Source of the DNA: Chryseobacterium tructae
Lineage (GTDB): Bacteria; Bacteroidota; Bacteroidia; Flavobacteriales; Weeksellaceae
NCBI RefSeq assembly: GCF_030409875.1
Contig: NZ_JAUFQR010000001.1
Coordinates: 806,001 to 870,000, forward strand
Length of the DNA stretch: 64,000 nt
Reading direction: 5' to 3'
Position 1 is the first letter of the stretch. Each line of letters opens with the position of its first letter. Below the pieces are notes generated by a model. The model worked only from the letters and a program-made list of their open reading frames with translations, searched no databases and had not been told where the DNA came from. Of this stretch, positions 1 through 64,000 are shown piece by piece. The position numbers and the translations under genes are program-made.

Positions 1-210
1 GCGATGAAAGACTATGGGTTTAATGAAATGGCAGAGCAGATAAAAGATAAATGGTGTTCCAATGTAGAACGAGTGTATAAGAACACTGGGAAACTGATGG
101 AAAAATACAATGCATTAGATACGGAAACAATAGCAGGAGGTGGGGAATATCCCAATCAGGATGGATTTGGTTGGACGAATGGTGTGTATTTAAAACTACA
201 ACAAAACTGA
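1..210 (+). CDS. Trehalase, C-terminal fragment (gene starts before the window)
   Basis: This is the last 69 codons of a glycoside hydrolase family 37 trehalase, which cleaves trehalose to two glucose units. The reading frame is open from base 1. The glycine-rich stretch GGGEYPNQDGFGWTNGVYL, about 25 residues before the stop, is the conserved C-terminal trehalase signature (GGGGEY...GFGWTNGV). One G of the usual four is an A here (AGGGEY). The N-terminal catalytic part lies outside the window, so I cannot say whether the enzyme is periplasmic (TreA) or cytoplasmic (TreF). A TonB-dependent receptor starts only 24 bp downstream on the same strand, so the two are probably cotranscribed. Confidence 0.88.
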   Translation, partial: AMKDYGFNEMAEQIKDKWCSNVERVYKNTGKLMEKYNALDTETIAGGGEYPNQDGFGWTNGVYLKLQQN

Positions 211-234
211 AACTAACAATAGAAAAATAAGGCT

Positions 235-2670
235 ATGAAAAAAAAATCGATCTTTTTAATCGCCGCAACTGCTGTATTGTATTTCAATAAAGCATATGCA
301 CAGGAAACTCCACAAGATTCCGTGAAGGTTTCCTCTATCGATCAGGTTGTCATTACAGGGAACTCCAATCCCAAGAAAAAAATAGAATCCAGTACTGCTA
401 TTTCCACCTTCAGTGCCAAGGAAATTCAAAAGCAAAATCCGATTAGTGCTGCTGCTTTATTACAGAGAGTTCCGGGATTTGCAGTAGAAACTTCCGGTGG
501 GGAAGTGGGGAATAACCTTTTTGCAAGAGGTATTCCTTCTGCAGGAGCTTATGAATTTGTACAGGTGCAGGAAGATGGTCTTCCGGTTTTTGAAGATGGT
601 GCTCTTCAGTTTGCCAATGCCGATAACTTTTTCCGAGTGGATAATTCCGTAAGTAGATTAGAGGCCTTAAGAGGAGGTTCAGGTTCTATTTATGCCAATA
701 ATTCTCCCGGGGACTTATTAACTTTATTACTAAAGAAGGAACCAATGATTTTAAAGGGACAGCTAAACTGGAAACCAGTACCTATGGATTGATGCGTACA
801 GATCTTAATGTAGGTGGTGCTTTGGTGAAAGATAAATTATTCTTCAATATTGGTGGTTTTTACAGATCGGATGATGGAATCAGAAAAACAGGTTTTAAAG
901 CTAATAACGGCGGCCAGATCAGAATGAATTTAAAGTATGTCTTTGATAAAGGCTACGTTAAAGTATATTATAAGAAACTGGATGACAGAAATACGTTCTT
1001 CCTTCCAATTCCTTTGACTCAGGATGGAGATAAATTAAAAGGATTCAATGGTTTTGATCCTAATTATGGTACTTACAGCTACAGAGGAATCAGCCAGTTG
1101 AATATCCCACAGGCTGGTGGTGGCTTTTTCAGCAGAAATTTAGAAGATGGAATTCATCCGAAAGTTGATGTGTTGGGAGCTGAATTTAAATATGATCTGG
1201 GTGGAAATTTCAGCGTTATTAATAAACAAGATACACGAATATCAATATGAACTATACAGGGATTTTCCCTGCCGGAGCACCCCAAACAGCTGCTGATTTT
1301 GCCAAAGGCATGGGAATGACCAATTACCAATATTCTATGGTCAGCAACGGAGCATTAGTTAATCCTGAGTATGTACAAAAACTGGGTTTCTGGGCGATTG
1401 ATAAGCAGATGAACAATTTTGTGAATGACCTACAGTTCAACTATAAATTTGATAAAGGTAATGTAACGGCAGGATTTTACAAATCCAACTGGAAATCTCA
1501 TCAATACTGGAACTGGAGCAATATTCTGACGACTGCTACAGATAGGCCTGAGTTGCTAAACTTGGTAGATCCATCTCTTAGTCCAAGCAGTGTTGGGTAT
1601 TCTAAAACTTATAACGGAGTGACGGATATGTCTACTTTGCTTAGGGATTCACAGATTCAGGGAAGTCTGAATGATCTTTATTTAAACTTAGATTATAATG
1701 TAACAGATGCTTTAAGTTTTAATGGAGGAATCCGCTACAGCCGTGATTATTACAGAGGATACAAAGTAAATACCACTACAGCCAATCTTAATAATTCAGG
1801 TTTAACGACTGATGGAATTCATGGTTTTGGTACTACAACTGCCGATGATAATATGAACGTTCTGGGTAATCAGTTTACCTATTGGTATTATGATATTAAT
1901 AAAGTCTCTTATACGTTGGCTTCTAATTATAAGATCAATCGTGAAATGCGGTATATGCTCGTTTCTCTCACGGTTTCAGATCTCCGAATGAAGAAGCATA
2001 TTATAATAATATAGGAAAGCTGGATCTTGTGAAGCCTGTATTAACCAATCAATTGGAAGTGGGATATAAATATTATTCCCGAACTTTCGATATTGCAGTG
2101 ATTCCTTTCTATTCGACACTTAAAAACCTTTCATTCACGGACGTTTATTCAGACGGAACTTCAGAAAATAAATTTGCTAATACTACCAATTTTGGAGTAG
2201 AAATTGAAGGATACGCAAGATTATTCAACAATATCTTTGAAGTGACTTTTAACGGAACCATTCAAAATCCAAAATATAAAGATTTCAACGGGCGAAATGG
2301 AGATGGAACTCTATTCGATTATAGTGGAAATGTAGTAAGAAGAATTCCTAAGTTCTATTTCAACATTGCTCCTGCTGTGAATATTACCAAAGAATGGAGA
2401 GCGTATGTAAGTATGAATTATTATGGAAAACGTTTTCAGGATGAAGGCAATACAGATGATAACATTTTACCTTCATTCACGGAATTTGGTGCAGGAATGT
2501 CTTATCAGTTAGGAAAAATACGTTTTGCTGTAGACGGAACCAATATTTTTAATACAATTGGAATTACAGAAGGAGATCCAAGATCGCAGACGGTTTCAGG
2601 ATCTAATATAAGAATGGCAAGGCCTATTATGGGTGCAGCTGCCAGAGCTTCAATCACTTTAGATTTCTAA
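235..2670 (+). pseudogene. TonB-dependent outer-membrane receptor, three frameshifts (probable base-call errors)
   Basis: Outer-membrane active transporter. The N-terminus has a signal peptide ending near AYAQ, then a plug domain (DQVVITG, LLQRVPGF, FARGIP, ALRGGSGSIYANNSPG), a beta-barrel, and a C-terminal aromatic residue (TLDF) typical of barrels. The frame breaks near 709-712 (GGGG where five G restore GGLINFITKEG), 1224-1226 (AAA for AAAA, restoring NKTRYTNINMNYTG) and 1948 (one G missing, restoring MAVYARFSHGFRSPNEEAYYNN). With these three bases added back the protein is 812 residues, normal for the family. It has no N-terminal carboxypeptidase-like domain. It follows the trehalase by 24 bp, so a trehalose or glucoside substrate is possible, but a siderophore is equally compatible with the sequence. 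Confidence 0.9.
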
Positions 2671-2690
2671 ACTCTATTTCTTTATAACAG

Positions 2691-2724
2691 AAAACCGTCA
2701 GGAATGATTTTCCTGACGGTTTTT
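2691..2724. terminator. Bidirectional rho-independent terminator
   Basis: A perfect 14-bp inverted repeat (AAAACCGTCAGGAA paired with TTCCTGACGGTTTT) with a 5-base loop, A-rich before and T-rich after. It lies between the convergent TonB receptor and the minus-strand gene ending at 2749 and can serve both. Confidence 0.9.
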
Positions 2725-2748
2725 ATTTCTACTTTTTTATCAACTTAT

Positions 2749-3570
2749 CTATTTTTCATTCAATGAATGAAGAACTGAACTTTCATTTATCGTTGCTTTT
2801 TCAACAGATTGATAAGGGATTTGAGTTCCGAAATTTTTCTTATAACTTTCATTTTCAGCTGATATTTTGGCATCTTGAATTTTTTTCAGTGTTTCAGCTG
2901 TTGTCAACTGTTTTTGTTTGATATATCTATCAAAACCAATGAAATAATTTTTATTTTGTTGAGTAAGTTTTAAGGTCACAGGTGGTAGAATAGAATCTAT
3001 ATTTTTTATGACAATGTAGTAATTATACTTTTTATTCATCGGATATGTATAACTCAAGGCATCAAAAGGATAGCTGATTGTATTTTTTTCCTTATTGCTG
3101 CTACGGGGAACACTAATGGTCATCCAATTGTAGTCGTTATTTTTTTTCGTGAACTCATAATTACTTTCAAACAATTTCTTATCATCATTAAATAGGGGCT
3201 GAAATTTTTTCTGAGTATTCATATCCTTCGAAAAATTTATAAAAGCATATGATTTAGACGTCCCATTCAGATAACCCAATAGATTAACGGTAATGTCTTT
3301 TTTATTTTTATCAAATTTTCCGTAAATACTAATGGGGGTTTCTTCAGCTTTAACTTCAGTTAATACAATATTATCTTCATCTACTTTATTCCACTTTCCG
3401 GTTTTCCAACTACCATATTTAAAGAAATAGAATTCATTGTTGGGTAATATAAATAAGGAAGAATCCGGTTCCTCGTCATCCAACTTATAGTATCCTACAA
3501 ATTGGGCATTTACTTTTGCTATGAAAAAAAATAAGATGAAAAATAGAGTATATGTTTTTTTTGATGTCAT
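2749..3570 (-). CDS. Secreted protein of unknown function
   Basis: A 273-residue protein with a clear N-terminal signal peptide (MTSKKTYTLFFILFFFIAKVNAQF), so it is exported to the periplasm or beyond. There is no lipobox cysteine and no T9SS tail. The first 100 residues (VGYYKLDDEEPDSSLFILPNN, WKTGKWNKVDEDNIVL) look like a short beta-rich domain of the kind found in small Bacteroidota secreted proteins. The C-terminal 60 residues are charged and probably helical. I do not recognise a family. It is convergent with the TonB receptor and shares the terminator at 2691. Confidence 0.72.
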   Translation of the reverse strand: MTSKKTYTLFFILFFFIAKVNAQFVGYYKLDDEEPDSSLFILPNNEFYFFKYGSWKTGKWNKVDEDNIVLTEVKAEETPISIYGKFDKNKKDITVNLLGYLNGTSKSYAFINFSKDMNTQKKFQPLFNDDKKLFESNYEFTKKNNDYNWMTISVPRSSNKEKNTISYPFDALSYTYPMNKKYNYYIVIKNIDSILPPVTLKLTQQNKNYFIGFDRYIKQKQLTTAETLKKIQDAKISAENESYKKNFGTQIPYQSVEKATINESSVLHSLNEK

Positions 3571-3651
3571 TTTAATACCTTGAGTGGTTTATAATTATGG
3601 CTAGAGCTCACACGCTCTACACCCCTCAAACTCCTAAGCTCAAATCCTACT

Positions 3652-4289
3652 TTACTTCAAAAAAGGATTATACTGTTTCTCAAACCCAATCGAAGTAGGA
3701 TTTCCATGGCCGGAGAAAACTTGCGTTTCAGGATCTAATACGAAAAGTTTGGTTTTAATCCCATCAATTAATTGTTCGTAATTTCCTTTATAAAGATCCG
3801 TTCTTCCAATACTGCCTTCAAACAAAACATCCCCCGAAATCATAAACTTCTGATTTTCGTTGTGATAAACAACACTTCCTGGTGAATGTCCCGGAACATG
3901 GTAGATTTTAAACTTTTCTCCATCCAGATCAAGCTCTTCTCCTTCATTAATATAAACAATGTCTACTTTTACTGGATCAACAGGGAACCCGAATCTCAAT
4001 CCGCTTGCCTGAAGCATATCAAGAACTTCCTGATCTTCCTGATGCATATTTACCGGAACTTTAAAGGTATCAATGCCCATTGTAGTCCTAAAACATGGTC
4101 AATATGAGCATGAGTTAAAAGAATTTTCTGAACGTTCAGTCCGTTTTCTTTAATGAAGTTATCAATAGCCTGAGTTTCCTGCTCATTCATATTTCCCGGA
4201 TCAATTAGCCAGGCGTTTTTGTTTTCATTATAAAGAATATAGGTGTTCTCACTTGCAAAGTTGCATACGAAGCCTTGAATATGAAGCAT
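3652..4289 (-). pseudogene. MBL-fold metallohydrolase (glyoxalase II-like), frameshifted by one base
   Basis: Metallo-beta-lactamase fold hydrolase of the short glyoxalase II-like type. The metal motif THAHIDH gives His60, His62, Asp64 and His65 counted from the start MLHIQGF at 4289. Further ligands lie in VPGHSPGSVVYH and FSGHGNPTSIGFEK. The frame breaks at 4076-4078, where CCC on the plus strand should be CCCC. Adding the base gives LQWGIDTFKVPVNMHQED and a 212-residue protein, the usual length. I chose the start at 4289 because homology to the family begins there; the longer frame to 4358 adds 23 residues with no family support and would overlap the divergent promoter. Substrate unknown; hydroxyacylglutathione-type thioesters are the family default. 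Confidence 0.88.
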
Positions 4290-4307
4290 AATCTGAATAT
4301 TTTGATT

Positions 4308-4315
4308 CAAAAATA
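4308..4315 (-). promoter_or_regulatory. Candidate -7 element for the MBL hydrolase
   Basis: TATTTTTG on the minus strand matches the Bacteroidota -7 consensus TAnnTTTG and lies 19 bp upstream of the chosen start codon at 4289. No clear TTG -33 box was seen, and the motif is common by chance in AT-rich DNA. Confidence 0.35.
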
Positions 4316-4359
4316 CGATATTATTAAGAAAATGGCTATTTTTCGTTATCTTCGTCATA

Positions 4360-5574
4360 ATGAAAACTTTGCGAATACTCTTACTTTCCCTGGGTGGATT
4401 GGTTTATGGACAAAATATCCAAAGCATCCAGCTATTTAATCCTCAGACGAATGATGAAACACCGGTCATCAAATTCGGCGAACAGCTGGTGCTGAGTTTT
4501 GATGATCTTACCAATGGGAGCGAAATTTATCGATACACTCTTAAGCATTATGACAGAAATTGGAATGATGATAATTTGTTCTTTACAGAAATTGCTACAG
4601 GGAGTATGAATGGGCTTTTGGATCAGTTTCAGTATTCATTCAATACATTGCAGGCTTATACTCACTATAAACTAACTTTTCCTAATGACAAGATCCAACC
4701 GAAAATATCGGGGAATTTTGAACTGATTGTTTATAAGGATTCGGCAGATAAGCCCTTATTCAAAAGGCGTTTCTACCTGGTAGAAGACGCTGCTACTCTT
4801 GGCGTAAATGTTTCAAGAATTGCTGATGCTAAGAACCCTAGCATCAACCAAAGAGTAGAAATAAAAGCATTACCAAAAGCAGGGGATCTTTCTTCTAATG
4901 TCAACTCTATGAGTTTGAATGTAATGCAGAATAACAACCCCAATATGGTAATTTTTAACCAGAAGCCAAGTGCTGTTTTGGGAAATCAATTGCTTTTCCA
5001 ACAAATGAATCTTGTGTTTCCCGGAGACAACGAATTTTATTATTTCGATAATAAGAACATGACTATTGCGGCGGATATGGTTCGTGCAGTTGAAGTAAAA
5101 GATGATACCAACCATACGTATTTACATCCTGTTTGGGCATTTCCTTTAAATTATCAATATCAGCCTGATGTGAATGGCGCCTGGTATTACCGAAGAAATG
5201 ATTTGGGAAGAGAAAGAGATGCTGAAAGAGAAGCAGATTATTCCTGGGTGTATTTTTATTTAGATTCAGATCCTGTGGATAAGGAAATCTATATTCTTGG
5301 GGGATTTAATAATTTTAAGCCCAGCAAAGAGAATCAGATGCAGTATGATCCGGCAACAAAACAGTATGTTGCTAAACTATTCCTGAAACAAGGATTCTAT
5401 AATTATGTTCTGGCCACAAAGCAAGGAGATTCTCCATTGGATTTTGGTGAAGTGAATGGTAATTTCTGGCAGACAGAAAACCTTTATCAGGCATTTCTTT
5501 ACTATGCGCCTTTTGGACGAAATTATGATGGTCTGATAGGGTATGGAGAATTCAGGACTCCTATTAGAAAATAG
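4360..5574 (+). CDS. Type IX secretion system plug protein (DUF5103 family)
   Basis: A 404-residue protein with an N-terminal signal peptide (MKTLRILLLSLGGLVYGQ) and full-length DUF5103 similarity. The conserved family blocks are visible: HYDRNW near 65, FYLVED near 147, a long middle beta domain, YFYLDSDP and GGFNNF near 310, and the end NGNFWQTENLYQAFLYYAPFGRNYDGLIGY. In Flavobacterium johnsoniae this family seals the periplasmic side of the SprA translocon, so the protein should act at the outer membrane in T9SS. This fits the four T9SS-tailed cargo proteins in the window. The gene is divergent from the MBL hydrolase and is followed by a terminator. Confidence 0.9.
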   Translation: MKTLRILLLSLGGLVYGQNIQSIQLFNPQTNDETPVIKFGEQLVLSFDDLTNGSEIYRYTLKHYDRNWNDDNLFFTEIATGSMNGLLDQFQYSFNTLQAYTHYKLTFPNDKIQPKISGNFELIVYKDSADKPLFKRRFYLVEDAATLGVNVSRIADAKNPSINQRVEIKALPKAGDLSSNVNSMSLNVMQNNNPNMVIFNQKPSAVLGNQLLFQQMNLVFPGDNEFYYFDNKNMTIAADMVRAVEVKDDTNHTYLHPVWAFPLNYQYQPDVNGAWYYRRNDLGRERDAEREADYSWVYFYLDSDPVDKEIYILGGFNNFKPSKENQMQYDPATKQYVAKLFLKQGFYNYVLATKQGDSPLDFGEVNGNFWQTENLYQAFLYYAPFGRNYDGLIGYGEFRTPIRK

Positions 5575-5908
5575 TATCTATAATTTCAAGATAAAAATAT
5601 AAATAAATGGCTGTCTCTATTGAGATAGCCTTAATTTTTTCATATATATTATGAATATTAGGGAATTATATTCAATAAAATGTTTTGCATAGTGAAAAAA
5701 ATAATTCACAAAATGTTGATTTTAGTTAAATTAATTCATGAAAAATATTCATAATAATAAAATTATGTTTAATTATTTCGCTTTAATTTAAAATCATTAT
5801 TGTGGTTTGTTTAATGATTTATATTTTCAATTGAATTTTTTATAAAACATATATCATTGTATTGTGAAAAGTTTATAAATTCGTTATCACATTAAACAAA
5901 TATTATTT
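5575..5908. other. AT-rich intergenic region before the M4 peptidase
   Basis: 334 bp without a gene. It holds the terminator of the plug gene at 5609-5640 and then very AT-rich sequence that must contain the promoter of the peptidase. The only -7-like sequence I can point to is TAAATTCG at 5876-5883, one mismatch from TAnnTTTG, 26 bp before the ATG, with a TTG at 5857. No RNA gene is visible. Confidence 0.5.
5609..5640 (+). terminator. Rho-independent terminator of the plug gene
   Basis: GGCTGTCTC and GAGATAGCC form a 9-bp stem with one G-T pair and a 4-base loop, followed by TTAATTTTTT. It starts 34 bp after the stop codon. Confidence 0.75.
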
Positions 5909-7864
5909 ATGAAAACAAAATTTATTTTAGCAGTAAGCGTTGCAGCCTGCTCTTTCGTTTTTGGACAAAACACTCCATCCAAAGTAATTTCCGGTAAAAA
6001 CGGATTACATTCAGAATTTCTAAGATTTGATAAAAACGGTCCTGCCTTTCAGGGAAAACCTGTTTTATTTGATGAAAAATCTGAAAGGCTTTCACCAGGG
6101 CAATCTCGTAAATTAGGTATTGAAACTGACCAACTAGGGTTTGAGACTCACCGATTCCAACAAACAGTGAATGATATTCCTGTAGAGTACGGAATGATGG
6201 CTGTACAAACTAAAAACGGTAAAATTGTGGGACAGACAGGTAAATGGGTTCTTGACGTTCCTCAGAGAGTTGAGAAACAGGCCAATATCTCTGAAAGCAT
6301 CGCGCTGCAAAATGCCTTATCATTTATAGGAGCAGAATCCTATAAATGGCAAAACAAAGCCGAAGAAGATTTCATTAAAAATGAAACAAATGATAAAAAT
6401 GCCAGTTTTGCACCCAAAGGAGAGTTGGTTTATTATTCAGAACCTACTGATGAAAAGCTGAACGATCTTCGACTAGCTTATAAATTTGATATTTATGCAG
6501 AAAAACCATTAAGCAGACAATATGTTTTTGTAGATGCAAAAAATGGAAAAGTATTAGGCGTTGACGCTTTGATTCACGATGTCAATACAACAGGAACTGC
6601 TACAACAGGATATAGCGGAAGCAGAAGTATTGTTACCGACTCTTATAATGGAAGCTACAGATTAAGAGAAACCGGAAGAAACGGCGGAACAGCTGTAGAG
6701 ACTTATAATTTACAAAAAGGGACAAATTATTCATCGGCAGTAGATTTTACAGATTCTGATAATGTCTGGAATAATGTAAATGCCAATAAAGATCAATATG
6801 CTACCGATGCCCATTGGGGAGCTGAAATGACAGTAGATTATTTGTATTCAAAATTTGGGAGAAAAAGTATCGATAACAATCACTTTGCAATAAAATCATA
6901 TGTTCACTATTCTAACAATTACTTCAATGCATTTTGGGATGGTTCAAGAATGACTTACGGTGATGGAAGCTCTTCTACAAACGGAGGAAAGCCATTGACT
7001 GCCATTGATGTTTGTGGGCATGAGATCACTCACGGAATGACATCCAAAACCGCTAATTTGGTGTATCAAAGAGAGCCGGGAGCATTAAATGAAGGTTTCT
7101 CAGATATTTTTGGAAACACCATAGAAAAATGGGCCAGACCCAACCAGGCAAGTTGGACATTGGGTGAGGATTTCAGCTATGTAATCAGAAATATGGCAAA
7201 CCCTAACGCTTATAGTCAGCCGGATACTTATTTGGGAACCTACTGGAAAGCTACCACTACTTCAGGTTGTGCTACTCCTAGTCAGTCCAATGATTATTGT
7301 GGAGTTCATACCAATTCAGGAGTTCTTAATTTTTGGTATTACTTATTGGTAACCGGAGGTACAGGAACCAATGATAAAGGTTTTGCCTATAACGTTTCCG
7401 GAATAGGATTTGATAAAGCAGCTGCTATTGCATATAGAACGCTGACTAGCTATCTTACTGCTACTTCCACTTATGCCAATACAAGAACTTACTCTTTACA
7501 GGCAGCAGCAGATCTGTATGGAGCAGGCAGCAATGAAGTAACTCAAGTTACCAATGCATGGAATGCTGTAGGTGTTGGCGGAGGTACTTCTCCAGCAGGA
7601 CTTATTGCTGCAGCAGCTAATGAATCTCCTTATACTATTAGTCCAAATCCTGCAACAGACAGATTTACGGTAGCATTCAATGGAAAAGAAGGTAAAGGAA
7701 CTGTAGAAGTGGTGAACTTAACAGGAAGAAAAGAACTTTCTGAAAAAGTTAAGCTTACTGATGGAGCCAATAGACTGGAAATACAGCTTCCATCCAATAT
7801 GCTTCCAGGAGTTTATATTGTAACAGTGAACGGCCAGAAAGCCGGAAATCTAATTAAAAAATAA
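5909..7864 (+). CDS. Secreted M4 (thermolysin-like) metallopeptidase with T9SS tail
   Basis: A 651-residue extracellular zinc protease. Order of parts: signal peptide (MKTKFILAVSVAACSFVFGQ); FTP/PepSY propeptide to about residue 220, the intramolecular chaperone and inhibitor of this family; catalytic domain; C-terminal type A sorting domain (SPNPATDRFTV... ending GVYIVTVNGQKAGNLIKK). The zinc site is HEITH at 371-375 with the third ligand Glu395 in GALNEGFSD. A downstream histidine in GVHTNSGV matches the family's substrate-binding His region. The tail predicts export by T9SS, whose plug is encoded just upstream. Propeptide removal and tail cleavage are inferred from the family. Confidence 0.95.
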   Translation: MKTKFILAVSVAACSFVFGQNTPSKVISGKNGLHSEFLRFDKNGPAFQGKPVLFDEKSERLSPGQSRKLGIETDQLGFETHRFQQTVNDIPVEYGMMAVQTKNGKIVGQTGKWVLDVPQRVEKQANISESIALQNALSFIGAESYKWQNKAEEDFIKNETNDKNASFAPKGELVYYSEPTDEKLNDLRLAYKFDIYAEKPLSRQYVFVDAKNGKVLGVDALIHDVNTTGTATTGYSGSRSIVTDSYNGSYRLRETGRNGGTAVETYNLQKGTNYSSAVDFTDSDNVWNNVNANKDQYATDAHWGAEMTVDYLYSKFGRKSIDNNHFAIKSYVHYSNNYFNAFWDGSRMTYGDGSSSTNGGKPLTAIDVCGHEITHGMTSKTANLVYQREPGALNEGFSDIFGNTIEKWARPNQASWTLGEDFSYVIRNMANPNAYSQPDTYLGTYWKATTTSGCATPSQSNDYCGVHTNSGVLNFWYYLLVTGGTGTNDKGFAYNVSGIGFDKAAAIAYRTLTSYLTATSTYANTRTYSLQAAADLYGAGSNEVTQVTNAWNAVGVGGGTSPAGLIAAAANESPYTISPNPATDRFTVAFNGKEGKGTVEVVNLTGRKELSEKVKLTDGANRLEIQLPSNMLPGVYIVTVNGQKAGNLIKK

Positions 7865-7884
7865 GTTTTAATATATTTCAAGAG

Positions 7885-7916
7885 AAAGGCCGTAGAAAAT
7901 TTTCTGCGGCCTTTTT
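7885..7916. terminator. Bidirectional terminator between the M4 peptidase and hemH
   Basis: Arms AAAGGCCGTAGAAAA and TTTTCTGCGGCCTTT pair with one wobble; T-rich on both strands. It sits between two convergent genes. Confidence 0.88.
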
Positions 7917-7936
7917 ATATATTGTATCTGAAGGAT

Positions 7937-8971
7937 TTATACGAAATAGAAATCATTCAATTTTTCTTCGCAAAGTGTTTTTACCACTTCTATCCATCGA
8001 TCTTCATCATTAAGGCAGGGGATATAATGGAAACTTTCTCCACCACCATGCATGAATTGTTCTTTTCCTTCTTCAGAAATTTCTTCCAATGTTTCAAGAC
8101 AGTCTGAAACGAATGCCGGGCAAACAACAGCCAAATTTTTAATTCCTTTTTTAGGAATCGTTTCTAAGGTATGATCTGTATAAGGCTCAATCCACTTGTC
8201 TTTTCCTAATCTTGATTGGAAAGAAACAATTGTTTTCTCCTTTGGAAGTCCCATTTTAGCAATAACAGCCTCAGTCGTTTTATAACACTGATGTCTGTAG
8301 CAATAGGCATTGTGAGTATCTACCTGACTGTTGATACAATTAGCATCATCAATCTTACAGGTCTTTGAAGGATCTGTTTTGTACAGATGCCTCTCCGGAA
8401 CTCCGTGGTAAGAAAATTGCAGGGCATCAAAATTTTCAGGAAGTTTTTCCTTAATACTTTCAGCCAGACAGTTGATATAAATCTCTCTGTTGTAGAAAGG
8501 TTGAATATAATTGATTTTTACCTCTGGAAACTTTTTCTTTCTTACTTCTTCCGCTTTTTCAATAACAGTTTCCGTAGTACTCATCGCGTATTGAGGATAC
8601 AAAGGGAAAAGAACGATTTCAGAAATTCCCTGATCTACCAGTTTCTGGATTCCGGTTTCAATACTTGGTTCTGCATATCTCATCCCGATTTCCACCGGGA
8701 CATCCACCAGCTTTTGAAGTTTTTTCTGAATTTTTTCAGTAATGACGATCAATGGAGAACCTTCATCCGTCCAAACCGTTTTATAGGCTTCGGCAGATTG
8801 GGCAGGTCTTGTTTTCAGAATAATACCCTGAACAAGAAGAGCGCGAAAGATCCAACGATAATCAATTACCCTTTCGTCCATCAAAAATTCATCAAGATAT
8901 TCCTTTACATCATTTACAGCCGTAGATCTTGGTGATCCAAGGTTGACCAGTAAAATTCCTTTTTTATTCAA
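7937..8971 (-). CDS. hemH: Ferrochelatase
   Basis: A 344-residue ferrochelatase, which inserts ferrous iron into protoporphyrin IX (or coproporphyrin III) as a late step of haem synthesis. The start MNKKGILLVNLGSP is the typical N-terminus. The metal-binding histidine is His189 in QFSYHGVPERH, and the conserved acidic pair lies in CPAFVSDCLETLEEI. The CKIDDANC and CYRHQC segment carries several cysteines, but I cannot tell whether it binds an Fe-S cluster. An FMN reductase gene ends 5 bp upstream, so the two are cotranscribed, probably together with the Nfu-type gene. An iron and haem theme runs through this stretch. Confidence 0.96.
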   Translation of the reverse strand: MNKKGILLVNLGSPRSTAVNDVKEYLDEFLMDERVIDYRWIFRALLVQGIILKTRPAQSAEAYKTVWTDEGSPLIVITEKIQKKLQKLVDVPVEIGMRYAEPSIETGIQKLVDQGISEIVLFPLYPQYAMSTTETVIEKAEEVRKKKFPEVKINYIQPFYNREIYINCLAESIKEKLPENFDALQFSYHGVPERHLYKTDPSKTCKIDDANCINSQVDTHNAYCYRHQCYKTTEAVIAKMGLPKEKTIVSFQSRLGKDKWIEPYTDHTLETIPKKGIKNLAVVCPAFVSDCLETLEEISEEGKEQFMHGGGESFHYIPCLNDEDRWIEVVKTLCEEKLNDFYFV

Positions 8972-8976
8972 TTTTT

Positions 8977-9513
8977 TTATTTTAATGATGAAACAGACTT
9001 GTTAAAATCTGTTACCAATTCTAATACTTTAACAAAGGTATTGTTTTCAATTGAGCCATCAGACTCCAATCTACCCTTTATCCCTTTTATTAAAAGCTGA
9101 TGTTTATCATCTGTTTTCGCTCCAAGCGTTTTTAAAAGCAGTAATAATTCTTCATGACCTTTCTCTCCACTGGCAGAGCCTGTAATGAATGCAACAGGTT
9201 TGTCCTGAAAAACATTCGTGGAAACACACCATTCCAATAGATTCTTTAATCGACTCGGAATACTGAAAATGTATTCTGGGGTAGAAATAATCACTCCTCC
9301 CGAATCGCTAATAAATTCTCTGATCTTTACAATTTCCTCAGGGATATTCACATCAGTTAATGAGGTGTCAAAATGAGGAAGCACAGAAAGATCATCAGAC
9401 ATCTGGAATTTGATATTGGGATTTTTGTCCATTACCTGTTCCATCAGTTTCTGATTACTGGAATTTTTTGTAGCACTTCCAATAATGATAAGAATCTTTT
9501 TAGGTTCGGTCAT
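8977..9513 (-). CDS. NADPH-dependent FMN reductase family oxidoreductase
   Basis: A 178-residue flavodoxin-fold protein. The phosphate-binding loop is GSATKNSSNQKL at residues 12-23, and TPEYIFSIPSRLKNLLEW is the hallmark segment of the NADPH-dependent FMN reductase family (usual form TPEYnxSxPgxLKNaLDW). It would use NAD(P)H to reduce FMN or quinone-like compounds in the cytoplasm. It lies 5 bp before hemH and about 10 bp after the Nfu-type gene on the same strand, so a three-gene operon is likely. Whether it supplies electrons for haem or Fe-S work is inference. The exact substrate cannot be read from sequence. Confidence 0.88.
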   Translation of the reverse strand: MTEPKKILIIIGSATKNSSNQKLMEQVMDKNPNIKFQMSDDLSVLPHFDTSLTDVNIPEEIVKIREFISDSGGVIISTPEYIFSIPSRLKNLLEWCVSTNVFQDKPVAFITGSASGEKGHEELLLLLKTLGAKTDDKHQLLIKGIKGRLESDGSIENNTFVKVLELVTDFNKSVSSLK

Positions 9514-9523
9514 GAAATATGAA

Positions 9524-10402
9524 TTATCCGTTTACAGCTTCCACTCTTTCTACGAGATCCGGAACGAATTGTTTTAAAATATTTTCAATTCCGTTCTTTA
9601 AAGTAGCTGTAGAACTTGGACATCCTGAACAAGCTCCCTGTAAAAGCATTTTAGCTGTTTTGCTGGATTCATCATATTCCATTAAAGAAATTTTTCCGCC
9701 ATCATTTTCTACAGCCGGAGCTACATATTCATTTAAGATGTCAGAAATTTTCTGCTCATTATCAGTATAATCTCTGTTAATGATTTTTTCAACAGGGTTT
9801 TCATGTTTTTGAGGTTCCATTTTTGAAATTTCACCACCATTTTGAAGATAATCAGCAATAAGAGAACGAACGATGATCATTACTTCGTGCCATTCCACAG
9901 AGTGATCTTTGGTAACGGCTACAAAGTTATCTGAAATGAAAACCTCAGTAGCAAAATCAAATTCCTTAAAAATAGCTGCTGCTAAAGGAACTTCAGATGC
10001 TGCTTCTCTTGATTTTACTTCTATAAAGCCCTCCATAAGCAGTTTGCTGGAAACAAACTTCATAACATTTGGGTTAGGAGTCATCTCAGAATAGATCTGA
10101 TACATTTCTTTTTTCTTCTGAAGATAAATTCTAGGGTTAGCTAATAATTCATCCTCAATCACATTTTTCAGACTTTCAGCAACATGTTCCCATTCAATAG
10201 TATCCTGTTTTGCCACAGCTACAAAATTAGCGGTGATGAAAACTCTTTCTACAAAAGGATAGTTGAAAAGTTCCTGTGCCAAAGGAATTTCTGAAATATC
10301 TGAATTTCTGTCCAACTCTAAAGACCCCGGAATCAAGTTGTAATCGGCAACAAATTTCATCACTTTCGGGTTTTCGGTTGGTTCTATAAGTACGGTACGC
10401 AT
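9524..10402 (-). CDS. NifU/Nfu-type Fe-S scaffold protein with two tandem Nfu_N domains
   Basis: A 292-residue Fe-S cluster carrier. Two Nfu_N domains are arranged in tandem: the first at about 1-85 (TENPKVMKFV, PLAQELFNYPFVERVFITANFVAV), the second at about 103-190 (TPNPNVMKFV, PLAAAIFKEFDFATEVFISDNFVAV). They are followed by a C-terminal NifU domain with the cluster-binding CxxC pair Cys258 and Cys261 in GACSGCPSSTATLKNGIE. I chose the start at MRTVLIEPTENP (10402); the frame extends 8 residues further, to 10426, without family support. It is the first gene of a likely operon with the FMN reductase and hemH. Confidence 0.92.
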   Translation of the reverse strand: MRTVLIEPTENPKVMKFVADYNLIPGSLELDRNSDISEIPLAQELFNYPFVERVFITANFVAVAKQDTIEWEHVAESLKNVIEDELLANPRIYLQKKKEMYQIYSEMTPNPNVMKFVSSKLLMEGFIEVKSREAASEVPLAAAIFKEFDFATEVFISDNFVAVTKDHSVEWHEVMIIVRSLIADYLQNGGEISKMEPQKHENPVEKIINRDYTDNEQKISDILNEYVAPAVENDGGKISLMEYDESSKTAKMLLQGACSGCPSSTATLKNGIENILKQFVPDLVERVEAVNG

Positions 10403-10426
10403 TTTTTCGTTAAATTTGAGATACAA

Positions 10427-10536
10427 AAATACGCATTAGAAGTTAGAAGCTGAAAATTGAGAGTTAGATTTTTGCTATCGCTGTAATTTAGAAGGTAGAT
10501 GCTAAAAATCAGGAGATAGAAAATCAGGATTTTCAA
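10427..10536. repeat. Degenerate purine-rich intergenic repeat tract
   Basis: The spacer between two divergent genes contains several loose copies of AGAAGTTAGAAGC and GGTAGATGCTAAAAATCAGGAG-like words, with the plus strand strongly purine-biased. Related words occur in other spacers of this window (19190-19220, 50146-50374). No coding potential is evident. Confidence 0.4.
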
Positions 10537-10569
10537 ATGAGCTTATTTTTAAATTTTCAAATTAAAACT

Positions 10570-11106
10570 ATGGCACTTATAAAAGAACTTTTAGGAAAAA
10601 TACCACAAATAGGAGAGAACACTTTTCTAGCGGAAACGGCTACTATTATCGGAGATGTTACGATGGGAAAAGACTGTAGTGTTTGGTATAATGCAGTTAT
10701 CAGAGGTGATGTTCATTATATTAAAATGGGTGATAAAGTAAATGTTCAGGACAATGCAATGCTGCACTGTACTTATCAGAAACACCCTTTGAATATCGGA
10801 AACAATGTTTCTATCGGACATAATGCAATTGTTCATGGATGTACCATTAAAGATAATGTACTTATCGGAATGGGAGCGATTGTAATGGATGACTGTTTGG
10901 TTGAAGAAAATTCAATTGTTGGGGCAGGTTCTGTAGTTACTCAGGGAACACATATCAAATCCGGAGAAGTTTGGGGTGGAGTTCCGGCCAAAAAAATCAA
11001 GGATATCAATGCTCAGTTATTGGAAGGTGAAGTGAACAGAATTGCAGATAATTATGTGAAATATTCATCCTGGTATAAGGAGAATGTGAAAGATTACGAA
11101 TTATAG
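10570..11106 (+). CDS. Gamma-class carbonic anhydrase family protein (left-handed beta-helix)
   Basis: A 178-residue protein built of hexapeptide repeats (IGDVTMG, IGNNVSIGHNAIVHG, IGMGAIVMDDCLVE, VGAGSVVTQG) followed by a C-terminal helix, the trimeric gamma-carbonic anhydrase fold. Likely zinc ligands are His66, His84 and His89. Family members hydrate CO2 or bind acyl groups, and many bacterial ones have no proven activity. The frame extends upstream to 10537, but MALIKELLGKIPQIGENTF at 10570 is the conserved family start. It stands alone between divergent and convergent neighbours. Confidence 0.92.
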   Translation: MALIKELLGKIPQIGENTFLAETATIIGDVTMGKDCSVWYNAVIRGDVHYIKMGDKVNVQDNAMLHCTYQKHPLNIGNNVSIGHNAIVHGCTIKDNVLIGMGAIVMDDCLVEENSIVGAGSVVTQGTHIKSGEVWGGVPAKKIKDINAQLLEGEVNRIADNYVKYSSWYKENVKDYEL

Positions 11107-11238
11107 GCGTGATTCGAGGTAAGGATTTTCGGGAAGTATGGATACAATTTCGGATTTTGGAATTGACCTTATATCTCTCATCTCCAAGTCTCTTGTCTTT
11201 ATGCCTCGAGTCTAAATCGCAAATACATAAAAATAACA

Positions 11239-11264
11239 AAAGCTCTGTCTGATGACGGAGCTTT
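11239..11264. terminator. Probable terminator hairpin
   Basis: An 11-bp stem (AAAGCTCTGTC with GACGGAGCTTT, one G-T pair) and a 4-base loop between the convergent carbonic anhydrase and lipoprotein genes. The T-run is better on the minus strand. Confidence 0.6.
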
Positions 11265-11310
11265 GTATATCAATTCTTGGTTTGATTTGATATAGAACCT
11301 TTGCTTTTTT

Positions 11311-11763
11311 TTATTTGGGGTCTGGAGTAATCAATTTGGCCTCTCCATTGATACATTTGATATAGGATGGCGGTGTGATTACCGTACAATCAGACATGAT
11401 ATTATATTTTTCGTTAAAAATCCTCACTTTATCCGTATACTCATTGATCCTTGGTAAAATGGACGCTTCAATTTTTTTAGGGTAAGCAATGTATTGCTGA
11501 GGTCCGCCACAGGACTTTATGCCCATAGGAACAAATGTCCAGTCAGCGGCATTGGTACAATTTTCACCTTTAGCTTCAGATTCAATAGAAGCTTTTAATT
11601 TATCGATTTGTGCCTGATCATATTTTTGACTGTCTTCATCAGCGGGTCGGTTAGCAATATCTATAGGAAGGTTGGAATCAAGGTTCTTCGTTGAATTACA
11701 GGAAACCAGGGTTAATGTAGTACATAATACTATCGCTGGGATAAACAGTAAATTTTTTTTCAC
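11311..11763 (-). CDS. Small lipoprotein of unknown function
   Basis: A 150-residue protein with a lipoprotein signal peptide (MKKNLLFIPAIVLCTTLTLVSC), cysteine 22 being the lipidation site. The mature part has five more cysteines (in GENCTNA, IKSCGG, SDCTVI and YIKCING), so disulphides in the periplasm are plausible. I do not recognise a family. It ends at a hairpin at 11239-11264 and is divergent from the helicase gene, 82 bp apart. Confidence 0.72.
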   Translation of the reverse strand: MKKNLLFIPAIVLCTTLTLVSCNSTKNLDSNLPIDIANRPADEDSQKYDQAQIDKLKASIESEAKGENCTNAADWTFVPMGIKSCGGPQQYIAYPKKIEASILPRINEYTDKVRIFNEKYNIMSDCTVITPPSYIKCINGEAKLITPDPK

Positions 11764-11831
11764 AATAGACTTTTTTCTTTTTAAGAATTTTCAAAACTTA
11801 TGCCAAGGTAAGAAAATCAAATTCATTTCCG

Positions 11832-11839
11832 TATTTTTG
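11832..11839 (+). promoter_or_regulatory. Candidate -7 element very close to the helicase start
   Basis: TATTTTTG matches TAnnTTTG and ends only 6 bp before the ATG at 11846. If used, transcription would start at or next to the start codon, giving a leaderless mRNA. No clear -33 box. Confidence 0.35.
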
Positions 11840-11845
11840 ACAACG

Positions 11846-13972
11846 ATGAACAATCATTTTTTTGACTTAATAGAGTACACCAACAGAAGTGTTTTCTTGA
11901 CTGGAAAAGCCGGAACAGGGAAAACAACGTTTCTTAATGATTTTGTAAGACGAACAAAGAAAAAGCATATTGTGATTGCCCCTACGGGAATTGCTGCAAT
12001 TAATGCGGGTGGGGTTACCATCCATTCCATGTTCGGATTACCACTTAGAACCTTTTTGCCTACGACGGAAAGGATAGATACCAGTTTGGCCAATAATATT
12101 GCCGATCTGATGCCCCATTTTAAATATCGTAAAGATAAACTCAAGCTTTTAAGAGAAGTTGAGATCATTATTATTGATGAGGTCTCCATGTTGAGAGCGG
12201 ATGTCTTGGATATGATGGATTTTTCTTTACGATTTATCAGAAGGAATAATCAAAGGTTTGGAGGAGTGCAGATGCTATTTATTGGGGACTTATTTCAGCT
12301 GCCGCCAGTAGTAAGGGATGAGCATATTCTGAAAATGTATTATGATTCTCCGTTCTTTTTCGATAGTCATGCGATTAAAGATATTCCAATTGTTACGATT
12401 GAACTTACAAAAGTGTACAGACAATCTGACCAGGAATTTTTGGAAATACTAAATGCTATTCGTGACGGTGATGTAGGAAGTATCGACTTTGATCATCTGA
12501 ATAAAAGATATGATCCCGATTTTGATATGGGTAAAGAATCTTACGTATATCTCTGCTCTCACAACAAAATGGCGGATGAGATCAATCAGGAAAAGCTGAA
12601 AGAAATAAAAGTTGATGCTAAAACTTACGAGGCTAAACTTGTTGGAGATTTTAAAGAAAATCAGTTTCCTAATGAACAGTTTCTGGATCTTAAAATAGGC
12701 GCTCAGATTATGTTCATCAGGAATGATATTTCCGGGGAGAAGAAATATTTCAATGGAAAGCTTGGTGAAATCATTGGTTTGGATGATGATGAGATCCGTG
12801 TAGTTCTTGATGAAAGTGAAACAGAAATTACCGTAAAAAAGGAAACCTGGGAGCAGAAAAAATACTTTCTGGATACTGATAAAACGATCCAAGAAGAAGT
12901 GTTAGGAAGCTTTGAACAGTTTCCGATAAAATTGGCCTGGGCAGTTACCATTCATAAAAGTCAGGGGCTTACCTTTGATAAAGTGATTATTGATGCCGGG
13001 AAAAGTTTTACCGCAGGCCAGGTATATGTAGCATTGTCACGTTGTAGAACTTTGGAGGGAATTGTTTTAAAATCGAAGATTACTCCTGAAGTTATTTTTA
13101 AAGACAATAGAATCCTGCAGTTTCATAGCAATACGGTGGCTAACGATCATATAGATGCTATTTTGAATCAGGAAAAGTACGATTACAGTATCAGAAAGGT
13201 TCTTCGTACGATCGATTGCCAGTGGTTTTTAAATGAAGTGGAGGAATGGAATAAACTTTCCGCCACTACTAAAAATATAGACCGTGTTAAAGCCAATCAG
13301 CTTTACCTTCAATTAAAACATGAAGCGACCAATCTTGGGAAAATATTTGAAAAGCTGGAACGCATTATTTTTCAAAAAGTAAATAATTTTATTGAACAGA
13401 AGGAAGAATGGACTGAAATTGAAAGCAAGTCAAAAGGGGCTGTTAATTTTTTCTTTACGGAAACCAGAAATAAAATATTCGATCCTTTGAAAGAGTTTTA
13501 TGCTGAAATCAAAGGGGCAAAAGGATTGAAACAATACAATGAAGAAGTGAAAAGCTGGCTGGAAGATATTGAAGAATACCTGAACAGTTTAAAAGATATT
13601 CATCTTCTGGAAACAAGGCTTCTGGATGAAAAAAATGATAAGGAAGTCAGCATGAGAATCGCTAAAGTACCTTCACAGGTTCTTACTTTCCAGCTTTTTG
13701 AACAAGGGAAAACAATTGGTGAGATTGCATTGGAAAGAGGGTTGGTAAAAGAAACTGTGATTGGGCATCTTGCTAAATTTGCAGAACAAGGGCTATTGGA
13801 TATTGCAAGAGTGATTACCTCTGATAAAATTAAAGCCTTCGAAGATGAATTTTATAAAAATCCACACGAGACTTTAACCGAGTGGAAAAATGCTTTACCA
13901 AGTCATTTTGAATTTAATGAGATCAGAATTCTGATCAATCATTACAACTATAAAAAAGAAAAGAATTCCTAG
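11846..13972 (+). CDS. PIF1-like ATP-dependent DNA helicase with C-terminal helix-turn-helix
   Basis: A 708-residue superfamily 1B helicase. Walker A is GKAGTGKTT at 20-28 and Walker B is DEVSML at 111-116. Motif III is GDLFQLPPVV, and the late motifs are VTIHKSQGLTFDKVIID and VYVALSRCRTLEG, as in PIF1/RecD2-type enzymes. Near residues 610-655 a helix-turn-helix (FQLFEQGKTIGEIALERGL, VIGHLAKFAEQGLLDI) resembles the HTH_40 domain of RecQ C-termini. It probably unwinds DNA in replication or repair. The frame is open upstream to 11672 but the helicase fold begins at MNNHFFDLIEYTN, which also follows the -7 element. The stop codon lies in the loop of a terminator hairpin. Confidence 0.9.
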   Translation: MNNHFFDLIEYTNRSVFLTGKAGTGKTTFLNDFVRRTKKKHIVIAPTGIAAINAGGVTIHSMFGLPLRTFLPTTERIDTSLANNIADLMPHFKYRKDKLKLLREVEIIIIDEVSMLRADVLDMMDFSLRFIRRNNQRFGGVQMLFIGDLFQLPPVVRDEHILKMYYDSPFFFDSHAIKDIPIVTIELTKVYRQSDQEFLEILNAIRDGDVGSIDFDHLNKRYDPDFDMGKESYVYLCSHNKMADEINQEKLKEIKVDAKTYEAKLVGDFKENQFPNEQFLDLKIGAQIMFIRNDISGEKKYFNGKLGEIIGLDDDEIRVVLDESETEITVKKETWEQKKYFLDTDKTIQEEVLGSFEQFPIKLAWAVTIHKSQGLTFDKVIIDAGKSFTAGQVYVALSRCRTLEGIVLKSKITPEVIFKDNRILQFHSNTVANDHIDAILNQEKYDYSIRKVLRTIDCQWFLNEVEEWNKLSATTKNIDRVKANQLYLQLKHEATNLGKIFEKLERIIFQKVNNFIEQKEEWTEIESKSKGAVNFFFTETRNKIFDPLKEFYAEIKGAKGLKQYNEEVKSWLEDIEEYLNSLKDIHLLETRLLDEKNDKEVSMRIAKVPSQVLTFQLFEQGKTIGEIALERGLVKETVIGHLAKFAEQGLLDIARVITSDKIKAFEDEFYKNPHETLTEWKNALPSHFEFNEIRILINHYNYKKEKNS

Positions 13973-13986
13973 GGAATTCTTTTCTT
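13956..13986 (+). terminator. Terminator hairpin whose loop contains the helicase stop codon
   Basis: A perfect stem of 14 bp (core GAAAAGAATTCC with GGAATTCTTTTC) with the 3-base loop TAG at 13970-13972, which is the stop codon itself. The last codons of the gene form the 5' arm. Confidence 0.75.
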
Positions 13987-14023
13987 GCTTAAAATATATT
14001 AATAAGAATGATAAATTTAAATC

Positions 14024-14872
14024 TTAAGGGTACATAGCATTGATCGTATTGATATCCCCTGTTGTAAATCCTGTTCTGTTATAAGTGAAGTTGGAGCCAT
14101 CAGCTCTTTTAATAGTAGGTAATCCATTTTTAGAATAAGATGTTGGCCAATACATCATCACCGAATTGATATTGAAAGGCCCTATATCGGTTCCAGAAGT
14201 ATATTTATTAAAATTATAACCCTGTCCGTCCTGAATATTCCCCCATTGAATGCTTACATACTGATCTCTGTCCTGGCGGCAATGTTCATGATAAATTCCA
14301 ACGGTGTGCCCCATTTCATGAATCACCGATCCTACAGAAATATTCTGATCCAGAGAAATGGTTTGTTTTCCACCCTGATACCCGATATGTGCCCACCCAT
14401 CTGATCCGTTTGAACTTCCAAAAATAAATTCTACATAATTGGATTGGTTGGTACGCTGAACCCAGCGGGCATTTGTCTTGGAATTGTATTCATTCACTGC
14501 AGTATTGATTTTATTGCCATTGATAGACCCCATATTACTTGCAACAGTATAGTAAATAGTACGGTTAGGCCATCTTGAAAAAGTTGCACCACCTTTATTG
14601 GCTGCACCACCTTCTGTCAATTGTTGGTCAGAAAGCACAATGTCACCTTGGAAAAAGTTCATTCCGTTTTTTACTTCATACGTGATTTCCTGACCGTTTA
14701 ATTGTCCTTTTTTAAGGTTAGCAACATTCACTGCGTTCGTTTGGATTTCGCTTGTGATTTCGTCATTGTTTTTACTGCAAGAGGATAGAATTGCAGCTAT
14801 TACAAGGCTCATGAAAACCGTTCTTTTTGTCAATACTTTTTGGGAAAACAAGTCATTAATTTTTTTGTTCAT
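14024..14872 (-). CDS. Astacin-family (M12A) metallopeptidase lipoprotein, flavastacin-like
   Basis: A 282-residue zinc endopeptidase. The extended zinc motif HEMGHTVGIYHEH (His185, Glu186, His189, His195) is the astacin signature, and the Met-turn SVMMYWPTSY near 238-247 supplies the conserved Met and Tyr. An export signal with lipobox AAILSSC (cysteine 32) follows a long basic n-region, so a start at the internal Met21 (MSLVIAAILSSC) is also possible. A propeptide of about 60 residues precedes the catalytic domain. It resembles flavastacin, secreted by Elizabethkingia, which cleaves on the N-terminal side of Asp. A Fur-box-like palindrome lies 32 bp upstream. Confidence 0.9.
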   Translation of the reverse strand: MNKKINDLFSQKVLTKRTVFMSLVIAAILSSCSKNNDEITSEIQTNAVNVANLKKGQLNGQEITYEVKNGMNFFQGDIVLSDQQLTEGGAANKGGATFSRWPNRTIYYTVASNMGSINGNKINTAVNEYNSKTNARWVQRTNQSNYVEFIFGSSNGSDGWAHIGYQGGKQTISLDQNISVGSVIHEMGHTVGIYHEHCRQDRDQYVSIQWGNIQDGQGYNFNKYTSGTDIGPFNINSVMMYWPTSYSKNGLPTIKRADGSNFTYNRTGFTTGDINTINAMYP

Positions 14873-14903
14873 GGTAAAGATTTTTTCAAATTGTTATACG
14901 AAT

Positions 14904-14923
14904 ATAATGATAATTCTCATTAT
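14904..14923. promoter_or_regulatory. Fur-box-like palindrome upstream of the astacin gene
   Basis: ATAATGA-N6-TCATTAT is a perfect 7-6-7 inverted repeat and resembles the classical Fur box GATAATGATAATCATTATC. It is 32-51 bp upstream of the astacin start codon. Binding by Fur or a relative is inference; AT-rich DNA makes chance palindromes common. Confidence 0.35.
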
Positions 14924-15156
14924 AATGATTTATTTTTATTGAAAATTAAAACTTGATGTGGTATTTGTGTGTTTTTAATACCTAAACTGTAAAATGTTTA
15001 AGGCTTTAGGAAAAGATGGTCGTTGTGTAATGTTTTTGAAAGATATTGTTATACTCAAAAGGAGTAGAATATCAATTTAATCTCTAATAGTTTTTCCCTG
15101 AACTCACCAATAGATCCTATTAATTACAAAAAGTAACTAATGCGGTTCAGATGTTT

Positions 15157-15164
15157 TACATTTG
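15157..15164 (+). promoter_or_regulatory. Candidate -7 element for the luciferase-like gene
   Basis: TACATTTG matches TAnnTTTG exactly, 65 bp before the ATG at 15229. No TTG at the expected -33 distance. Confidence 0.4.
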
Positions 15165-15228
15165 TATGGTTTTTAATACCCACATAGAAAAGGAGATTTT
15201 ATATCACCTTTAAAATTAATATCTCAAT

Positions 15229-16233
15229 ATGAAAAATTTTGAAATTTCTGTTTTAGACCTTGCGCCGGTAAAGCAGGGAAAAAGCATTCATGATACATTT
15301 CAGGACAGTTTGTCCTTAGCCAATCACGCAGAAGGGTTAGATTATAAAAGATTCTGGTTGGCTGAACATCACAATATGGAAAGCATTGCCAGCTCTGCAA
15401 CTTCTGTTCTAATTGGTTTTATAGCTAACGGAACAAAAAAGATCAGAGTAGGTTCAGGAGGAATTATGCTTCCGAATCACAGCTCATTAATCATTGCAGA
15501 ACAATTTGGAACACTGGAATCTCTTTTCCCGGGAAGAATTGACCTAGGATTGGGAAGAGCACCGGGAACCGATGGCTTAACGGCTCAGGCCTTGGGGAGA
15601 AATCCGGCGATTATTAACGAACAGTTTCCAAGACAAATCTTAGAACTTCAAAGGTATTTTTCTAAAGAAAATGCTGATGCAATGGTTCGTGCTATTCCCG
15701 GAGAAGGATTAGATGTTCCATTGTATATTTTAGGATCAAGTACAGACAGTGCATGGCTGGCAGCTGAACTCGGATTACCCTATGCTTTTGCAGGACACTT
15801 TGCTCCGGAACAGATGGAAATGGCTTTTAAAATTTACAGAGAGCATTTTCAACCTTCAAAATATTCGGATAAACCTTATATTATTGCTTGTGTTAATGGA
15901 GTAGCAGCAGAAACGTCTGAAGAAGCTCATAAAATTTCCACGACTTTGTTTCAGGCTTTCATTAATATTGTAAGAAATGACAGAAAACCTTTTGCCCCAC
16001 CGGTAGATGATATGGACGAAATCTGGTCACCTATGGAGAAATCAATGGTGTTACAGAAGCTAAGATATACTTTTATTGGAGATCAGGCTGAAATTCAAGA
16101 AAAGCTTAAAGACTTCCAGGAAAAGTTCAATGTAGATGAATTAATGATCAATTCCCATATTTACGATCACCAGAAAAGATTAAGATCTTACGAGATTATC
16201 AGAGAAGCGGTGAACTCTTTATTCAAAGCGTAA
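15229..16233 (+). CDS. LLM class flavin-dependent oxidoreductase
   Basis: A 334-residue bacterial luciferase-like monooxygenase of the MsnO8 type. Landmarks: LDLAPVKQG at 9-17, RFWLAEHHNMESIASSAT near 42-59, IRVGSGGIMLPNHSSLIIAEQFGTLE and FPGRIDLGLGRAPGTD, which form the flavin-binding barrel, and YILGSSTDSAWLAAELGLPYAFAGHF. Such enzymes use reduced FMN and oxygen on an unidentified substrate; true light emission is not expected. It stands 67 bp before ribB on the same strand, but ribB has its own promoter. Reduced FMN would have to come from a separate reductase such as the one at 8977. Confidence 0.92.
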   Translation: MKNFEISVLDLAPVKQGKSIHDTFQDSLSLANHAEGLDYKRFWLAEHHNMESIASSATSVLIGFIANGTKKIRVGSGGIMLPNHSSLIIAEQFGTLESLFPGRIDLGLGRAPGTDGLTAQALGRNPAIINEQFPRQILELQRYFSKENADAMVRAIPGEGLDVPLYILGSSTDSAWLAAELGLPYAFAGHFAPEQMEMAFKIYREHFQPSKYSDKPYIIACVNGVAAETSEEAHKISTTLFQAFINIVRNDRKPFAPPVDDMDEIWSPMEKSMVLQKLRYTFIGDQAEIQEKLKDFQEKFNVDELMINSHIYDHQKRLRSYEIIREAVNSLFKA

Positions 16234-16250
16234 TAAACCATTCATATAAA

Positions 16251-16282
16251 TTGGCAGATGCTTATTTTTATGAGTATCTTTG
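16251..16282 (+). promoter_or_regulatory. Promoter of ribB
   Basis: TTGG at 16251 and TATCTTTG at 16275-16282 are separated by 21 bp, a good match to the Bacteroidota consensus TTG-N17-23-TAnnTTTG. The start codon is 18 bp after the -7 box. Confidence 0.7.
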
Positions 16283-16300
16283 CACAAATAAAATGTAAAA

Positions 16301-17422
16301 ATGTCTGATATTAAATTAAATACTATTCCAGAGGCCATTGAAGACCTTAGAAATGGGAAAATAATCATAGTAGTAGATGATGAAGACAGAGAAAATGAAG
16401 GAGATTTTCTTTGCGCAGCAGAACTAACAACGCCTGAAATTATCAATTTTATGGCTCTTCACGGAAGAGGGTTAATTTGTATGCCGCTTCCTGAAAAAAG
16501 ATGTGATGAACTTGGGCTTGAAGTAATGGTAAGCAGAAGCAGCGATCCTAAAGAAACTGCTTTTACCGTATCTGTTGACCTTTTAGGAAACGGAACTTCT
16601 ACAGGTATTTCTGCAGGTGACAGAGCAAAAACAATTTTAGCTTTGATGGATGAAAAGTCCAAACCTACAGACTTCATGAGACCAGGACATATTTTCCCCC
16701 TTCGTGCAAGAAAAGGAGGCGTATTAAAAAGAGCAGGACATACTGAAGCTGCCATTGACCTTACTCACTTAGCTGGATTAAAAGAAGGTGGAGTAATCTG
16801 TGAAATCATGAATGAAGACGGAACTATGTCTCGTTTACCTGAGCTTCACGCATTTGCTCAGAAACACGATATGAAAATTGTTTCTATTGAGGATTTGATC
16901 CACTATCAGCTTAAAAAAGGTAATCTTGTAGAAAGATTGGAAGAGAAAAAAGTAAAAACACACTACGGAGAGTTTGACTTCTATGCTTTCAGAGAAACTT
17001 CTAATGACCAGATTCATTTTGCATTAACAAAAGGGGCATGGACAGTAGATGAGCCGGTTTTAGTAAGAGTACAGTCTTCTGATTCTTATTTTGATGTATT
17101 GACAAGGTTAAATAATGGTGAAAAACCTTTACTGGAAAAAGTAACCAATATGGTAAACGAAGCTGGGAAAGGAGCTATTATCTTCATCAACAATGTTTCC
17201 AATTCTGAAAATACATTAAGAAAACTTCAACAGTTCCTGAACTATCAGGACGGGCAGGAGCAACATCCTACCTTAGCATACAACTATAGAGATTATGGTA
17301 TTGGAACGCAGATCTTAAAGAATTTAGGAATTAATAAGTTTAAAGTAATCACTCAAAATCCTAATATTAAACCTCAGGTTGGAGGATATGATGTGGAGGT
17401 AAGCGAGTTGGTACAACTATAA
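16301..17422 (+). CDS. ribB: 3,4-dihydroxy-2-butanone-4-phosphate synthase with degenerate GTP cyclohydrolase II-like C-terminus
   Basis: A 373-residue riboflavin-pathway enzyme. Residues 1 to about 205 are a complete DHBP synthase, converting ribulose 5-phosphate to the four-carbon precursor. The key segments are VDDEDRENEGDF (acidic metal-binding loop), STGISAGDRAKTI, and RAGHTEAAIDL with the catalytic His. The C-terminal half aligns with GTP cyclohydrolase II but lacks the three zinc cysteines and the usual GECLTGDVFGSxRCDCG segment; the equivalent is VRVQSSDSYFDVLTRLNNGE. It therefore should not have cyclohydrolase activity, and another ribA must exist elsewhere. The same domain layout is usual in Flavobacteriia. 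Confidence 0.93.
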   Translation: MSDIKLNTIPEAIEDLRNGKIIIVVDDEDRENEGDFLCAAELTTPEIINFMALHGRGLICMPLPEKRCDELGLEVMVSRSSDPKETAFTVSVDLLGNGTSTGISAGDRAKTILALMDEKSKPTDFMRPGHIFPLRARKGGVLKRAGHTEAAIDLTHLAGLKEGGVICEIMNEDGTMSRLPELHAFAQKHDMKIVSIEDLIHYQLKKGNLVERLEEKKVKTHYGEFDFYAFRETSNDQIHFALTKGAWTVDEPVLVRVQSSDSYFDVLTRLNNGEKPLLEKVTNMVNEAGKGAIIFINNVSNSENTLRKLQQFLNYQDGQEQHPTLAYNYRDYGIGTQILKNLGINKFKVITQNPNIKPQVGGYDVEVSELVQL

Positions 17423-17481
17423 AAAGAGAATCATCATTAGTGAATTTATTTCACTTTAAATGATTTTTTACCATATAAAAT

Positions 17482-17516
17482 AAAAGGTTTAGGATTTTTC
17501 TAAACCTTTTTTTATT
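17482..17516 (+). terminator. Terminator of ribB
   Basis: An 11-bp perfect stem (AAAAGGTTTAG with CTAAACCTTTT), 7-base loop and T-run. The next gene starts only 9 bp later, so its promoter must lie upstream of or within this hairpin, or it relies on read-through. Confidence 0.85.
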
Positions 17517-17524
17517 TTTAGACC

Positions 17525-18106
17525 ATGACCGAGTCTTTAGAAAAACATATCCGGGAGTATGTTGATATTTCAGATGAAAATCTGGAAAAATATTGTAATG
17601 CCTTTACCTATAGAAAAATAAAAAAGAAAGAATTTTTATTAATGGAAGGAAGTATCTGTGATTTTGAAGGGTTTGTTGTGAATGGTTGTTTTAAGGTTTT
17701 TCATACCGATCGAAATGCAGCAGAACAAATCTTATATTTTGCTATTGAGAATTGGTGGATCTCGGATATAGATAGTTTTATCAACAGGATTCCATCCAAA
17801 CTTACCATTCAGGCACTCGAGAATAGTGAAATTCTTTTGATTTCGAAAAAAGATAAAGAAAAGCTTTATCAGGAGATGCCGGAAGTAGAACGACTAATGA
17901 GACTTAAGTTTCAAAGTTCAATTATTGCATTACAACGTAGAATTATAGATAATTTAAGCAAATCTTCAGAAGAACGCTATATTGAATTTTTAAAGAAATA
18001 TCCCGAAATATCCCGTCGCCTTACCAATATTCAGATTGCAGCCTATCTAGGAGTTACTCCTGAATCCCTGAGCAGAGTTCGCAAAAAAATTGTTGGGAAA
18101 ATATAA
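17525..18106 (+). CDS. Crp/Fnr family transcriptional regulator
   Basis: A 193-residue regulator. Residues 15-115 form a cyclic-nucleotide-binding-type beta-barrel (LLMEGSICDFEGFVVNGCFKVF, EQILYFAIENWWISDIDSFI), and residues 120-193 a helical linker and winged helix (RRLTNIQIAAYLGVTPESLSRVRKKI). The cAMP-binding Arg/Glu signature of true Crp is absent, and there are no clustered N-terminal cysteines as in Fnr. This matches the large Bacteroidota group of single-gene Crp-like activators with unknown ligand. It is 102 bp after ribB, behind a terminator. Target genes cannot be read from the sequence. Confidence 0.9.
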   Translation: MTESLEKHIREYVDISDENLEKYCNAFTYRKIKKKEFLLMEGSICDFEGFVVNGCFKVFHTDRNAAEQILYFAIENWWISDIDSFINRIPSKLTIQALENSEILLISKKDKEKLYQEMPEVERLMRLKFQSSIIALQRRIIDNLSKSSEERYIEFLKKYPEISRRLTNIQIAAYLGVTPESLSRVRKKIVGKI

Positions 18107-18155
18107 AGAACCCACTATTGATTCCCTTTTCGTTAAAAAAAATGATAGCCAATAA

Positions 18156-18190
18156 AAAAGCCACAACAGATATTTTAGTTGTGGCTTTTA
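18156..18190. terminator. Bidirectional terminator between the Crp-like gene and fmt
   Basis: A 12-bp perfect stem (AAAAGCCACAAC with GTTGTGGCTTTT) and 10-base loop between convergent genes. Confidence 0.9.
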
Positions 18191-18216
18191 TGTATGGTTA
18201 CAATGTAACTGTAAAA

Positions 18217-19161
18217 CTACAGTGCTATTTCGTCAAAGTTTCTAAAACCATTTAGAAAATCTTTTACAGTCATTCTTTTTTTTCCTTCTAGTTGAAGTTC
18301 TTGTGGAAAATAGACTCCATCCTGAGTATAGATTTTAAACTCATTTTTTGAAATATCCAATGTTCCGGCAACTTTACCGTGATTGGTAATCTCAAAACTT
18401 CCACCAAAAATTTTTAATCCTTTTTCTTCAGCTCCGATTTTTAAAGTCGTGAAAGCTGCAGGATATGGAGACATTCCAAGGATAAACTGATGTACTGTTT
18501 TTGAAGGAGCTTCCCAATTGATTCGGGTATCTTCTTTAAAGATTTTATAAGCATTTTTAGGATGCTCCACTTGTGGCTGAGGTTTTTCTTCAATAGCATT
18601 TTGAGCCAATCCGTCTAACGTTTTTACCACTAATTTTGAGCCCATTTCCATTAATCTGTCATGAAGATGTCCTGCGTTTTCATCCGATAAAACTTCAATT
18701 TCTTCCTGAAGAAGAATATTTCCTTCGTCAATTTTTTCATTAATAAAGAAAGTCGTTGCTCCTGTCTTTTCTTCCCCATTGATAACAGCATAGTTGATTG
18801 GAGCGGCTCCCCTATAATCCGGAAGAAGAGAAGCATGAAGGTTGAATGTTCCCATTTTAGGCATTTCAAAAAGAATCTTAGGCATCATTCTGAACGCTAC
18901 CACAACAAAAACATCAGCATCCAGCTGTCTTAGTTCTTCTAAAAATTCAGGGTTTCTTAATTTTTCCGGCTGAAAAACAGGAATATTATTTTCTGAAGCA
19001 TAGACTTTTACAGGGGATTGATTGATTTTTTGGCCACGTCCGCTTGCCTTATCTGCTACAGTTACCACACCTACAACCTGATGATGAGATTGATGAATAG
19101 CCTCCAATGACGTTTTTGCAAACTCAGGAGTACCTAAAAAAACGACTTTCAATGATTTCAT
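18217..19161 (-). CDS. fmt: Methionyl-tRNA formyltransferase
   Basis: A 314-residue enzyme that formylates the initiator Met-tRNA in the cytoplasm, using 10-formyltetrahydrofolate. The catalytic triad is visible as Asn107 and His109 in FNLHASLLPDYRGAAPIN and Asp145 in NEKIDEGNIL. The N-terminal Rossmann part starts LKVVFLGTPEFAKTSLEAI. Residues from about 205 form the C-terminal tRNA-binding barrel (INWEAPSKTVHQFILGMSPYP). Length and domains are complete. It ends at the shared terminator and lies about 135 bp downstream of recQ's stop codon on the same strand. Confidence 0.96.
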   Translation of the reverse strand: MKSLKVVFLGTPEFAKTSLEAIHQSHHQVVGVVTVADKASGRGQKINQSPVKVYASENNIPVFQPEKLRNPEFLEELRQLDADVFVVVAFRMMPKILFEMPKMGTFNLHASLLPDYRGAAPINYAVINGEEKTGATTFFINEKIDEGNILLQEEIEVLSDENAGHLHDRLMEMGSKLVVKTLDGLAQNAIEEKPQPQVEHPKNAYKIFKEDTRINWEAPSKTVHQFILGMSPYPAAFTTLKIGAEEKGLKIFGGSFEITNHGKVAGTLDISKNEFKIYTQDGVYFPQELQLEGKKRMTVKDFLNGFRNFDEIAL

Positions 19162-19296
19162 ATTGCAAAGATAAGTTTTTGCTGTGAGAGTGGAGAGAGC
19201 AGAAGCCTTGAGAGAATATAAATATTTTTCTGAAAACTTAGATTTCCAATCAAGGTATTGCTATTGTTTCCTACTATTTTTATTACTCATTGCCCA
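19162..19296. repeat. Short purine-biased intergenic repeat tract
   Basis: The fmt-recQ spacer contains GTGAGAGTGGAGAGAGCAGAAGCC followed by AT-rich sequence with TACTCATTGCCCATTACTCAT (an 8-bp direct repeat, TTACTCAT). It resembles the degenerate tracts at 10427 and 50146. No gene seen. Confidence 0.35.
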
Positions 19297-21204
19297 TTAC
19301 TCATGGTTCAGCGCATAGGTTCTGAAGTTCAGCATTTTTACTTTTCCTGAATCTAAAAGAAAGATTAAGTTTTCAAGAATGCTTTCTTTAGAGTGGTAGC
19401 TTAGCTGCACGGATAATTCTTCTATAGTTGCTGATTTTTTAGCCAGCAAATTGATGATCTGTTGTGAAATGTTTTTTCCGAAAATAGATTGTTTATTCTT
19501 TTCACATACGGAGCATTGGCCACAGTTTTTTGAATTTTTTTCGCCGAAATAAGCCAGGATAAGTTTCATTTTACAATAATCTTTATCCTCGGTATAGAAC
19601 TTCATTTCTTCCCATTTCTGGATTTTGTTTCTTTGAATATGTTCAAAAAGTTTCCAATAGGCATTATTGATCGCTCTTTCATCACGAGGTTTCAAAAATT
19701 TGATACTTGATAAGGCTCCATCTATATATTCAAGATAGCTTCTCTGTTGAAGTTCTTTTAGACGCTCCTTGATTAAGGGAATACTCACTTCAATTTTATT
19801 GCTTACCTGCTGTTCACTGAACATTACTTTATGAGTTGTAATTCCGGACATGGTGCGGAGAAGAAGCTCTATGAAATAAGCATCTTTTTGAGGGAGTTGA
19901 TCTATTTCATCAGATTTAATTAAAAGCTCCAAAGAGGATAGGCTTTTATTGTCATTATAGTAAATAATTTCCTGGTTGTGGAGAAAGTTGAGAACGTTGT
20001 TGATCTTTGCTTTAGATAAACGGGTAAAATTTTGTATTCCTATTGTATTCAATTGGAATGTTTTCTCAGGCAATTCAAATTCTGCTACCTGAAAAATAGA
20101 GTAGAGGTAGCTGATAATCTTTAAAAATTCAGCTTTGTTGGGTATTTGGTTTTTTAGGATTTGATCAAAATTTAATAATTCTTGCTTGTTCCAAAGCATA
20201 AAGGCAAAGCTATCTTTGCCATCCCTTCCGGCTCTTCCTATTTCCTGATAATAATTTTCAATAGAGGCAGCAGGAGAGTAATGGAGGACAAAACGTACAT
20301 TATCTTTGTCAATACCCATTCCAAAGGCATTTGTAGAAATTAATACCTGATTGTTGCTATTGTTCCAGGTATTTTGCCTTGTGTTTTTTTCCTTTGTCGT
20401 TAAACCAGCATGAAAATAATCTACATTTTTTAGTTGATTTTTCTTTAAGAATTCAACAAGCAATTCGGCTTCTTTTCTGGTTCTTACATAGACTATCCCT
20501 GAATCTGTATTATACTTTAGAATATCCAGTACACGTTGAAATTTATCCGAAACTTCTTCAGTAAAGATTTTAATATTATTTCTTTTAAAACTTTTCTGAA
20601 AAATCGCTGGATTTTTCAGTTCAAGTTTATTTTTGATTTCCTTCAGAACTTTGTGAGTTGCTGTTGCAGTTAAAGCCAGACACGGGATTTCAGGATGATT
20701 TGTTCTGAAACCTTTGATGTTTTGGTAACTTGGACGAAAATCCTGACCCCACTCAGAAATGCAGTGAGCTTCGTCAACAGCAATAAATGATAGTTCTATT
20801 TCATCTATATTTTGTAGAAACTGAATGTTTGTTAATCTTTCAGGAGATACATAAAGAAGTTTGGTAAGACCTTCTTTACAACGGTTGTAAATGGCTTCAG
20901 CATCATATTCATCCAATTCAGACGATAGATATTCAGCTTCTATACCCCTGAATTTAAGCTGGTTGACCTGATCTTTCATTAATGCCAATAAAGGGGAAAT
21001 CACCAAACAGGTTCCCTCCTTTAATAAAGCTGGAAGCTGGTAACATAAAGATTTTCCTGCACCTGTAGGAAGCAGCACCAGTGTGTCTTTTTCATTGATT
21101 ACAGCATTGATAATATCTTCCTGAGCATCTCTGAAGTCAGTGTAGCCCCAGAAATATTTAAGAGTATCATATTTTAGCTTTTGAAAATCCTGTGGAGAAA
21201 TCAT
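19297..21204 (-). CDS. recQ: ATP-dependent DNA helicase RecQ
   Basis: A 635-residue 3'-5' DNA helicase of superfamily 2. Motif I is LLPTGAGKSLCYQLP (GAGKS at 48-52), motif II DEAHCISEWGQDFRP at 144-158, followed by ALTATAT, ISTNAFGMGIDKDNVRFVLHY and QEIGRAGRDG. The zinc-binding region includes CKMKLILAYFGE and CGQCSVCEKNK. The C-terminal winged-helix and HTH_40-like part (IINLLAKKSATIEELSVQL) closes the protein. There is no HRDC domain, which places it in the shorter RecQ class. It acts in recombination and repair of DNA. It is transcribed alone or with fmt. Confidence 0.95.
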   Translation of the reverse strand: MISPQDFQKLKYDTLKYFWGYTDFRDAQEDIINAVINEKDTLVLLPTGAGKSLCYQLPALLKEGTCLVISPLLALMKDQVNQLKFRGIEAEYLSSELDEYDAEAIYNRCKEGLTKLLYVSPERLTNIQFLQNIDEIELSFIAVDEAHCISEWGQDFRPSYQNIKGFRTNHPEIPCLALTATATHKVLKEIKNKLELKNPAIFQKSFKRNNIKIFTEEVSDKFQRVLDILKYNTDSGIVYVRTRKEAELLVEFLKKNQLKNVDYFHAGLTTKEKNTRQNTWNNSNNQVLISTNAFGMGIDKDNVRFVLHYSPAASIENYYQEIGRAGRDGKDSFAFMLWNKQELLNFDQILKNQIPNKAEFLKIISYLYSIFQVAEFELPEKTFQLNTIGIQNFTRLSKAKINNVLNFLHNQEIIYYNDNKSLSSLELLIKSDEIDQLPQKDAYFIELLLRTMSGITTHKVMFSEQQVSNKIEVSIPLIKERLKELQQRSYLEYIDGALSSIKFLKPRDERAINNAYWKLFEHIQRNKIQKWEEMKFYTEDKDYCKMKLILAYFGEKNSKNCGQCSVCEKNKQSIFGKNISQQIINLLAKKSATIEELSVQLSYHSKESILENLIFLLDSGKVKMLNFRTYALNHE

Positions 21205-21235
21205 GATGTAAAAATAAGGAAAGTATTAGGACAAA

Positions 21236-21260
21236 AAAAGCCACGCAATGCGTGACTTTT
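21236..21260 (-). terminator. Terminator of the third OmpA-type gene
   Basis: AAAAG-C-CACGC with GCGTG-A-CTTTT, one internal mismatch and a tight loop, followed on the minus strand by a run of seven T. It lies between the ompA stop codon and recQ. Confidence 0.75.
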
Positions 21261-21282
21261 ATATAGTGACTTAATAAGTTTA

Positions 21283-22719
21283 TTATTTAGCTTCGAAGTA
21301 TACTCTTCTGTTGGCTCTGTTTTTCCATTCAGGGCACTTCGTTGCTGGTTCACACTCAGGATATTTAAGGTCTTTTTCACCTTTACCTACAGCGTTTAAT
21401 TTACCGGACTGAACTCCGTTTTTGATCAGATAGTTTTTAACGTTGTTTGCTCTTCTCTGAGATAATTTCTGATTGTAAGCATCAGTACCTCTTGTATCAG
21501 TAGCTCCTACAACATTATAAGAACCATTTGAAGAATTGATATAATTTACAGCGTTATTTAAGATTGGAGTATTTGACGGTAAAATTCTGTCAGAATTTAA
21601 ATCAAACTCAATTCCTTCCAATTTCGTTTCTGTTTCTACTACAGGACCTGTAGGAGTAGTAGGACAACCATTGTTTTCAACTGGTCCAGGAACTGTTACA
21701 CATTTATCGTAAAGATCAATAACACCATCAAGGTCTGTATCAAGAGCAACACCAGCACCATCTACTCTTGCTCCTGCAGGAGTATCAAGCTGTCTGTCCC
21801 AATCGTCACATACCCCATCGTTATCAGCATCACCTTTTTTACATACTTCGATATCCTGGCTCTTATTAGCAAGAACATCAAGCTTGTAATAGATCTCCTG
21901 AAGTGGGTCATGCCACATTAAGTGAGACTCATGTTTTCCTAGTTTTACAGAAAGTCCTAATGTTGCATTGAAGAAATTATCAGAAACCTGTGAAGAACGT
22001 CTGTTAACTTCGCTATACGGATCACCACCACCATCGAAGGTATCATCACCCGTAATTACATACATTAATCTACCTTCAAGATCAATTCTTCTGTTTACTT
22101 TAAATTTCAAACCTGTACCAGCCTGCATAAACATTGAACCAAGTTTGAATGGCTTCACTTCCGTCATTAATCTTTGTCCGCTAGCATCTTTTTGGTAAGC
22201 TTTGTAAGCAATAGTACCTATACCTGCGTATCCATGAAGAGCCCATCTATATGGAGAGTGATTATCAACTCTTCTTAAAAGGTTAGAAAAGTTAATATCT
22301 CCCAAGATTGAGATTGCATCATACTGAGTTCTACCTGCTACTGCTTTAGCATCAGGAGCAGCATCTTTGGTATTGAACCATCCTTGTCTTGTTTCACCTC
22401 TGTCATATTGTAAGTTGATTCCAAATGCATGAGTAATCGCCTTATCAATACTTACATAGGCTGAATATCCGAAAAGGTTCTTACCGTTACCATTTTTGAT
22501 GGACGTTAAATCTGCTGATTGCATCAATGGAACTCCAACCCCCGCGGAAATAGACCAGTCATTAAATCTTTTTGCTTGATTATTGAATGGGGAAACGTTG
22601 GCAGACCCAGACGAGAACGTATTGGGATACTCTCCTTTTGAAACTGCCGTTGAGTCTTGTGCATAACTGGCAGTAGGAATTGCCAAAGCTAATGCAACAA
22701 TTGCTAAACTTAATTTCAT
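21283..22719 (-). CDS. OmpA family outer-membrane protein (third of three tandem paralogues)
   Basis: A 478-residue outer-membrane protein. Order: signal peptide (MKLSLAIVALALAIPTASYAQ); eight-stranded-type barrel to about 270; thrombospondin type 3-like calcium-binding repeats (GDADNDGVCDDWD, DTDLDGVIDLYDKC); linker with PTTPTGPVVETET; C-terminal OmpA/MotB domain from about 355 (IEFDLNSDRILPSN, GATDTRGTDAYNQKLSQRRANNV) that binds peptidoglycan. Asp and Arg of the diaminopimelate site are present (TDTRG, SQRRA). It anchors the outer membrane to the wall. Its barrel and calcium repeats are nearly identical to the neighbour at 22931, while the OmpA domains are quite different. Confidence 0.93.
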   Translation of the reverse strand: MKLSLAIVALALAIPTASYAQDSTAVSKGEYPNTFSSGSANVSPFNNQAKRFNDWSISAGVGVPLMQSADLTSIKNGNGKNLFGYSAYVSIDKAITHAFGINLQYDRGETRQGWFNTKDAAPDAKAVAGRTQYDAISILGDINFSNLLRRVDNHSPYRWALHGYAGIGTIAYKAYQKDASGQRLMTEVKPFKLGSMFMQAGTGLKFKVNRRIDLEGRLMYVITGDDTFDGGGDPYSEVNRRSSQVSDNFFNATLGLSVKLGKHESHLMWHDPLQEIYYKLDVLANKSQDIEVCKKGDADNDGVCDDWDRQLDTPAGARVDGAGVALDTDLDGVIDLYDKCVTVPGPVENNGCPTTPTGPVVETETKLEGIEFDLNSDRILPSNTPILNNAVNYINSSNGSYNVVGATDTRGTDAYNQKLSQRRANNVKNYLIKNGVQSGKLNAVGKGEKDLKYPECEPATKCPEWKNRANRRVYFEAK

Positions 22720-22883
22720 AGTGTTATTTTTTTAGTTAAGTTATTTAAATGATTTTTTTACGCTAAAAGTGATTTTTTGTATTATTTTTTTCAAAACAAT
22801 AACCGGTGTATTTTGTTTATTTTATACGGATTGCCCCTAAAATGATATAAAGGTAGGTAAAAAATTCGGTAGTAGAAAAAAAA

Positions 22884-22914
22884 TAAACCGAAAAGAACTA
22901 TTCTTTTCGGTTTA
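22884..22914 (-). terminator. Terminator of the second OmpA-type gene
   Basis: A perfect 14-bp stem (TAAACCGAAAAGAA with TTCTTTTCGGTTTA), 3-base loop, and a long T-run on the minus strand. Confidence 0.92.
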
Positions 22915-22930
22915 CTTATATTTTAAGAAA

Positions 22931-24459
22931 TTATTTTTTCTTCTTTTTAGAAACTACTTTTTTCTTTACTGGCTTCTTTACAGGAGCGTCCTCATAGTCT
23001 TTCTTTTTCATTGAATTCCATTCAGAACCTTCCATAAATCTTACCGTAACTTTTCTGTCTGCCATTCTTTCAGCATCTGAAGCTGAAGCTGGAATTCTAG
23101 CCTCTGCAGATCCTACTCCTCTTGACTTCAGAACCGTTTCGTTTACCCCTCTGTTTTCTAAAGCTCCCACTACAGCAGCAGCTCTTTCCTTAGAAAGCTT
23201 TAGGTTATAGGCAGCATTTCCTTTAATGTCAGTATGACCTGTCAATAAATAATTACCTCCGTTTTCTTTGATAATAGAAGCGGCTACATCCAGTTTGCTG
23301 TTAGATTCAGGTCTGATGGTAGCTTTATTGAAATTAAAGTAGATATCTTTTAATGTTTTCTCTACTTCAACAGCAGTTTTGTTATTATCTTTTTTCTCTA
23401 TCGGGCAACCGTTGTTTTCAACTGGTCCAGGAACTGTTACACATTTATCGTAAAGGTCGATAACACCATCAAGGTCTGTATCAAGAGCAACACCAGCACC
23501 ATCTACTCTTGCTCCTGCAGGAGTATCAAGTTGTCTGTCCCAATCGTCACATACCCCATCGTTATCAGCATCCCCTTTTTTACATACTTCGATATCCTGT
23601 TTTTTATTAGCTAAAACATCAAGTTTGTAATAGATTTCCTGAAGTGGGTCATGCCACATTAAGTGAGACTCATGCTTTCCTAATTTGAAAGAAAGTCCTA
23701 ATGTAGCATTGAAGAAGTTATCAGAAACCTGTGAAGAACGTCTGTTAACTTCGCTATACGGATCACCACCACCATCGAAGGTATCATCACCTGTAATTAC
23801 ATACATTAATCTACCTTCAAGATCAATTCTTCTGTTTACTTTAAATTTCAACCTGTACCAGCCTGCATAAACATTGAACCAAGTTTAAATGGCTTCACTT
23901 CCGTCATTAATCTTTGTCCACTGGCATCTTTTTGGTAAGCTTTGTAAGCAATAGTACCTACGCCTGCATATCCGTGAAGAGCCCATCTGTAATTAGAATG
24001 ATTATCAACTCTTCTTAAAAGGTTAGAAAAGTTGATATCTCCCAAGATAGAGATTGCATCATACTGAGTTCTACCTGCTACTGCTTTAGCATCAGGGGCA
24101 GCATCTTTTGTATTGAACCATCCTTGTCTTGTTTCACCTCTGTCATATTGTAAGCTGATCCCAAATGCATGAGTGATCGCCTTATCTATACTTACATAAG
24201 CTGAATATCCAAAAAGATTTTTACCGTTACCGTTTTTGATAGACGTTAAATCTGCTGACTGCATCAATGGAACACCGGCTCCAACTGAAATAGACCAGTC
24301 ATTAAATCTTTTTGCTTGATTGGTGAATGGAGATACATTAGCAGAGCCAGAAGTAAAAGTATTAGGATACTTTCCATCTGTAGCTGCTGATGAATCTTGT
24401 GCATAGCTGACGGTAGGGATCGTCAATGCTAATGCAACAATTGCTAAACTTAATTTCAT
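22931..24459 (-). pseudogene. OmpA family outer-membrane protein (second paralogue), frameshifted by one base
   Basis: Signal peptide, barrel, thrombospondin type 3-like repeats and an OmpA domain (DIYFNFNKATIRPESN, GHTDIKGNAAYNLKLSKERAA), ending in a very basic tail (KKPVKKKVVSKKKKK). The frame breaks at 23850-23851. The aligned third paralogue reads TTTCAAACCTG there and this gene reads TTTCAACCTG, one A fewer, so the deletion is shown directly by the neighbour. Restored length is 509 residues. Both halves are otherwise intact, which argues for a base-call error rather than decay. The basic tail is absent from the other two copies. Confidence 0.9.
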
Positions 24460-24509
24460 CGTGTATTATTTATTTAATTTTTTTTGAAAAATAGTTTCTT
24501 GACTTCTGA

Positions 24510-25631
24510 TTATTTAATTGGGCAACCGTTGTTTTCAACTGGTCCAGGAACTGTTACACACTTATCGTATAAGTCAATAACACCATCAAGATCCATATCT
24601 AAAGCAACACCGGCACCGTCTACTCTTGCTCCAGCAGGAGTGTCAAGTTGTCTGTCCCAATCGTCACATACTCCGTCATTATCCTGATCTCCTTTTTCAC
24701 AAACAACAAAATCTGTAGCTGCATTTTCTAAAACATTGGTTTTGTAATAAGCTTCCTGAAGCGGATCATGCCATGCTAGGTGAGATAGCTGTTTTCCTAA
24801 CTTGAAAGATACTCCCAAAGATACCGTCCAGGCATTGTAAGATCTTTTGTTGTTAAGTATCGTATATCTATATGCTGATTCTGTAGGAGCTTTAGGATCG
24901 TAGCTTGAATTATTGTATCCACTACCATCGAATGATTGTTCACCACTGATAATATACATGGTTCTAGCTTCAATATCAATAAGCGGAGAAACATTATATT
25001 TTACTCCTAAACCAGCCTGATAGAATATAGAATTAATATCAAGATCTTGTTTTACGAATAAAGGAGTTCTTTTAGGATTATCACTCCATCTGTTTCTGTC
25101 ATTATCGTGTAAAGAAGTTCTATACCCCTGAAGACCAATTCCTCCATATCCATGGAATGCCCATCTGTATGGTGAGTGATTATCTACTCTTCTTAATAAG
25201 TTAGAGAAGTTAATATCTCCCATTAATGACAATTGATCAAATTGTGTAGTTCCTGTAGCGACTCCAGCAGCAATTCCAGGAGCTCCCGGAAGTTGACCTG
25301 TTTGCTTGGTTTCGCCTCTGGTATACATTAAGCTTACACCGAAGGTATGTGAAATTTGCTTATCAATACTTACATAAGCATTATACCCCCAATTGGTTTT
25401 ATCCGAATGAAATGATTTCAAAGCAGAATGAACCATAAATGCTGCACCTCCTCCGACAGAAATTGACCAATCTCTGAAACGTCTGGATTTGTTATCAAAA
25501 GGTTTTACGTTAGCTGAACCTGAAGAGAAGGTATTAGGATACTCAGTAGAAGAGTTTACTGTAGTACTGCTATTCTGAGCGAAAGCTGCAATTGGCAAGG
25601 TTGTGGCCAATAATAATAAACCTAATTTCAT
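24510..25631 (-). CDS. OmpA-type porin lacking the peptidoglycan-binding domain (first paralogue)
   Basis: A 373-residue protein with signal peptide (MKLGLLLLATTLPIAAFAQ), a barrel related to the two following genes (RFRDWSISVGGGAAF, DINFSNLLRRVDNHSPYRWAFHGYGGIGLQ) and the calcium-binding repeats (GDQDNDGVCDDWD, DMDLDGVIDLYDKC). It stops at VENNGCPIK, the exact point where the paralogues continue into a linker and OmpA domain. Only 50 bp separate its stop from the next start, so no frameshift can hide a lost domain. It is therefore a barrel without a wall anchor. It starts 17 bp after folK ends, so it may be cotranscribed with folK. Confidence 0.9.
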   Translation of the reverse strand: MKLGLLLLATTLPIAAFAQNSSTTVNSSTEYPNTFSSGSANVKPFDNKSRRFRDWSISVGGGAAFMVHSALKSFHSDKTNWGYNAYVSIDKQISHTFGVSLMYTRGETKQTGQLPGAPGIAAGVATGTTQFDQLSLMGDINFSNLLRRVDNHSPYRWAFHGYGGIGLQGYRTSLHDNDRNRWSDNPKRTPLFVKQDLDINSIFYQAGLGVKYNVSPLIDIEARTMYIISGEQSFDGSGYNNSSYDPKAPTESAYRYTILNNKRSYNAWTVSLGVSFKLGKQLSHLAWHDPLQEAYYKTNVLENAATDFVVCEKGDQDNDGVCDDWDRQLDTPAGARVDGAGVALDMDLDGVIDLYDKCVTVPGPVENNGCPIK

Positions 25632-25648
25632 ACAATATGTTTTATGTT

Positions 25649-26065
25649 TTAAATAAAATCTTTTAATAATACTCTGGAAAAATCCCTTTCAAAAAGATGT
25701 TTTTTATGAGGGATATCTAATCTTTCTGACTTAAAATTTAATTCATTATACTTAATGATATCAATGTCTATTACTCTATCTGCGTAACCGCCCGATACTT
25801 TTGAATCATTAATTCTTCCCATTTCAACTTCAATGTTTTTTATACAATCAAGCAGCTGAATTGGTGAAAGATGCGTGAATATTATTGTTGCAATATTACA
25901 AAAAATATTGGAACTGACAAATTCTACAGGATCAGACATTAAAAATTCGCTTATCTGTGAAATGTGGTTTCCTGCATCACTTATTTTCTGTAAAGCAAGT
26001 TCTATATTTTTTTTTTGCTCTCCAAGGTTACTTCCTAGTAACAAAACTACCTTTTGCTGCGACAT
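25649..26065 (-). CDS. folK: 2-amino-4-hydroxy-6-hydroxymethyldihydropteridine diphosphokinase
   Basis: A 138-residue folate-pathway kinase that transfers pyrophosphate from ATP to the pterin alcohol. The N-terminus VVLLLGSNLGEQKKNIELAL is the family start. The conserved core is IEVEMGR, and the metal and substrate motif is ADRVIDIDIIKYNE with the two aspartates of the DIDI pair. The end IPHKKHLFERDFSRVLLKDF matches the family's PH....R.FVL. It is slightly short but complete. Its start codon is 21 bp from that of the divergent sppA, so the two promoters must overlap coding DNA. Confidence 0.93.
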   Translation of the reverse strand: MSQQKVVLLLGSNLGEQKKNIELALQKISDAGNHISQISEFLMSDPVEFVSSNIFCNIATIIFTHLSPIQLLDCIKNIEVEMGRINDSKVSGGYADRVIDIDIIKYNELNFKSERLDIPHKKHLFERDFSRVLLKDFI

Positions 26066-26086
26066 ATTAGAAAATTGATTGAATTT

Positions 26087-27843
26087 ATGAGAAGTTTCTT
26101 TAAAAATGTTTTGGCAAATATAGTAGCAATAATCATACTTTGTGCTGTATTTTTCATCTTTTTCATCACGCTGCTTGTGTTTAGTTCTATGGGAAGTGAT
26201 AAGTCTGTGGCGGTGAAAAAGAATTCGGTACTTACGATTAATTTAAAGACGAATATAATAGATAGCCCTACTGAAGAGCAAGTGGATCTTTTCGGTTTAG
26301 GCAATCAGAATAAAAATGTTCTTTTGTATGATGTATTGGAGGCGATTAATAAAGCTAAAACCGATGATAATATTAAAGGAATCAGTATTGAGACCGATGA
26401 GTTGAACGCGGGGTTAACTCAAATTGATGATCTTAGAAATGCTATTGATGATTTCAAGAAAAGTGGAAAATTTGTTTATGCTTATGGAAATGGAGTTTCG
26501 CAATCTGCTTATTACCTAGGTTCTGTAGCGGATCAGTATTATCTTCATCCGGCAGGGGGTATTGAATTAAAAGGACTTTCTACTGAGGTAACATTCTTCA
26601 AAGATTTTGCAGATAAGTATGGGATCGGAATTGAAGTAATCCGTCATGGTAAATTTAAATCTGCAGTAGAACCTTTTCTAAGAAATGATATTTCTCCTGA
26701 AAATAAAGAACAGTTAAGCACACTACTCAACGATCTTTGGAAAAATACATCCTATAAAATGGCTGCTTCAAGAAAAATTGATACCGCACAATTCAGAACA
26801 ATAGTTGATAGTTTATATGGAATGATTCCTGAGCAAGGATTAAAATATAAACTGGCGGACAAGCTGATCCAGAAATCAGAATATGAAGATCTACTTAAGG
26901 CTAAATTAAGTGTAAACGATAAAGAAAAGCTGAACAAAATTTCTTTAACGAACTATATCAGTTCTTTTTCTGAAGATGATAAATCTGGAGAAAAGGTAGC
27001 TGTATTGTATGCGTCGGGATCTATTAATAATGGAGACCAATATAATGACATTCACTCTGAGAAATATGTTAAGTATATTAAAAAGCTTCAGGAAGATGAT
27101 AAGGTGAAAGCTGTAGTATTTAGAATAAACTCTCCTGGAGGAAGTGCAAATGCTTCAGACGAAATCTTATTTGAGTTGCAAAAACTGAAAAAGAAAAAGC
27201 CTTTGATTGTTTCTTTTGGAGATTATGCTGCTTCTGGTGGGTATTATGTCGCTATGGCAGCTGATAAAATCTATTCTGAGCCTAATACTCTTACGGGGTC
27301 TATCGGAGTATTCGGAGTAATGCCTTATTATAAAGATATAGCCAATAAGAACGGAATCCGTGCTGATGTTGTAGCTACCAATGCAAACTCAATGTATTAT
27401 TCAGGATTGAATGGAGTAACACCATATGGAGTCAATATGATGACAAGAAGTGTAGAAGGTACTTATAAGAGATTTGTACATTTCGTTACTCAGAATAGAA
27501 AGAAACCTTTGAACAGATTGATAATGTAGGTGGCGGTAGAGTATGGAGTGGTGTTCGTGCAAAGGAAATTGGTTTGGTAGATGAATTGGGAACGCTTAAT
27601 GATGCTGTAAAATTTGCGGCACAGAAAGCAGGAGTGAAGTCTTATTATGTAGAATCTTATCCAAAGAAAATGTCTCCATTCGAACAAATCTTTAAAGATC
27701 TTAATGAAGAGGATGTTTCTGCAAGAATTATTAAAAATAAAATAGGGAAGTCCAATTATGAAATCCTGCAACAGATTACAGATAAGAAATTGCAGTCTGA
27801 GGTAAAAATGGAAATGCCTTACCAGATTAGAATCAACAACTAA
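26087..27843 (+). pseudogene. sppA: Signal peptide peptidase SppA (protease IV, 67K type), frameshifted by one base
   Basis: A membrane-anchored serine protease that degrades cleaved signal peptides. There is an N-terminal membrane segment (VLANIVAIIILCAVFFIFF) and two SppA repeats. The catalytic dyad is Lys191 in HGKFKSAVEPF and Ser383 in DYAASGGYYVAMAADKIY. The frame breaks at 27503-27505, where AAA should be AAAA. Adding it restores QNRKKTFEQIDNVGGGRVWSG and joins the C-terminal 100 residues, giving 585 residues, the family length. The start MRSFFKNVLANIV at 26087 is preferred over an upstream in-frame ATG that would overlap folK. Confidence 0.93.
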
Positions 27844-27860
27844 CTAAATTATATTGTACA

Positions 27861-27895
27861 AAAATCCCGGATCTGAATTTCAGATCCGGGATTTT
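27861..27895. terminator. Strong bidirectional terminator after sppA
   Basis: A perfect 16-bp stem (AAAATCCCGGATCTGA and its complement) with a 3-base loop, T-rich on both sides, between convergent sppA and the glsB-like gene. Confidence 0.93.
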
Positions 27896-27914
27896 ATTTT
27901 TTATCGGTATTACA

Positions 27915-28175
27915 TCAGCTTTTCTTCGTAGCCATTCCATAAATCCAGAGGATAATTAAAGCGCCTCCGATGGAAAGAATCCAGCTTCTTGGATTCCAGA
28001 ATGAGGTAACATCTCCCCAATGTAAAACGTAAACTCCTATAGCTCCTCCTACAAATGCTCCTAGAATTCCAAGGATAATGGTGATTAACCAACCTCCTCC
28101 CTGAGTTCCGGGCATAATCATTTTAGCGATTGCACCTGCAATAAGACCGAATAGGATCCATGTTATAATTCCCAT
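27915..28175 (-). CDS. GlsB/YeaQ/YmgE family stress-response membrane protein
   Basis: An 86-residue protein with three predicted membrane helices (MGIITWILFGLIAGAIAKMI, WLITIILGILGAFVGGAIGVY, WILSIGGALIILWIYGMA). It has the family's glycine-rich signature LIAGAIAKMIMPGTQGGGWL. Family members are transglycosylase-associated or stress-induced inner-membrane proteins without a settled function. It lies 73 bp after ftsY on the same strand and ends at the strong shared terminator. Confidence 0.9.
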   Translation of the reverse strand: MGIITWILFGLIAGAIAKMIMPGTQGGGWLITIILGILGAFVGGAIGVYVLHWGDVTSFWNPRSWILSIGGALIILWIYGMATKKS

Positions 28176-28248
28176 AGTTGCAAATTTTTTAATTGTTAAT
28201 ATTTTAAAATTGATTTGTTTGCTAATGTAAGGGAAAGTATGATATAAA

Positions 28249-29202
28249 TCATCTTTTCTTGAAGAATGAGTCTACAAATTCCGTACCATTGAAAAGCTGC
28301 AGATCCTGCATTTTTTCGCCTACGCCTATATATTTTACAGGAATTTGGAATTGATCAGAGATGCCGATTACAACCCCTCCTTTTGCTGTTCCATCTAATT
28401 TTGTTACTGCCAAGGCGTTTACTTCAGTAGCTGCGGTAAATTGCTTAGCCTGTTCAAATGCATTCTGACCTGTAGAGCCATCAAGAACTAATAAGATCTC
28501 ATGAGGGGCATCAGGAATAACCTTCTGCATCACTCTTTTGATCTTAGAAAGTTCGTTCATCAGGTTGATCTTATTATGAAGTCTCCCTGCGGTGTCAATG
28601 ATAACCACATCTGCATTTTGGGCTACAGCACTCTGTACGGTATCAAAAGCTACAGAAGCAGGATCGGAACCCATTTCCTGTTTTACGATAGGAACTCCCA
28701 CTCGCTCACTCCAGATAACAAGTTGATCAACGGCTGCAGCTCTAAAGGTATCTGCAGCTCCAAGAACTACTTTTTTACCTTCGGATTTAAACTGGTGAGC
28801 CAATTTTCCAATCGTTGTTGTTTTTCCAACACCATTTACTCCTACCACCATTATAACGTAAGGTTTTTTTGAAGTGTCGATATTTCCTGTTCCTGCGTGA
28901 GGGTTTTCAAGTAGTAATCCTGAAATTTCCTCACGAAGAATATTATCCAGCTCGCTTACTCCAACATATTTGTCGCGGGCAACACGTTCTTCAATTCTTT
29001 CTATGATTTTGATGGTTGTGGAAGCGCCTACGTCAGATGCAATCAGTACTTCTTCCAGATCATCCAGAACTTCATCATCTACTTTGCTTTTGCCGACTAC
29101 GGCCTTCGTCATTTTTTCAAAGAATCCCTGGCTGGATTTTTCCAATCCTTTATCCAGAGTTTCTTTTTCTTCTTTTTTGAAAATATTTTTAAACCAACTC
29201 AT
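28249..29202 (-). CDS. ftsY: Signal recognition particle receptor FtsY
   Basis: A 317-residue SRP-docking GTPase that delivers ribosome-nascent chains to the inner membrane. It has a short N-terminal membrane-binding segment (MSWFKNIFKKEEKE), then the four-helix N domain, then the GTPase NG domain. G1 is GVNGVGKTTTIGKLA near 128-142, the insertion box is AADTFRAAAVDQL, G3 DTAGRLHNK, and G4 TKLDGTAKGG. It lacks the long acidic A domain, as is usual outside enterobacteria. It follows the secreted RidA-like gene by 15 bp. Confidence 0.96.
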   Translation of the reverse strand: MSWFKNIFKKEEKETLDKGLEKSSQGFFEKMTKAVVGKSKVDDEVLDDLEEVLIASDVGASTTIKIIERIEERVARDKYVGVSELDNILREEISGLLLENPHAGTGNIDTSKKPYVIMVVGVNGVGKTTTIGKLAHQFKSEGKKVVLGAADTFRAAAVDQLVIWSERVGVPIVKQEMGSDPASVAFDTVQSAVAQNADVVIIDTAGRLHNKINLMNELSKIKRVMQKVIPDAPHEILLVLDGSTGQNAFEQAKQFTAATEVNALAVTKLDGTAKGGVVIGISDQFQIPVKYIGVGEKMQDLQLFNGTEFVDSFFKKR

Positions 29203-29217
29203 AGTTTTAGTTTATTC

Positions 29218-29688
29218 TTATCTTTTGTTTTTAATCACTGCTGTGGCTTCTACTTCGATCAGTACATCACTCCTGAAAAGCCTGCTCACTTCTATAAGGC
29301 TGCTTACGGGAGGGTTTTGAAGATTGACATATTCATCCCTTACTTTTCTAAAATCCGGGGTTTTTGAGATGTCTGTGATGAAGATACTCAGTTTAACAAT
29401 GTCTTTGCCTGTACCTCCATATTCCTTCAGTATGTTTTCAATATTTTTGAAAATCTGATGTGTCTGCTCTTCTACATGGTTTCCCACCAGGTTTCCTGCT
29501 GAATCCAAAGGAACCTGACCAGATAATAAAATCATTTTAGAAGTACCGCAATCAATGCTTACTGATTGTGATAATCCCGGAATGCTGAAAACTTTTGGTG
29601 AACTTTTATATTCTATAGGGTTCATTGTTTTCTGACTAAATGAAAATTGAAAAATAACTGTACCTATTAGAACAAGAAGCTTCTTCAT
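29218..29688 (-). CDS. Exported RidA/YjgF-like protein lacking the catalytic arginine
   Basis: A 156-residue Rid-superfamily protein with an N-terminal signal peptide (MKKLLVLIGTVIFQFSFSQ), so it should be periplasmic or secreted, unlike classical cytosolic RidA. The core is recognisable: ILLSGQVPLDSAGNLV, QTHQIFKNIENILKEYGG, IVKLSIFITDI, FRKVRDEYV, and SSLIEVSRLFRSDVLIEVEATAV. The arginine that binds the substrate carboxylate in RidA (PARSCVEVARL in E. coli) is replaced by serine here (PVSSLIEVSRL). Imine or enamine deaminase activity is therefore doubtful. It sits between the ribosomal-protein operon terminator and ftsY, 15 bp from ftsY. Confidence 0.88.
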   Translation of the reverse strand: MKKLLVLIGTVIFQFSFSQKTMNPIEYKSSPKVFSIPGLSQSVSIDCGTSKMILLSGQVPLDSAGNLVGNHVEEQTHQIFKNIENILKEYGGTGKDIVKLSIFITDISKTPDFRKVRDEYVNLQNPPVSSLIEVSRLFRSDVLIEVEATAVIKNKR

Positions 29689-29725
29689 ATTTCACTGATT
29701 AATAATCTGGTGAACAAAGATAACA

Positions 29726-29756
29726 AAAAAACTACCCAAAATATGAGTAGTTTTTT
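29726..29756 (-). terminator. Terminator of the rpmB-rpmG-DUF4295 operon
   Basis: A 10-bp perfect stem (AAAAAACTAC with GTAGTTTTTT), 11-base loop, T-run on the minus strand, 22 bp after the DUF4295 stop codon. Confidence 0.82.
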
Positions 29757-29777
29757 ATATTGTAAATAAAGTATTGA

Positions 29778-29927
29778 TTATTTTTTCAAAAAACCATCTA
29801 CTTCATCAGCATTCATTACTTTTTCTTCGAAAACGTAAGCTCCTGATTTAGAAGACTTCACCATTTTCACCACTTTGGTCATTTTTTTAGACCCGGTCTG
29901 TAGGGTTGCTACTACTTTCTTTGCCAT
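29778..29927 (-). CDS. DUF4295 family protein (small ribosome-associated-context protein)
   Basis: A 49-residue basic protein beginning MAKKVVATLQTGSKKMTKVV and ending NADEVDGFLKK. It matches the DUF4295 family, found almost only in Bacteroidota and nearly always directly after the L28 and L33 genes, as here (19 bp after rpmG). The lysine-rich composition and constant context suggest a ribosomal or ribosome-associated protein. Its function has not been read from sequence. Confidence 0.9.
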   Translation of the reverse strand: MAKKVVATLQTGSKKMTKVVKMVKSSKSGAYVFEEKVMNADEVDGFLKK

Positions 29928-29946
29928 TGTAAATTATATTTATAAA

Positions 29947-30129
29947 TTACTTGATTTCTTTGTGAAGGGTAGATCTCTTAAGAACTGGATTGTATTTTTT
30001 CAATTCCAATCTCTCTGTAGTGTTCTTTTTATTTTTTGTAGAAATGTATCTAGACATTCCTGGCATACCGCTTTCTTTGTGCTCTGTACATTCAAGGATT
30101 ACTTGAACTCTATTTCCTTTTTTTGCCAT
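29947..30129 (-). CDS. rpmG: 50S ribosomal protein L33
   Basis: A 60-residue large-subunit protein with the L33 pattern [47 protein letters not shown]. It has only one cysteine (ECTEH) and so is the zinc-free form. It follows rpmB by 6 bp and precedes DUF4295 by 19 bp, a Bacteroidota-typical operon. Confidence 0.97.
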
Positions 30130-30135
30130 GATCTA

Positions 30136-30378
30136 TTAATTCTTTTTAATCAATCCGTTTCTAGTAGCTCTTTCAATAGCTTCTTCGATTCCAATCTTGT
30201 TAATCACTCTCAATCCATGAGCTGATACTTTCAGTGTAACGTGCTTATCTTGCTCTGGAAGGTAAAATTTCTTCTCTAATAAGTTAATTTCAAAACGACG
30301 CTTCGTTTTGTTATTAGCGTGAGAAACGTTGTTACCAACCATTGCACGCTTTCCTGTTATTTGGCAAATTCTTGACAT
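30136..30378 (-). CDS. rpmB: 50S ribosomal protein L28
   Basis: An 80-residue large-subunit protein. The start [34 protein letters not shown] and the end [20 protein letters not shown] are the L28 hallmarks. It is the first gene of the rpmB-rpmG-DUF4295 operon; its promoter must lie in the 240-bp AT-rich gap before the divergent VCBS gene. Confidence 0.97.
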
Positions 30379-30585
30379 ATCTCGATGTTCTTATTTGTAT
30401 AATATTTGAGAGTGCAAAATAACGAAGAATTTTTTATATAGACAAATCTTTTGGAAAATATTTGTAAATAAGTGGCTGATTATAAATATTGATTTTTTAA
30501 AATATTCGAATTTCTGGGATATAGCGTGAAATCAGTGCTGATATATTTCATACAGGCTTTTTTTTAAAAAGGAAAATTAATATTC

Positions 30586-30593
30586 TATCTTTG
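30586..30593 (+). promoter_or_regulatory. Candidate -7 element for the VCBS-repeat gene
   Basis: TATCTTTG matches TAnnTTTG and is 25 bp before the ATG at 30619, a normal distance. The -33 region is T-rich without a clear TTG. Confidence 0.5.
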
Positions 30594-30618
30594 TTTTTAA
30601 TTAATCTAAATAAAAATT

Positions 30619-32330
30619 ATGAAGAGAATTTACATTTTGTTATCTATGTTGCCCGTTGGTTTGTGTGCTCAGAATTTTACAGAGATACAGACCGGAATGA
30701 ATAATTTTTATTTCTCGGCTGCTGATATTGCTGATGTGGATAATAACGGGACACTGGATGTTGTGGTGAATGGAGCTATTGATTCAGATGGTGACGGAAG
30801 CCCTGATGCTACCTATAATGAGGTATATCAGAATACAGGAACAACTTTGCAGGCTTATACTGATCTGGGAGGGGATGTAACGCATCTTGGAGATATAAAG
30901 TTTATTGATTTGATAATGATGGCTTGATGGATATTGTTTCCACAGGATTGAGTTATATGGATATTGTTAACTACAAGCATTATCGTTTTAAAAATACAGG
31001 AGTAGGCTTTACAAGAGAAGTAGAGCTTCCTGGAAAAATATATGGTTCTATGGAAGTTTTTGATTTTAATCATGACGGAAAACAGGATTATGCTATCAAC
31101 GGAACACAATATGCTCACGGGGGAGGTTTTAGAAATACATTGGATTTTTATAAAAATACAGGCCAAGGATTTGATATGACCGAGAACTGGGCTGATGGAA
31201 CTCAAAACGGAAGCTTTAAAATAGTAGATCTTAATAATGACCGTCTTTTGGATCTTGTTGTTATAGGATCAGATATCAATGGGGATCCGGTATCTAAAGT
31301 ATATATCAATCAGAATGGGACATTGGTTCATACGCAAGCTCTAGATTCTTTAACATCTGGGAAACTGGAAGTGGCGGATTTTAATGGCGACGGTTTTCAG
31401 GATGTTGTTGTGATTGGTAAGGATGCTAATGATGATCCTTATCTTGCTGTGATGATGAATGATGGAACTGGTAATTTGGTCATTCAGCAGATTCCAACAG
31501 AAGTTTCTGATGCATCTATAAGCGTAGGTGATTTGAATAATGACGGATATTATGATTTTATTATCTCAGGCGATGTGAATTATAATGCAGTCGTAAAAAC
31601 TTATTTATATAATGTAGCCAACCAGCAATTTACTGAAGGTACAACTACAGGTTTGCATGCTCTGGGTGGGCCTGGAATGATACAGCTATTTGATTTTAAT
31701 AACGATAATCATCTGGATGTTTTATTAGGTGGATTTGATTGGGCAAATTCAGCAATTCCATCATTGACTAAGCTTTTTAAAAACAACAGCAGTGATACGA
31801 ATGTAAAGCCTACAGCGCCTACTCAGCTTGCTATGACAAAAAATGGAAACAGATTTAATTTTACATGGAGTGGTGCTACGGATGATAAAACTCCTGTCAA
31901 TGCATTACGCTATGAAATTAAAGTAGGATCTACACCGGGATCACAAGATATTGCGAAATATATTGTAACCACGCCTTCATGGTTTCTGGATCTTGATCCG
32001 TCTGTTCAGAATGTATTTTGGAGTGTAAGATCAATTGATGCTTCAAGAGTATATTCTGATGCTTCAACACAAGGCTCGTTGTCGACTAAAGAAAATACAA
32101 GCTCTCGTGAAACGGAACTTGTTATTTATCCAAATCCTGCATCTGATAAAGTGTATATTAAAGGAGAGAAGGTTTCTGAAGCTGAAGTGTATTCAATGGA
32201 GGGAAGAAAACTGAATGTAGCTTTAAACGGAGATCAGTCTATTGATGTTTCTCATCTTCCTAAAGGTATCTATCTGTTAAAACTAAAGATAAAAAACGAA
32301 ATAACCACCAAAAAAATTACTATTAAATAA
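30619..32330 (+). pseudogene. VCBS/FG-GAP-repeat protein with T9SS tail, frameshifted by one base
   Basis: A secreted repeat protein. Signal peptide (MKRIYILLSMLPVGLCAQ), then at least six FG-GAP-type calcium-binding repeats (ADVDNNGTLDVVVNG, FNHDGKQDYAING, LNNDRLLDLVVIG, FNGDGFQDVVVIG, LNNDGYYDFIISG, FNNDNHLDVLLGG), which predict a beta-propeller. A fibronectin-like segment (PTAPTQLAMTKNGNRFNFTWSGATDD) follows, then a type A sorting domain (IYPNPASDKVYIKG ... GIYLLKLKIKNEITTKKITIK). The frame breaks at 30909-30911, where TTT should be TTTT; adding it restores the repeat FIDFDNDGLMDIVSTG. Restored length is 570 residues. Ligand unknown. Confidence 0.88.
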
Positions 32331-32352
32331 CTGAATCATTTATTCTATCTTG

Positions 32353-32388
32353 AGAGAAGTCAGACGTCCAGCTGGCTTCTCTTTTTTT
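32353..32388 (+). terminator. Terminator of the VCBS-repeat gene
   Basis: An 11-bp stem (AGAGAAGTCAG with CTGGCTTCTCT, one G-T pair), 8-base loop and seven T. Confidence 0.88.
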
Positions 32389-32437
32389 ATTCCGGTAATC
32401 TGTTGGAGATTGGCTCTATGGAAATAGGGTTAAATAT

Positions 32438-32682
32438 TTCTCGCAGATTTCGCGGATTACGCAGATGGGTGTGGATATTTGTGCTGGAATTCTTGTTTCA
32501 AAAATAAAAAAATGGTGATCGGTATAATGAACAGGTGTTTTGATTTCTCGCAGGTCTCACAGATTAGGCAGATGATTATGTTTATTTGTACTGGAAATAT
32601 TATCTAAGAAATAAAAAATCTGCGTTATCAGCTCAATCAGCGAGAGATTAATAACTCTCAGATCTTGCAGATAACGCAGATT
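32438..32682. repeat. Four copies of a CGCAGATT-based intergenic repeat
   Basis: Copies at 32438-32467 and 32544-32574 (plus strand), 32616-32647 (inverted) and 32654-32682 (plus). Each is built from about three 9-bp units of the type CGCAGATTN (for example TCGCAGATTT-CGCGGATTA-CGCAGAT). The last two are face to face: AATCTGCGTTATC at 32618 and GATAACGCAGATT at 32670 form a perfect 13-bp inverted repeat that could fold. Confidence 0.75.
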
Positions 32683-32724
32683 GTATTGTATTTAGGGAGA
32701 TCAGTGGAACGGATATTCCTAATA

Positions 32725-34358
32725 TTATGCTTTCTTCATTTTTGCCTGAACTCTTTTAATCAGATAATAGAATAATAAAAATCCTAGGGCAAATATTGAG
32801 AATCTGGAAAGAAGATCTCCTGCTCTGGAGTAGAATGTCATTCCATCATAAAGATTAACTTTTGAAAATAGTGCAGTTTGATCGCCATAGAAGGTATCTG
32901 CTACTACCTCTCCTTTAGCATTGATGTGAGCTGAAATTCCACTGTTGGCAGCACGGGCAATTTCTCTTCTTGTTTCAATAGCCCTTAGTTTGCGTAGGAT
33001 AAAAGCTGCTTATGTCCTTCTGTAACGCCCCACCAAGAATCATTGGTCATAATCGCAAGGAAATTAGCTCCCTTTTTTACATAATCTGTAACAAACTCTC
33101 CATAAATACTTTCGTAGCAGATAATAGGTGCTAATTTTCCTTTGTTGTAAGGGTTGGAAAAAGCTACTCTTTCTTTATCTGTACCCAATGAAGCGACAGT
33201 TCCACCTAAGTTCAGCATAGCATCACCTAGAACTGGTTTTAAGACATTCATATACGGGAAGATTTCAACACCGGGAACTAATTTTCCTTTGTGGTAAACC
33301 TGAGTTTTTTGTTGTGGAGCAAGTTGAATAGCCGTATTATAGCTTGCTACCCAAACTCCCTGATTGGTTTGATAGGCTTCTTTTGGTAGTGTAGCAGGAT
33401 CAAAGTAAAAATGATGTGAAGAAATTCCTGTCGCAAAAACAGATCCGGGATGTTTAGTCAAAAATTCTTTAACATTATTTAAAAGTAAACTTTTTTCTAA
33501 GCCGGTTTCAGAAATAGAACCTCTGCCGGGAAGTGCTGTTTCTGGTGCAATATAGTAATCTATTTTTGTAGTTGAATTTTTTTCAGCCAATGCCAAAAGA
33601 TCCTGTTCAATCGTTAAGCTATCCTTTGAATACTTTTCAGCATAAGGATCAAGATCAGGCTGCAGCATCAGTACATTGACTTGTCCTGACGGTTTCTCAT
33701 TAAAGCTGTTATACTTCATGATCGAAATCATCATCGGGACAGCAATTAATGCTACTATGATGGATGAATTTTTAATCAAATCTTTTCTCTTTCTTCCTGC
33801 TTCCCAGGTTCTGATTGTATAGAAAATTAATACATTAATCAAGAGGATCCAAAAGCTTCCGCCGGTTGCTCCTAAGGTATCATACCATTGAATCAGTTTT
33901 GGATAATCCGAAAATACGTTTCCTAAGTTCAGCCATGGCCAGGTAAGTTCCCATCCTAAATGGAATTTTTCAAAACTCATCCAGATAGCAATCAGAAATC
34001 CTAATCCCCAATAGGTTCCCTGGGCGTTCTTATACCAATGATAGCATTGGAAAACCAAAGAATATAAAAGTGAGTTGACAAGAACAGGAAATACAACGGC
34101 CATCATAGAATGGCTTCCGTCAGGGTTTTTGGATCCATATAACCATCCTGTAGTAACAATGTTCCAGATAATAAAACAAAGATAAGATAGTCCGAAAATC
34201 ATCCAGCCTTTTCTTTTATAATCTGAAAATTTTGAAATTCCATGTTCCATCATCAGAAGAGGAACGAGGGCGAAAAATATAAAAAAAGGAACTCCATAAG
34301 TAGGCCAAGAGACCGACAGCAGCATTGCTGAAATAAGTGTAAGTAGAACGTATTTCAT
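32725..34358 (-). pseudogene. lnt: Apolipoprotein N-acyltransferase, frameshifted by one base
   Basis: An inner-membrane enzyme that adds the third acyl chain to lipoproteins. Six or seven membrane helices lead into a nitrilase-type periplasmic domain with catalytic Glu273 (YIAPETALPG), Lys357 (YHKGKLVPGVE) and Cys414 (APIICYESIYGEF). The frame breaks at 32989-32991, where TTT on the plus strand should be TTTT. Restoring it continues SYAKLRAIETRREIARAANSG, the conserved end of the domain, plus a last membrane helix and the end AKMKKA. Restored length is 544 residues, normal for the family. Several lipoproteins in this window are its substrates. Confidence 0.94.
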
Positions 34359-34413
34359 TAAATTATTTTAATATACAAATTTAATGTTTTTGAAATGAAT
34401 ATATTAGCATCCG

Positions 34414-34827
34414 ATGTTAAAGAAATTATATAAAATCGTTATTGTACCCTACACACTGTTTTTGCTTTATCTGATGTTTCTCGGCATGGGCAGATTTCAG
34501 TATGAAGATAACCTGATCACGGTGGAACCTGTGTTTTCTACGATTAAATTTATTCAGGGGGCAATGTCCTGGAAAGATATTGTTATTATCGTTCTTGGAA
34601 ATATTGTGATGTTTATTCCTTTTGGTTTTCTGGGGTGGGTTTTTCCCAAACTGACGGATCTAAAATCTCTGGTTTTTAATTTTATTCCTGCAATTACAAT
34701 TGTTGAAGGGCTTCAGTATTTTACAAGATTAGGGATATTTGAGGTAGACGATATCCTCCTGAATACTTTTGGGGTATATTTAGGATGGCTGCTTCGTAGA
34801 TATATTGAGAAAAAGTTTAGCTATTGA
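34414..34827 (+). CDS. VanZ family membrane protein
   Basis: A 137-residue protein with four predicted membrane helices (VPYTLFLLYLMFLGMGRF, IVIIVLGNIVMFIPFGFLGWVF, VFNFIPAITIVEGLQYF, LLNTFGVYLGWLLRRY). The VanZ pattern is GNIVMFIPFGFLG, then EGLQYFTRLGIFEVDDILLNTFGVYLGW. VanZ proteins are linked to teicoplanin resistance in enterococci, but most bacterial relatives are uncharacterised. It is divergent from lnt (55 bp) and overlaps the 3' end of proC by 11 bp tail to tail. Confidence 0.9.
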   Translation: MLKKLYKIVIVPYTLFLLYLMFLGMGRFQYEDNLITVEPVFSTIKFIQGAMSWKDIVIIVLGNIVMFIPFGFLGWVFPKLTDLKSLVFNFIPAITIVEGLQYFTRLGIFEVDDILLNTFGVYLGWLLRRYIEKKFSY

Positions 34828-35620
34828 GTTCTTTAGCTCGTTTTTCAGCATTAAGGATTCCCTGTTTCAAAATTTCTTTAAAGCTATTGTCTTCAAAGGT
34901 TTTTAAAGCAGCTTCTGTAGTTCCGCCTTTGGAGGCTACATCCTTAATCAGTTCTTCAAGGTTCTTTTCAGAATTATTGATGAGATGATAAGCTCCCAGC
35001 ATGGTTTGCTTTACAAATAATTTGGAAAGGTTTTCGTCAATTCCCATTTCAATTCCGGCTTTGATCATGGCATCGATAATATAGTAGAAATAAGCGGGGC
35101 CACTTCCGGAAAGTGCGGTAACACCATCTAAAAGATTTTCATCTTCTAAATATACTGATCTCCCGGTGCTGTTTAATAGCCTTTCTATATTGATAAGCTG
35201 GCTGAAAGAAATACCGTCAGCGGCAGTATAGCCAGTAATTCCCATTCCCAAAAGGGTAGGAGAGTTAGGCATGGCTCTTACAACAAGTGGATGGTTGAGC
35301 GATTTTTGGATTTTCTCAATATTAATTCCGGCCATAATGGATAAAACCATTTGGTTCTCTTTTAATGTAAATCTGAAATTCTGAGCAACTGTTTGAAAGT
35401 CTTGTGGTTTTACGGCGATAATAATCAGGTCAGCATCCAATTCAGTAGCATCATCAAAGGTGGATATTTTTGATTTTGGGAATTCTTCCGCTATTTTGGA
35501 GGTTTTTGCTTGGTTTCGAATAATCAGATGAAGGTTTTCCGGTTTGATCAGTTCATATTTCAAGAATGATTTTGAAAAAGATAAACCCATATTTCCGGCT
35601 CCTAAGATCGCTATTTTCAT
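34817..35620 (-). CDS. proC: Pyrroline-5-carboxylate reductase
   Basis: A 267-residue enzyme for the last step of proline synthesis, reducing pyrroline-5-carboxylate with NAD(P)H in the cytoplasm. The Rossmann loop is IAILGAGNMGLSFSKSFL at the N-terminus. AVKPQDF follows, then RAMPNSPTLLGMGITGY near 115, and the C-terminal dimer signature DGVTALSGSGPAYFYYIIDAM and DVASKGGTTEAALKTFE. It is complete. The 3' end overlaps the VanZ gene by 11 bp. Confidence 0.95.
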   Translation of the reverse strand: MKIAILGAGNMGLSFSKSFLKYELIKPENLHLIIRNQAKTSKIAEEFPKSKISTFDDATELDADLIIIAVKPQDFQTVAQNFRFTLKENQMVLSIMAGINIEKIQKSLNHPLVVRAMPNSPTLLGMGITGYTAADGISFSQLINIERLLNSTGRSVYLEDENLLDGVTALSGSGPAYFYYIIDAMIKAGIEMGIDENLSKLFVKQTMLGAYHLINNSEKNLEELIKDVASKGGTTEAALKTFEDNSFKEILKQGILNAEKRAKELNS

Positions 35621-35692
35621 ATAATGTGCTTTTGTGAATATTGTTATGCTAAAATATTGTTTTTTTATAAGAAAAGGATGCTTTTCAATGAA

Positions 35693-35722
35693 AAAGGCAG
35701 CTGTTTTTTACAGCCGCCTTTC
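35693..35722 (-). terminator. Terminator of the Ig-like T9SS gene
   Basis: AAAGGCAGCTGT with ACAGCCGCCTTT, one internal mismatch, loop of T, T-run on the minus strand, 20 bp after the stop codon at 35743. Confidence 0.75.
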
Positions 35723-35742
35723 TATGATTCAATAAATTATGT

Positions 35743-37691
35743 TTACTTTTTAATGATTTTTCCTGTTTGTACAGAACCATCATTAAATACAATTTTATAA
35801 ATATATATTCCCGGCAGATATTGAGTTGGGAATGCACTGATCTGTGTAGAATTATTATCTTTAAGATCTGTCTGCATTATTTTTATAGGTTGCCCCCCCG
35901 ATACATTGACAAGATAGATATCTGCTTTTGTACCGCTATAATTTTTAAAGTTGAAATAAATGTCATTATTATTGGTTGCAGCAACTACCATTTTCTTATT
36001 GTCCTCTTTGTTTGATAAGGAAGCTTTTGATATCTTTTTTCCCTGGATAATTCCATCTTCAGGAGAGAAGATTAAGGTGTTGGATTTTTGCCATACACCC
36101 CCAGAAATTGCATATCTTGTATAATGATACTCGTTGCTTGATAGTGGAATAGCATTCTCATACTCCGACATGTTTGTATTCGGGGAAGAAGATACGCTCC
36201 AAAAAATAAATTCTCCTATTGAATCATCCGGATGAAGATCTACTGCCCATACATAGGTATAGTCTCCTGTTCCTCCAGTAGGAGTAGTACCTAAGAGATG
36301 ATCTGTATTTAAAGGATCGAAAGATATTTTATTATTTTCAATTGGAGGCTGCTCAGAAACTACTACTGTTATAATATTACTTTCACTATCTGGAAGATAT
36401 TGAGACTGTATGTATCTTTTATATTGTGTGGTCTGGGTTAGTGGTGTATTGATGGTATAGTCTGCATTTGTTGCTCCGGAAATATTATTCCAGGTTCCGC
36501 CTTCAGTTTTACTCTGCCATTGAATATTCATTGGATAACCTGTGGCACTTTTCAAATTAGCTGTAGGGTGGGTAGTTAGTCTGGAGAATTTAGGAATTTG
36601 GCCGGTTTGAACTTTTTCACTTTCTATAATATTGTTGTAACTTTCAGTCACAACTAAGTTCCCTAATATTTTTAATTCATCAATCTTGATTCCATTACTA
36701 TAGTTTTGAGGAACAGCACTTGATCTTGCAATTCGTCTGTAAAATTTTGCTGAAGATATTGAAGGGACTTCGTAGTTTATATTGACAGCACCAGATATAT
36801 CATACCAGTTAAATGAGTCATTTGTTTGTTCTTGCCATTGATAAGTGAACGAATTGGTACCTCCTCTCGGAGTACTTCCTACAAGTGTTCTTATAACATT
36901 TGCACCATTATTGGTTACACTTTCAACAATATTGTTTTCTTCAATATTTATTCTCACATCTACTTCATTACTATAACTCGTTTCTAGACCAGGTTTTGTT
37001 GGTTCTACCGCGCGTCTTAATTTGTAATTATATCTGTTTTCAGAAGCTGGTGGAGTATAGTCTTTTGTATTAATGGTTCCGTAATTGAGGTTATACCAAT
37101 TTCCTCCCGGATTTTTCCTTTGCCAATAATAGGTGTAATTTCCAAATGGTATTGTAGGCTCACTACCTGTAATAGTTGGAGCTGGTTTTTGATAATCGGT
37201 GATAACGCTACCAGATATTTTATTGTTCGAAATGGCTGGTTGTACAAAATTGACAGGGAAAGTATTGGATGTTGCATTGGTGTTTCCATAGGTGTAAACC
37301 ATAAATAATTTTCCTGAATTATTAGATTCAATCAATGCAGAAGTGTTGGGAATAATTGCTGTATATTCATAAGTCTGCGCTGTACCGGAGATAGTAGGAA
37401 AAAGAGGACTGTCTATGAAAATTTGATAAGGAGAGCCAGCTACCATTTTAGCGAAAAATTTTACATTAAGTCCAGTATTTAAATAATTGGGAGTATACTT
37501 GGAAATGCTATAGGTTACTTTGATATAGGTATTTATTTGTCCTTTATTAAGAGTGATCGTAGAAGAGTTGGTGTAGGTATTACCATTTACTTCAATTTCT
37601 GTATACGAACTTCATCGGTTTGGGCATTGATAAGAGACGCCTGTAGTAAAACTATTGCAAAGAGGAATAGCTTCAATAATTTACATTTCAT
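35743..37691 (-). pseudogene. Large secreted protein with tandem Ig-like modules and T9SS tail, frameshifted by one base
   Basis: The signal peptide MKCKLLKLFLFAIVLLQASLINAQ starts at 37691. After about 26 residues the frame breaks near 37601-37603; adding one A on the coding strand gives DEVRITEIEVNGNTYTNSS and joins the long remaining frame, total 649 residues. The middle carries four tandem modules of about 90 residues with the pattern GxYTYxWQxK...W.....G.....Y.........Y.R (for example EPTIPFGNYTYYWQRK, PRGGTNSFTYQWQEQ, PTGGTGDYTYVWAV), a common beta-sandwich of Bacteroidota surface proteins. The end is a type A sorting domain (GIYIYKIVFNDGSVQTGKIIKK). Probably a surface or secreted adhesin-like protein; ligand unknown. 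Confidence 0.85.
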
Positions 37692-37834
37692 TGAATTTGA
37701 ATTTTTATGATTATTAGATACAACAGATTTTCTGTTGCCTATAATATCACGCAAAAATCCTAATAATATGCTTAATTCTGTTACATGATTTTTATATTAA
37801 GACTCCCATAAATCTTATAAAAATGTAATTATTT

Positions 37835-37851
37835 TTATTTAGAATAAATAT
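37835..37851. promoter_or_regulatory. Operator-like palindrome TTATTTA-N3-TAAATAT
   Basis: A 7-3-7 inverted repeat with one mismatch, with the same sequence TTATTTAGAATAAAT as the site at 44706. It lies 144 bp upstream of the start of the Ig-like gene and just past the 3' end of the peroxidase operon. A shared regulator is inference. Confidence 0.35.
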
Positions 37852-37882
37852 GTTTAATGAAATATAAAGTTGAATTTGAATA

Positions 37883-37912
37883 AAAAAAGTCTGGCATTTG
37901 CCAAACTTTTTA
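37883..37912 (-). terminator. Terminator of the TonB receptor-peroxidase operon
   Basis: AAAAAGTCTGGC with GCCAAACTTTTT, one internal mismatch, short loop, T-run on the minus strand, 11 bp after the stop codon at 37924. Confidence 0.8.
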
Positions 37913-37923
37913 TTTTTTACTCT

Positions 37924-39071
37924 TTATTCCACAGGAAATTCCGGTCGTCTCATTTTATATTTTGTTCCTGAAAGAGCTTCAAGAAATGAAACTAAAGCTT
38001 TTTTCTCTTCTTTTGTCAGCTTTAAAGGTTTTAATAAAGGATCTGTTACAGGATAAAGTGGATCTTTCTCTTTTACTTCAGGAGAGGGATCTATCATATG
38101 CATTCCGCTGTTATACATGTTGACAACGCCTTCCAGATCACCAAATAATCCATTGTGCATCCACGGTTGAGTAAGCATAAGGTCTCTTAGCTGAGGTGTT
38201 TTGAATTTTCCAACATCTTCAGCATTTTTAGTGATTGTATATAATCCCAGATCTTCATATTTTCTTTTATAATAAGTTAATCCTATATTATGGAAAGATT
38301 CATCTGTAAGGTATTGTCCACTGTGGCAGTTCATGCAGCGTGCTTTGTCCTGAAAATATGCATCCCATAGATTTCTTCATCAGATAAGGCATTGTATTTT
38401 CCTTCCAGAAATTTATCGAAACGGCTTGGCTGGCTTTTGATGGTTTTCTGAAAATCTGCGATGGCTTTTACAATTCTTTCATAGGTTACTTTCTCATCTC
38501 CGTAAGCATTTTTAAAAAGAAGTTTGTATCCTTTCAATGTCTGAATTTTTGCAGGTAATGTTTTTACATCCATGGCCATTTCATGATGGGCTCCAAGCGG
38601 TCCGGCAGCCTGCTCTTCAAGCGTTTTTGCTCGGCCATCCCAGAAAAACGATGTTCTTTCTGCAATATTAAACAAAGACATTGTATTTCTGTTTCCCTGA
38701 AGATGGTTATTTCCCAAAGCTACATGTCTTCGGTCTGACCAACCCATTTCAGGATCATGACATGAGCTGCATGAAATCTGATTGGATTGAGATAATTTTG
38801 GATCAAAAAATAACATTTTTCCCAGGATTACATTAGGTTTATCCTGTTCTGTAAAAAACGCTGAGTCTGTTTTAATAGGCGAGAATTCCTGCCATTTTAC
38901 TCCATAATCAATATTGGGTTTTGGCCAGTCTGAGATTGCTTTTTTATAGCTTTTAACAATATCTTCAATGGTAGGATCCTGAACTTTCATCAAATCCTGA
39001 TTTACCTTTGGTGTAAAGCTTAATAAGATCATGCTGGCACCCCCTAATCCCCAATATATTAGTTTTTTCAT
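37924..39071 (-). pseudogene. Di-haem cytochrome c peroxidase (MauG/CcpA family), frameshifted by one base
   Basis: A periplasmic di-haem protein of the bacterial cytochrome c peroxidase/MauG family. The two haem sites are CSSCH in QISCSSCHDPEMGWSD and CMNCH in KARCMNCHSGQYLTDE. The family blocks LGKMLFFDPKLS, AERTSFFWDGRAKTLEEQAAGPL, FKTPQLRDLMLTQPWMHNG and GVVNMYNSG are present. The frame breaks near 38343; one extra G on the coding strand restores IFRTKARCMNCH. Restored length is 382 residues. It is the last gene of the operon with DUF6850, DUF4876 and a TonB receptor, 2 bp after DUF6850. Peroxide reduction or a MauG-like oxidation are both possible. Confidence 0.93.
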
Positions 39072-39073
39072 TT

Positions 39074-40605
39074 TTAAAACGTTATCCCTATGTTTGCTGC
39101 CGCAAAATTATTGTTTTTTTTCTGAATCTTTTGAGACTGATATTGCGCTCCTATAAAGAATGCAGGAAGTTTTTTAAGCTTAAAATCATATCGTACAGCC
39201 GCTCCGAAAGTTGTAATATCACTGGCCTGGAAAATATGATCTTCCATAATCCAAGCATCTACAGATGAATATCCGGAGGTCGTTAAAGCATTTACGCTAT
39301 TTCCAACCATTCTTTGAGAGAAATAAGGTTGTACAGTAAGTATTTGATTTCTTTGATCTGCTGTTTATAATCTGCATTAATTCCAAAGTAGCAGTAAGTA
39401 AACTTTTGTCCGGCGGCAGGGTATAGTCTTCTTTCTTTGATTTCTTCATATGCGAAGAACGGAGTTGCTGTAATGGAGAAAGTTTCCTGATTATATTGGT
39501 AGAAACCTTTTATAGCAGTAGTATAGTCTTCCTTACGATACGATTTTCTTTTATAGATCTGCTGTAAACTTGACGTATTCAGTGAGTATCCGTATTCATA
39601 GCCTGTTTTTACAGAAGAGATGAAGCTGGCTAAAACCCCAAAACGGTTTTTCTCATTAATATTGAAAAATTTTGCACCTTCCACTTCAAAGGTTTTATTC
39701 TCAAGATCGGAAAGATCATAATATAAGTTGGAAGACGGACTATTGACATAGCTTTTAATATTATTAGATTTTCCTACAACAGCCTGAAGGTAAAAATCCT
39801 TACCCAGTCTGTTCATGATCTGTAAGCCTCCTTTATAGGCAGATTCTTCAAAAGTAACGTTAGGATTGGCACTTCCGTTAAAAAGGTAATTTGAAAACCC
39901 AAAGCCGGTCATCTGGTATACAAACGGTCTTCCCAATAAACTTTGGAAAGTAAGGGAACTGTTTTGGGTGTATTTACTGAACTCACCAAATATTCCTATT
40001 TGATATTCTTTAAACAGTTTGTAGTTCGCCCCTGCTTTGATATTGAGATCAGAAGTTGTACTTTTTAGCCTTGGATCTTTAGCTCGGAATCCCATTTGAG
40101 CAAGATAGCTTATCTGAGCTGCAAAGATCCATTTATTCCATTTTTGCAAATATCCTCCGGTAAACTGATACCTTTCTGTATTGAGTTTTCCACCCGCAGA
40201 ATCTACGGTGGTATAAGGGGCTACGCGATCATAATCCAATGATTCATTCCATCTTACAAGTCCTGTTTTAAGGTTTTGATAGCTTGCGTTTCCCCAGACA
40301 TAGCGATTAGGTTTCAACTTTTGAAATGATTGAGCTTCAATAGTTAAACCTTTGTCACCGTTTCCTAATTGGTGACGGTAGGCTTTCTTATCATGGTTAT
40401 GGTAGCCCACCCTAAATTCTGAAAATGAAACTGGGCTGTAACCCAACATAGAAGCTGGATTGTTAAAAAGATTATTTTTAAAACTTCTTTCCGTATCATA
40501 TTGATTGTTGATCGTCTTAAAAAGACTGATGCTGTCCTGTGCTTTCACAGAAAGAAAACACAGATTGGCCAACAACAGAAAGAAAATTGTTTTTCTACTT
40601 AGCAT
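39074..40605 (-). pseudogene. DUF6850-type outer-membrane beta-barrel protein, frameshifted by one base
   Basis: Signal peptide MLSRKTIFFLLLANLCFLSVKAQ, then a protein made almost wholly of alternating beta strands (GYHNHDKKAYRHQLGNGDKGLTIEAQSF, WIFAAQISYLAQMGFRAKDPRL) and ending in a barrel-type aromatic (NIGITF). It resembles the DUF6850 barrel family of Bacteroidota. The frame breaks at 39343-39345, where TTT on the plus strand should be TTTT; restoring it gives EIKILTVQPYFSQRMVGNSVNA and 510 residues. It lies 27 bp after the DUF4876 gene and 2 bp before the peroxidase gene. Function unknown; the DUF number is from memory of the family and its context. Confidence 0.82.
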
Positions 40606-40632
40606 AATATATTGAAAGGGATAATACTATTT

Positions 40633-41871
40633 TTAATGAACAATACCATTTTTTAAGCTTGGTTCAGAGTCTTTAACGAAATCATTAGTTGAATTGTTCG
40701 TATCCATATAAAGATTCTTATTTCCTATCATTTTTCCAACAATTTTACGTCTAACAGACTTTCCGAAACGATTTGGATCACTATCTATTGAACCTGCAGA
40801 AGTCCATCCAGCATCGATGCTTGGTGAAGTTAATGTGTGAAAAAACTTTGTAGGCACACTATTGTTAACTGCATCTATAATCCATGAATTAGGAATAGAA
40901 TAAACACTTCTTTTTGTAACAGTTCCGGCAGAATTGATGTAACTGAAATCATATTTGCGATTTTGAAGAAAAGTAGTTTTTGATTCTCCGGCCGGGAAAC
41001 GAGCAATCACATAGCTTTCAAATCCTCTGTTATGCATGATAAACATTTTGTTGGCTGTTGTAAAAGCCAAATCAGCATTTGGAACATCAGGATTATCAAC
41101 CTGTCCTAATGCAGGAACTGTTGATGGAAACTCAAAATCTGCATTATGGAGATCGTAGGCTGTACTTGTTTGAGCTTTGTGATTAATAGCATTATCAGCT
41201 ACCACAATAAAGTCTCCAGGTTCTACAGGATATATTTTCTTAGTAGGATCTTTTGTATCTGTAGGTAGAATCAGAACGCCTTTTACTCCAAAATATTGAT
41301 TGACATCATAAGGGGTAGGATTATCATCTTCGGTAGTTAAGAATTGTGATTGCCCGATAATCAAGTTATCCGCATATAATACTTTATCCGTATTGTTAAC
41401 AATTTTAAAATAACGTCCTGAATTATAGTTTTTACCATCCTGAGTCTTTATTCCTGTAAAAAATACCTCTTCAATAATAAAATCTTCATGAAATGTTTTG
41501 AAGAATAAAGGTACTGTAACATTGGTAGCCATCTTAGTGAGATCTACAGTGGCTTTTCCGGCAGCATCGGTGGTTTCAAGCTGATTGGTGATGACTTTAC
41601 CATTGACAGTAATCTTATAAGAACCATAAGGCAGTTCTATGGAGATAGCACTTGCCTTTTGACTTTTCCTTCTGGTGATAGCTCCGCTGTTTACTTCTAT
41701 TACTTCAATATCCAGTGTTTCATAGATGGAAATATTCTCTCCTGTAAAAGATAGAGTTAATACACCATTTTGTCCAGACTGTACTCCGAACTCATCATTA
41801 GTACATGAAGTTACTGTAAATGCAGTTCCCATCATGGCTACAAAACTTAATAGTAGAAATCTTTTTTTCAT
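40633..41871 (-). CDS. DUF4876 family lipoprotein
   Basis: A 412-residue exported protein with lipobox FTVTSC (cysteine 23) after MKKRFLLLSFVAMMGTA, so a surface or periplasmic lipoprotein. The mature N-terminus (LTLSFTGENISIYETLDIEVIEVNSG ... YGSYKITVNGKV) is a beta-sandwich of the carbohydrate-binding or carboxypeptidase-regulatory kind. The rest (IEEVFFTGIKTQDGKNYNSGRYFKIVNNTDKVLYADNLII, GDFIVVADNAINHK) resembles a lamin-tail-like fold typical of DUF4876. It follows the TonB receptor by 19 bp. By analogy with SusD-type partners it could be the surface lipoprotein of the receptor, but there is no SusD similarity and this is inference. Confidence 0.85.
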   Translation of the reverse strand: MKKRFLLLSFVAMMGTAFTVTSCTNDEFGVQSGQNGVLTLSFTGENISIYETLDIEVIEVNSGAITRRKSQKASAISIELPYGSYKITVNGKVITNQLETTDAAGKATVDLTKMATNVTVPLFFKTFHEDFIIEEVFFTGIKTQDGKNYNSGRYFKIVNNTDKVLYADNLIIGQSQFLTTEDDNPTPYDVNQYFGVKGVLILPTDTKDPTKKIYPVEPGDFIVVADNAINHKAQTSTAYDLHNADFEFPSTVPALGQVDNPDVPNADLAFTTANKMFIMHNRGFESYVIARFPAGESKTTFLQNRKYDFSYINSAGTVTKRSVYSIPNSWIIDAVNNSVPTKFFHTLTSPSIDAGWTSAGSIDSDPNRFGKSVRRKIVGKMIGNKNLYMDTNNSTNDFVKDSEPSLKNGIVH

Positions 41872-41890
41872 GTTATTTACTTTTTATATT

Positions 41891-44644
41891 TTAAAAATTG
41901 TAGTTTAATTCCATTCCGAAATAAGGTGTATTCATCCTTTTTCTGTACACCTTTACATTATTGAATGTATATGGAGCACTGTAGTTGAAAAGTCTGTTGA
42001 CAAATAAAGAGGCGCGAAGTGCTTTGTAAATACTTTTGGTGATTTTTATGTTTCCTGTCATTGTAAAAGTGTAAAGTCTATCCATATTATCAGACACAGA
42101 GACATTTCTTACCAGCCATTGCTTGTAGATATCAGTCTTATCGGCTTCTGTAAAAGGATGTACCACACCATCCAGACCATAATAAGCAACAGGTTCTGCG
42201 ATTCTTCTGTCATTTCTGCTATGGTCATACAGGCTTCCTTGTACAGACGCTGAAACAATAAGATCTAGACTTGGAAGATAAGTATCAATAAGCAGGTTAT
42301 AGTTGATATTCGAATTAACATATCCGTTGTCATTCTTATAGATTCCATAATAAGGGAATATGTCTGAGCCAATATTTGCTGAAGGCTTAAAGATAATAGG
42401 TGTAGAATTTCTGTATTGGGATCTAAACCATGCTCCGGTAAAAGTAAACCTTGTATTGATTGTTTTGATTCTTGGTGATGTATAACCGAATTCAATACCC
42501 TGTTTCAATGTTTCACTTCCGTTTTCTGTAGTGGAATAGGCTCCAAAAATAGTTTTAACTTCATAAGGAACATTCGTTAAATCTGGCCCATTGGGAGTCC
42601 ATTGGGTGATATCCACTTTTGTAGGGTCATATTGCTTATACGTATGCGCAGCTGTTTGATCCATCGTACGGAAACCGTTGGTCATGCTTTCTTTAAAGTA
42701 AGTCATAAAGAATTCATGATTTCTGTAAGAAAGATCTAAACGGATTTCTTTTTTGATGCTTTTTGCAGCCTGCAACTCTTTATTTTCTTTCGACTGAACA
42801 TAGGTCATGAAGTTTACATATCGGTATTGTGCATCATTATGATAGTAATTCAGTTGAGTATAATCCCAATATTCGTTGTTGGGATAAAGCATCAATAGAG
42901 TTGGTTGTTTGTAGAAAAGACCATATCCTAAAGTAACGTCTGTCTTTAAAGGATAATCATTGATCATAAGATGGGGAAGGCTGTATTGGAAATTTAATCT
43001 CGGTTCTGCAAAGACTTTTTTACTGATTGCATAAGAGTTGTCGATGCCCAGGTTTTTTGATAGTCTTAAACCCGCATATAAAGTGAATTTATGCTGATTG
43101 ATAGCATAGCTCATCTGATCACCTATAAAAGCAGCCAGCAGATTGGATGCCGGGATGGCATTGTAAGGTCTTGGTCTTGTAATTCCTGTGTTCGCAGAAG
43201 GTGGGGTTTTCATATCATATTGAAGCCCTCGACCATTATTTTTTGAATATTTCCAGTCCAGTCCGGCTTCGTATTGGTGAGTAATTCCGAAGGTTTTCTT
43301 GGTGCCGTTTACCTGGAAGAAAGCGGTGATGTCTAAAGGTTTTCCTTCTGTAGAAAACTCTGTGATATAGCGGAGATCAGGAAAATAACCCACATTTTCT
43401 CCTTGTTCCGTGGCAAGGGAAAAAGATCTTGGTCCTGATAATTGAATCAGTTTTACCTGTTCTATTTTTTCAAATCCCTGTCGAATAGCTGTATTTAAAG
43501 TTAATTTGTTGAAAAAAGAGTTTTTATCAAGCTGATACATAAAGTTATTGGTTAAACTGATTCTCTTATTATTAGATTCATATTTATCAGTGGAAGGATA
43601 GCCATTGTCCGGATCATATTTTTTATTGTCAATATTGGTAGAGAAATCAATAGTTGATCTCCATTCTAGAGGTCTTGACCATAGCGTTGAAATTTTCTTT
43701 GAACGGATGGAAGCAGTAATACGCTGATAGGTTTCAAAATCATCAGTAGGATTAGATTTAGAATCCAGAAAATCTGCACCTGCAGTTAACTGCCATTTAT
43801 CATTAATCTTAAAACCTTTGCTCAGATAATATTGTTTACTGAAACCATCGGCTTTAAATCTTGCCTGTAGAGGAGAAGCGTTTATTTTACGTTCAATTTT
43901 GATCAATCCCGAGGTAAGGTCTCCATAGGCTGCAGAAGGGATACCACGAATGACTTCTACCTTTTCAATATCATTGGTGGAAATGGTTCTCATATCAACT
44001 CCTGAAGTTGCCGTTTCTCTATATTTAGGGCCTTCAGAAAATTGCCTGTTGTCTACTGAAACCTGCATGTCTGAGTTGGAGTTGATGATATTGTCATCAA
44101 TCATGAATTGCACTCCAAGAGATGAGGTATTGTATTCATTCCCGGTATAGCCGGCAGTATTTTCCCGAAGAGTAGCTTTGTTAGTTAAATTTAAGACCGG
44201 TGTTTTTGATAGTCCACCAGGAAGAAGTTCCATAAGATCGGAGAAACTGGAAGGCTGTAGATGCTGCATAGCCTGTCTGTCAATCACTGATTTTGTAGTC
44301 AGACCTTTACTTTCCTTAGAAAATACAACAACTTCTTCCAACTTATTAACTGGCTGAAGCTTAATAATAATATTGTGAGTAGCAGTAAGATTGATGTTCA
44401 GTTCTTTTTCCTGAAAATTAGGATGAAGAACTTTCAGGTGATATTTTCCATTGGAAATAGAAAGATCTGTATGTCCGTTTTTGTCAGTAGTTAAAGAGGT
44501 TTGATTGATGGTAACAGAAGCCCCTTCTAATTCTTTGTTGTTTTCGTCGAATACAGTAATGTTCAATTGAGATTTTTCACTTTGTGCCTGTACCAGCTGT
44601 ACAGTGAAAATGGAAAAGAAAACAAAAAGTAAAGATCTAGTCAT
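41891..44644 (-). CDS. TonB-dependent outer-membrane receptor with carboxypeptidase-like N-terminal domain
   Basis: A 917-residue receptor. Signal peptide (MTRSLLFVFFSIFTVQLVQAQ), a carboxypeptidase-regulatory-like domain at about 25-105 (LNITVFDENNKELEGASVTIN, GKYHLKVLHPNFQEKELNI), a plug (EEVVVFSKESKG, FSDLMELLPGG, NDIEKVEVIRGIPSAAYGDLTSGLIKIE) and a 22-strand-type barrel ending MELNYNF. No frameshift. It is the first gene of a tight operon with DUF4876, DUF6850 and a di-haem peroxidase. The ligand is unknown; iron, haem or a metal chelate would fit the haem enzyme, but the plug gives no direct evidence. Confidence 0.95.
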   Translation of the reverse strand: MTRSLLFVFFSIFTVQLVQAQSEKSQLNITVFDENNKELEGASVTINQTSLTTDKNGHTDLSISNGKYHLKVLHPNFQEKELNINLTATHNIIIKLQPVNKLEEVVVFSKESKGLTTKSVIDRQAMQHLQPSSFSDLMELLPGGLSKTPVLNLTNKATLRENTAGYTGNEYNTSSLGVQFMIDDNIINSNSDMQVSVDNRQFSEGPKYRETATSGVDMRTISTNDIEKVEVIRGIPSAAYGDLTSGLIKIERKINASPLQARFKADGFSKQYYLSKGFKINDKWQLTAGADFLDSKSNPTDDFETYQRITASIRSKKISTLWSRPLEWRSTIDFSTNIDNKKYDPDNGYPSTDKYESNNKRISLTNNFMYQLDKNSFFNKLTLNTAIRQGFEKIEQVKLIQLSGPRSFSLATEQGENVGYFPDLRYITEFSTEGKPLDITAFFQVNGTKKTFGITHQYEAGLDWKYSKNNGRGLQYDMKTPPSANTGITRPRPYNAIPASNLLAAFIGDQMSYAINQHKFTLYAGLRLSKNLGIDNSYAISKKVFAEPRLNFQYSLPHLMINDYPLKTDVTLGYGLFYKQPTLLMLYPNNEYWDYTQLNYYHNDAQYRYVNFMTYVQSKENKELQAAKSIKKEIRLDLSYRNHEFFMTYFKESMTNGFRTMDQTAAHTYKQYDPTKVDITQWTPNGPDLTNVPYEVKTIFGAYSTTENGSETLKQGIEFGYTSPRIKTINTRFTFTGAWFRSQYRNSTPIIFKPSANIGSDIFPYYGIYKNDNGYVNSNINYNLLIDTYLPSLDLIVSASVQGSLYDHSRNDRRIAEPVAYYGLDGVVHPFTEADKTDIYKQWLVRNVSVSDNMDRLYTFTMTGNIKITKSIYKALRASLFVNRLFNYSAPYTFNNVKVYRKRMNTPYFGMELNYNF

Positions 44645-44646
44645 TT

Positions 44647-44663
44647 TTATTTATTCTAAATAA
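44647..44663. promoter_or_regulatory. Perfect palindrome TTATTTA-N3-TAAATAA at the TonB receptor start
   Basis: A perfect 7-3-7 inverted repeat only 3 bp upstream of the start codon, where a bound regulator would block initiation. A second near-perfect copy is 59 bp further upstream (44706). Confidence 0.45.
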
Positions 44664-44705
44664 GCAGACCGCGAAATTATAAAATATAATAACGCTAAAC
44701 AATGA

Positions 44706-44722
44706 TTATTTAGAATAAATTA
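44706..44722. promoter_or_regulatory. Second operator-like palindrome TTATTTA-N3-TAAATTA
   Basis: A 7-3-7 inverted repeat with one mismatch, 62 bp upstream of the TonB receptor start. It shares TTATTTAGAATAAAT with the site at 37835. Confidence 0.4.
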
Positions 44723-44736
44723 AAATAAGAATGTAA

Positions 44737-44759
44737 AATTCCGGAAAATGCCCGGAATT
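44737..44759 (-). terminator. Terminator of murB
   Basis: An 8-bp perfect stem (AATTCCGG with CCGGAATT), 7-base loop, then TTTTAC on the minus strand, 25 bp after the murB stop. Confidence 0.65.
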
Positions 44760-44783
44760 CTGTTATATAATCTGAAGCAAATG

Positions 44784-45797
44784 TTATATAATATTCACCT
44801 CTCGCTCAAGTTCTATTCCGAACTTTTCTTTGACGGAGTTGATGATTTCAGTAGAAAAATCAAAGATTTCTTTACCTGTTGCATTACCTGTTGCATTGAT
44901 GATGACCAAAGATTGAAGTTTGTGGGAGGCTACATTTCCGATTTGCTTACCTTTCCATCCGCACTGTTCGATGAGCCATCCGGCCGGAACTTTTACCCTA
45001 TTTCCGTTAGGATATCCCTGAATATTTTCGAATTTCTGTTTCAATTCTTCAAACTGTGATAAAGGGATGGTTGGATTTTTGAAAAAGCTTCCCGCATTTC
45101 CGATCTTCTTAGGATCAGGTAGTTTACTTTGTCTGATATTGATTACAGCTTGGGAAACATTTTGAATGGTAGGATTGGTGATTCCAAGATTTTCAAGTTC
45201 GGAAATAATAGCACCATATTCTGTTTTAATATGATGTTCTTTTTTAGTGAGTTTAAAAGTAACTTCCAAGATGATATATCTTCCTTTTCCTTCCTGTTTG
45301 AAGATGGAATCTCTGTATCCAAACCTACATTCTTCAAGACCGAAAGTTTTAAGTTCAAGATTTTCCATGTCCAATACCAGGCAGTTTACAAATACATCCT
45401 TGATTTCTGTTCCATAGGCTCCGATATTTTGCATAGGGGAAGTTCCTACATTTCCAGGAATCAATGATAGATTTTCCAATCCGCCATAATTTTTTTCTAA
45501 ACAATACATCACGAATTCATGCCAGTTTTCTCCTGCTTTTGCCGTAATAAGAACTTCGTTTTCGTTGAGGTCTTTCTGAGTAATTCCTTTTACGTTAAGT
45601 TTAATGGCAAGGCCGTCAAAATCTTTTGTCAGCAGTATATTGCTTCCGCCTCCTAAGAATAAAAGAGGGAGTGATTTTTCTTTTGAGAAACTAAGAGCAT
45701 CTTTTAAAGTTTCAATGCTGTTGATTTCAATAAAGTATTTTGCTTTAGCATCAACGCCGAATGTATTGTAAGGCTTTAAGGAAAAATTTTCTTGCAT
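44784..45797 (-). CDS. murB: UDP-N-acetylenolpyruvoylglucosamine reductase
   Basis: A 337-residue FAD enzyme that makes UDP-N-acetylmuramate for peptidoglycan. FAD-binding segments are NTFGVDAKAKYF near 10, LPLLFLGGGSNILLTKDFDGLAIKL, and LSLIPGNVGTSPMQNIGAYGTEIKD. The catalytic domain has EECRFGYRDSIFK with the Tyr-Arg pair, and IGNAGSFFKNP with the catalytic serine. It belongs to the type I (E. coli-like) family by length. It is 3 bp after the upstream lipoprotein gene and ends an operon that starts with the aminotransferase. Confidence 0.96.
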   Translation of the reverse strand: MQENFSLKPYNTFGVDAKAKYFIEINSIETLKDALSFSKEKSLPLLFLGGGSNILLTKDFDGLAIKLNVKGITQKDLNENEVLITAKAGENWHEFVMYCLEKNYGGLENLSLIPGNVGTSPMQNIGAYGTEIKDVFVNCLVLDMENLELKTFGLEECRFGYRDSIFKQEGKGRYIILEVTFKLTKKEHHIKTEYGAIISELENLGITNPTIQNVSQAVINIRQSKLPDPKKIGNAGSFFKNPTIPLSQFEELKQKFENIQGYPNGNRVKVPAGWLIEQCGWKGKQIGNVASHKLQSLVIINATGNATGKEIFDFSTEIINSVKEKFGIELEREVNII

Positions 45798-45800
45798 GTT

Positions 45801-46289
45801 TTATTTGTATTCTTTGGGAAGAATTTTGTCTAATTGTTCTTTAAGCTGTTGAAATTGCTTATAGTGAATGGTGTCAACAAATGAATTGACGTAAATATGA
45901 GCTTTTTTAGGAGTACGGATTTGAAACGTTTCATCTATTCTATCCACCGATTGTTGGCTTGGAGAGCTTTTAATGTGGTCTAGGTCTTTAACTTTAATGG
46001 ATGAGGTAAGTTGTTTCCATGTATCGCTATTGATACCTGAAGCCCAAGTTTTGTGTGCTTTATTGGAAGTAGTTCCTTTTTCTGCAGCAATCGAATCCTT
46101 GGTGATTTTTATGATTCTGTAATATCCCTGATTTCCTCCGATATTGGAGATCCCAATAAAAGTAATCTCATTCGGATTTCCTTTGGTAACAGGTTTTTCA
46201 GATTTTTTATTGTCACAGGAAAAAAATGCCGACAGCAAAAAGATCGAAAATAGTATTTTCAGACGTGTATTTTTTGGTGTCGGCATCAT
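45801..46289 (-). CDS. Lipoprotein of unknown function
   Basis: A 162-residue lipoprotein. After a basic n-region (MMPTPKNTRLK) the hydrophobic stretch ILFSIFLLSAFFSC gives the lipidation cysteine 25; either of the first two Met codons may be the start. The mature part (EITFIGISNIGGNQGYYRIIKITKDSIAAEKG, WKQLTSSIKVKDLDHIKSS, AHIYVNSFVDTIHYKQFQQLKEQLDKIL) is a small alpha-beta domain seen in other Bacteroidota lipoproteins, without assigned function. It is wedged 7 bp after the aminotransferase and 3 bp before murB, so it is cotranscribed with both. Confidence 0.8.
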   Translation of the reverse strand: MMPTPKNTRLKILFSIFLLSAFFSCDNKKSEKPVTKGNPNEITFIGISNIGGNQGYYRIIKITKDSIAAEKGTTSNKAHKTWASGINSDTWKQLTSSIKVKDLDHIKSSPSQQSVDRIDETFQIRTPKKAHIYVNSFVDTIHYKQFQQLKEQLDKILPKEYK

Positions 46290-46296
46290 TTATTTT

Positions 46297-47502
46297 TTAT
46301 AGGCTAAATTCTTCTCTATACTTTTTTAAAGCATCTTTTAGAATTTCAACACTTCTTTTAAGATCTTCTTCTTTCAGTACATAAGCGATTCTTACCTGCT
46401 TTTTACCTAATTCAGGATTGCTGTAGAAACCTCCGGCAGGGGCTACCATGATTGTTTCTTTGTTAAGCGAATACGATTCAAGTAACCATTGTGCGAATTT
46501 TTCAGTATCATCTACCGGAAGTTCAGCAACGCAGTAGAATGCACCTCTTGGCTTAGGGCAGATAACTCCTGGAATTGCATTTAAAAGGTCTACTAAAATA
46601 TTTCTTCTGTGGGTGTATTCTTCTCTTACCGCTCTGATATAGGCTCCATCATTCTGGTGAGCTGCTGTCGCTGCAATTTGCCCCAAAAGAACCGGGCTTA
46701 ATCTTGCCTGTGCAAAAAGTATGGCAGCGTTACGGATTTTTTGAGAACGGGTTACCATACATCCGATTCTTACTCCACACATAGAATAACGCTTGGATTC
46801 TGAATCGATAACGATGCAGTTCTCTTTTAGTTCAGGGAAATCAAGAATAGATATCTGTTGTTTTCCGTCGTATACATATTCTCTGTATACTTCATCAGAG
46901 ATAATGACAATGTCGTATTTTAAAGCAATCTCAGCTAATTTTTTAAGCTCTTCACGAGTATAAAGGTATCCTGTAGGATTACCTGGATTACAGATGATGA
47001 TAGCTCTTGTTTTTTCTGTGATCTTTTTTTCAAATTCTTCAATGGGTGGCAAGGCGAAACCTGTGTCAATGGTAGATGAAACTGCTACTACGTTTACATC
47101 GAATGTGCTTGTGAATCCATTGTAATTAGCATAGTAAGGTTCAGGGATAATGACTTCATCACCATCATCACACAGTGTTGAAATGGCAAAGTTGAGCGCT
47201 TCAGAACCACCATTGGTAACAATAAAGTTGTCTGGAGTAAGATCTGAAAAACCTAAAGAATGATAATATTCCGTAAGGGCTTTTCTATAATCTAAATTAC
47301 CTTCAGAAAGTGCATATTCCAATACTTTAAGATCGATGTTCTTTAAAGCGTTTAATGCTGTTTCCGGAGTTTCAATATCAGGCTGTCCGATATTAAGATG
47401 ATATACTTTTATTCCTTTTTGTTTTGCTTGTAACGCAAAGGGAACCAGTTTTCTTACCGGCGATGGCGGCATATGCAGTGCTCTGTTTGAAATATTCGGC
47501 AT
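46297..47502 (-). CDS. Pyridoxal phosphate-dependent class I/II aminotransferase (aspartate aminotransferase-like)
   Basis: A 401-residue fold-type I aminotransferase. Typical blocks: YHLNIGQPDIETP near 34, VTNGGSEALNFAI, IPEPYYANYNG, IICNPGNPTGYLYTREEL, IISDEVYREYVYDG, and VIDSESKRYSMCGVRIGCMV, where the lysine is the PLP Schiff-base residue. KKQVRIAYVL near the end supplies the substrate-carboxylate arginine. It transfers amino groups between aspartate (or alanine/tyrosine) and 2-oxoglutarate; the exact substrate cannot be fixed from sequence. First gene of an operon with the lipoprotein and murB. Confidence 0.93.
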   Translation of the reverse strand: MPNISNRALHMPPSPVRKLVPFALQAKQKGIKVYHLNIGQPDIETPETALNALKNIDLKVLEYALSEGNLDYRKALTEYYHSLGFSDLTPDNFIVTNGGSEALNFAISTLCDDGDEVIIPEPYYANYNGFTSTFDVNVVAVSSTIDTGFALPPIEEFEKKITEKTRAIIICNPGNPTGYLYTREELKKLAEIALKYDIVIISDEVYREYVYDGKQQISILDFPELKENCIVIDSESKRYSMCGVRIGCMVTRSQKIRNAAILFAQARLSPVLLGQIAATAAHQNDGAYIRAVREEYTHRRNILVDLLNAIPGVICPKPRGAFYCVAELPVDDTEKFAQWLLESYSLNKETIMVAPAGGFYSNPELGKKQVRIAYVLKEEDLKRSVEILKDALKKYREEFSL

Positions 47503-47715
47503 TGTTCAAAAATTTGTATGACAAAAATAGGATTTAATTTCTCAATAATAAAATTAAGAATAAGAAGAAACGGCTTATCATCCCCTTGCAAAACATATCA
47601 TTTTAAAGTTTTGAATATTAATACTGAGTTTATTTTAATTAATTGCTGAATATTTATTAAAAATAAGTTATTTATGTTAATATTTTTCTTAATTTTCGAT
47701 TTAAATATAAATAAA

Positions 47716-49503
47716 ATGACAATAAGTTTATTTTTTAGAGTACTTCCTGCAATTGCTCTTCTGTCAGCAGCCTCTATAAAGGCTCAAAATTTTCAACCCA
47801 TGCCCATTACATCTGGGTTTACACAAGATGTGATCGCGAATGGAATAGGATCAGCATTAACTTCCACCACATCGGATGTAGACGGGGTATCTTTTGCTTT
47901 TGTGGCAAGAGATTTTAAACTTACCTCTACCAGTTCTGATCTTACTTATGGAATTCCAACAAATGGGATAATCAATTCTGCAGTGGCTTCTACGCCAGGG
48001 CTTACCTATCAGTTAGGAGATTTAAGTGCTAATAATTCTTTAAAACTGACAACAGCGGGAGACAATGGAACTCTTGCATTTACGACTCCAACAGCAGCTT
48101 TTAAGTTGTATATGCTTTTGACGAGTGGGAGTGGAACATCAGTAGTTAATGTAACGGTAAATTTTACAGATAGTACCACTCAAACATTTTCTAATATCAG
48201 CCTCTCTGATTGGTATGGCGGAAATAATGCTGCTATTCAGGGAATTGGAAGGATCAATAGGGATAATAATACGTTAGAACCTAATAGTACTAATCCAAGA
48301 TTATATCAGGCTGTTATGAATATTGATGCGGCCAATCAGACAAAGCCTATACAAAGTGTTACGGTCACAAAAAGTTCAGGTTCGGGAATTCCTAATATTT
48401 TTGCTATTTCGGTAGATGCATATACCGATTGTATTGCTCCAACAACGAATGCAGCAACTTCATTAACCTCAAGTTCAGCACAAATCTCTTGGACTGTGCC
48501 TGCAAGCAACCAAACTACAAGTTATGATATTTATTATAGTACAAGTTCTTCAGTACCTGCCAGTAACGTAAATCCTAATCACTCAAATGTGGCGGGAACT
48601 TCTTATACTCTTAACAATTTATCACCGAGTACAATGTATTATTATTGGGTAAGGGCCAATTGTAGTACAGCAACAAGTAAGAGTGCATGGTCTCTCGTTA
48701 AATCATTTACAACATTATGTGGTTCAATAGTTCCTTCATATACTAATGATTTTAGCTCTTTCCCTGGAAATTGTTGGACAAATGCTCTTTCGGGAGGAAC
48801 TCCAGACGTAGGGCCTTCGGGAACATCTACTTATTGGTATCAATATAATTTCTTAAATGGTTCATCCAATGCTGCTGCACGTATGAATTTGTATGGCGCT
48901 AATAAATCGGGATGGCTGAAAACGGTAGCTTTTAATCTTTCCGGAGGTGGATATAAAGTGAAGTTTAATTATGCGGTAACAACGTATTCCGGGACTGCCT
49001 CTTCGGCGATGGATAGCGATGATGTGGTTCATTTCCTTATCTCCAATGATAATGGAAGTACATGGAGTATACTACAAACATGGGATGCATCTAATGCACC
49101 TTCTAATACTTCTAATGAATATATTTTTGATCTTGCCAACTATACTAGTGGCAATACCGTATTTGCTTTTTATGGAAGTACCGGTTCTACAAACGGAGGA
49201 CTTGATTATAATTTCTATATAGATGATTTTACCGTCGAAAATGCTCAGCTGAGTACTTCAGAAGTAGATCATAAGGTGAAAAAAGCATCCGTTCATCCTA
49301 ATCCATTCAAAGATATTTTGTATATATCCGATACAAGAGATATTAAATCTGTAACAGTAACAGATACTACAGGAAGAACAGTGAAAACAGTTGAAGGTTC
49401 TGTAAAAGAACTGGATCTAAGCAGATTGAATTCAGGGTTGTATTTTGTGACTCTTTACTTTAAAGATGGATCTCATTCTACTGTAAAAACCATCAAGAAA
49501 TAA
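47716..49503 (+). CDS. Secreted protein with fibronectin III and MAM-like domains and T9SS tail
   Basis: A 595-residue secreted protein. The start MTISLFFRVLPAIALLSAASIKAQ at 47716 gives a normal signal peptide; the frame is open to 47674 but those residues do not fit one. A beta domain follows to about 235. A fibronectin type III domain lies near 240-335 (APTTNAATSLTSSSAQISWTV, YTLNNLSPSTMYYYWVRANC). A jelly-roll or choice-of-anchor J-like domain lies near 338-515 (YTNDFSSFPGNCWTN ... DYNFYIDDFTVENA). The end is a type A sorting domain (VHPNPFKDILYISD ... GLYFVTLYFKDGSHSTVKTIKK). Exported by T9SS; ligand unknown. Confidence 0.88.
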   Translation: MTISLFFRVLPAIALLSAASIKAQNFQPMPITSGFTQDVIANGIGSALTSTTSDVDGVSFAFVARDFKLTSTSSDLTYGIPTNGIINSAVASTPGLTYQLGDLSANNSLKLTTAGDNGTLAFTTPTAAFKLYMLLTSGSGTSVVNVTVNFTDSTTQTFSNISLSDWYGGNNAAIQGIGRINRDNNTLEPNSTNPRLYQAVMNIDAANQTKPIQSVTVTKSSGSGIPNIFAISVDAYTDCIAPTTNAATSLTSSSAQISWTVPASNQTTSYDIYYSTSSSVPASNVNPNHSNVAGTSYTLNNLSPSTMYYYWVRANCSTATSKSAWSLVKSFTTLCGSIVPSYTNDFSSFPGNCWTNALSGGTPDVGPSGTSTYWYQYNFLNGSSNAAARMNLYGANKSGWLKTVAFNLSGGGYKVKFNYAVTTYSGTASSAMDSDDVVHFLISNDNGSTWSILQTWDASNAPSNTSNEYIFDLANYTSGNTVFAFYGSTGSTNGGLDYNFYIDDFTVENAQLSTSEVDHKVKKASVHPNPFKDILYISDTRDIKSVTVTDTTGRTVKTVEGSVKELDLSRLNSGLYFVTLYFKDGSHSTVKTIKK

Positions 49504-49526
49504 TTTTTTTAGTGTAAATAAAGTGG

Positions 49527-49560
49527 AGCGGCGGTACATTCTTGTATCGCTGCTTTTTTT
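49527..49560 (+). terminator. Terminator of the FnIII T9SS gene
   Basis: A 12-bp stem (AGCGGCGGTACA with TGTATCGCTGCT, two G-T pairs), 4-base loop and seven T, 23 bp after the stop codon. Confidence 0.88.
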
Positions 49561-49677
49561 GGTAAATAAGCATGATACTGGAAGGAGAAAGTCTCTAAAG
49601 TCTTGAAATGATGAATCCAACTTCCTATCTAATAATCAATATTTTTTCTTAATTTAAACTTTTAAAACTCACTGAAA

Positions 49678-50133
49678 ATGCAAATTTTATCCACCTCTGT
49701 AGAAGACTATATTTCAAAGATCCCTGAGGAAAGACGAGAGAGCTTCAAAAAGCTTTTTGATGCAATTAAAATTAACCTTCCCAAAGGTTTTGAAGAAGCA
49801 ACCAATTATGGAATGATAGGCTGGGTAGTACCGTTGAAAACCTATCCGGCAGGATACCATTGTGCTCCCAACACTCCTTTGCCATTTATTAATCTGGCCT
49901 CACAAAAGAATTTTATAGCATTATATCACATGGGATTGTATTCCAGACCGGAGCTTTTGGATTGGTTTGTGGCAGAATATCCTAAATATTCCAAAAGAAA
50001 ACTTGACATGGGGAAATCTTGTGTACGTTTCAAAAAAACGGAAGATATTCCGTTTGAATTAATTGCTGAGCTGAGTGGAAAAATGACGGTAGAAGATTGG
50101 ATTGGAATTTATGAATCACAGTATAAAAGGTAA
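49678..50133 (+). CDS. DUF1801 domain protein
   Basis: A 151-residue small cytoplasmic protein. It has the DUF1801 (YdhG-like) core: VEDYISKIPEERRESFKKLFDAIKINLPKGFEEATNYGMIGWVVP, FINLASQKNFIALYHMGLY, and LDMGKSCVRFKKTEDIPFELIAELSGKMTVEDWI. The fold is that of frataxin-like or iron-chaperone YdhG proteins, but for most members no function is known. It has no export signal. It stands alone and is followed by a terminator at 50228. Confidence 0.9.
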   Translation: MQILSTSVEDYISKIPEERRESFKKLFDAIKINLPKGFEEATNYGMIGWVVPLKTYPAGYHCAPNTPLPFINLASQKNFIALYHMGLYSRPELLDWFVAEYPKYSKRKLDMGKSCVRFKKTEDIPFELIAELSGKMTVEDWIGIYESQYKR

Positions 50134-50145
50134 TGAGGAGAAGAT

Positions 50146-50374
50146 GGGAAGCTGGAAGAAGGAAGTTCTTGTAGTTTTACTGACATCTTCTAGTCTTTTG
50201 ATAGTAAAATCTTTCATCTTAAAAAATAGCCCTGAATCATACAGATCTCAGGGCTTTTTTTGAATGAGGAAGACTAATGTCATTTGGTTTATATTGTTGA
50301 GGAAAGGAAGCTGGAGGAGGGGAGTTGGAAGTATTTTTGTGTTACTGACTTCTTTCAGTCTTTTGATGGAAAAT
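50146..50374. repeat. Imperfect direct repeat of about 65-70 bp
   Basis: Copy 1 (50146-50210) and copy 2 (50305-50374) share the order GGAAGCTGGA, GGAGTT or GGAAGTT, TTTTGT or TTGTAGTTTT, TTACTGAC, TCTTCTAGTC or TCTTTCAGTC, and TTTTGATRGWAAAAT. They flank the terminator at 50228. Confidence 0.65.
50228..50262 (+). terminator. Terminator downstream of the DUF1801 gene
   Basis: An 8-bp perfect stem (AGCCCTGA with TCAGGGCT), 12-base loop and seven T. Confidence 0.8.
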
Positions 50375-50464
50375 ATTCTCAATTTTGAAAGGTTAATTAA
50401 TAGGTGTTCGAGTTATTTTCCGACTTGATCAGCTTCCATATTCTTGCATCCAACTTCCCATCTC

Positions 50465-51733
50465 TTAAAAATTAATATCCCAGATTCCTGCTCTGCGTTC
50501 AAGTTCGATCAAAGCTGTTGCATTATCTGCAAGAGCCTGATAATAATCTTTTCTTACTCCATTGTAGGTTCTTTGAGCATTAAGGACTTCGAGAATGGAA
50601 CTTTCTCCCCTTTTGTAACTATAGGTAATGCCTTCCAATATGCTTTTTGCTTCCGTAAGCATTCCGTTATGAAATTGTTTTACCTGTTTTTGAGTGGCCA
50701 TATATTGTTGATAGGCTTGCATTACTTCGGCTTGTATTCCCTGTTCTATCTGATGATATTCAAGTTCTGCCTGAGAATGTGCCATTTCAGCTATTTTTAC
50801 GCCTGCATTTCTTCTGTTAGAAAATTTTAAAGGGATGCTAAGCCCTAGTTTTACTGCATTTACCGTTGGGGAAGGAGCAATTTCATTCGTTGCTTCAGTG
50901 TGGCGCTCTGCTCCGGCATTGATTCCAAGGTCTATTTTTCGGTTTGCTTTTTCAAGATTGATCTGCCTTTTGGCAACTTGTGTATTCTGTTTAGCTGCCA
51001 GTAGATCTGCCCTTGTATTTAATGCCTGAATCAGAAGATCATCAATATTAAAATCTCTGTTAAAGGCATTAAAATCTCCGGCGATCTCTCTATTTGTTAT
51101 TTTACCATCATTGAGAAATACAGCTAGCCCAGTCAATGCTTGTAGTTCTGCACTTTCAGCCTGGTATACCTCGTTGAGAAGAGAAGCCGCTTCCAGCTTA
51201 CTTTGTTTTGAAGTAACTAAAGAAATTGTTCCTAATCGATATCGGATACTGTCTGACTTGGCAAGCTGCAGGATGTTTTTATAAGAATCCTGTTGTACTT
51301 CTAGAATGGCTTTAGATTTTAAAGCATCTACATATCCTAAGCTAGCGTCAGCCCGTAGATTTCTGAAAAAATCCTGCAATTGAATTTTACTTAATTCTGA
51401 TTGATCTTTAGCCAGGTTTATTCTTGCTTTTCTTTTACCACCTAATTCTAATGTCCAACCCAAAGATGCTCCGTATACATATCCCATATTCTTTGCAACG
51501 CCATTGTTGGTGGTTTCCATCTCCAATTGCGGATCGGGAAACATACTTGCCGTTTGAATTGCAGCTTCAGCCATACCTATATTGTATTTTTGAGCGGCAT
51601 ATCCCAGATTTTTCTTTCCGACAAGACTCAGATATTCCTCAAAATTCAGAATTTCCTTTTCTTGTGCCTTTACCTTATTGGTTACGCTGAGTAATAAGGT
51701 CACTATTATGATAAAGTGAACTCTAATTTTCAT
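50465..51733 (-). CDS. TolC-family outer-membrane factor of the RND metal efflux pump
   Basis: A 422-residue outer-membrane channel, CzcC/CusC-like. Signal peptide MKIRVHFIIIVTLLLSVTNKVKAQ, then two outer-membrane-efflux repeats (LNFEEYLSLVGKKNLGYAAQKYNIGMAEAAIQTASMFPDPQLEME ... ALKSKAILEVQQDSYKNILQLAKS ... IEQGIQAEVMQAYQQYMATQKQVKQF ... RGESSILEVLNAQRTYNGVRKDYYQALADNATALIELERRAG) and C-terminal INF. It forms the exit duct of the pump with the adaptor and the RND protein. The start at 51733 overlaps the end of the RND gene by 11 bp; an alternative at 51748 overlaps more. Confidence 0.93.
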   Translation of the reverse strand: MKIRVHFIIIVTLLLSVTNKVKAQEKEILNFEEYLSLVGKKNLGYAAQKYNIGMAEAAIQTASMFPDPQLEMETTNNGVAKNMGYVYGASLGWTLELGGKRKARINLAKDQSELSKIQLQDFFRNLRADASLGYVDALKSKAILEVQQDSYKNILQLAKSDSIRYRLGTISLVTSKQSKLEAASLLNEVYQAESAELQALTGLAVFLNDGKITNREIAGDFNAFNRDFNIDDLLIQALNTRADLLAAKQNTQVAKRQINLEKANRKIDLGINAGAERHTEATNEIAPSPTVNAVKLGLSIPLKFSNRRNAGVKIAEMAHSQAELEYHQIEQGIQAEVMQAYQQYMATQKQVKQFHNGMLTEAKSILEGITYSYKRGESSILEVLNAQRTYNGVRKDYYQALADNATALIELERRAGIWDINF

Positions 51734-54700
51734 ATGTAAGTGCTTCATCTGATTCTAAATTTTGTTTTTCGTTACGACGTTCTGCCATAAAATAAATAGC
51801 AGGAAGAACGAAGAGTGTTAAAATAGTCGAGAACATTAAACCGTATACGATTACAGTTGCAAGAGGCCGCTGTACATCCGAGCCAATTCCGGTAGCTAAT
51901 GAAGCAGGAAACAGTCCGATTACCGCAACAGTTGCTGTCATTAATACTGGTCTAAAACGATCTTTAGCTCCTTTTGTTACGGCAAGTTTCAGCTCATATC
52001 CTTTTTTACGAAGGTCATTGATATGAGAAATCATAATCACTCCATTCTGAATGGCGACTCCAAAAAGGGCAATAAATCCTACAGCTGAAGATACGTTCAA
52101 AGACATTCCACGTATATTAAGGGCAAGCATACCTCCAAACAAAGCCAGCGGAACAATAGACATTAATACCAATGCTTGTTTGAAGTCTCCGAAAGCTCCA
52201 TATAATAGCAGGAACATAATAGCTAATGCCAGCGGAACAATGAATGCCAATCTGGAATAAGCCCTATTTTGGTTTTCAAACTGTCCACCCCATTTGATCT
52301 GGTACTTTTCATGATCATATTTGATGTCTTTTTCAATCTTGTCCTGAGCTTTTTTCAGGAAAGAAGAAAGGTCTGTTCCCCTTAAATTCAATTTTACGGT
52401 AAGATGTCTCTTATTCATTTCGCGGGTAATTGTACTTTCTCCGGTGCTTAATTTTACTTCTGCTACTTGAGATAAAGGGATTTTAGCTCCTGAAGCTGAG
52501 GTTAACATCAGGTTTCCTATTTTATCAGGAGTATCACGGCTGTCTTCAGTGTAACGACAAGAAATATCGTAGACTTTATTGCCGATAAAGATCTGCGAGA
52601 TTGCTTTTCCACCTAAAGCAACTTCAATAAGGTCGGCCACATCGGCTACATTCAATCCATATTGAGCGATTTTATCCCTGTCTGCAATGATTTGAAGCTG
52701 AGGCAGTGGAGGTTCCTGGTCAATGGCAAGGTCTGCAGAGCCCGGAACTTTATTTAAAGTAGACAACACATTTTCAGCAATTCTTCTGGTTTCTTTGAAA
52801 TCTTCTCCATATACCTTTACCACCAATTCACTGTGTGCTCCGGAAATTTTATCCATTACTCCGTCAATCATAGGTTGAGAGAAACCTACTGTAAACCCTG
52901 GCATTTCTTTGTAATCAGCAGCTAATTCTTTGATAAGATCAGCTTTCGTTTTCCCGGATGGCCATTCATCATAAGGCTTTATTCCCACAGAAACTTCAAA
53001 ATGAGAAGCCGTCCATGGATCAGTTCCGTCATCGTTACGGCCAGCCTGAACCATCATATAAGTGATTTCCGAATGTTTCAATGTCCTGGCGCGTAAGGTA
53101 TCACTCATTTCTTTTGCTTTGGCTAGAGAAATGCCTGGAGGTAACTGTACCTGCAGCCATATAGAACCTTCATCCAGTTCCGGAAGGAAGTCTTTTCCTA
53201 CAGTATAAGAAAGTACTCCGGCAGATAATAAAACGATAGTGACCGGGATCATTACTTTTTTAGGGGTTTGCATTATTTTTTCAATTCTTTTACCATAGGC
53301 TGTGCTTACTTTTTCAAGCCACTTGTTGTGATATATTTTTTGTGGTTTTCGATAGATCACATAAGCTAAACCTGGAATAAGGAGCAATGCTACAGCAAGA
53401 GCACCCAATAGAGCATATCCTACTGTAAATGCCATGGGAGTAAAGAGCTTTTTCTCTACTCTTTCGAAGGCAAATAATGGAAGATAAGCTGTAATAATGA
53501 TAATCGTAGAAAAGAAGATAGGTTTTGCCACTTCAATCACCCTTTGTGTAATTGTTTTTTCTTCTAATGGTTCTTCAGAATTTTCCTCTCTTTTTTTCAG
53601 AATTGTTTCCAGCATTACAATGGCTCCGTCTACAATAATTCCAAAATCAATAGCTCCCAATGAAAGAAGGTTAGCCGGAATATTGGTAAAATGCATTAAA
53701 ATAAATGCAAATAATAAAGAAAGCGGAATGGTGATAGCTACCAATAAAGCACCTCTCCAACTTCCCAGAAATACGATCAGGACAATAATAACAAGTACAA
53801 TTCCTTCAGTAAGCGTATGAGAAACTGTATGAAGCGTAGTACTTACAAGATCTGTTCTGTCAAGGAAAGGGTGAATTTTTACACCAGGAGGAAGGGTTTC
53901 ATTGTTTAGTTCGTCAATAGCTTGATGAACACCTTCCAATACCTGGGATGGGTTTTGCCCTCTCAATAATAAAACGATACCTTCTACACTTTCCGGATAG
54001 TTTCTCTTTCGGTCTGTATATCCCAGAATTCCTTTTCGTTCCAGGTTTCCGTATTTCAATGTTCCTACATCATTCAGGAATACCGGAACACCATTTTCTG
54101 TTTTTACTACAATTTTCCCAAGGTCATTTAGATCTTTCACAAGACCTATTCCTCGAATAACGTAGGCTAAGTTTCCACGAGGAAGCATGCTTCCCCCGGC
54201 GCTTACATTATTTTTTGAAATGGTTTCGGTGACTTCCGATAATGAAAGGCCATATTGTTCAAGCTTGTGAGGATCTAATTCTACTTGAAACTGAGTGGTA
54301 ATCCCACCAAAATTGGTCACATCTGCGATGCCGGAAACCTGCTTGATACGGGGAATGATTACAAATTTTTGTAAATCTGTAAGCTCCCGCAAACTGTGAT
54401 TATTACTTTCAATAATATAACGGTACACTTCGCCAACAGGAGAAGTAAGAGGATCTAGTCCAGGCTGTGCTCCATAAGGAAGAGTAACATCCGTAAGTCT
54501 TTCCTGAATACGCTGTCTTGCCCAATAATCATCTATACCATCATCAAAAACCATGGTAATCATAGAGAGTCCGAAGGTACTTTTGCTTCGCATAACATGC
54601 ATTCCCGGGAGACCATTAAGAGCTCTTTCCAAAGGAATGGTAATTTGTTGTTCTACTTCTTCAGCAGCCAATCCGGGAACCTGGGTAACCACCTGCGAAG

Positions 54701-54833
54701 TTACATCAGCAATATCAGGATAAGCTTCTACGGATAATTTGGTCCAGGAATAATAGCCAAAGAACCCCAATAAAAGGAAGAGTGCCAACATCAGCCACCT
54801 CTTCTGTATAGAGATTGTCAAAAGTTTTTTCAT
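51723..54833 (-). CDS. CusA/CzcA-family heavy-metal efflux RND transporter
   Basis: A 1036-residue inner-membrane proton antiporter of the heavy-metal efflux (HME) group. The layout is complete: 12 membrane helices and two large periplasmic loops. The transmembrane-4 motif AIDFGIIVDGAIVMLET, with its two aspartates, is the DFG..DGA type seen in divalent-cation pumps such as CzcA rather than the silver/copper CusA type. Co, Zn, Cd or Ni are therefore better guesses than Cu, though this is inference. Further landmarks are RIQERLTDV near 100 and SVEGIVLLLRGQNPSQVL. It lies between the adaptor gene (72 bp upstream) and the TolC gene (overlapping). Confidence 0.95.
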   Translation of the reverse strand: MKKLLTISIQKRWLMLALFLLLGFFGYYSWTKLSVEAYPDIADVTSQVVTQVPGLAAEEVEQQITIPLERALNGLPGMHVMRSKSTFGLSMITMVFDDGIDDYWARQRIQERLTDVTLPYGAQPGLDPLTSPVGEVYRYIIESNNHSLRELTDLQKFVIIPRIKQVSGIADVTNFGGITTQFQVELDPHKLEQYGLSLSEVTETISKNNVSAGGSMLPRGNLAYVIRGIGLVKDLNDLGKIVVKTENGVPVFLNDVGTLKYGNLERKGILGYTDRKRNYPESVEGIVLLLRGQNPSQVLEGVHQAIDELNNETLPPGVKIHPFLDRTDLVSTTLHTVSHTLTEGIVLVIIVLIVFLGSWRGALLVAITIPLSLLFAFILMHFTNIPANLLSLGAIDFGIIVDGAIVMLETILKKREENSEEPLEEKTITQRVIEVAKPIFFSTIIIITAYLPLFAFERVEKKLFTPMAFTVGYALLGALAVALLLIPGLAYVIYRKPQKIYHNKWLEKVSTAYGKRIEKIMQTPKKVMIPVTIVLLSAGVLSYTVGKDFLPELDEGSIWLQVQLPPGISLAKAKEMSDTLRARTLKHSEITYMMVQAGRNDDGTDPWTASHFEVSVGIKPYDEWPSGKTKADLIKELAADYKEMPGFTVGFSQPMIDGVMDKISGAHSELVVKVYGEDFKETRRIAENVLSTLNKVPGSADLAIDQEPPLPQLQIIADRDKIAQYGLNVADVADLIEVALGGKAISQIFIGNKVYDISCRYTEDSRDTPDKIGNLMLTSASGAKIPLSQVAEVKLSTGESTITREMNKRHLTVKLNLRGTDLSSFLKKAQDKIEKDIKYDHEKYQIKWGGQFENQNRAYSRLAFIVPLALAIMFLLLYGAFGDFKQALVLMSIVPLALFGGMLALNIRGMSLNVSSAVGFIALFGVAIQNGVIMISHINDLRKKGYELKLAVTKGAKDRFRPVLMTATVAVIGLFPASLATGIGSDVQRPLATVIVYGLMFSTILTLFVLPAIYFMAERRNEKQNLESDEALTYEN

Positions 54834-54849
54834 GTTCTTAATAGATATT

Positions 54850-54906
54850 GTGTACAGTACGTATAAGGATATGTATTGTACTTTTTTACATCAGTTCATT
54901 GTACAC
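54850..54906. repeat. Nested inverted repeats between adaptor and RND genes
   Basis: GTGTACA at 54850 pairs with TGTACAC at 54900, and AGTAC at 54856 with GTACT at 54878. The 72-bp spacer could fold into a stem in the operon mRNA. Purpose unknown. Confidence 0.4.
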
Positions 54907-56009
54907 TATTTCGCATCCAGCATATAAATTCCGCCTTCGGTCATAATGGTATCACCTACTTTTAATCCGGAAGTAATTCTTACCATTTTCTGATCCGTTT
55001 CTCCGGTGGTTACCGAACGTTTGGCAAATTGATTCTTACCCGTTTTTATCCACACATATTGAGAACTGTCTTGTTGCATTAATGCGCTGATTGGAATCAT
55101 AATGGTTTTTTCAGGAGTAGTAGCAAAATTAACCGTGGCATACATGCCGGGTTTTAATTTCCTATCCGGATTATCACATTCAATAAGGACTTTTATGCTT
55201 CGGGTGTTTTCATCTACCACTTCATTGATGTGGTACACTTTCCCGGTAATATTTCTGTCGGGATAAGCGCTTACTTTTACAGAAACATGGTCTCCGATAT
55301 TGACAAAACGAATGTCTTTTTCCTTTACATCCCCTGAAATCCATACTTTGGATAATTCTGCAATGATGATGACAGGATCAGCATCACTTTTAAGAAATTG
55401 ACCGTTGACAATTTTATTGGAAATAATTTCGCCATTAATTGGGGCTCTTACAATAAGAGGACTCCCGATACCTCCGCCTTTACTGTTATAAACCTTCAAT
55501 GCAGAAGAAGCATTAGACAATGATGTTTTTTTATTTTTAAAATCTGTTTCTGCCTCGTCAAGTTCTTTCTGGATACCGACTCCGTGTTTTACCAGATCTT
55601 GTTGACGTTTGTAATTTTTCTCCGCAAGCTGTACATCGTTCAATGCATCTGTGTAATCTTTCTGAACAGAAAAATAATCAGAAGAAAGTATTTCAAAAAG
55701 CGGACTGTTTGCCGAAACATTTTGTCCAAGTCGAATGAAAGACTTTGTAATTCTTCCTGAGAATGGACTGGCAATTTCTGCATAATGATTGGGAATGGCC
55801 TGAATTGTTCCGGCAGAAACTACCCCGTCACTATGTTCTTGTTCAGAGACTATTTCTGTTTTTATTTTTTTTAATACCGGATTGTTTTCAGGGACGATTA
55901 CATTCTCCCCCTTTACCAGGAGATCCTGATCCTGAGAATCTTCACTTTTGGGATTTTTACAAGAGGTAATAAATGTCAAAAGTACTATTGTGAATACTGA
56001 TTTTCTCAT
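54906..56009 (-). CDS. RND efflux periplasmic adaptor (CzcB/CusB-like) lipoprotein
   Basis: A 367-residue membrane-fusion protein. Lipobox LTFITSC (cysteine 17), then a barrel-sandwich domain split by a helical hairpin (YAEIASPFSGRITKSFIRLGQNVSANSPLFEILS ... DALNDVQLAEKNYKRQQDLVKHGVGIQKELDEAETDFKNK ... IVRAPINGEIISNKIVNGQFLK), a beta-barrel domain (VWISGDVKEKDIRFV) and a C-terminal membrane-proximal domain. It links RND pump and TolC channel. No histidine-rich metal-chaperone tail is present. It is the first gene of the three-gene pump operon and carries the TTAGA repeat promoter upstream. Confidence 0.94.
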   Translation of the reverse strand: MRKSVFTIVLLTFITSCKNPKSEDSQDQDLLVKGENVIVPENNPVLKKIKTEIVSEQEHSDGVVSAGTIQAIPNHYAEIASPFSGRITKSFIRLGQNVSANSPLFEILSSDYFSVQKDYTDALNDVQLAEKNYKRQQDLVKHGVGIQKELDEAETDFKNKKTSLSNASSALKVYNSKGGGIGSPLIVRAPINGEIISNKIVNGQFLKSDADPVIIIAELSKVWISGDVKEKDIRFVNIGDHVSVKVSAYPDRNITGKVYHINEVVDENTRSIKVLIECDNPDRKLKPGMYATVNFATTPEKTIMIPISALMQQDSSQYVWIKTGKNQFAKRSVTTGETDQKMVRITSGLKVGDTIMTEGGIYMLDAK

Positions 56010-56109
56010 ATAAGATGTTTATAACCACTAATTTAATTCTAATTTATTTTTATTTCAATATATTGTGATATTTGTTTAGAATACCTGTAATACTTATTTT
56101 TTGCCGTTG

Positions 56110-56184
56110 CAAAAGTATTTCCATCCTTTCTGATAGCTGGTTAGAGAACCTTTAGAATGCTATTAGAAAACTATTAGAAAAGAT
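56110..56184 (-). promoter_or_regulatory. Pump operon promoter with four 11-bp-spaced TTAGA repeats
   Basis: TTAGA begins at 56141, 56152, 56163 and 56174, exactly 11 bp apart, so all four lie on one face of the helix. Reading with the gene (minus strand) the repeats come first, then 24 bp on (TTAGA start to box end) the -7 box TACTTTTG at 56110-56117, then the start codon at 56009. The flanking GTTGCAAAAGTATT matches the mgtC promoter (GTTGCAAAGGTATT). No -33 TTG is evident, as expected if an activator replaces it. Binding by the OmpR-family regulator at 62555 is inference. Confidence 0.8.
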
Positions 56185-56199
56185 GAAATCTCTAAGGGA

Positions 56200-58872
56200 T
56201 TATAGCCATTGCCCGAATTTTTTAATAAACCATTGTTTCACAAATTGGGTAAGAATACAATACCCGGTAAGAATTCCTATCAGGTAAGGAAAATAAGTGA
56301 AAGGTAAAGGCTGTATTTTCAGATATCCTGCCCATGGAGTGAAAGGAATCATAATTCCGATCAACATGATTAAGCTTGTTAATGCTACCACTGGTGCAGC
56401 AGCCCAGCTTTGGATAAATGGAATCTTTTTGGTTCTGATAATATGAACAATCAGGGTTTGAGACAACAGTCCTTCCACAAACCATCCGGTCTGAAATAAA
56501 CTCTGTTGCTCTGGTGCGTTGGCTTTGAAAATAAAGTACATCACAGCAAATGTCACATAATCAAAAATGGAACTCAACGGGCCTATATATAGCATGAATT
56601 TTTTAATACTATCGGCTTCCCATTTTTTGGGTTGCTCCAGAAAATCTTTATCCATCGTATCCCAAGGAATTGAAGATTGTGAAATATCATACAACAGATT
56701 CTGAGTCAAAATTTGTAGAGGCAACATTGGTAGAAAGGGAAGCAATGCACTGGCACCAATCATACTGAACATATTTCCAAAGTTGCTGCTAGCTGTCATT
56801 TTTATATATTTAATAATATTACCAAATGTTCTGCGGCCATAAATAACTCCGCTTCTCAGCACCATTAAGTCTTTTTCGAGCAGAATGATATCTGCACTTT
56901 CTTTGGCAATGTCTGCTCCGGTATCTACAGAAATTCCGACATCTGCTTCTTTAATGGCAGCTGCATCATTGATTCCGTCTCCCATAAATCCAACAGTATG
57001 ACCTTTGGATCTTAATATTTTTACAATGCGTTGTTTTTGTAATGGGCTTACCTTGGCAAAAACGGAATATAAATCCATATCTTTGCTGAGTTCTTCATCG
57101 CTCATATCCTCCAGTTGATCACCAAGCATGATTGTATTGATGGGAATGCCTACATCATTACATATTTTTTTAGCAACAATATCATTGTCTCCGGTAATCA
57201 CTTTTACTTCAATACCTAATTTATGCAAGGCTTTGATACTGGGTTCTGCAGAAGGTTTAGCAGGATCAAGAAATCCAATAAAACCGGTAAGGATAAGGTG
57301 ATTTTCATCTGCAACAGAATAATTGAGTGGATGATCTCCTTCAAATTCTCTGATGGCAACAAGCAAAACACGAAGACCTTCTGCATTGAGTTTTTCAGAC
57401 ATTCTGATGATTTTTTCTTTCATAAGATCATCTAATGGGATAATATTATCATTCTCAATATGAAGACTGTGATCATCGCCTGGATCTAAAGCATATTTAC
57501 ATAAAGAAAGCATTTCTTCTACGGCACCTTTTGAAATCATCAGGTGTTTTCCTTTTGAGGTATTCAGAATAACAGACATCCTTCTTCTTTCAAAGTCAAA
57601 GGGAATTTCATCAACTTTCAGATAGAGTTCATCAGCTTTCATGAGATTATGAACTTCTGCATGATCCAGAACAGCCTGATCCAATAGGTTTTTTAGTCCG
57701 GTTTGATGAAAACTATTGAGGTAAGCCCATTTTAAGACTTCATCATCTTCAAGGCCGCGCACGTTGAGGTGAGTTTCCAGAACAATTTTATCAAGAGTAA
57801 GGGTTCCGGTTTTATCGGTGCAGAGAATATCCATCGCTCCGATATTCTGGATGGCATTCAATCTTTTAACGATTACTTTTTTCTTACTCATGTTAACCGC
57901 ACCTTTGGCTAGGTTGGCGGTAACAATCATGGGCAACATTTCAGGAGTAAGCCCTACTGCAACAGCAATAGCGAATAAGAGAGCCTGCATCCAGTCTCCT
58001 TTTACCAATCCGTTGATAAGAAAAATAATGGGAGTCATAACCAGCATGAATCGGATCAATAAAAAACTTACTTTGTTGACTCCGATATCAAATGCTGTTT
58101 CAGGTCTTTTAGAAGCAAGGCTTCTGCTGATGCTTCCGAAATAAGTAAAAATACTGGTGTTAACAACCACAACGGTAGCTGATCCACTCACTACATTGGT
58201 TCCCATAAAACAGATGTTTTGAAGAGTCAGTGGATTTTTATTTTTTGCATCCCGAATTGTAAAAGCATTCTTTTCAACAGGCAGGGCTTCTCCTGTAAGA
58301 ATAGATTCACTGATGAAAAGGTCTTTACTTTTCAAAATTCTGCAGTCAGCAGGAACCATATCTCCGGCAGAAAGGATCACCATATCTCCGGGAACTATTT
58401 CAGTGATTTCTATTTCTTCATTTTCTTTATATTTTCTTTTGGTAAGACAGCTTGTTTTTACCATTTTTTTCAATGCTTCTGCTGCCTTATTGCTTTTAAA
58501 CTCCTGGATAAATCTTAAAATAGTACTGAACAGAAGCATTATTGAAATAATAATACTTGTACTAAGATCTTTTTCTCCTGCAGGAACAAGAATTACATCG
58601 ATAAATAAAGAGATAACAGCAATACAAACGAGTATATAATTAAATGGATTAAAGAAAGAATGAGCAAACTGTTTCAGCCACGAGGGGGCTTTTTGGGTGG
58701 CAATTTCATTTTTACCGTAAACTTTCAAACGGTCTTTTACTGTATTTTCGCTAAGACCTTCTTCTGAAGTTTCCAGTATAGCGTAAACCATTTTTTCGTT
58801 CTCTGAAGCAGCTTCTTTCAATTTAACAAGAGCTGCTGAGTTGAGATTTTTGTTGGAAGATTTTTTTAACAT
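56200..58872 (-). CDS. mgtA: Magnesium-importing P-type ATPase
   Basis: An 890-residue P3B-type ATPase of the MgtA/MgtB family. Landmarks: actuator motif TGEALPVEK at 193-201, transmembrane-4 motif VGLTPEMLPMIV near 307, phosphorylation site DKTGTLT with Asp353, ATP-binding segment, hinge MGDGINDAAAIKEADVGISVDTGADIAKESADIILLEKDL, and C-terminal helices. The end YIGPLSSIFDYVTFAVMYFIF and LPFLPMLPLQILTQNLLYDISQ are typical MgtA. It imports Mg2+ into the cytoplasm. It follows the MgtC-like gene by 11 bp and shares its promoter at 59691. Confidence 0.95.
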   Translation of the reverse strand: MLKKSSNKNLNSAALVKLKEAASENEKMVYAILETSEEGLSENTVKDRLKVYGKNEIATQKAPSWLKQFAHSFFNPFNYILVCIAVISLFIDVILVPAGEKDLSTSIIISIMLLFSTILRFIQEFKSNKAAEALKKMVKTSCLTKRKYKENEEIEITEIVPGDMVILSAGDMVPADCRILKSKDLFISESILTGEALPVEKNAFTIRDAKNKNPLTLQNICFMGTNVVSGSATVVVVNTSIFTYFGSISRSLASKRPETAFDIGVNKVSFLLIRFMLVMTPIIFLINGLVKGDWMQALLFAIAVAVGLTPEMLPMIVTANLAKGAVNMSKKKVIVKRLNAIQNIGAMDILCTDKTGTLTLDKIVLETHLNVRGLEDDEVLKWAYLNSFHQTGLKNLLDQAVLDHAEVHNLMKADELYLKVDEIPFDFERRRMSVILNTSKGKHLMISKGAVEEMLSLCKYALDPGDDHSLHIENDNIIPLDDLMKEKIIRMSEKLNAEGLRVLLVAIREFEGDHPLNYSVADENHLILTGFIGFLDPAKPSAEPSIKALHKLGIEVKVITGDNDIVAKKICNDVGIPINTIMLGDQLEDMSDEELSKDMDLYSVFAKVSPLQKQRIVKILRSKGHTVGFMGDGINDAAAIKEADVGISVDTGADIAKESADIILLEKDLMVLRSGVIYGRRTFGNIIKYIKMTASSNFGNMFSMIGASALLPFLPMLPLQILTQNLLYDISQSSIPWDTMDKDFLEQPKKWEADSIKKFMLYIGPLSSIFDYVTFAVMYFIFKANAPEQQSLFQTGWFVEGLLSQTLIVHIIRTKKIPFIQSWAAAPVVALTSLIMLIGIMIPFTPWAGYLKIQPLPFTYFPYLIGILTGYCILTQFVKQWFIKKFGQWL

Positions 58873-58883
58873 GGCTTTAATTA

Positions 58884-59582
58884 TTATAAATCATTTTCAG
58901 TTCCTATAATTTCCCAGCTTACCTTGATGACTTTATCTTCAATGGTAAGCCTGCTTGCTGTTTTTTCCATGAAACTGTCCTGTGGAATGGAAGCATGAAC
59001 TTCTGCCGTAATGATGGCATTTTCAGGAACACCATTATCATCGCTGGTAAGAGATTTCAACAGGACTTTATCATTTCCGCTCAATGACTGCATGAGCTGT
59101 ACCCGGATATGATTTTCTACTTCACTTTTACATTTGATACTGAGTAAATATTCGGTGTAATGATTTCTGTTGTTGATATTATTGCCTAGTTTTACCCCTA
59201 ATGGACGGAGAATAAGATGAGTAAGGATAATAAAACCACTGGTAATAGCGGCTTCGAGGGGAAGCCCTAAAGCGGAAAGAGCTCCTACAGATGCAGAGCA
59301 CCAGATGGTGGCAGCAGTATTGAGACCTCTTACAGTAAGACCGTCTTTCATAATGACACCACCGCCCAGAAAGCCGATACCACTAACGATATATGAAGCA
59401 ATTCTGCCCGTGGCATCACCTCCGATCCGGATGGAAAGAAGAACAAATGCTGCGGAGCCAAGACATACTAGAGTATTGGTTCGAAGACCGGCACTTTTTT
59501 GACGCCATTGTCTTTCAAAACCTATGCTGGCACCCAATGCGAATGCCGTGAAGAGACGAAGAGTAAATTCTAACGTATTCAT
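58884..59582 (-). CDS. MgtC/SapB family membrane protein
   Basis: A 232-residue protein. The N-terminal membrane domain is MgtC-like: FTLRLFTAFALGASIGFERQWRQKSAGLRTNTLVCLGSAAFVLLS, IASYIVSGIGFLGGGVIMKDGLTVRGLNTAATIWCSASVGALSALG. The C-terminal ACT-like cytoplasmic domain starts about residue 145. In Salmonella MgtC inhibits the F-type ATP synthase and supports growth in low Mg2+; whether this holds here is unknown. The start MNTLEFTLRLF at 59582 fits the family; 37 further in-frame residues upstream do not. It precedes mgtA by 11 bp, the same pairing as in the Salmonella mgtCB operon. Confidence 0.92.
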   Translation of the reverse strand: MNTLEFTLRLFTAFALGASIGFERQWRQKSAGLRTNTLVCLGSAAFVLLSIRIGGDATGRIASYIVSGIGFLGGGVIMKDGLTVRGLNTAATIWCSASVGALSALGLPLEAAITSGFIILTHLILRPLGVKLGNNINNRNHYTEYLLSIKCKSEVENHIRVQLMQSLSGNDKVLLKSLTSDDNGVPENAIITAEVHASIPQDSFMEKTASRLTIEDKVIKVSWEIIGTENDL

Positions 59583-59690
59583 AACTTTTCTGTTTTTATG
59601 GCACTCAACCGTATACAGAAAAGTATATTGCTGAATGTTAGTTGTTGTAATAATGGGAGGAATCAGTATCCATAGTGATTTTCTTTGTTG

Positions 59691-59765
59691 CAAAGGTATT
59701 GTGACTGATGAAGAAAAGCCGTTAGAAAGGCTTTAGAAAGTTATTAGAAAACTATTAGAGAACTT
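59691..59765 (-). promoter_or_regulatory. mgtC-mgtA promoter with four 11-bp-spaced TTAGA repeats
   Basis: TTAGA begins at 59722, 59733, 59744 and 59755, exactly 11 bp apart. The -7 box TACCTTTG is at 59691-59698, again 24 bp from the nearest repeat and in the same orientation as in the pump operon promoter. The start codon is at 59582, giving a leader of about 100 nt. Confidence 0.8.
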
Positions 59766-59970
59766 GCAGTGAAATTTCTGAAATAAGAATTACCCATCAG
59801 ATGTTATTATTAATTGCTTCTATTTCAGAGAGAATGGGGGTGATTAAGGCTGCACTTTTATATAAGCCTACGAAAAATGGGCTACTAAGCAGAAGATTTT
59901 AATCAAATTTGGAGAACAGAGATTAACAGAATACCAATTTTTAGATTCTTATTGAAACAGATCTGCCAAT

Positions 59971-60006
59971 GGTTACAGATGAACAATTTACTTCTCATCT
60001 GTAACC
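59971..60006. promoter_or_regulatory. 12-bp inverted repeat upstream of the EamA promoter
   Basis: GGTTACAGATGA at 59971 and TCATCTGTAACC at 59995 pair perfectly around a 12-base loop. There is no T-run directly after it, and it sits 23 bp upstream of the -7 box at 60029, so a regulator site is more likely than a terminator. Confidence 0.5.
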
Positions 60007-60028
60007 CTCTTTTAAGGTGAAATTTCAA

Positions 60029-60036
60029 TACATTTG
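60029..60036 (+). promoter_or_regulatory. Candidate -7 element for the EamA gene
   Basis: TACATTTG matches TAnnTTTG exactly. If used it gives a leader of about 110 nt that contains the hairpin at 60101. Confidence 0.5.
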
Positions 60037-60100
60037 CTGTAAATCTCTTTTTATTATGGATCCCAGCAGTTTATAATTTATAGACAAGTGCTTATTTTAT

Positions 60101-60131
60101 CCCTAAAATTCCATGTTTTAGGGCTGTTTTT
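60101..60131 (+). terminator. Terminator-like hairpin in the leader of the EamA gene (possible attenuator)
   Basis: An 8-bp perfect stem (CCCTAAAA with TTTTAGGG), 7-base loop, then CTGTTTTTTA. It lies between the -7 box and the start codon at 60153, where it would stop transcription unless an alternative fold or factor intervenes. Confidence 0.55.
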
Positions 60132-60152
60132 TATGAATTATAAATTAAAAAA

Positions 60153-61004
60153 ATGAAAAAATTAAATACCGCGATACCTGCAACGCTTTTAGCTATTATC
60201 TGTGTGCAAGGTGGAGCATCTATTGCCAAACAGCTTTTTCCGGCTATCGGAGCCATTGGAACTGTCACTTTAAGAATTGTACTTTCAGCTATTTTGCTGA
60301 CCTTAATAAATCGACCAAAATTTTCCCAATTTAATGCACAAAAATGGAAATATTGTGCGATGTACGGGGTAGGATTGGCTTGCATGAACCTTATTTTTTA
60401 TATGGCTATTCAAAGGATTCCTCTTGGGTTGGCTGTTACTGTAGAATTTGCAGGACCTTTATTTCTTGCATTGGCATTATCCCGTAAAGTCCTGGATGTG
60501 GTTTGGGCATTATTAGCTTGTGTAGGAATATTACTTATTGTTCCCTGGCATAGTGATCATATAGATTTATTAGGGCTTGGATTAGCATTTCTGGCAGGGA
60601 TATTCTGGGCTCTTTATATTGTAATGGGTGGAAAAGTTTCTAAAATAATGGACGGTAAAGATGCCGTGACCACGGGAATGATATTTGCCAGTTTGGTGAT
60701 TATTCCTTTTACAATATGGGATGGTGCAGTTTTCAATCTTACACCTACCATCTTTGCAAAAGGGCTAGGAGTAGCTATTCTGTCGAGTGCTTTACCATTT
60801 TCCCTGGAAATGCTGGCTTTAAAAAAACTTCCCGCAAAAACATTCAGTATCTTGATGAGTTTGGAACCAGCATTTGCTGCCCTTTCAGGATTGCTATTCC
60901 TTGCTGAGGAACTTACGTTTCTTCAATGGATTTCTATTAGTTGTGTAATTGCTGCTAGTATTGGAACTACCGTTTTCAATAAAACGGCCACGGCTCATAA
61001 CTAA
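60153..61004 (+). CDS. EamA family transporter (RhtA-like)
   Basis: A 283-residue inner-membrane exporter of the drug/metabolite transporter superfamily with ten predicted helices in two EamA repeats. Landmarks: AIGAIGTVTLRIVLSAILLTLINRP, YGVGLACMNLIFYMAIQRIPLGLAVTVEFAGPLFLAL, ALYIVMGGKVSK, and KKLPAKTFSILMSLEPAFAALSGLLFLAEELTFLQW. The wording is close to RhtA, the threonine/homoserine exporter, but the substrate here is not proven. It is preceded by an unusual leader with an inverted repeat and terminator-like hairpin. It points toward the convergent histidine kinase gene. Confidence 0.92.
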   Translation: MKKLNTAIPATLLAIICVQGGASIAKQLFPAIGAIGTVTLRIVLSAILLTLINRPKFSQFNAQKWKYCAMYGVGLACMNLIFYMAIQRIPLGLAVTVEFAGPLFLALALSRKVLDVVWALLACVGILLIVPWHSDHIDLLGLGLAFLAGIFWALYIVMGGKVSKIMDGKDAVTTGMIFASLVIIPFTIWDGAVFNLTPTIFAKGLGVAILSSALPFSLEMLALKKLPAKTFSILMSLEPAFAALSGLLFLAEELTFLQWISISCVIAASIGTTVFNKTATAHN

Positions 61005-61160
61005 AGATATCAGTATTTTTAAACCATTAAGAGGTAGTAAGATTTTAAAAAAGTTAAGATTCAAATAAATCTGAATGAAGCATTCTTTTAAAATATCTTT
61101 AGATATCTTCATAATACTCTTAACCACTTAATACTTCTTAATGGTTTGAAAAATTAGTTA

Positions 61161-62528
61161 TTAAGCTGTCTCAATATCAAATACCACCATAAAAATAGTT
61201 GTATTATTTTCTGAGGTAACTTTAACTGTTGACTGATGAAGATGAATGATTTTTTCAGTAAGGAAAAGTCCTATTCCGTGCCCTTTTTCTTTTCTGGAGT
61301 TTTCGCTTCTGTAAAAAGGTTCAAAAATGTGAACTAAATCTTCTGCAGAAATGGTGATCCCAGTATTGGTAAAACTGACATAAAGTTTTTCGGTATCTGC
61401 TTTAACGTCTATAGAACATACATGTTCGGGTGAATATTTACAAGCATTATCAATAAGATTATTAAAGGCAACCTGCAACAGATATTCATTTCCCTGTGTT
61501 ATAAGCTGATGTTCTTCTACGGTATCATCAATATTCAGGGAAACTTTATAAGCTGGATTTTCTTTTATAATCTTAGTATATGATTCCAGAAGAACTTCAT
61601 CAATTCGTATTTCTGAGAAGCTGATTTCGTTAGGATCATAACTTGCCTTAGCGAGATCCATTAAGCTGTTGGATAGTTTAACCATATTATGAGCATCCTC
61701 TAAAGCACATTGAATAGTCGACTGATATTCTTCCTTAGTCAGTTCTTTTTCAGAAGCTAATTCCAATTCAGTGATAATTGCGGATAATGGGGTACGAAGT
61801 TCATGTGAGATATTGGAAACAAAATATTTTTGCGAATCAAAAGAATTCTCAAGACGTTCCAGCATTCCATTAAAATTCTGAGCAAGTTCATTAAGCTCAT
61901 CTTTTTCTCCGGTGGTTTTAAGGCGTAGCTGCAATTTTCCGGCAGTAATTTTTTTGATCTGGCTGACCATTTCACTCAGAGGACTCAAAGTTTTTTTGGA
62001 AAGGAATATCCCGGCCAGATAAATGAATAGTAATATACTGATGAAAGAAGCAATACTGATTGTGAGAAGGTGAGTAAGGTATTCATATCCATATTTGTCA
62101 TAGGAAGCAGCGGTAACAGCATAAGTATTTCCATTATGATGATACACCATCCCAACAACCTGTAAATTTTCCAGAAAGAAGCTTATTTTCTTTTTCTCAA
62201 ATATCTGAGTAAGCATTTCCGGTGTTTCTTTTACATAATCTACTTTAGCATCATCATGATAAACAAGTTGATCTTTTGAATCATAGATCGCCACCTGAAC
62301 TTCATTCAGAGTTCTGTTATTATTTCTATACAATTTATGCATTTCCTGCTCCGGTAATGAGCTTTGGAAAAAAAGATCGGCCTTGGCAATGGCCTCATTC
62401 TGTAACTCGCTGTAGAAAGACTTTTCCCTAGCTTCTTTGGAGGAATAATAAATGGTGATACTGTAAACGCTTAAAAGCATTGCAGTAATTAATGTAAAAA
62501 GCAGTGTAAGCCTTGTTCTTATTTTCAT
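61161..62528 (-). CDS. Sensor histidine kinase (HAMP-containing)
   Basis: A 455-residue membrane kinase. Two membrane helices (about 7-27 and 152-176) frame a periplasmic sensor of about 120 residues. A HAMP domain follows (SKKTLSPLSEMVSQIKKITAGKLQLRL), then the dimerisation helix with phospho-acceptor His242 in SNISHELRTPLSAI, and an ATPase domain with N (AFNNLIDNACKYS), F and G boxes (FEPFYRSENSRKEKGHGIGLFLTEKI). The first G box is poor (ADTEKLYVSFTNTG). It lies 26 bp after the response regulator gene. Its place next to the metal pump and Mg genes suggests a metal or envelope signal, by inference. Confidence 0.94.
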   Translation of the reverse strand: MKIRTRLTLLFTLITAMLLSVYSITIYYSSKEAREKSFYSELQNEAIAKADLFFQSSLPEQEMHKLYRNNNRTLNEVQVAIYDSKDQLVYHDDAKVDYVKETPEMLTQIFEKKKISFFLENLQVVGMVYHHNGNTYAVTAASYDKYGYEYLTHLLTISIASFISILLFIYLAGIFLSKKTLSPLSEMVSQIKKITAGKLQLRLKTTGEKDELNELAQNFNGMLERLENSFDSQKYFVSNISHELRTPLSAIITELELASEKELTKEEYQSTIQCALEDAHNMVKLSNSLMDLAKASYDPNEISFSEIRIDEVLLESYTKIIKENPAYKVSLNIDDTVEEHQLITQGNEYLLQVAFNNLIDNACKYSPEHVCSIDVKADTEKLYVSFTNTGITISAEDLVHIFEPFYRSENSRKEKGHGIGLFLTEKIIHLHQSTVKVTSENNTTIFMVVFDIETA

Positions 62529-62554
62529 ATGGAAGAAAATTACACTTTACTGTA

Positions 62555-63256
62555 TTAAATATTTCCCGTTTCGTAGCCTTTTTTCAGAATAAAACCCATT
62601 CCGGCTTTAGTATGGATGAGCTTATTTTCAAAATCTCTGTCAATTTTTTTTCGCAGATAATTGATATATACATCAATAAAGTTGGTTCCGGTATCAAAAT
62701 GAGTTTCCCATACTTTTTCTGCAATATCACTTCTGGAAAGTACTTTTTCAGAATTTTCCATCATGAATTTGAGTAGGTTAAACTCTTTAGGAGTCAGCTT
62801 GATAGGAACCTGATCTCTGCTTACTGTCTTTTGCTCCAGATTCATTTCAATACCTTCATATTTAAGCACAAAAATTTTTTGTTGTCTTTGTTGTGAAAAA
62901 CGCTTCAACAGAACATTGATTCTTGCCACCAACTCACGCATTTCAAAAGGTTTGGTCATATAATCATCAGCTCCGGCATCAAACCCTTCCAATTTATCAT
63001 CTGTTGTTCCTAATGCTGTAAGCATGACCACGGGAAGATTAGGTTTCAAAGCTTTTATTTCATTACAAAATTCAAGACCGCTTTTTTTAGGGAGAACAAT
63101 ATCGGTGACTACCAGGTCATAATTTTTTTGCAATGCCAGTTTCAATCCTGTTGCTCCATCATATGCTGTGCTTACTTCAAATTCAGCTTCCTGAAGCCCT
63201 TTTGTAATAAGCTTAGAAAGTCTGTCATCGTCTTCTACTAATAAAATATGAGGCAT
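62555..63256 (-). CDS. OmpR-family response regulator
   Basis: A 233-residue regulator. The receiver domain has the acidic pair in LVEDDDRL, phospho-acceptor Asp52 in VVTDIVLPKKSG, Thr in MLTALGTTDDKLEGFDAGADDYMTKPF and the conserved Lys. The C-terminal winged helix (LTPKEFNLLKFMMENSEKVLSRSDIAEKVWETHFDTGTNFIDVYINYLRKKID) is of the OmpR/PhoB class, which binds tandem direct repeats 10-11 bp apart. That is the geometry of the TTAGA sites at 56141 and 59722. The start MPHILLVEDDD at 63256 fits the family; a longer frame to 63307 does not. Confidence 0.95.
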   Translation of the reverse strand: MPHILLVEDDDRLSKLITKGLQEAEFEVSTAYDGATGLKLALQKNYDLVVTDIVLPKKSGLEFCNEIKALKPNLPVVMLTALGTTDDKLEGFDAGADDYMTKPFEMRELVARINVLLKRFSQQRQQKIFVLKYEGIEMNLEQKTVSRDQVPIKLTPKEFNLLKFMMENSEKVLSRSDIAEKVWETHFDTGTNFIDVYINYLRKKIDRDFENKLIHTKAGMGFILKKGYETGNI

Positions 63257-63307
63257 AAGAATAGGTGAAGTGTTTTGTGGGTGTAAAGATGAGGTAATAT
63301 TCTTCAC

Positions 63308-63315
63308 AAATGTAA
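63308..63315 (-). promoter_or_regulatory. Candidate -7 element for the two-component operon
   Basis: TACATTTG on the minus strand, 52 bp upstream of the regulator start at 63256. No TTAGA repeat is present here, so autoregulation through those sites is not indicated. Confidence 0.45.
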
Positions 63316-63330
63316 TGAATTCTATTTTGT

Positions 63331-63338
63331 AATTTTGA
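63331..63338 (+). promoter_or_regulatory. Candidate -7 element for the YiiX-like gene
   Basis: TAATTTTG matches TAnnTTTG, 19 bp before the ATG at 63358. It is back to back with the minus-strand element at 63308, so the two promoters would overlap. Confidence 0.4.
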
Positions 63339-63357
63339 CGGATAGAGAATAATTAGA

Positions 63358-64000
63358 TGTCAGAATTTAAAATGCAAATTATTAAAAAGGCTGGAATTGC
63401 AGGGCTTTTATGCTTATTGTTACTGTTTTTGGTTCAATGTACTGCTCATCAAAATACAGTTCAGCTTCAAAACGGAGATTTACTTTTTGTTACCGCTAAA
63501 GAAACAGGGTTGTCCGGAGCTATTAATAATGTTACCCAAACACAAAAAATAGCCTCTTTCGATCACATTGGTATTTTGGAAAAGCAAGGAAAGAAATTAT
63601 TTGTTTTGCATGCAGCTCCAAAAGGAGGCTCACAAAAGCAAAGTTTAAAAGACTTTGTAGAGGATCAAAAAAAAGATCAGCAACATATTGTGCTCTACCG
63701 CCTGAAGCCCGAATATCGGAAATCAATTCCTGTTGCTATTGAAAAAGCACATTCTATGTTGGGGAAGCCTTACAACTTCAATTATATTTTAGATGAAAGT
63801 TCTTATTACTGTTCAGATTTTGTAGAAAGAGCTTTTCGGGAGGATCACATTTTTAAATTGGAACCTATGACGTTCAAAGATCCTAAAACAGGAAAAATCA
63901 ATACATTTTGGGAAGACTTTTACGGCAAGAAAAATCTGAAAGTTCCTGAAGGAGAGCCTGGTTGTAATCCCAATGGATTAGCAGGATCAGAAAAACTAGA
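63358..64000 (+). CDS. YiiX/YebB-like NlpC/P60 cysteine hydrolase (runs past the window end)
   Basis: At least 214 residues, open at the right edge. An export signal with lipobox LLFLVQC (cysteine 28) precedes QNGDLLFV, the family's start of domain. The catalytic pair is His in SFDHIGIL and Cys in YYCSDFVERAF; note the circular-permuted order (His before Cys) that defines this branch of the NlpC/P60 superfamily. Likely a periplasmic or surface lipoprotein that cleaves an amide bond; whether in peptidoglycan, lipid or another substrate is unknown. An internal start MQIIKKAG, five codons downstream, is also possible. It is divergent from the two-component operon. Confidence 0.88.

What the first reader, a model, noticed from the sequence alone, without database searches (positions are those of the whole stretch)
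56110..59765. Two operons share a promoter with four TTAGA motifs exactly 11 bp apart and at an identical distance from the -7 box
Seen directly: TTAGA starts at 56141, 56152, 56163, 56174 upstream of the RND pump operon and at 59722, 59733, 59744, 59755 upstream of mgtC-mgtA. Both sets have the same orientation to the gene, and the nearest TTAGA starts 24 bp from the end of a TAnnTTTG -7 box (TACTTTTG, TACCTTTG) with matching flanks GTTGCAAARGTATT. Known: OmpR/PhoB-type regulators bind direct repeats at 10-11 bp spacing and act next to the core promoter. Inferred: the OmpR-family regulator encoded at 62555 activates both operons. I know of no described operator of this sequence in Flavobacteriia.
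Basis: partly seen in the sequence, partly recalled or inferred. Interest (0 to 1): 0.85.

Follow-up and report, generated by a model that had tools for sequence, protein, structure and literature searches.

The report
Shared metal-stress switch plus leader peptide
Two neighbouring bacterial operons for magnesium uptake and metal efflux carry the same four-times-repeated control sequence, found in many related bacteria, and the first of them also begins with a tiny conserved peptide gene that resembles the magnesium-sensing leader peptides known from Salmonella and E. coli.

Summary
Four TTAGA (TCTAA on the gene strand) at 11-bp steps lie at 56141-56178 and 59722-59759, each 23 nt before a TAnnTTTG -7 box; they are the only perfect copies in the 5.63-Mb genome. 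It is a real operator: of 80 mgtC loci found by protein alone, 78 carry it and 76 of these have a -7-type box at exactly 23 nt. In the genus, the mgtC/pump site occurs in 68 of 72 genomes with the window's OmpR-type regulator (>=60% identity) and in 0 of 76 without, within 5.1 kb of that regulator in 67 of 68. A paralogous regulator has the same operator beside a porin-like gene. Acidic 2, acidic 4 and Pro 5 match MgtL of E. coli, a Mg2+-responsive ribosome-destabilizing leader. Operator: new member of a known kind; operator plus leader: new variant.

The parts
59722..59759 (-). Operator of the mgtC-mgtA operon: four TCTAA (gene strand) at 11-bp steps
   Evidence: at least 18 of 20 operator letters before mgtC in 78 of 80 loci
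59691..59698 (-). -7 box TACCTTTG of mgtC, 23 nt from the operator
   Evidence: xAnnTTTG at 23 nt in 76 of 78 loci
59638..59673 (-). Leader ORF MDTDSSHYYNN, 11 codons plus stop, starting 17 nt after the -7 box
   Evidence: M[D/E] ORF of 8-20 codons in 52 of 57 long-leader mgtC loci; 748 of 10912 control ORFs have D/E at position 2
59602..59637 (-). Hairpin P1 beginning directly after the leader-ORF stop
   Evidence: covariation score 0.225 against 0.159 shuffled, 0 of 500 shuffles reach it; segment from leader stop to mgtC ATG has z -3.11
59615..59624 (-). Anti-RBS ACTTTTCTGT, overlapping the apical part of P1
   Evidence: complementary to 59584-59593; two pairs with changes on both sides
59584..59593 (-). 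ACAGAAAAGT just upstream of the mgtC start (probable ribosome-binding region)
58884..59582 (-). mgtC (232 aa from ATG 59582)
   Evidence: Pfam MgtC and MgtC_SapB_C; start from comparison with relatives
56200..58872 (-). mgtA, magnesium-translocating P-type ATPase
   Evidence: TIGR01524, 1235 bits, cut-off 611
56141..56178 (-). Operator of the RND efflux operon: four TCTAA at 11-bp steps
56110..56117 (-). -7 box TACTTTTG of the RND operon, 23 nt from the operator
54906..56009 (-). cusB/czcB-like periplasmic adaptor
   Evidence: TIGR01730, 170.7 bits, cut-off 94.9
51723..54833 (-). cusA/czcA-like RND permease
   Evidence: TIGR00914, 944 bits, cut-off 701
50465..51748 (-). TolC-like outer-membrane factor
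   Evidence: Pfam OEP
61161..62528 (-). Sensor histidine kinase
   Evidence: HAMP, HisKA, HATPase_c; best NCBIfam TIGR01386, 216 bits, below its cut-off 292.6
62555..63256 (-). OmpR-type response regulator, 233 aa from ATG 63256 (GTG 63307 overlaps a TACATTTG box at 63307-63314)
   Evidence: Response_reg and Trans_reg_C; best NCBIfam TIGR01387, 217 bits, below its cut-off 279; start. My protein queries ran from residue 2

Best explanation
A cation-stress module that is widespread, though patchy, in Bacteroidota. Shown by sequence: an operator of four TCTAA direct repeats at 11 bp, 23 nt from the -7 box, stands before mgtC; in the window and eight other genomes of the genus sample there is a second one about 3.6 kb away, in the window before cusBA; a linked OmpR-type regulator co-occurs with it. 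Inferred: two dimers of the phosphorylated regulator bind the four repeats on one face of the DNA, just upstream of the -33 region, and recruit RNA polymerase to both operons, coupling MgtC/MgtA to RND cation efflux. Shown by sequence: the mgtC transcript opens with a short ORF beginning M[D/E], in the genus nearly always with Asp2, Asp4 and Pro5, then a hairpin and a segment complementary to the mgtC ribosome-binding region. Inferred: this is a second, intracellular gate like MgtL/MgtQ. When Mg2+ is ample the leader is translated to its stop, the ribosome covers the 5' arm of hairpin P1, and the anti-RBS pairs with the mgtC RBS (off); when Mg2+ is low, ribosomes drop off at the acidic/proline start, P1 forms and the RBS is free (on). 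The direction of this gate is the least certain step.
For: Operator: exact geometry twice; 85 of 148 genus genomes versus 3 with the reversed control; 32 of 33 examined loci with TAnnTTTG at exactly 23 nt; 78 of 80 mgtC loci found by protein alone have at least 18 of 20 operator letters and 76 of these 78 have xAnnTTTG at 23 nt. Regulator: mgtC/pump operator in 68 of 72 genomes with a >=60% regulator and 0 of 76 without, on the same contig 1.4-5.0 kb from it in 67 of 68 (the 68th, G056, is split over contigs); 3 of the remaining 4 have it with 3 mismatches. The paralogue with a near-identical recognition helix carries the same operator. Regulon coherence: strict phylum-scan sites lie before mgtC, mgtA, RND adaptors, outer-membrane factors and porins. 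Leader: 52 of 57 long-leader loci versus 6.9% of 10912 control ORFs; Asp2 in 48 of 48 distinct genus leaders with both Asp codons, Asp4 in 47, Pro5 in 42 with three Pro codons. RNA: P1 covariation 0 of 500 shuffles; anti-RBS/RBS duplex stronger for cognate than swapped partners, -10.3 versus -8.1 (sd 0.29, 0 of 2000) in the genus and 32 of 5000 permutations as low across 11 lineages; the consensus fold of the 30 non-window-type leaders contains the anti-RBS helix. Precedent: MgtL drops ribosomes at its EPDP motif (Glu2, Asp4) at low Mg2+ (PMC11282234, passages); MgtQ Asp2/Glu5 frees a sequestered mgtB RBS (PMC8092293, passages).
Against: No binding, expression or Mg2+ data. The genomes are related, so co-occurrence and permutation numbers overstate independence. 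In the strict phylum scan 377 of 395 genomes have no match and 4 have a reversed-control match. Of the 80 mgtC loci, 11 show no regulator hit in the fetched stretch. Support for the anti-RBS helix from shuffles is modest: covariation score reached by 38 of 500, cells paired by 69 of 500, pairs changed on both sides by 193 of 500; for P1 the count of pairs changed on both sides is reached by 119 of 500. The minimum-energy fold of the window leader contains P1 but not the anti-RBS helix, and 11 of 200 shuffles fold as well. In Pedobacter, Filimonas and Chitinophaga the hairpin itself covers the region before the mgtC start, so the sign of control may differ between lineages. 21 of 78 operator-bearing mgtC loci have a short leader without room for such an ORF, and 5 of 57 long leaders lack it; 8 of the 52 leader ORFs do not fit M[D/E]x[D/G][P/S]. 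The nucleotides ATGGA are constant, so part of the D/E signal could be a nucleotide constraint. The regulator's own promoter has no conserved four-repeat operator.
Confidence: 0.68

Rival explanations
1. The operator part alone is right: one OmpR-type regulator controls both operons, and the leader ORF is translated but serves only translational coupling or re-initiation for mgtC, without sensing Mg2+.
For: The hairpin starts right after the leader stop, so a terminating ribosome could open it; in Pedobacter, Filimonas and Chitinophaga the hairpin covers the region before the mgtC start; the leader is missing in 21 short-leader loci that keep the operator.
Against: Coupling does not explain why Asp2, Asp4 and Pro5 are kept in the genus while position 3 varies, nor the match to Glu2, Asp4, Pro5 of MgtL (passages).
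Confidence: 0.2
2. The operator is recognised by several OmpR-type regulators of the genome (or mainly by another one), and the gene at 62555 is only one of them.
For: A paralogue of about 50% identity has the same operator beside its own gene; three further regulators of this genome have related recognition helices (L147, L148, L149), one of them (L149) about 1.7 kb from the degenerate repeat array of L003. Eleven of 80 mgtC loci show no regulator in the fetched stretch, yet all 11 are among the 78 with the operator.
Against: Within the genus the mgtC/pump site tracks the 62555 orthologue: 0 of 76 genomes without it, and lies next to it in 67 of 68.
Confidence: 0.25
3. The repeats bind a repressor or another kind of protein rather than an OmpR-type activator.
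For: Position next to the core promoter is compatible with repression; activation is not shown.
Against: The last repeat ends 23 nt before the -7 box, which leaves the -7 region free and fits activator placement; 11-bp direct repeats with a linked OmpR-type regulator are usual for that family (established knowledge, recalled).
Confidence: 0.08
4. Chance or shared ancestry of promoter DNA without function.
For: The two window sites share some spacer letters.
Against: Spacers diverge while the TCTAA units, the 11-bp steps and the 23-nt gap stay fixed across genera; reversed control 3 of 148.
Confidence: 0.01

Closest known systems
PhoB/PmrA/PhoP-type direct-repeat operators of OmpR-family regulators (recalled)
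   Same: 11-bp direct repeats next to the core promoter, linked OmpR-type regulator and kinase
   Different: Four TCTAA units in a row and a fixed 23-nt gap to a Bacteroidota -7 box; unit sequence unlike the PhoB, PmrA and PhoP boxes (those recalled, not compared here)
Salmonella mgtCBRU operon under PhoP with leader ORFs mgtM, mgtP and intergenic mgtQ (PMC8092293, passages)
   Same: mgtC first in an operon with a P-type Mg2+ transporter, under an OmpR-type regulator, with short ORFs; MgtQ has Asp2, Pro4, Glu5 and acts through an RBS-covering stem-loop
   Different: Here the acidic ORF is in the 5' leader of mgtC itself, 17 nt after the -7 box; the pump operon shares the operator; different phylum; regulator nearest TIGR01387
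E. coli/Salmonella MgtL leader peptide of mgtA (PMC11282234 and PMC11552253, passages)
   Same: Short ORF with acidic residues at 2 and 4 and Pro at 5 (EPDP in MgtL; DxDP here in most genus leaders, DPDP in L054 and L055) ahead of a Mg2+ gene
   Different: MgtL acts through Rho-dependent termination; here an RBS-pairing structure is predicted; no homology between the leaders was tested or is claimed
PhoP of Riemerella anatipestifer (PMC9603813, abstract and passages)
   Same: OmpR-family regulator with genome-wide binding data in a relative (same family by recalled taxonomy)
   Different: Reported motif TTTAACA; TTCTAA and TTAGA do not occur in the held main text; figures not seen
Mycobacterial M-box with conserved small upstream ORF (PMC12810186, passages)
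   Same: Mg2+-related leader with an upstream ORF in an operon that includes mgtC
   Different: Riboswitch; no Rfam family matches this stretch of the window at E<=1

Membership tests
OmpR/PhoB-type direct-repeat operator | Tandem direct repeats at 10-11 bp | tested here: met
   Four units at 11 bp twice, 78 of 80 mgtC loci
OmpR/PhoB-type direct-repeat operator | Fixed placement next to the core promoter | tested here: met
   23 nt to the -7 box in 76 of 78 loci
OmpR/PhoB-type direct-repeat operator | OmpR-family regulator linked or co-occurring | tested here: met
   regulator hit in the fetched stretch of 69 of 80 mgtC loci
OmpR/PhoB-type direct-repeat operator | Binding by the phosphorylated regulator | not testable with these tools
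   needs footprint or gel shift
CusR/CzcR/CopR subfamily (TIGR01387) | Score above the curated cut-off | tested here: not met
   217.1 bits against 279.2: nearest model, not a member
PhoP (PhoPQ) system | Regulator recognised by an enterobacterial PhoP model | tested here: inconclusive
   no PhoP model among the 25 of 97 NCBIfam families shown
Ribosome-destabilizing leader ORF (MgtL/MgtQ kind) | Short ORF with acidic/proline codons within the first five positions | tested here: met
   52 of 57 long leaders have D/E at 2; 44 of these 52 fit M[D/E]x[D/G][P/S] and 30 fit M[D/E]xDP; codon table
Ribosome-destabilizing leader ORF (MgtL/MgtQ kind) | Downstream RNA with an RBS-pairing or alternative structure | tested here: inconclusive
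   P1 supported; anti-RBS helix supported by cognate pairing but only modestly by shuffles and absent from the window's minimum-energy fold
Ribosome-destabilizing leader ORF (MgtL/MgtQ kind) | Mg2+-dependent ribosome drop-off | not testable with these tools
   needs reporter and toeprint assays
Known Mg2+ riboswitches and other RNA families in Rfam | Match to an Rfam model | tested here: not met
   window 56000-60200, no match at E<=1 among 4227 families

The most novel reading that the evidence does not exclude
Bacteroidota evolved, independently of enterobacteria, a two-layer mgtC switch: an OmpR-type regulator with a four-repeat operator drives mgtC, mgtA and a cation RND pump together, and a leader peptide starting M[D/E]x[D/G]P makes mgtC output depend on cytoplasmic Mg2+ through premature ribosome dissociation.
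Probability: 0.42. Interest if true: 0.8.

Novelty: new variant of a known kind. Interest (0 to 1): 0.63.

Why it matters
It would give a precise, searchable operator for an OmpR-type regulator in many Bacteroidota and tie Mg2+ acquisition to cation efflux in one regulon. If the leader works as proposed, sensing of Mg2+ by ribosome destabilization is not an enterobacterial peculiarity but arose, or has survived, in a distant phylum, which would make the idea of a general ribosome-based Mg2+ sensor directly testable.

Tried and rejected
Autoregulation of the regulator gene by the same operator: only a two-unit match (63342-63357) lies before it in the window, and in 16 relatives examined the best four-unit score was 15 of 20; dropped. 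A known riboswitch: no Rfam match at E<=1 in window 56000-60200. A leader ORF before cusB in the window: no ATGGA within 80 nt after the -7 box; other starts were not examined. A third operator in the genome: G000:C3:125042 has degenerate repeats near a kinase and an outer-membrane-factor gene, but TAnnTTTG is at 33, not 23 nt from the fourth repeat; left as uncertain. Published descriptions: searches (open-access PubMed Central subset) gave no listing or passage, among what I saw, that describes this operator or a Bacteroidota mgtC leader peptide. Most listed papers were not opened; the one TTCTAA hit in a Flavobacterium paper is a CRISPR repeat (PMC5395568, passages). Subscription papers are mostly not held.


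Full report
What was checked. The four-fold TTAGA repeats are at the stated coordinates and both sets sit 23 nt from a TAnnTTTG box. They are the only perfect four-repeat arrays in the 5.63-Mb genome and the only two matches, within 3 mismatches, of the full pattern repeats + 23 nt + TAnnTTTG. On the gene strand the unit is TCTAA. The last unit ends 23 nt before the -7 box, which puts the four units just upstream of where the -33 element would be (position inferred from the usual Bacteroidota promoter layout, recalled).

Conservation within the genus. With up to one mismatch the four-repeat pattern occurs in 85 of 148 genomes, the reversed control in 3. Of 33 loci inspected (3 from the own genome, 30 fetched), 32 have TAnnTTTG at exactly 23 nt; the exception is a degenerate array in the own genome at 33 nt. 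The sites fall into three classes: before mgtC or cusB; between a paralogous regulator and a divergent 442-aa porin-like gene; and a degenerate array near an outer-membrane-factor gene. One more hit, in G140, is a plain 11-bp tandem repeat by its letters. In nine of the 148 genomes two mgtC/pump-type sites lie 3.58-3.66 kb apart, as in the window (positions). In several fetched loci mgtC is followed directly by cusB and one site is seen.

Conservation beyond the genus. A search with the MgtC protein alone, blind to promoters, kept the best 80 of 418 loci. 78 have at least 18 of 20 operator letters within 450 nt upstream and 76 of these 78 have xAnnTTTG at exactly 23 nt, 56 of them TAnnTTTG; within 60 nt the only other position is 12 nt, once. 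The two without an array are L095 and L115. The record titles include Chryseobacterium, Elizabethkingia, Empedobacter, Weeksella, Flavobacterium, Pedobacter, Sphingobacterium, Mucilaginibacter, Chitinophaga, Dyadobacter and Pseudarcicella. The spread is patchy: a strict pattern scan of 395 Bacteroidota genomes gave 18 genomes with a match, in 12 of 170 genera, and 4 with a reversed-control match. In the 21 fetched loci of that scan the first genes downstream include mgtC, mgtA, RND adaptors, outer-membrane factors and porins (the names of outer-membrane-factor, porin and receptor genes are partly my reading of the translations).

The regulator. The protein at 62555-63256 has receiver and OmpR-type DNA-binding domains. 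Its best NCBIfam model is the heavy-metal regulator TIGR01387, 217 bits, below the 279-bit cut-off, so it is a relative, not a member. An orthologue of at least 60% identity (one of them partial, G056) occurs in 72 of 148 genus genomes; the mgtC/pump operator is in 68 of these 72 and in 0 of the other 76. In 67 of the 68 the site is on the same contig, 1.4-5.0 kb from the regulator; in G056 the two are on different contigs. The four misses are G028, G058, G106 and G130; three of them have a site with 3 mismatches, G028 none. These genomes are related, so the Fisher value is not a fair probability, but the association is complete in one direction. Of the 80 named mgtC loci, 69 show a regulator hit in the fetched stretch and 11 do not. 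The paralogue of the porin class, about 50% identical overall, differs from the window regulator at two of 17 positions in the stretch DTGTNFIDVYINYLRKK (that this stretch holds the recognition helix is recalled). Hence operator and regulator subfamily go together, and cross-binding is possible.

The leader. Reading on from the mgtC -7 box, the transcript has an ATG 17 nt after the box and an 11-codon ORF, MDTDSSHYYNN, at 59673-59638. In the 80-locus set, 57 operator-bearing loci have at least 70 nt between box and mgtC; 52 of them have, as first ATG within 60 nt, an ORF of 8-20 codons with D or E second; 5 do not (L078, L085, L090, L091, L120); 21 loci have a shorter leader. 44 of the 52 fit M[D/E]x[D/G][P/S] and 30 fit M[D/E]xDP. 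Among 10912 short ATG ORFs of the same loci 6.9% have D or E second and 0.46% fit M[D/E]x[D/G][P/S] (the leaders themselves are among these ORFs). In 48 distinct genus leaders codon 2 is GAT or GAC in all, codon 4 is Asp in 47, codon 5 is Pro in 42 (CCT, CCC, CCG) and Ser in 6, while codon 3 is Thr, Ser, Ala or Pro. Other lineages have MEPDSAKSHLAH, METDSQFVEQ, MDADPYSLNGSHHS, MDTGPARITRYPI, MDKPPCDKPLFFNLPSSE, MDLPPPRKQKL and the like. In the genus scan, 61 of the 68 genomes with the mgtC/pump site show ATGGA 8-30 nt after the box at that site (the looser pattern also has many hits elsewhere and in its control).

The RNA. Directly after the leader stop a hairpin P1 begins. On 18 window-type leaders its 15 pairs form in 88% of cells, at most 52% when slid; the covariation score 0.225 is reached by 0 of 500 shuffles, though the number of pairs changed on both sides (3) is reached by 119. 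The apical part of P1 contains a stretch complementary to the bases just upstream of the mgtC ATG. This second helix forms in 94% of cells, at most 62% when slid, with two pairs changed on both sides, but 38 of 500 shuffles reach its covariation score and 193 its two pairs, because most of its pairs hardly vary. In the other 30 leaders the consensus fold contains this helix, and one pair goes from C-G to U-A in 9 sequences. Swapping partners weakens the duplex: cognate mean -10.3 against -8.1 kcal/mol, sd 0.29, lowest of 2000 permutations -9.4, in the genus; -8.9 against -7.1, 32 of 5000 permutations as low, over 11 lineages. Twelve of 16 leaders tested fold with z of -2 or lower between leader stop and mgtC ATG; L080, L093, L094 and L113 do not. 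Against the model: the minimum-energy fold of the window leader has P1 and not the anti-RBS helix, and in Pedobacter, Filimonas and Chitinophaga the hairpin itself covers the region before the mgtC start, so the direction of control could differ.

Mechanism. The regulator step is the usual one for the family: two dimers on four half-sites one helical turn apart, contacting RNA polymerase (recalled, inferred here). For the leader I propose the MgtL/MgtQ logic. In E. coli, ribosomes leave mgtL at its EPDP motif, Glu2 to Pro5, when Mg2+ is low (PMC11282234, passages); in Salmonella, MgtQ (Asp2, Pro4, Glu5) acts by freeing the mgtB RBS from a stem-loop (PMC8092293, passages). Here complete translation would put the terminating ribosome over the 5' arm of P1 and leave the anti-RBS free to block mgtC; early drop-off would let P1 form and free mgtC. 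The direction is inference.

Known or new. Direct-repeat operators of OmpR-type regulators are a known kind; this one is a new member. The combination with a ribosome-destabilizing-type leader in Bacteroidota is, as far as my searches of an open-access library go, undescribed. The one experimental motif for an OmpR-family regulator of a close relative that these searches turned up, PhoP of Riemerella anatipestifer, is TTTAACA (PMC9603813, passages), a different sequence.

Noticed in passing
L018, L020, L021, L024, L033, 1501-1538; also L134, L137, L142, L143: The same four-repeat operator with the 23-nt gap stands between a paralogous OmpR-type regulator/kinase pair and a divergent 442-aa porin-like gene.
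   Followed up: partly
L003, 1501-1538 (G000:C3:125020-125090): A degenerate run of about six TTAGA-like units at 11 bp beside an outer-membrane-factor gene and a kinase; TAnnTTTG is at 33 nt from the fourth unit.
   Followed up: partly
window 63256-63357: The regulator probably starts at ATG 63256; the listed GTG 63307 overlaps a TACATTTG box at 63307-63314. A two-unit TCTAATTATTCTCTAT at 63342-63357 is not conserved in the relatives examined.
   Followed up: yes
L131, about 1613: An ORF reading MDLPPLPGKQKL follows the operator ahead of a cusB-like gene instead of mgtC: a possible leader on a pump operon.
   Followed up: no
listing, e.g. G012:C23:49884-49945, G129:C43:133122-133183: A second recurring promoter-like sequence with a single TCTAA, TAATTTTG and ATGGA in 8 listed genomes, without the four repeats.
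   Followed up: no
L140 and L129: Operator also found before a TonB-receptor-like gene and an outer-membrane-protein-like gene in other Bacteroidota (my reading of the translations).
   Followed up: no
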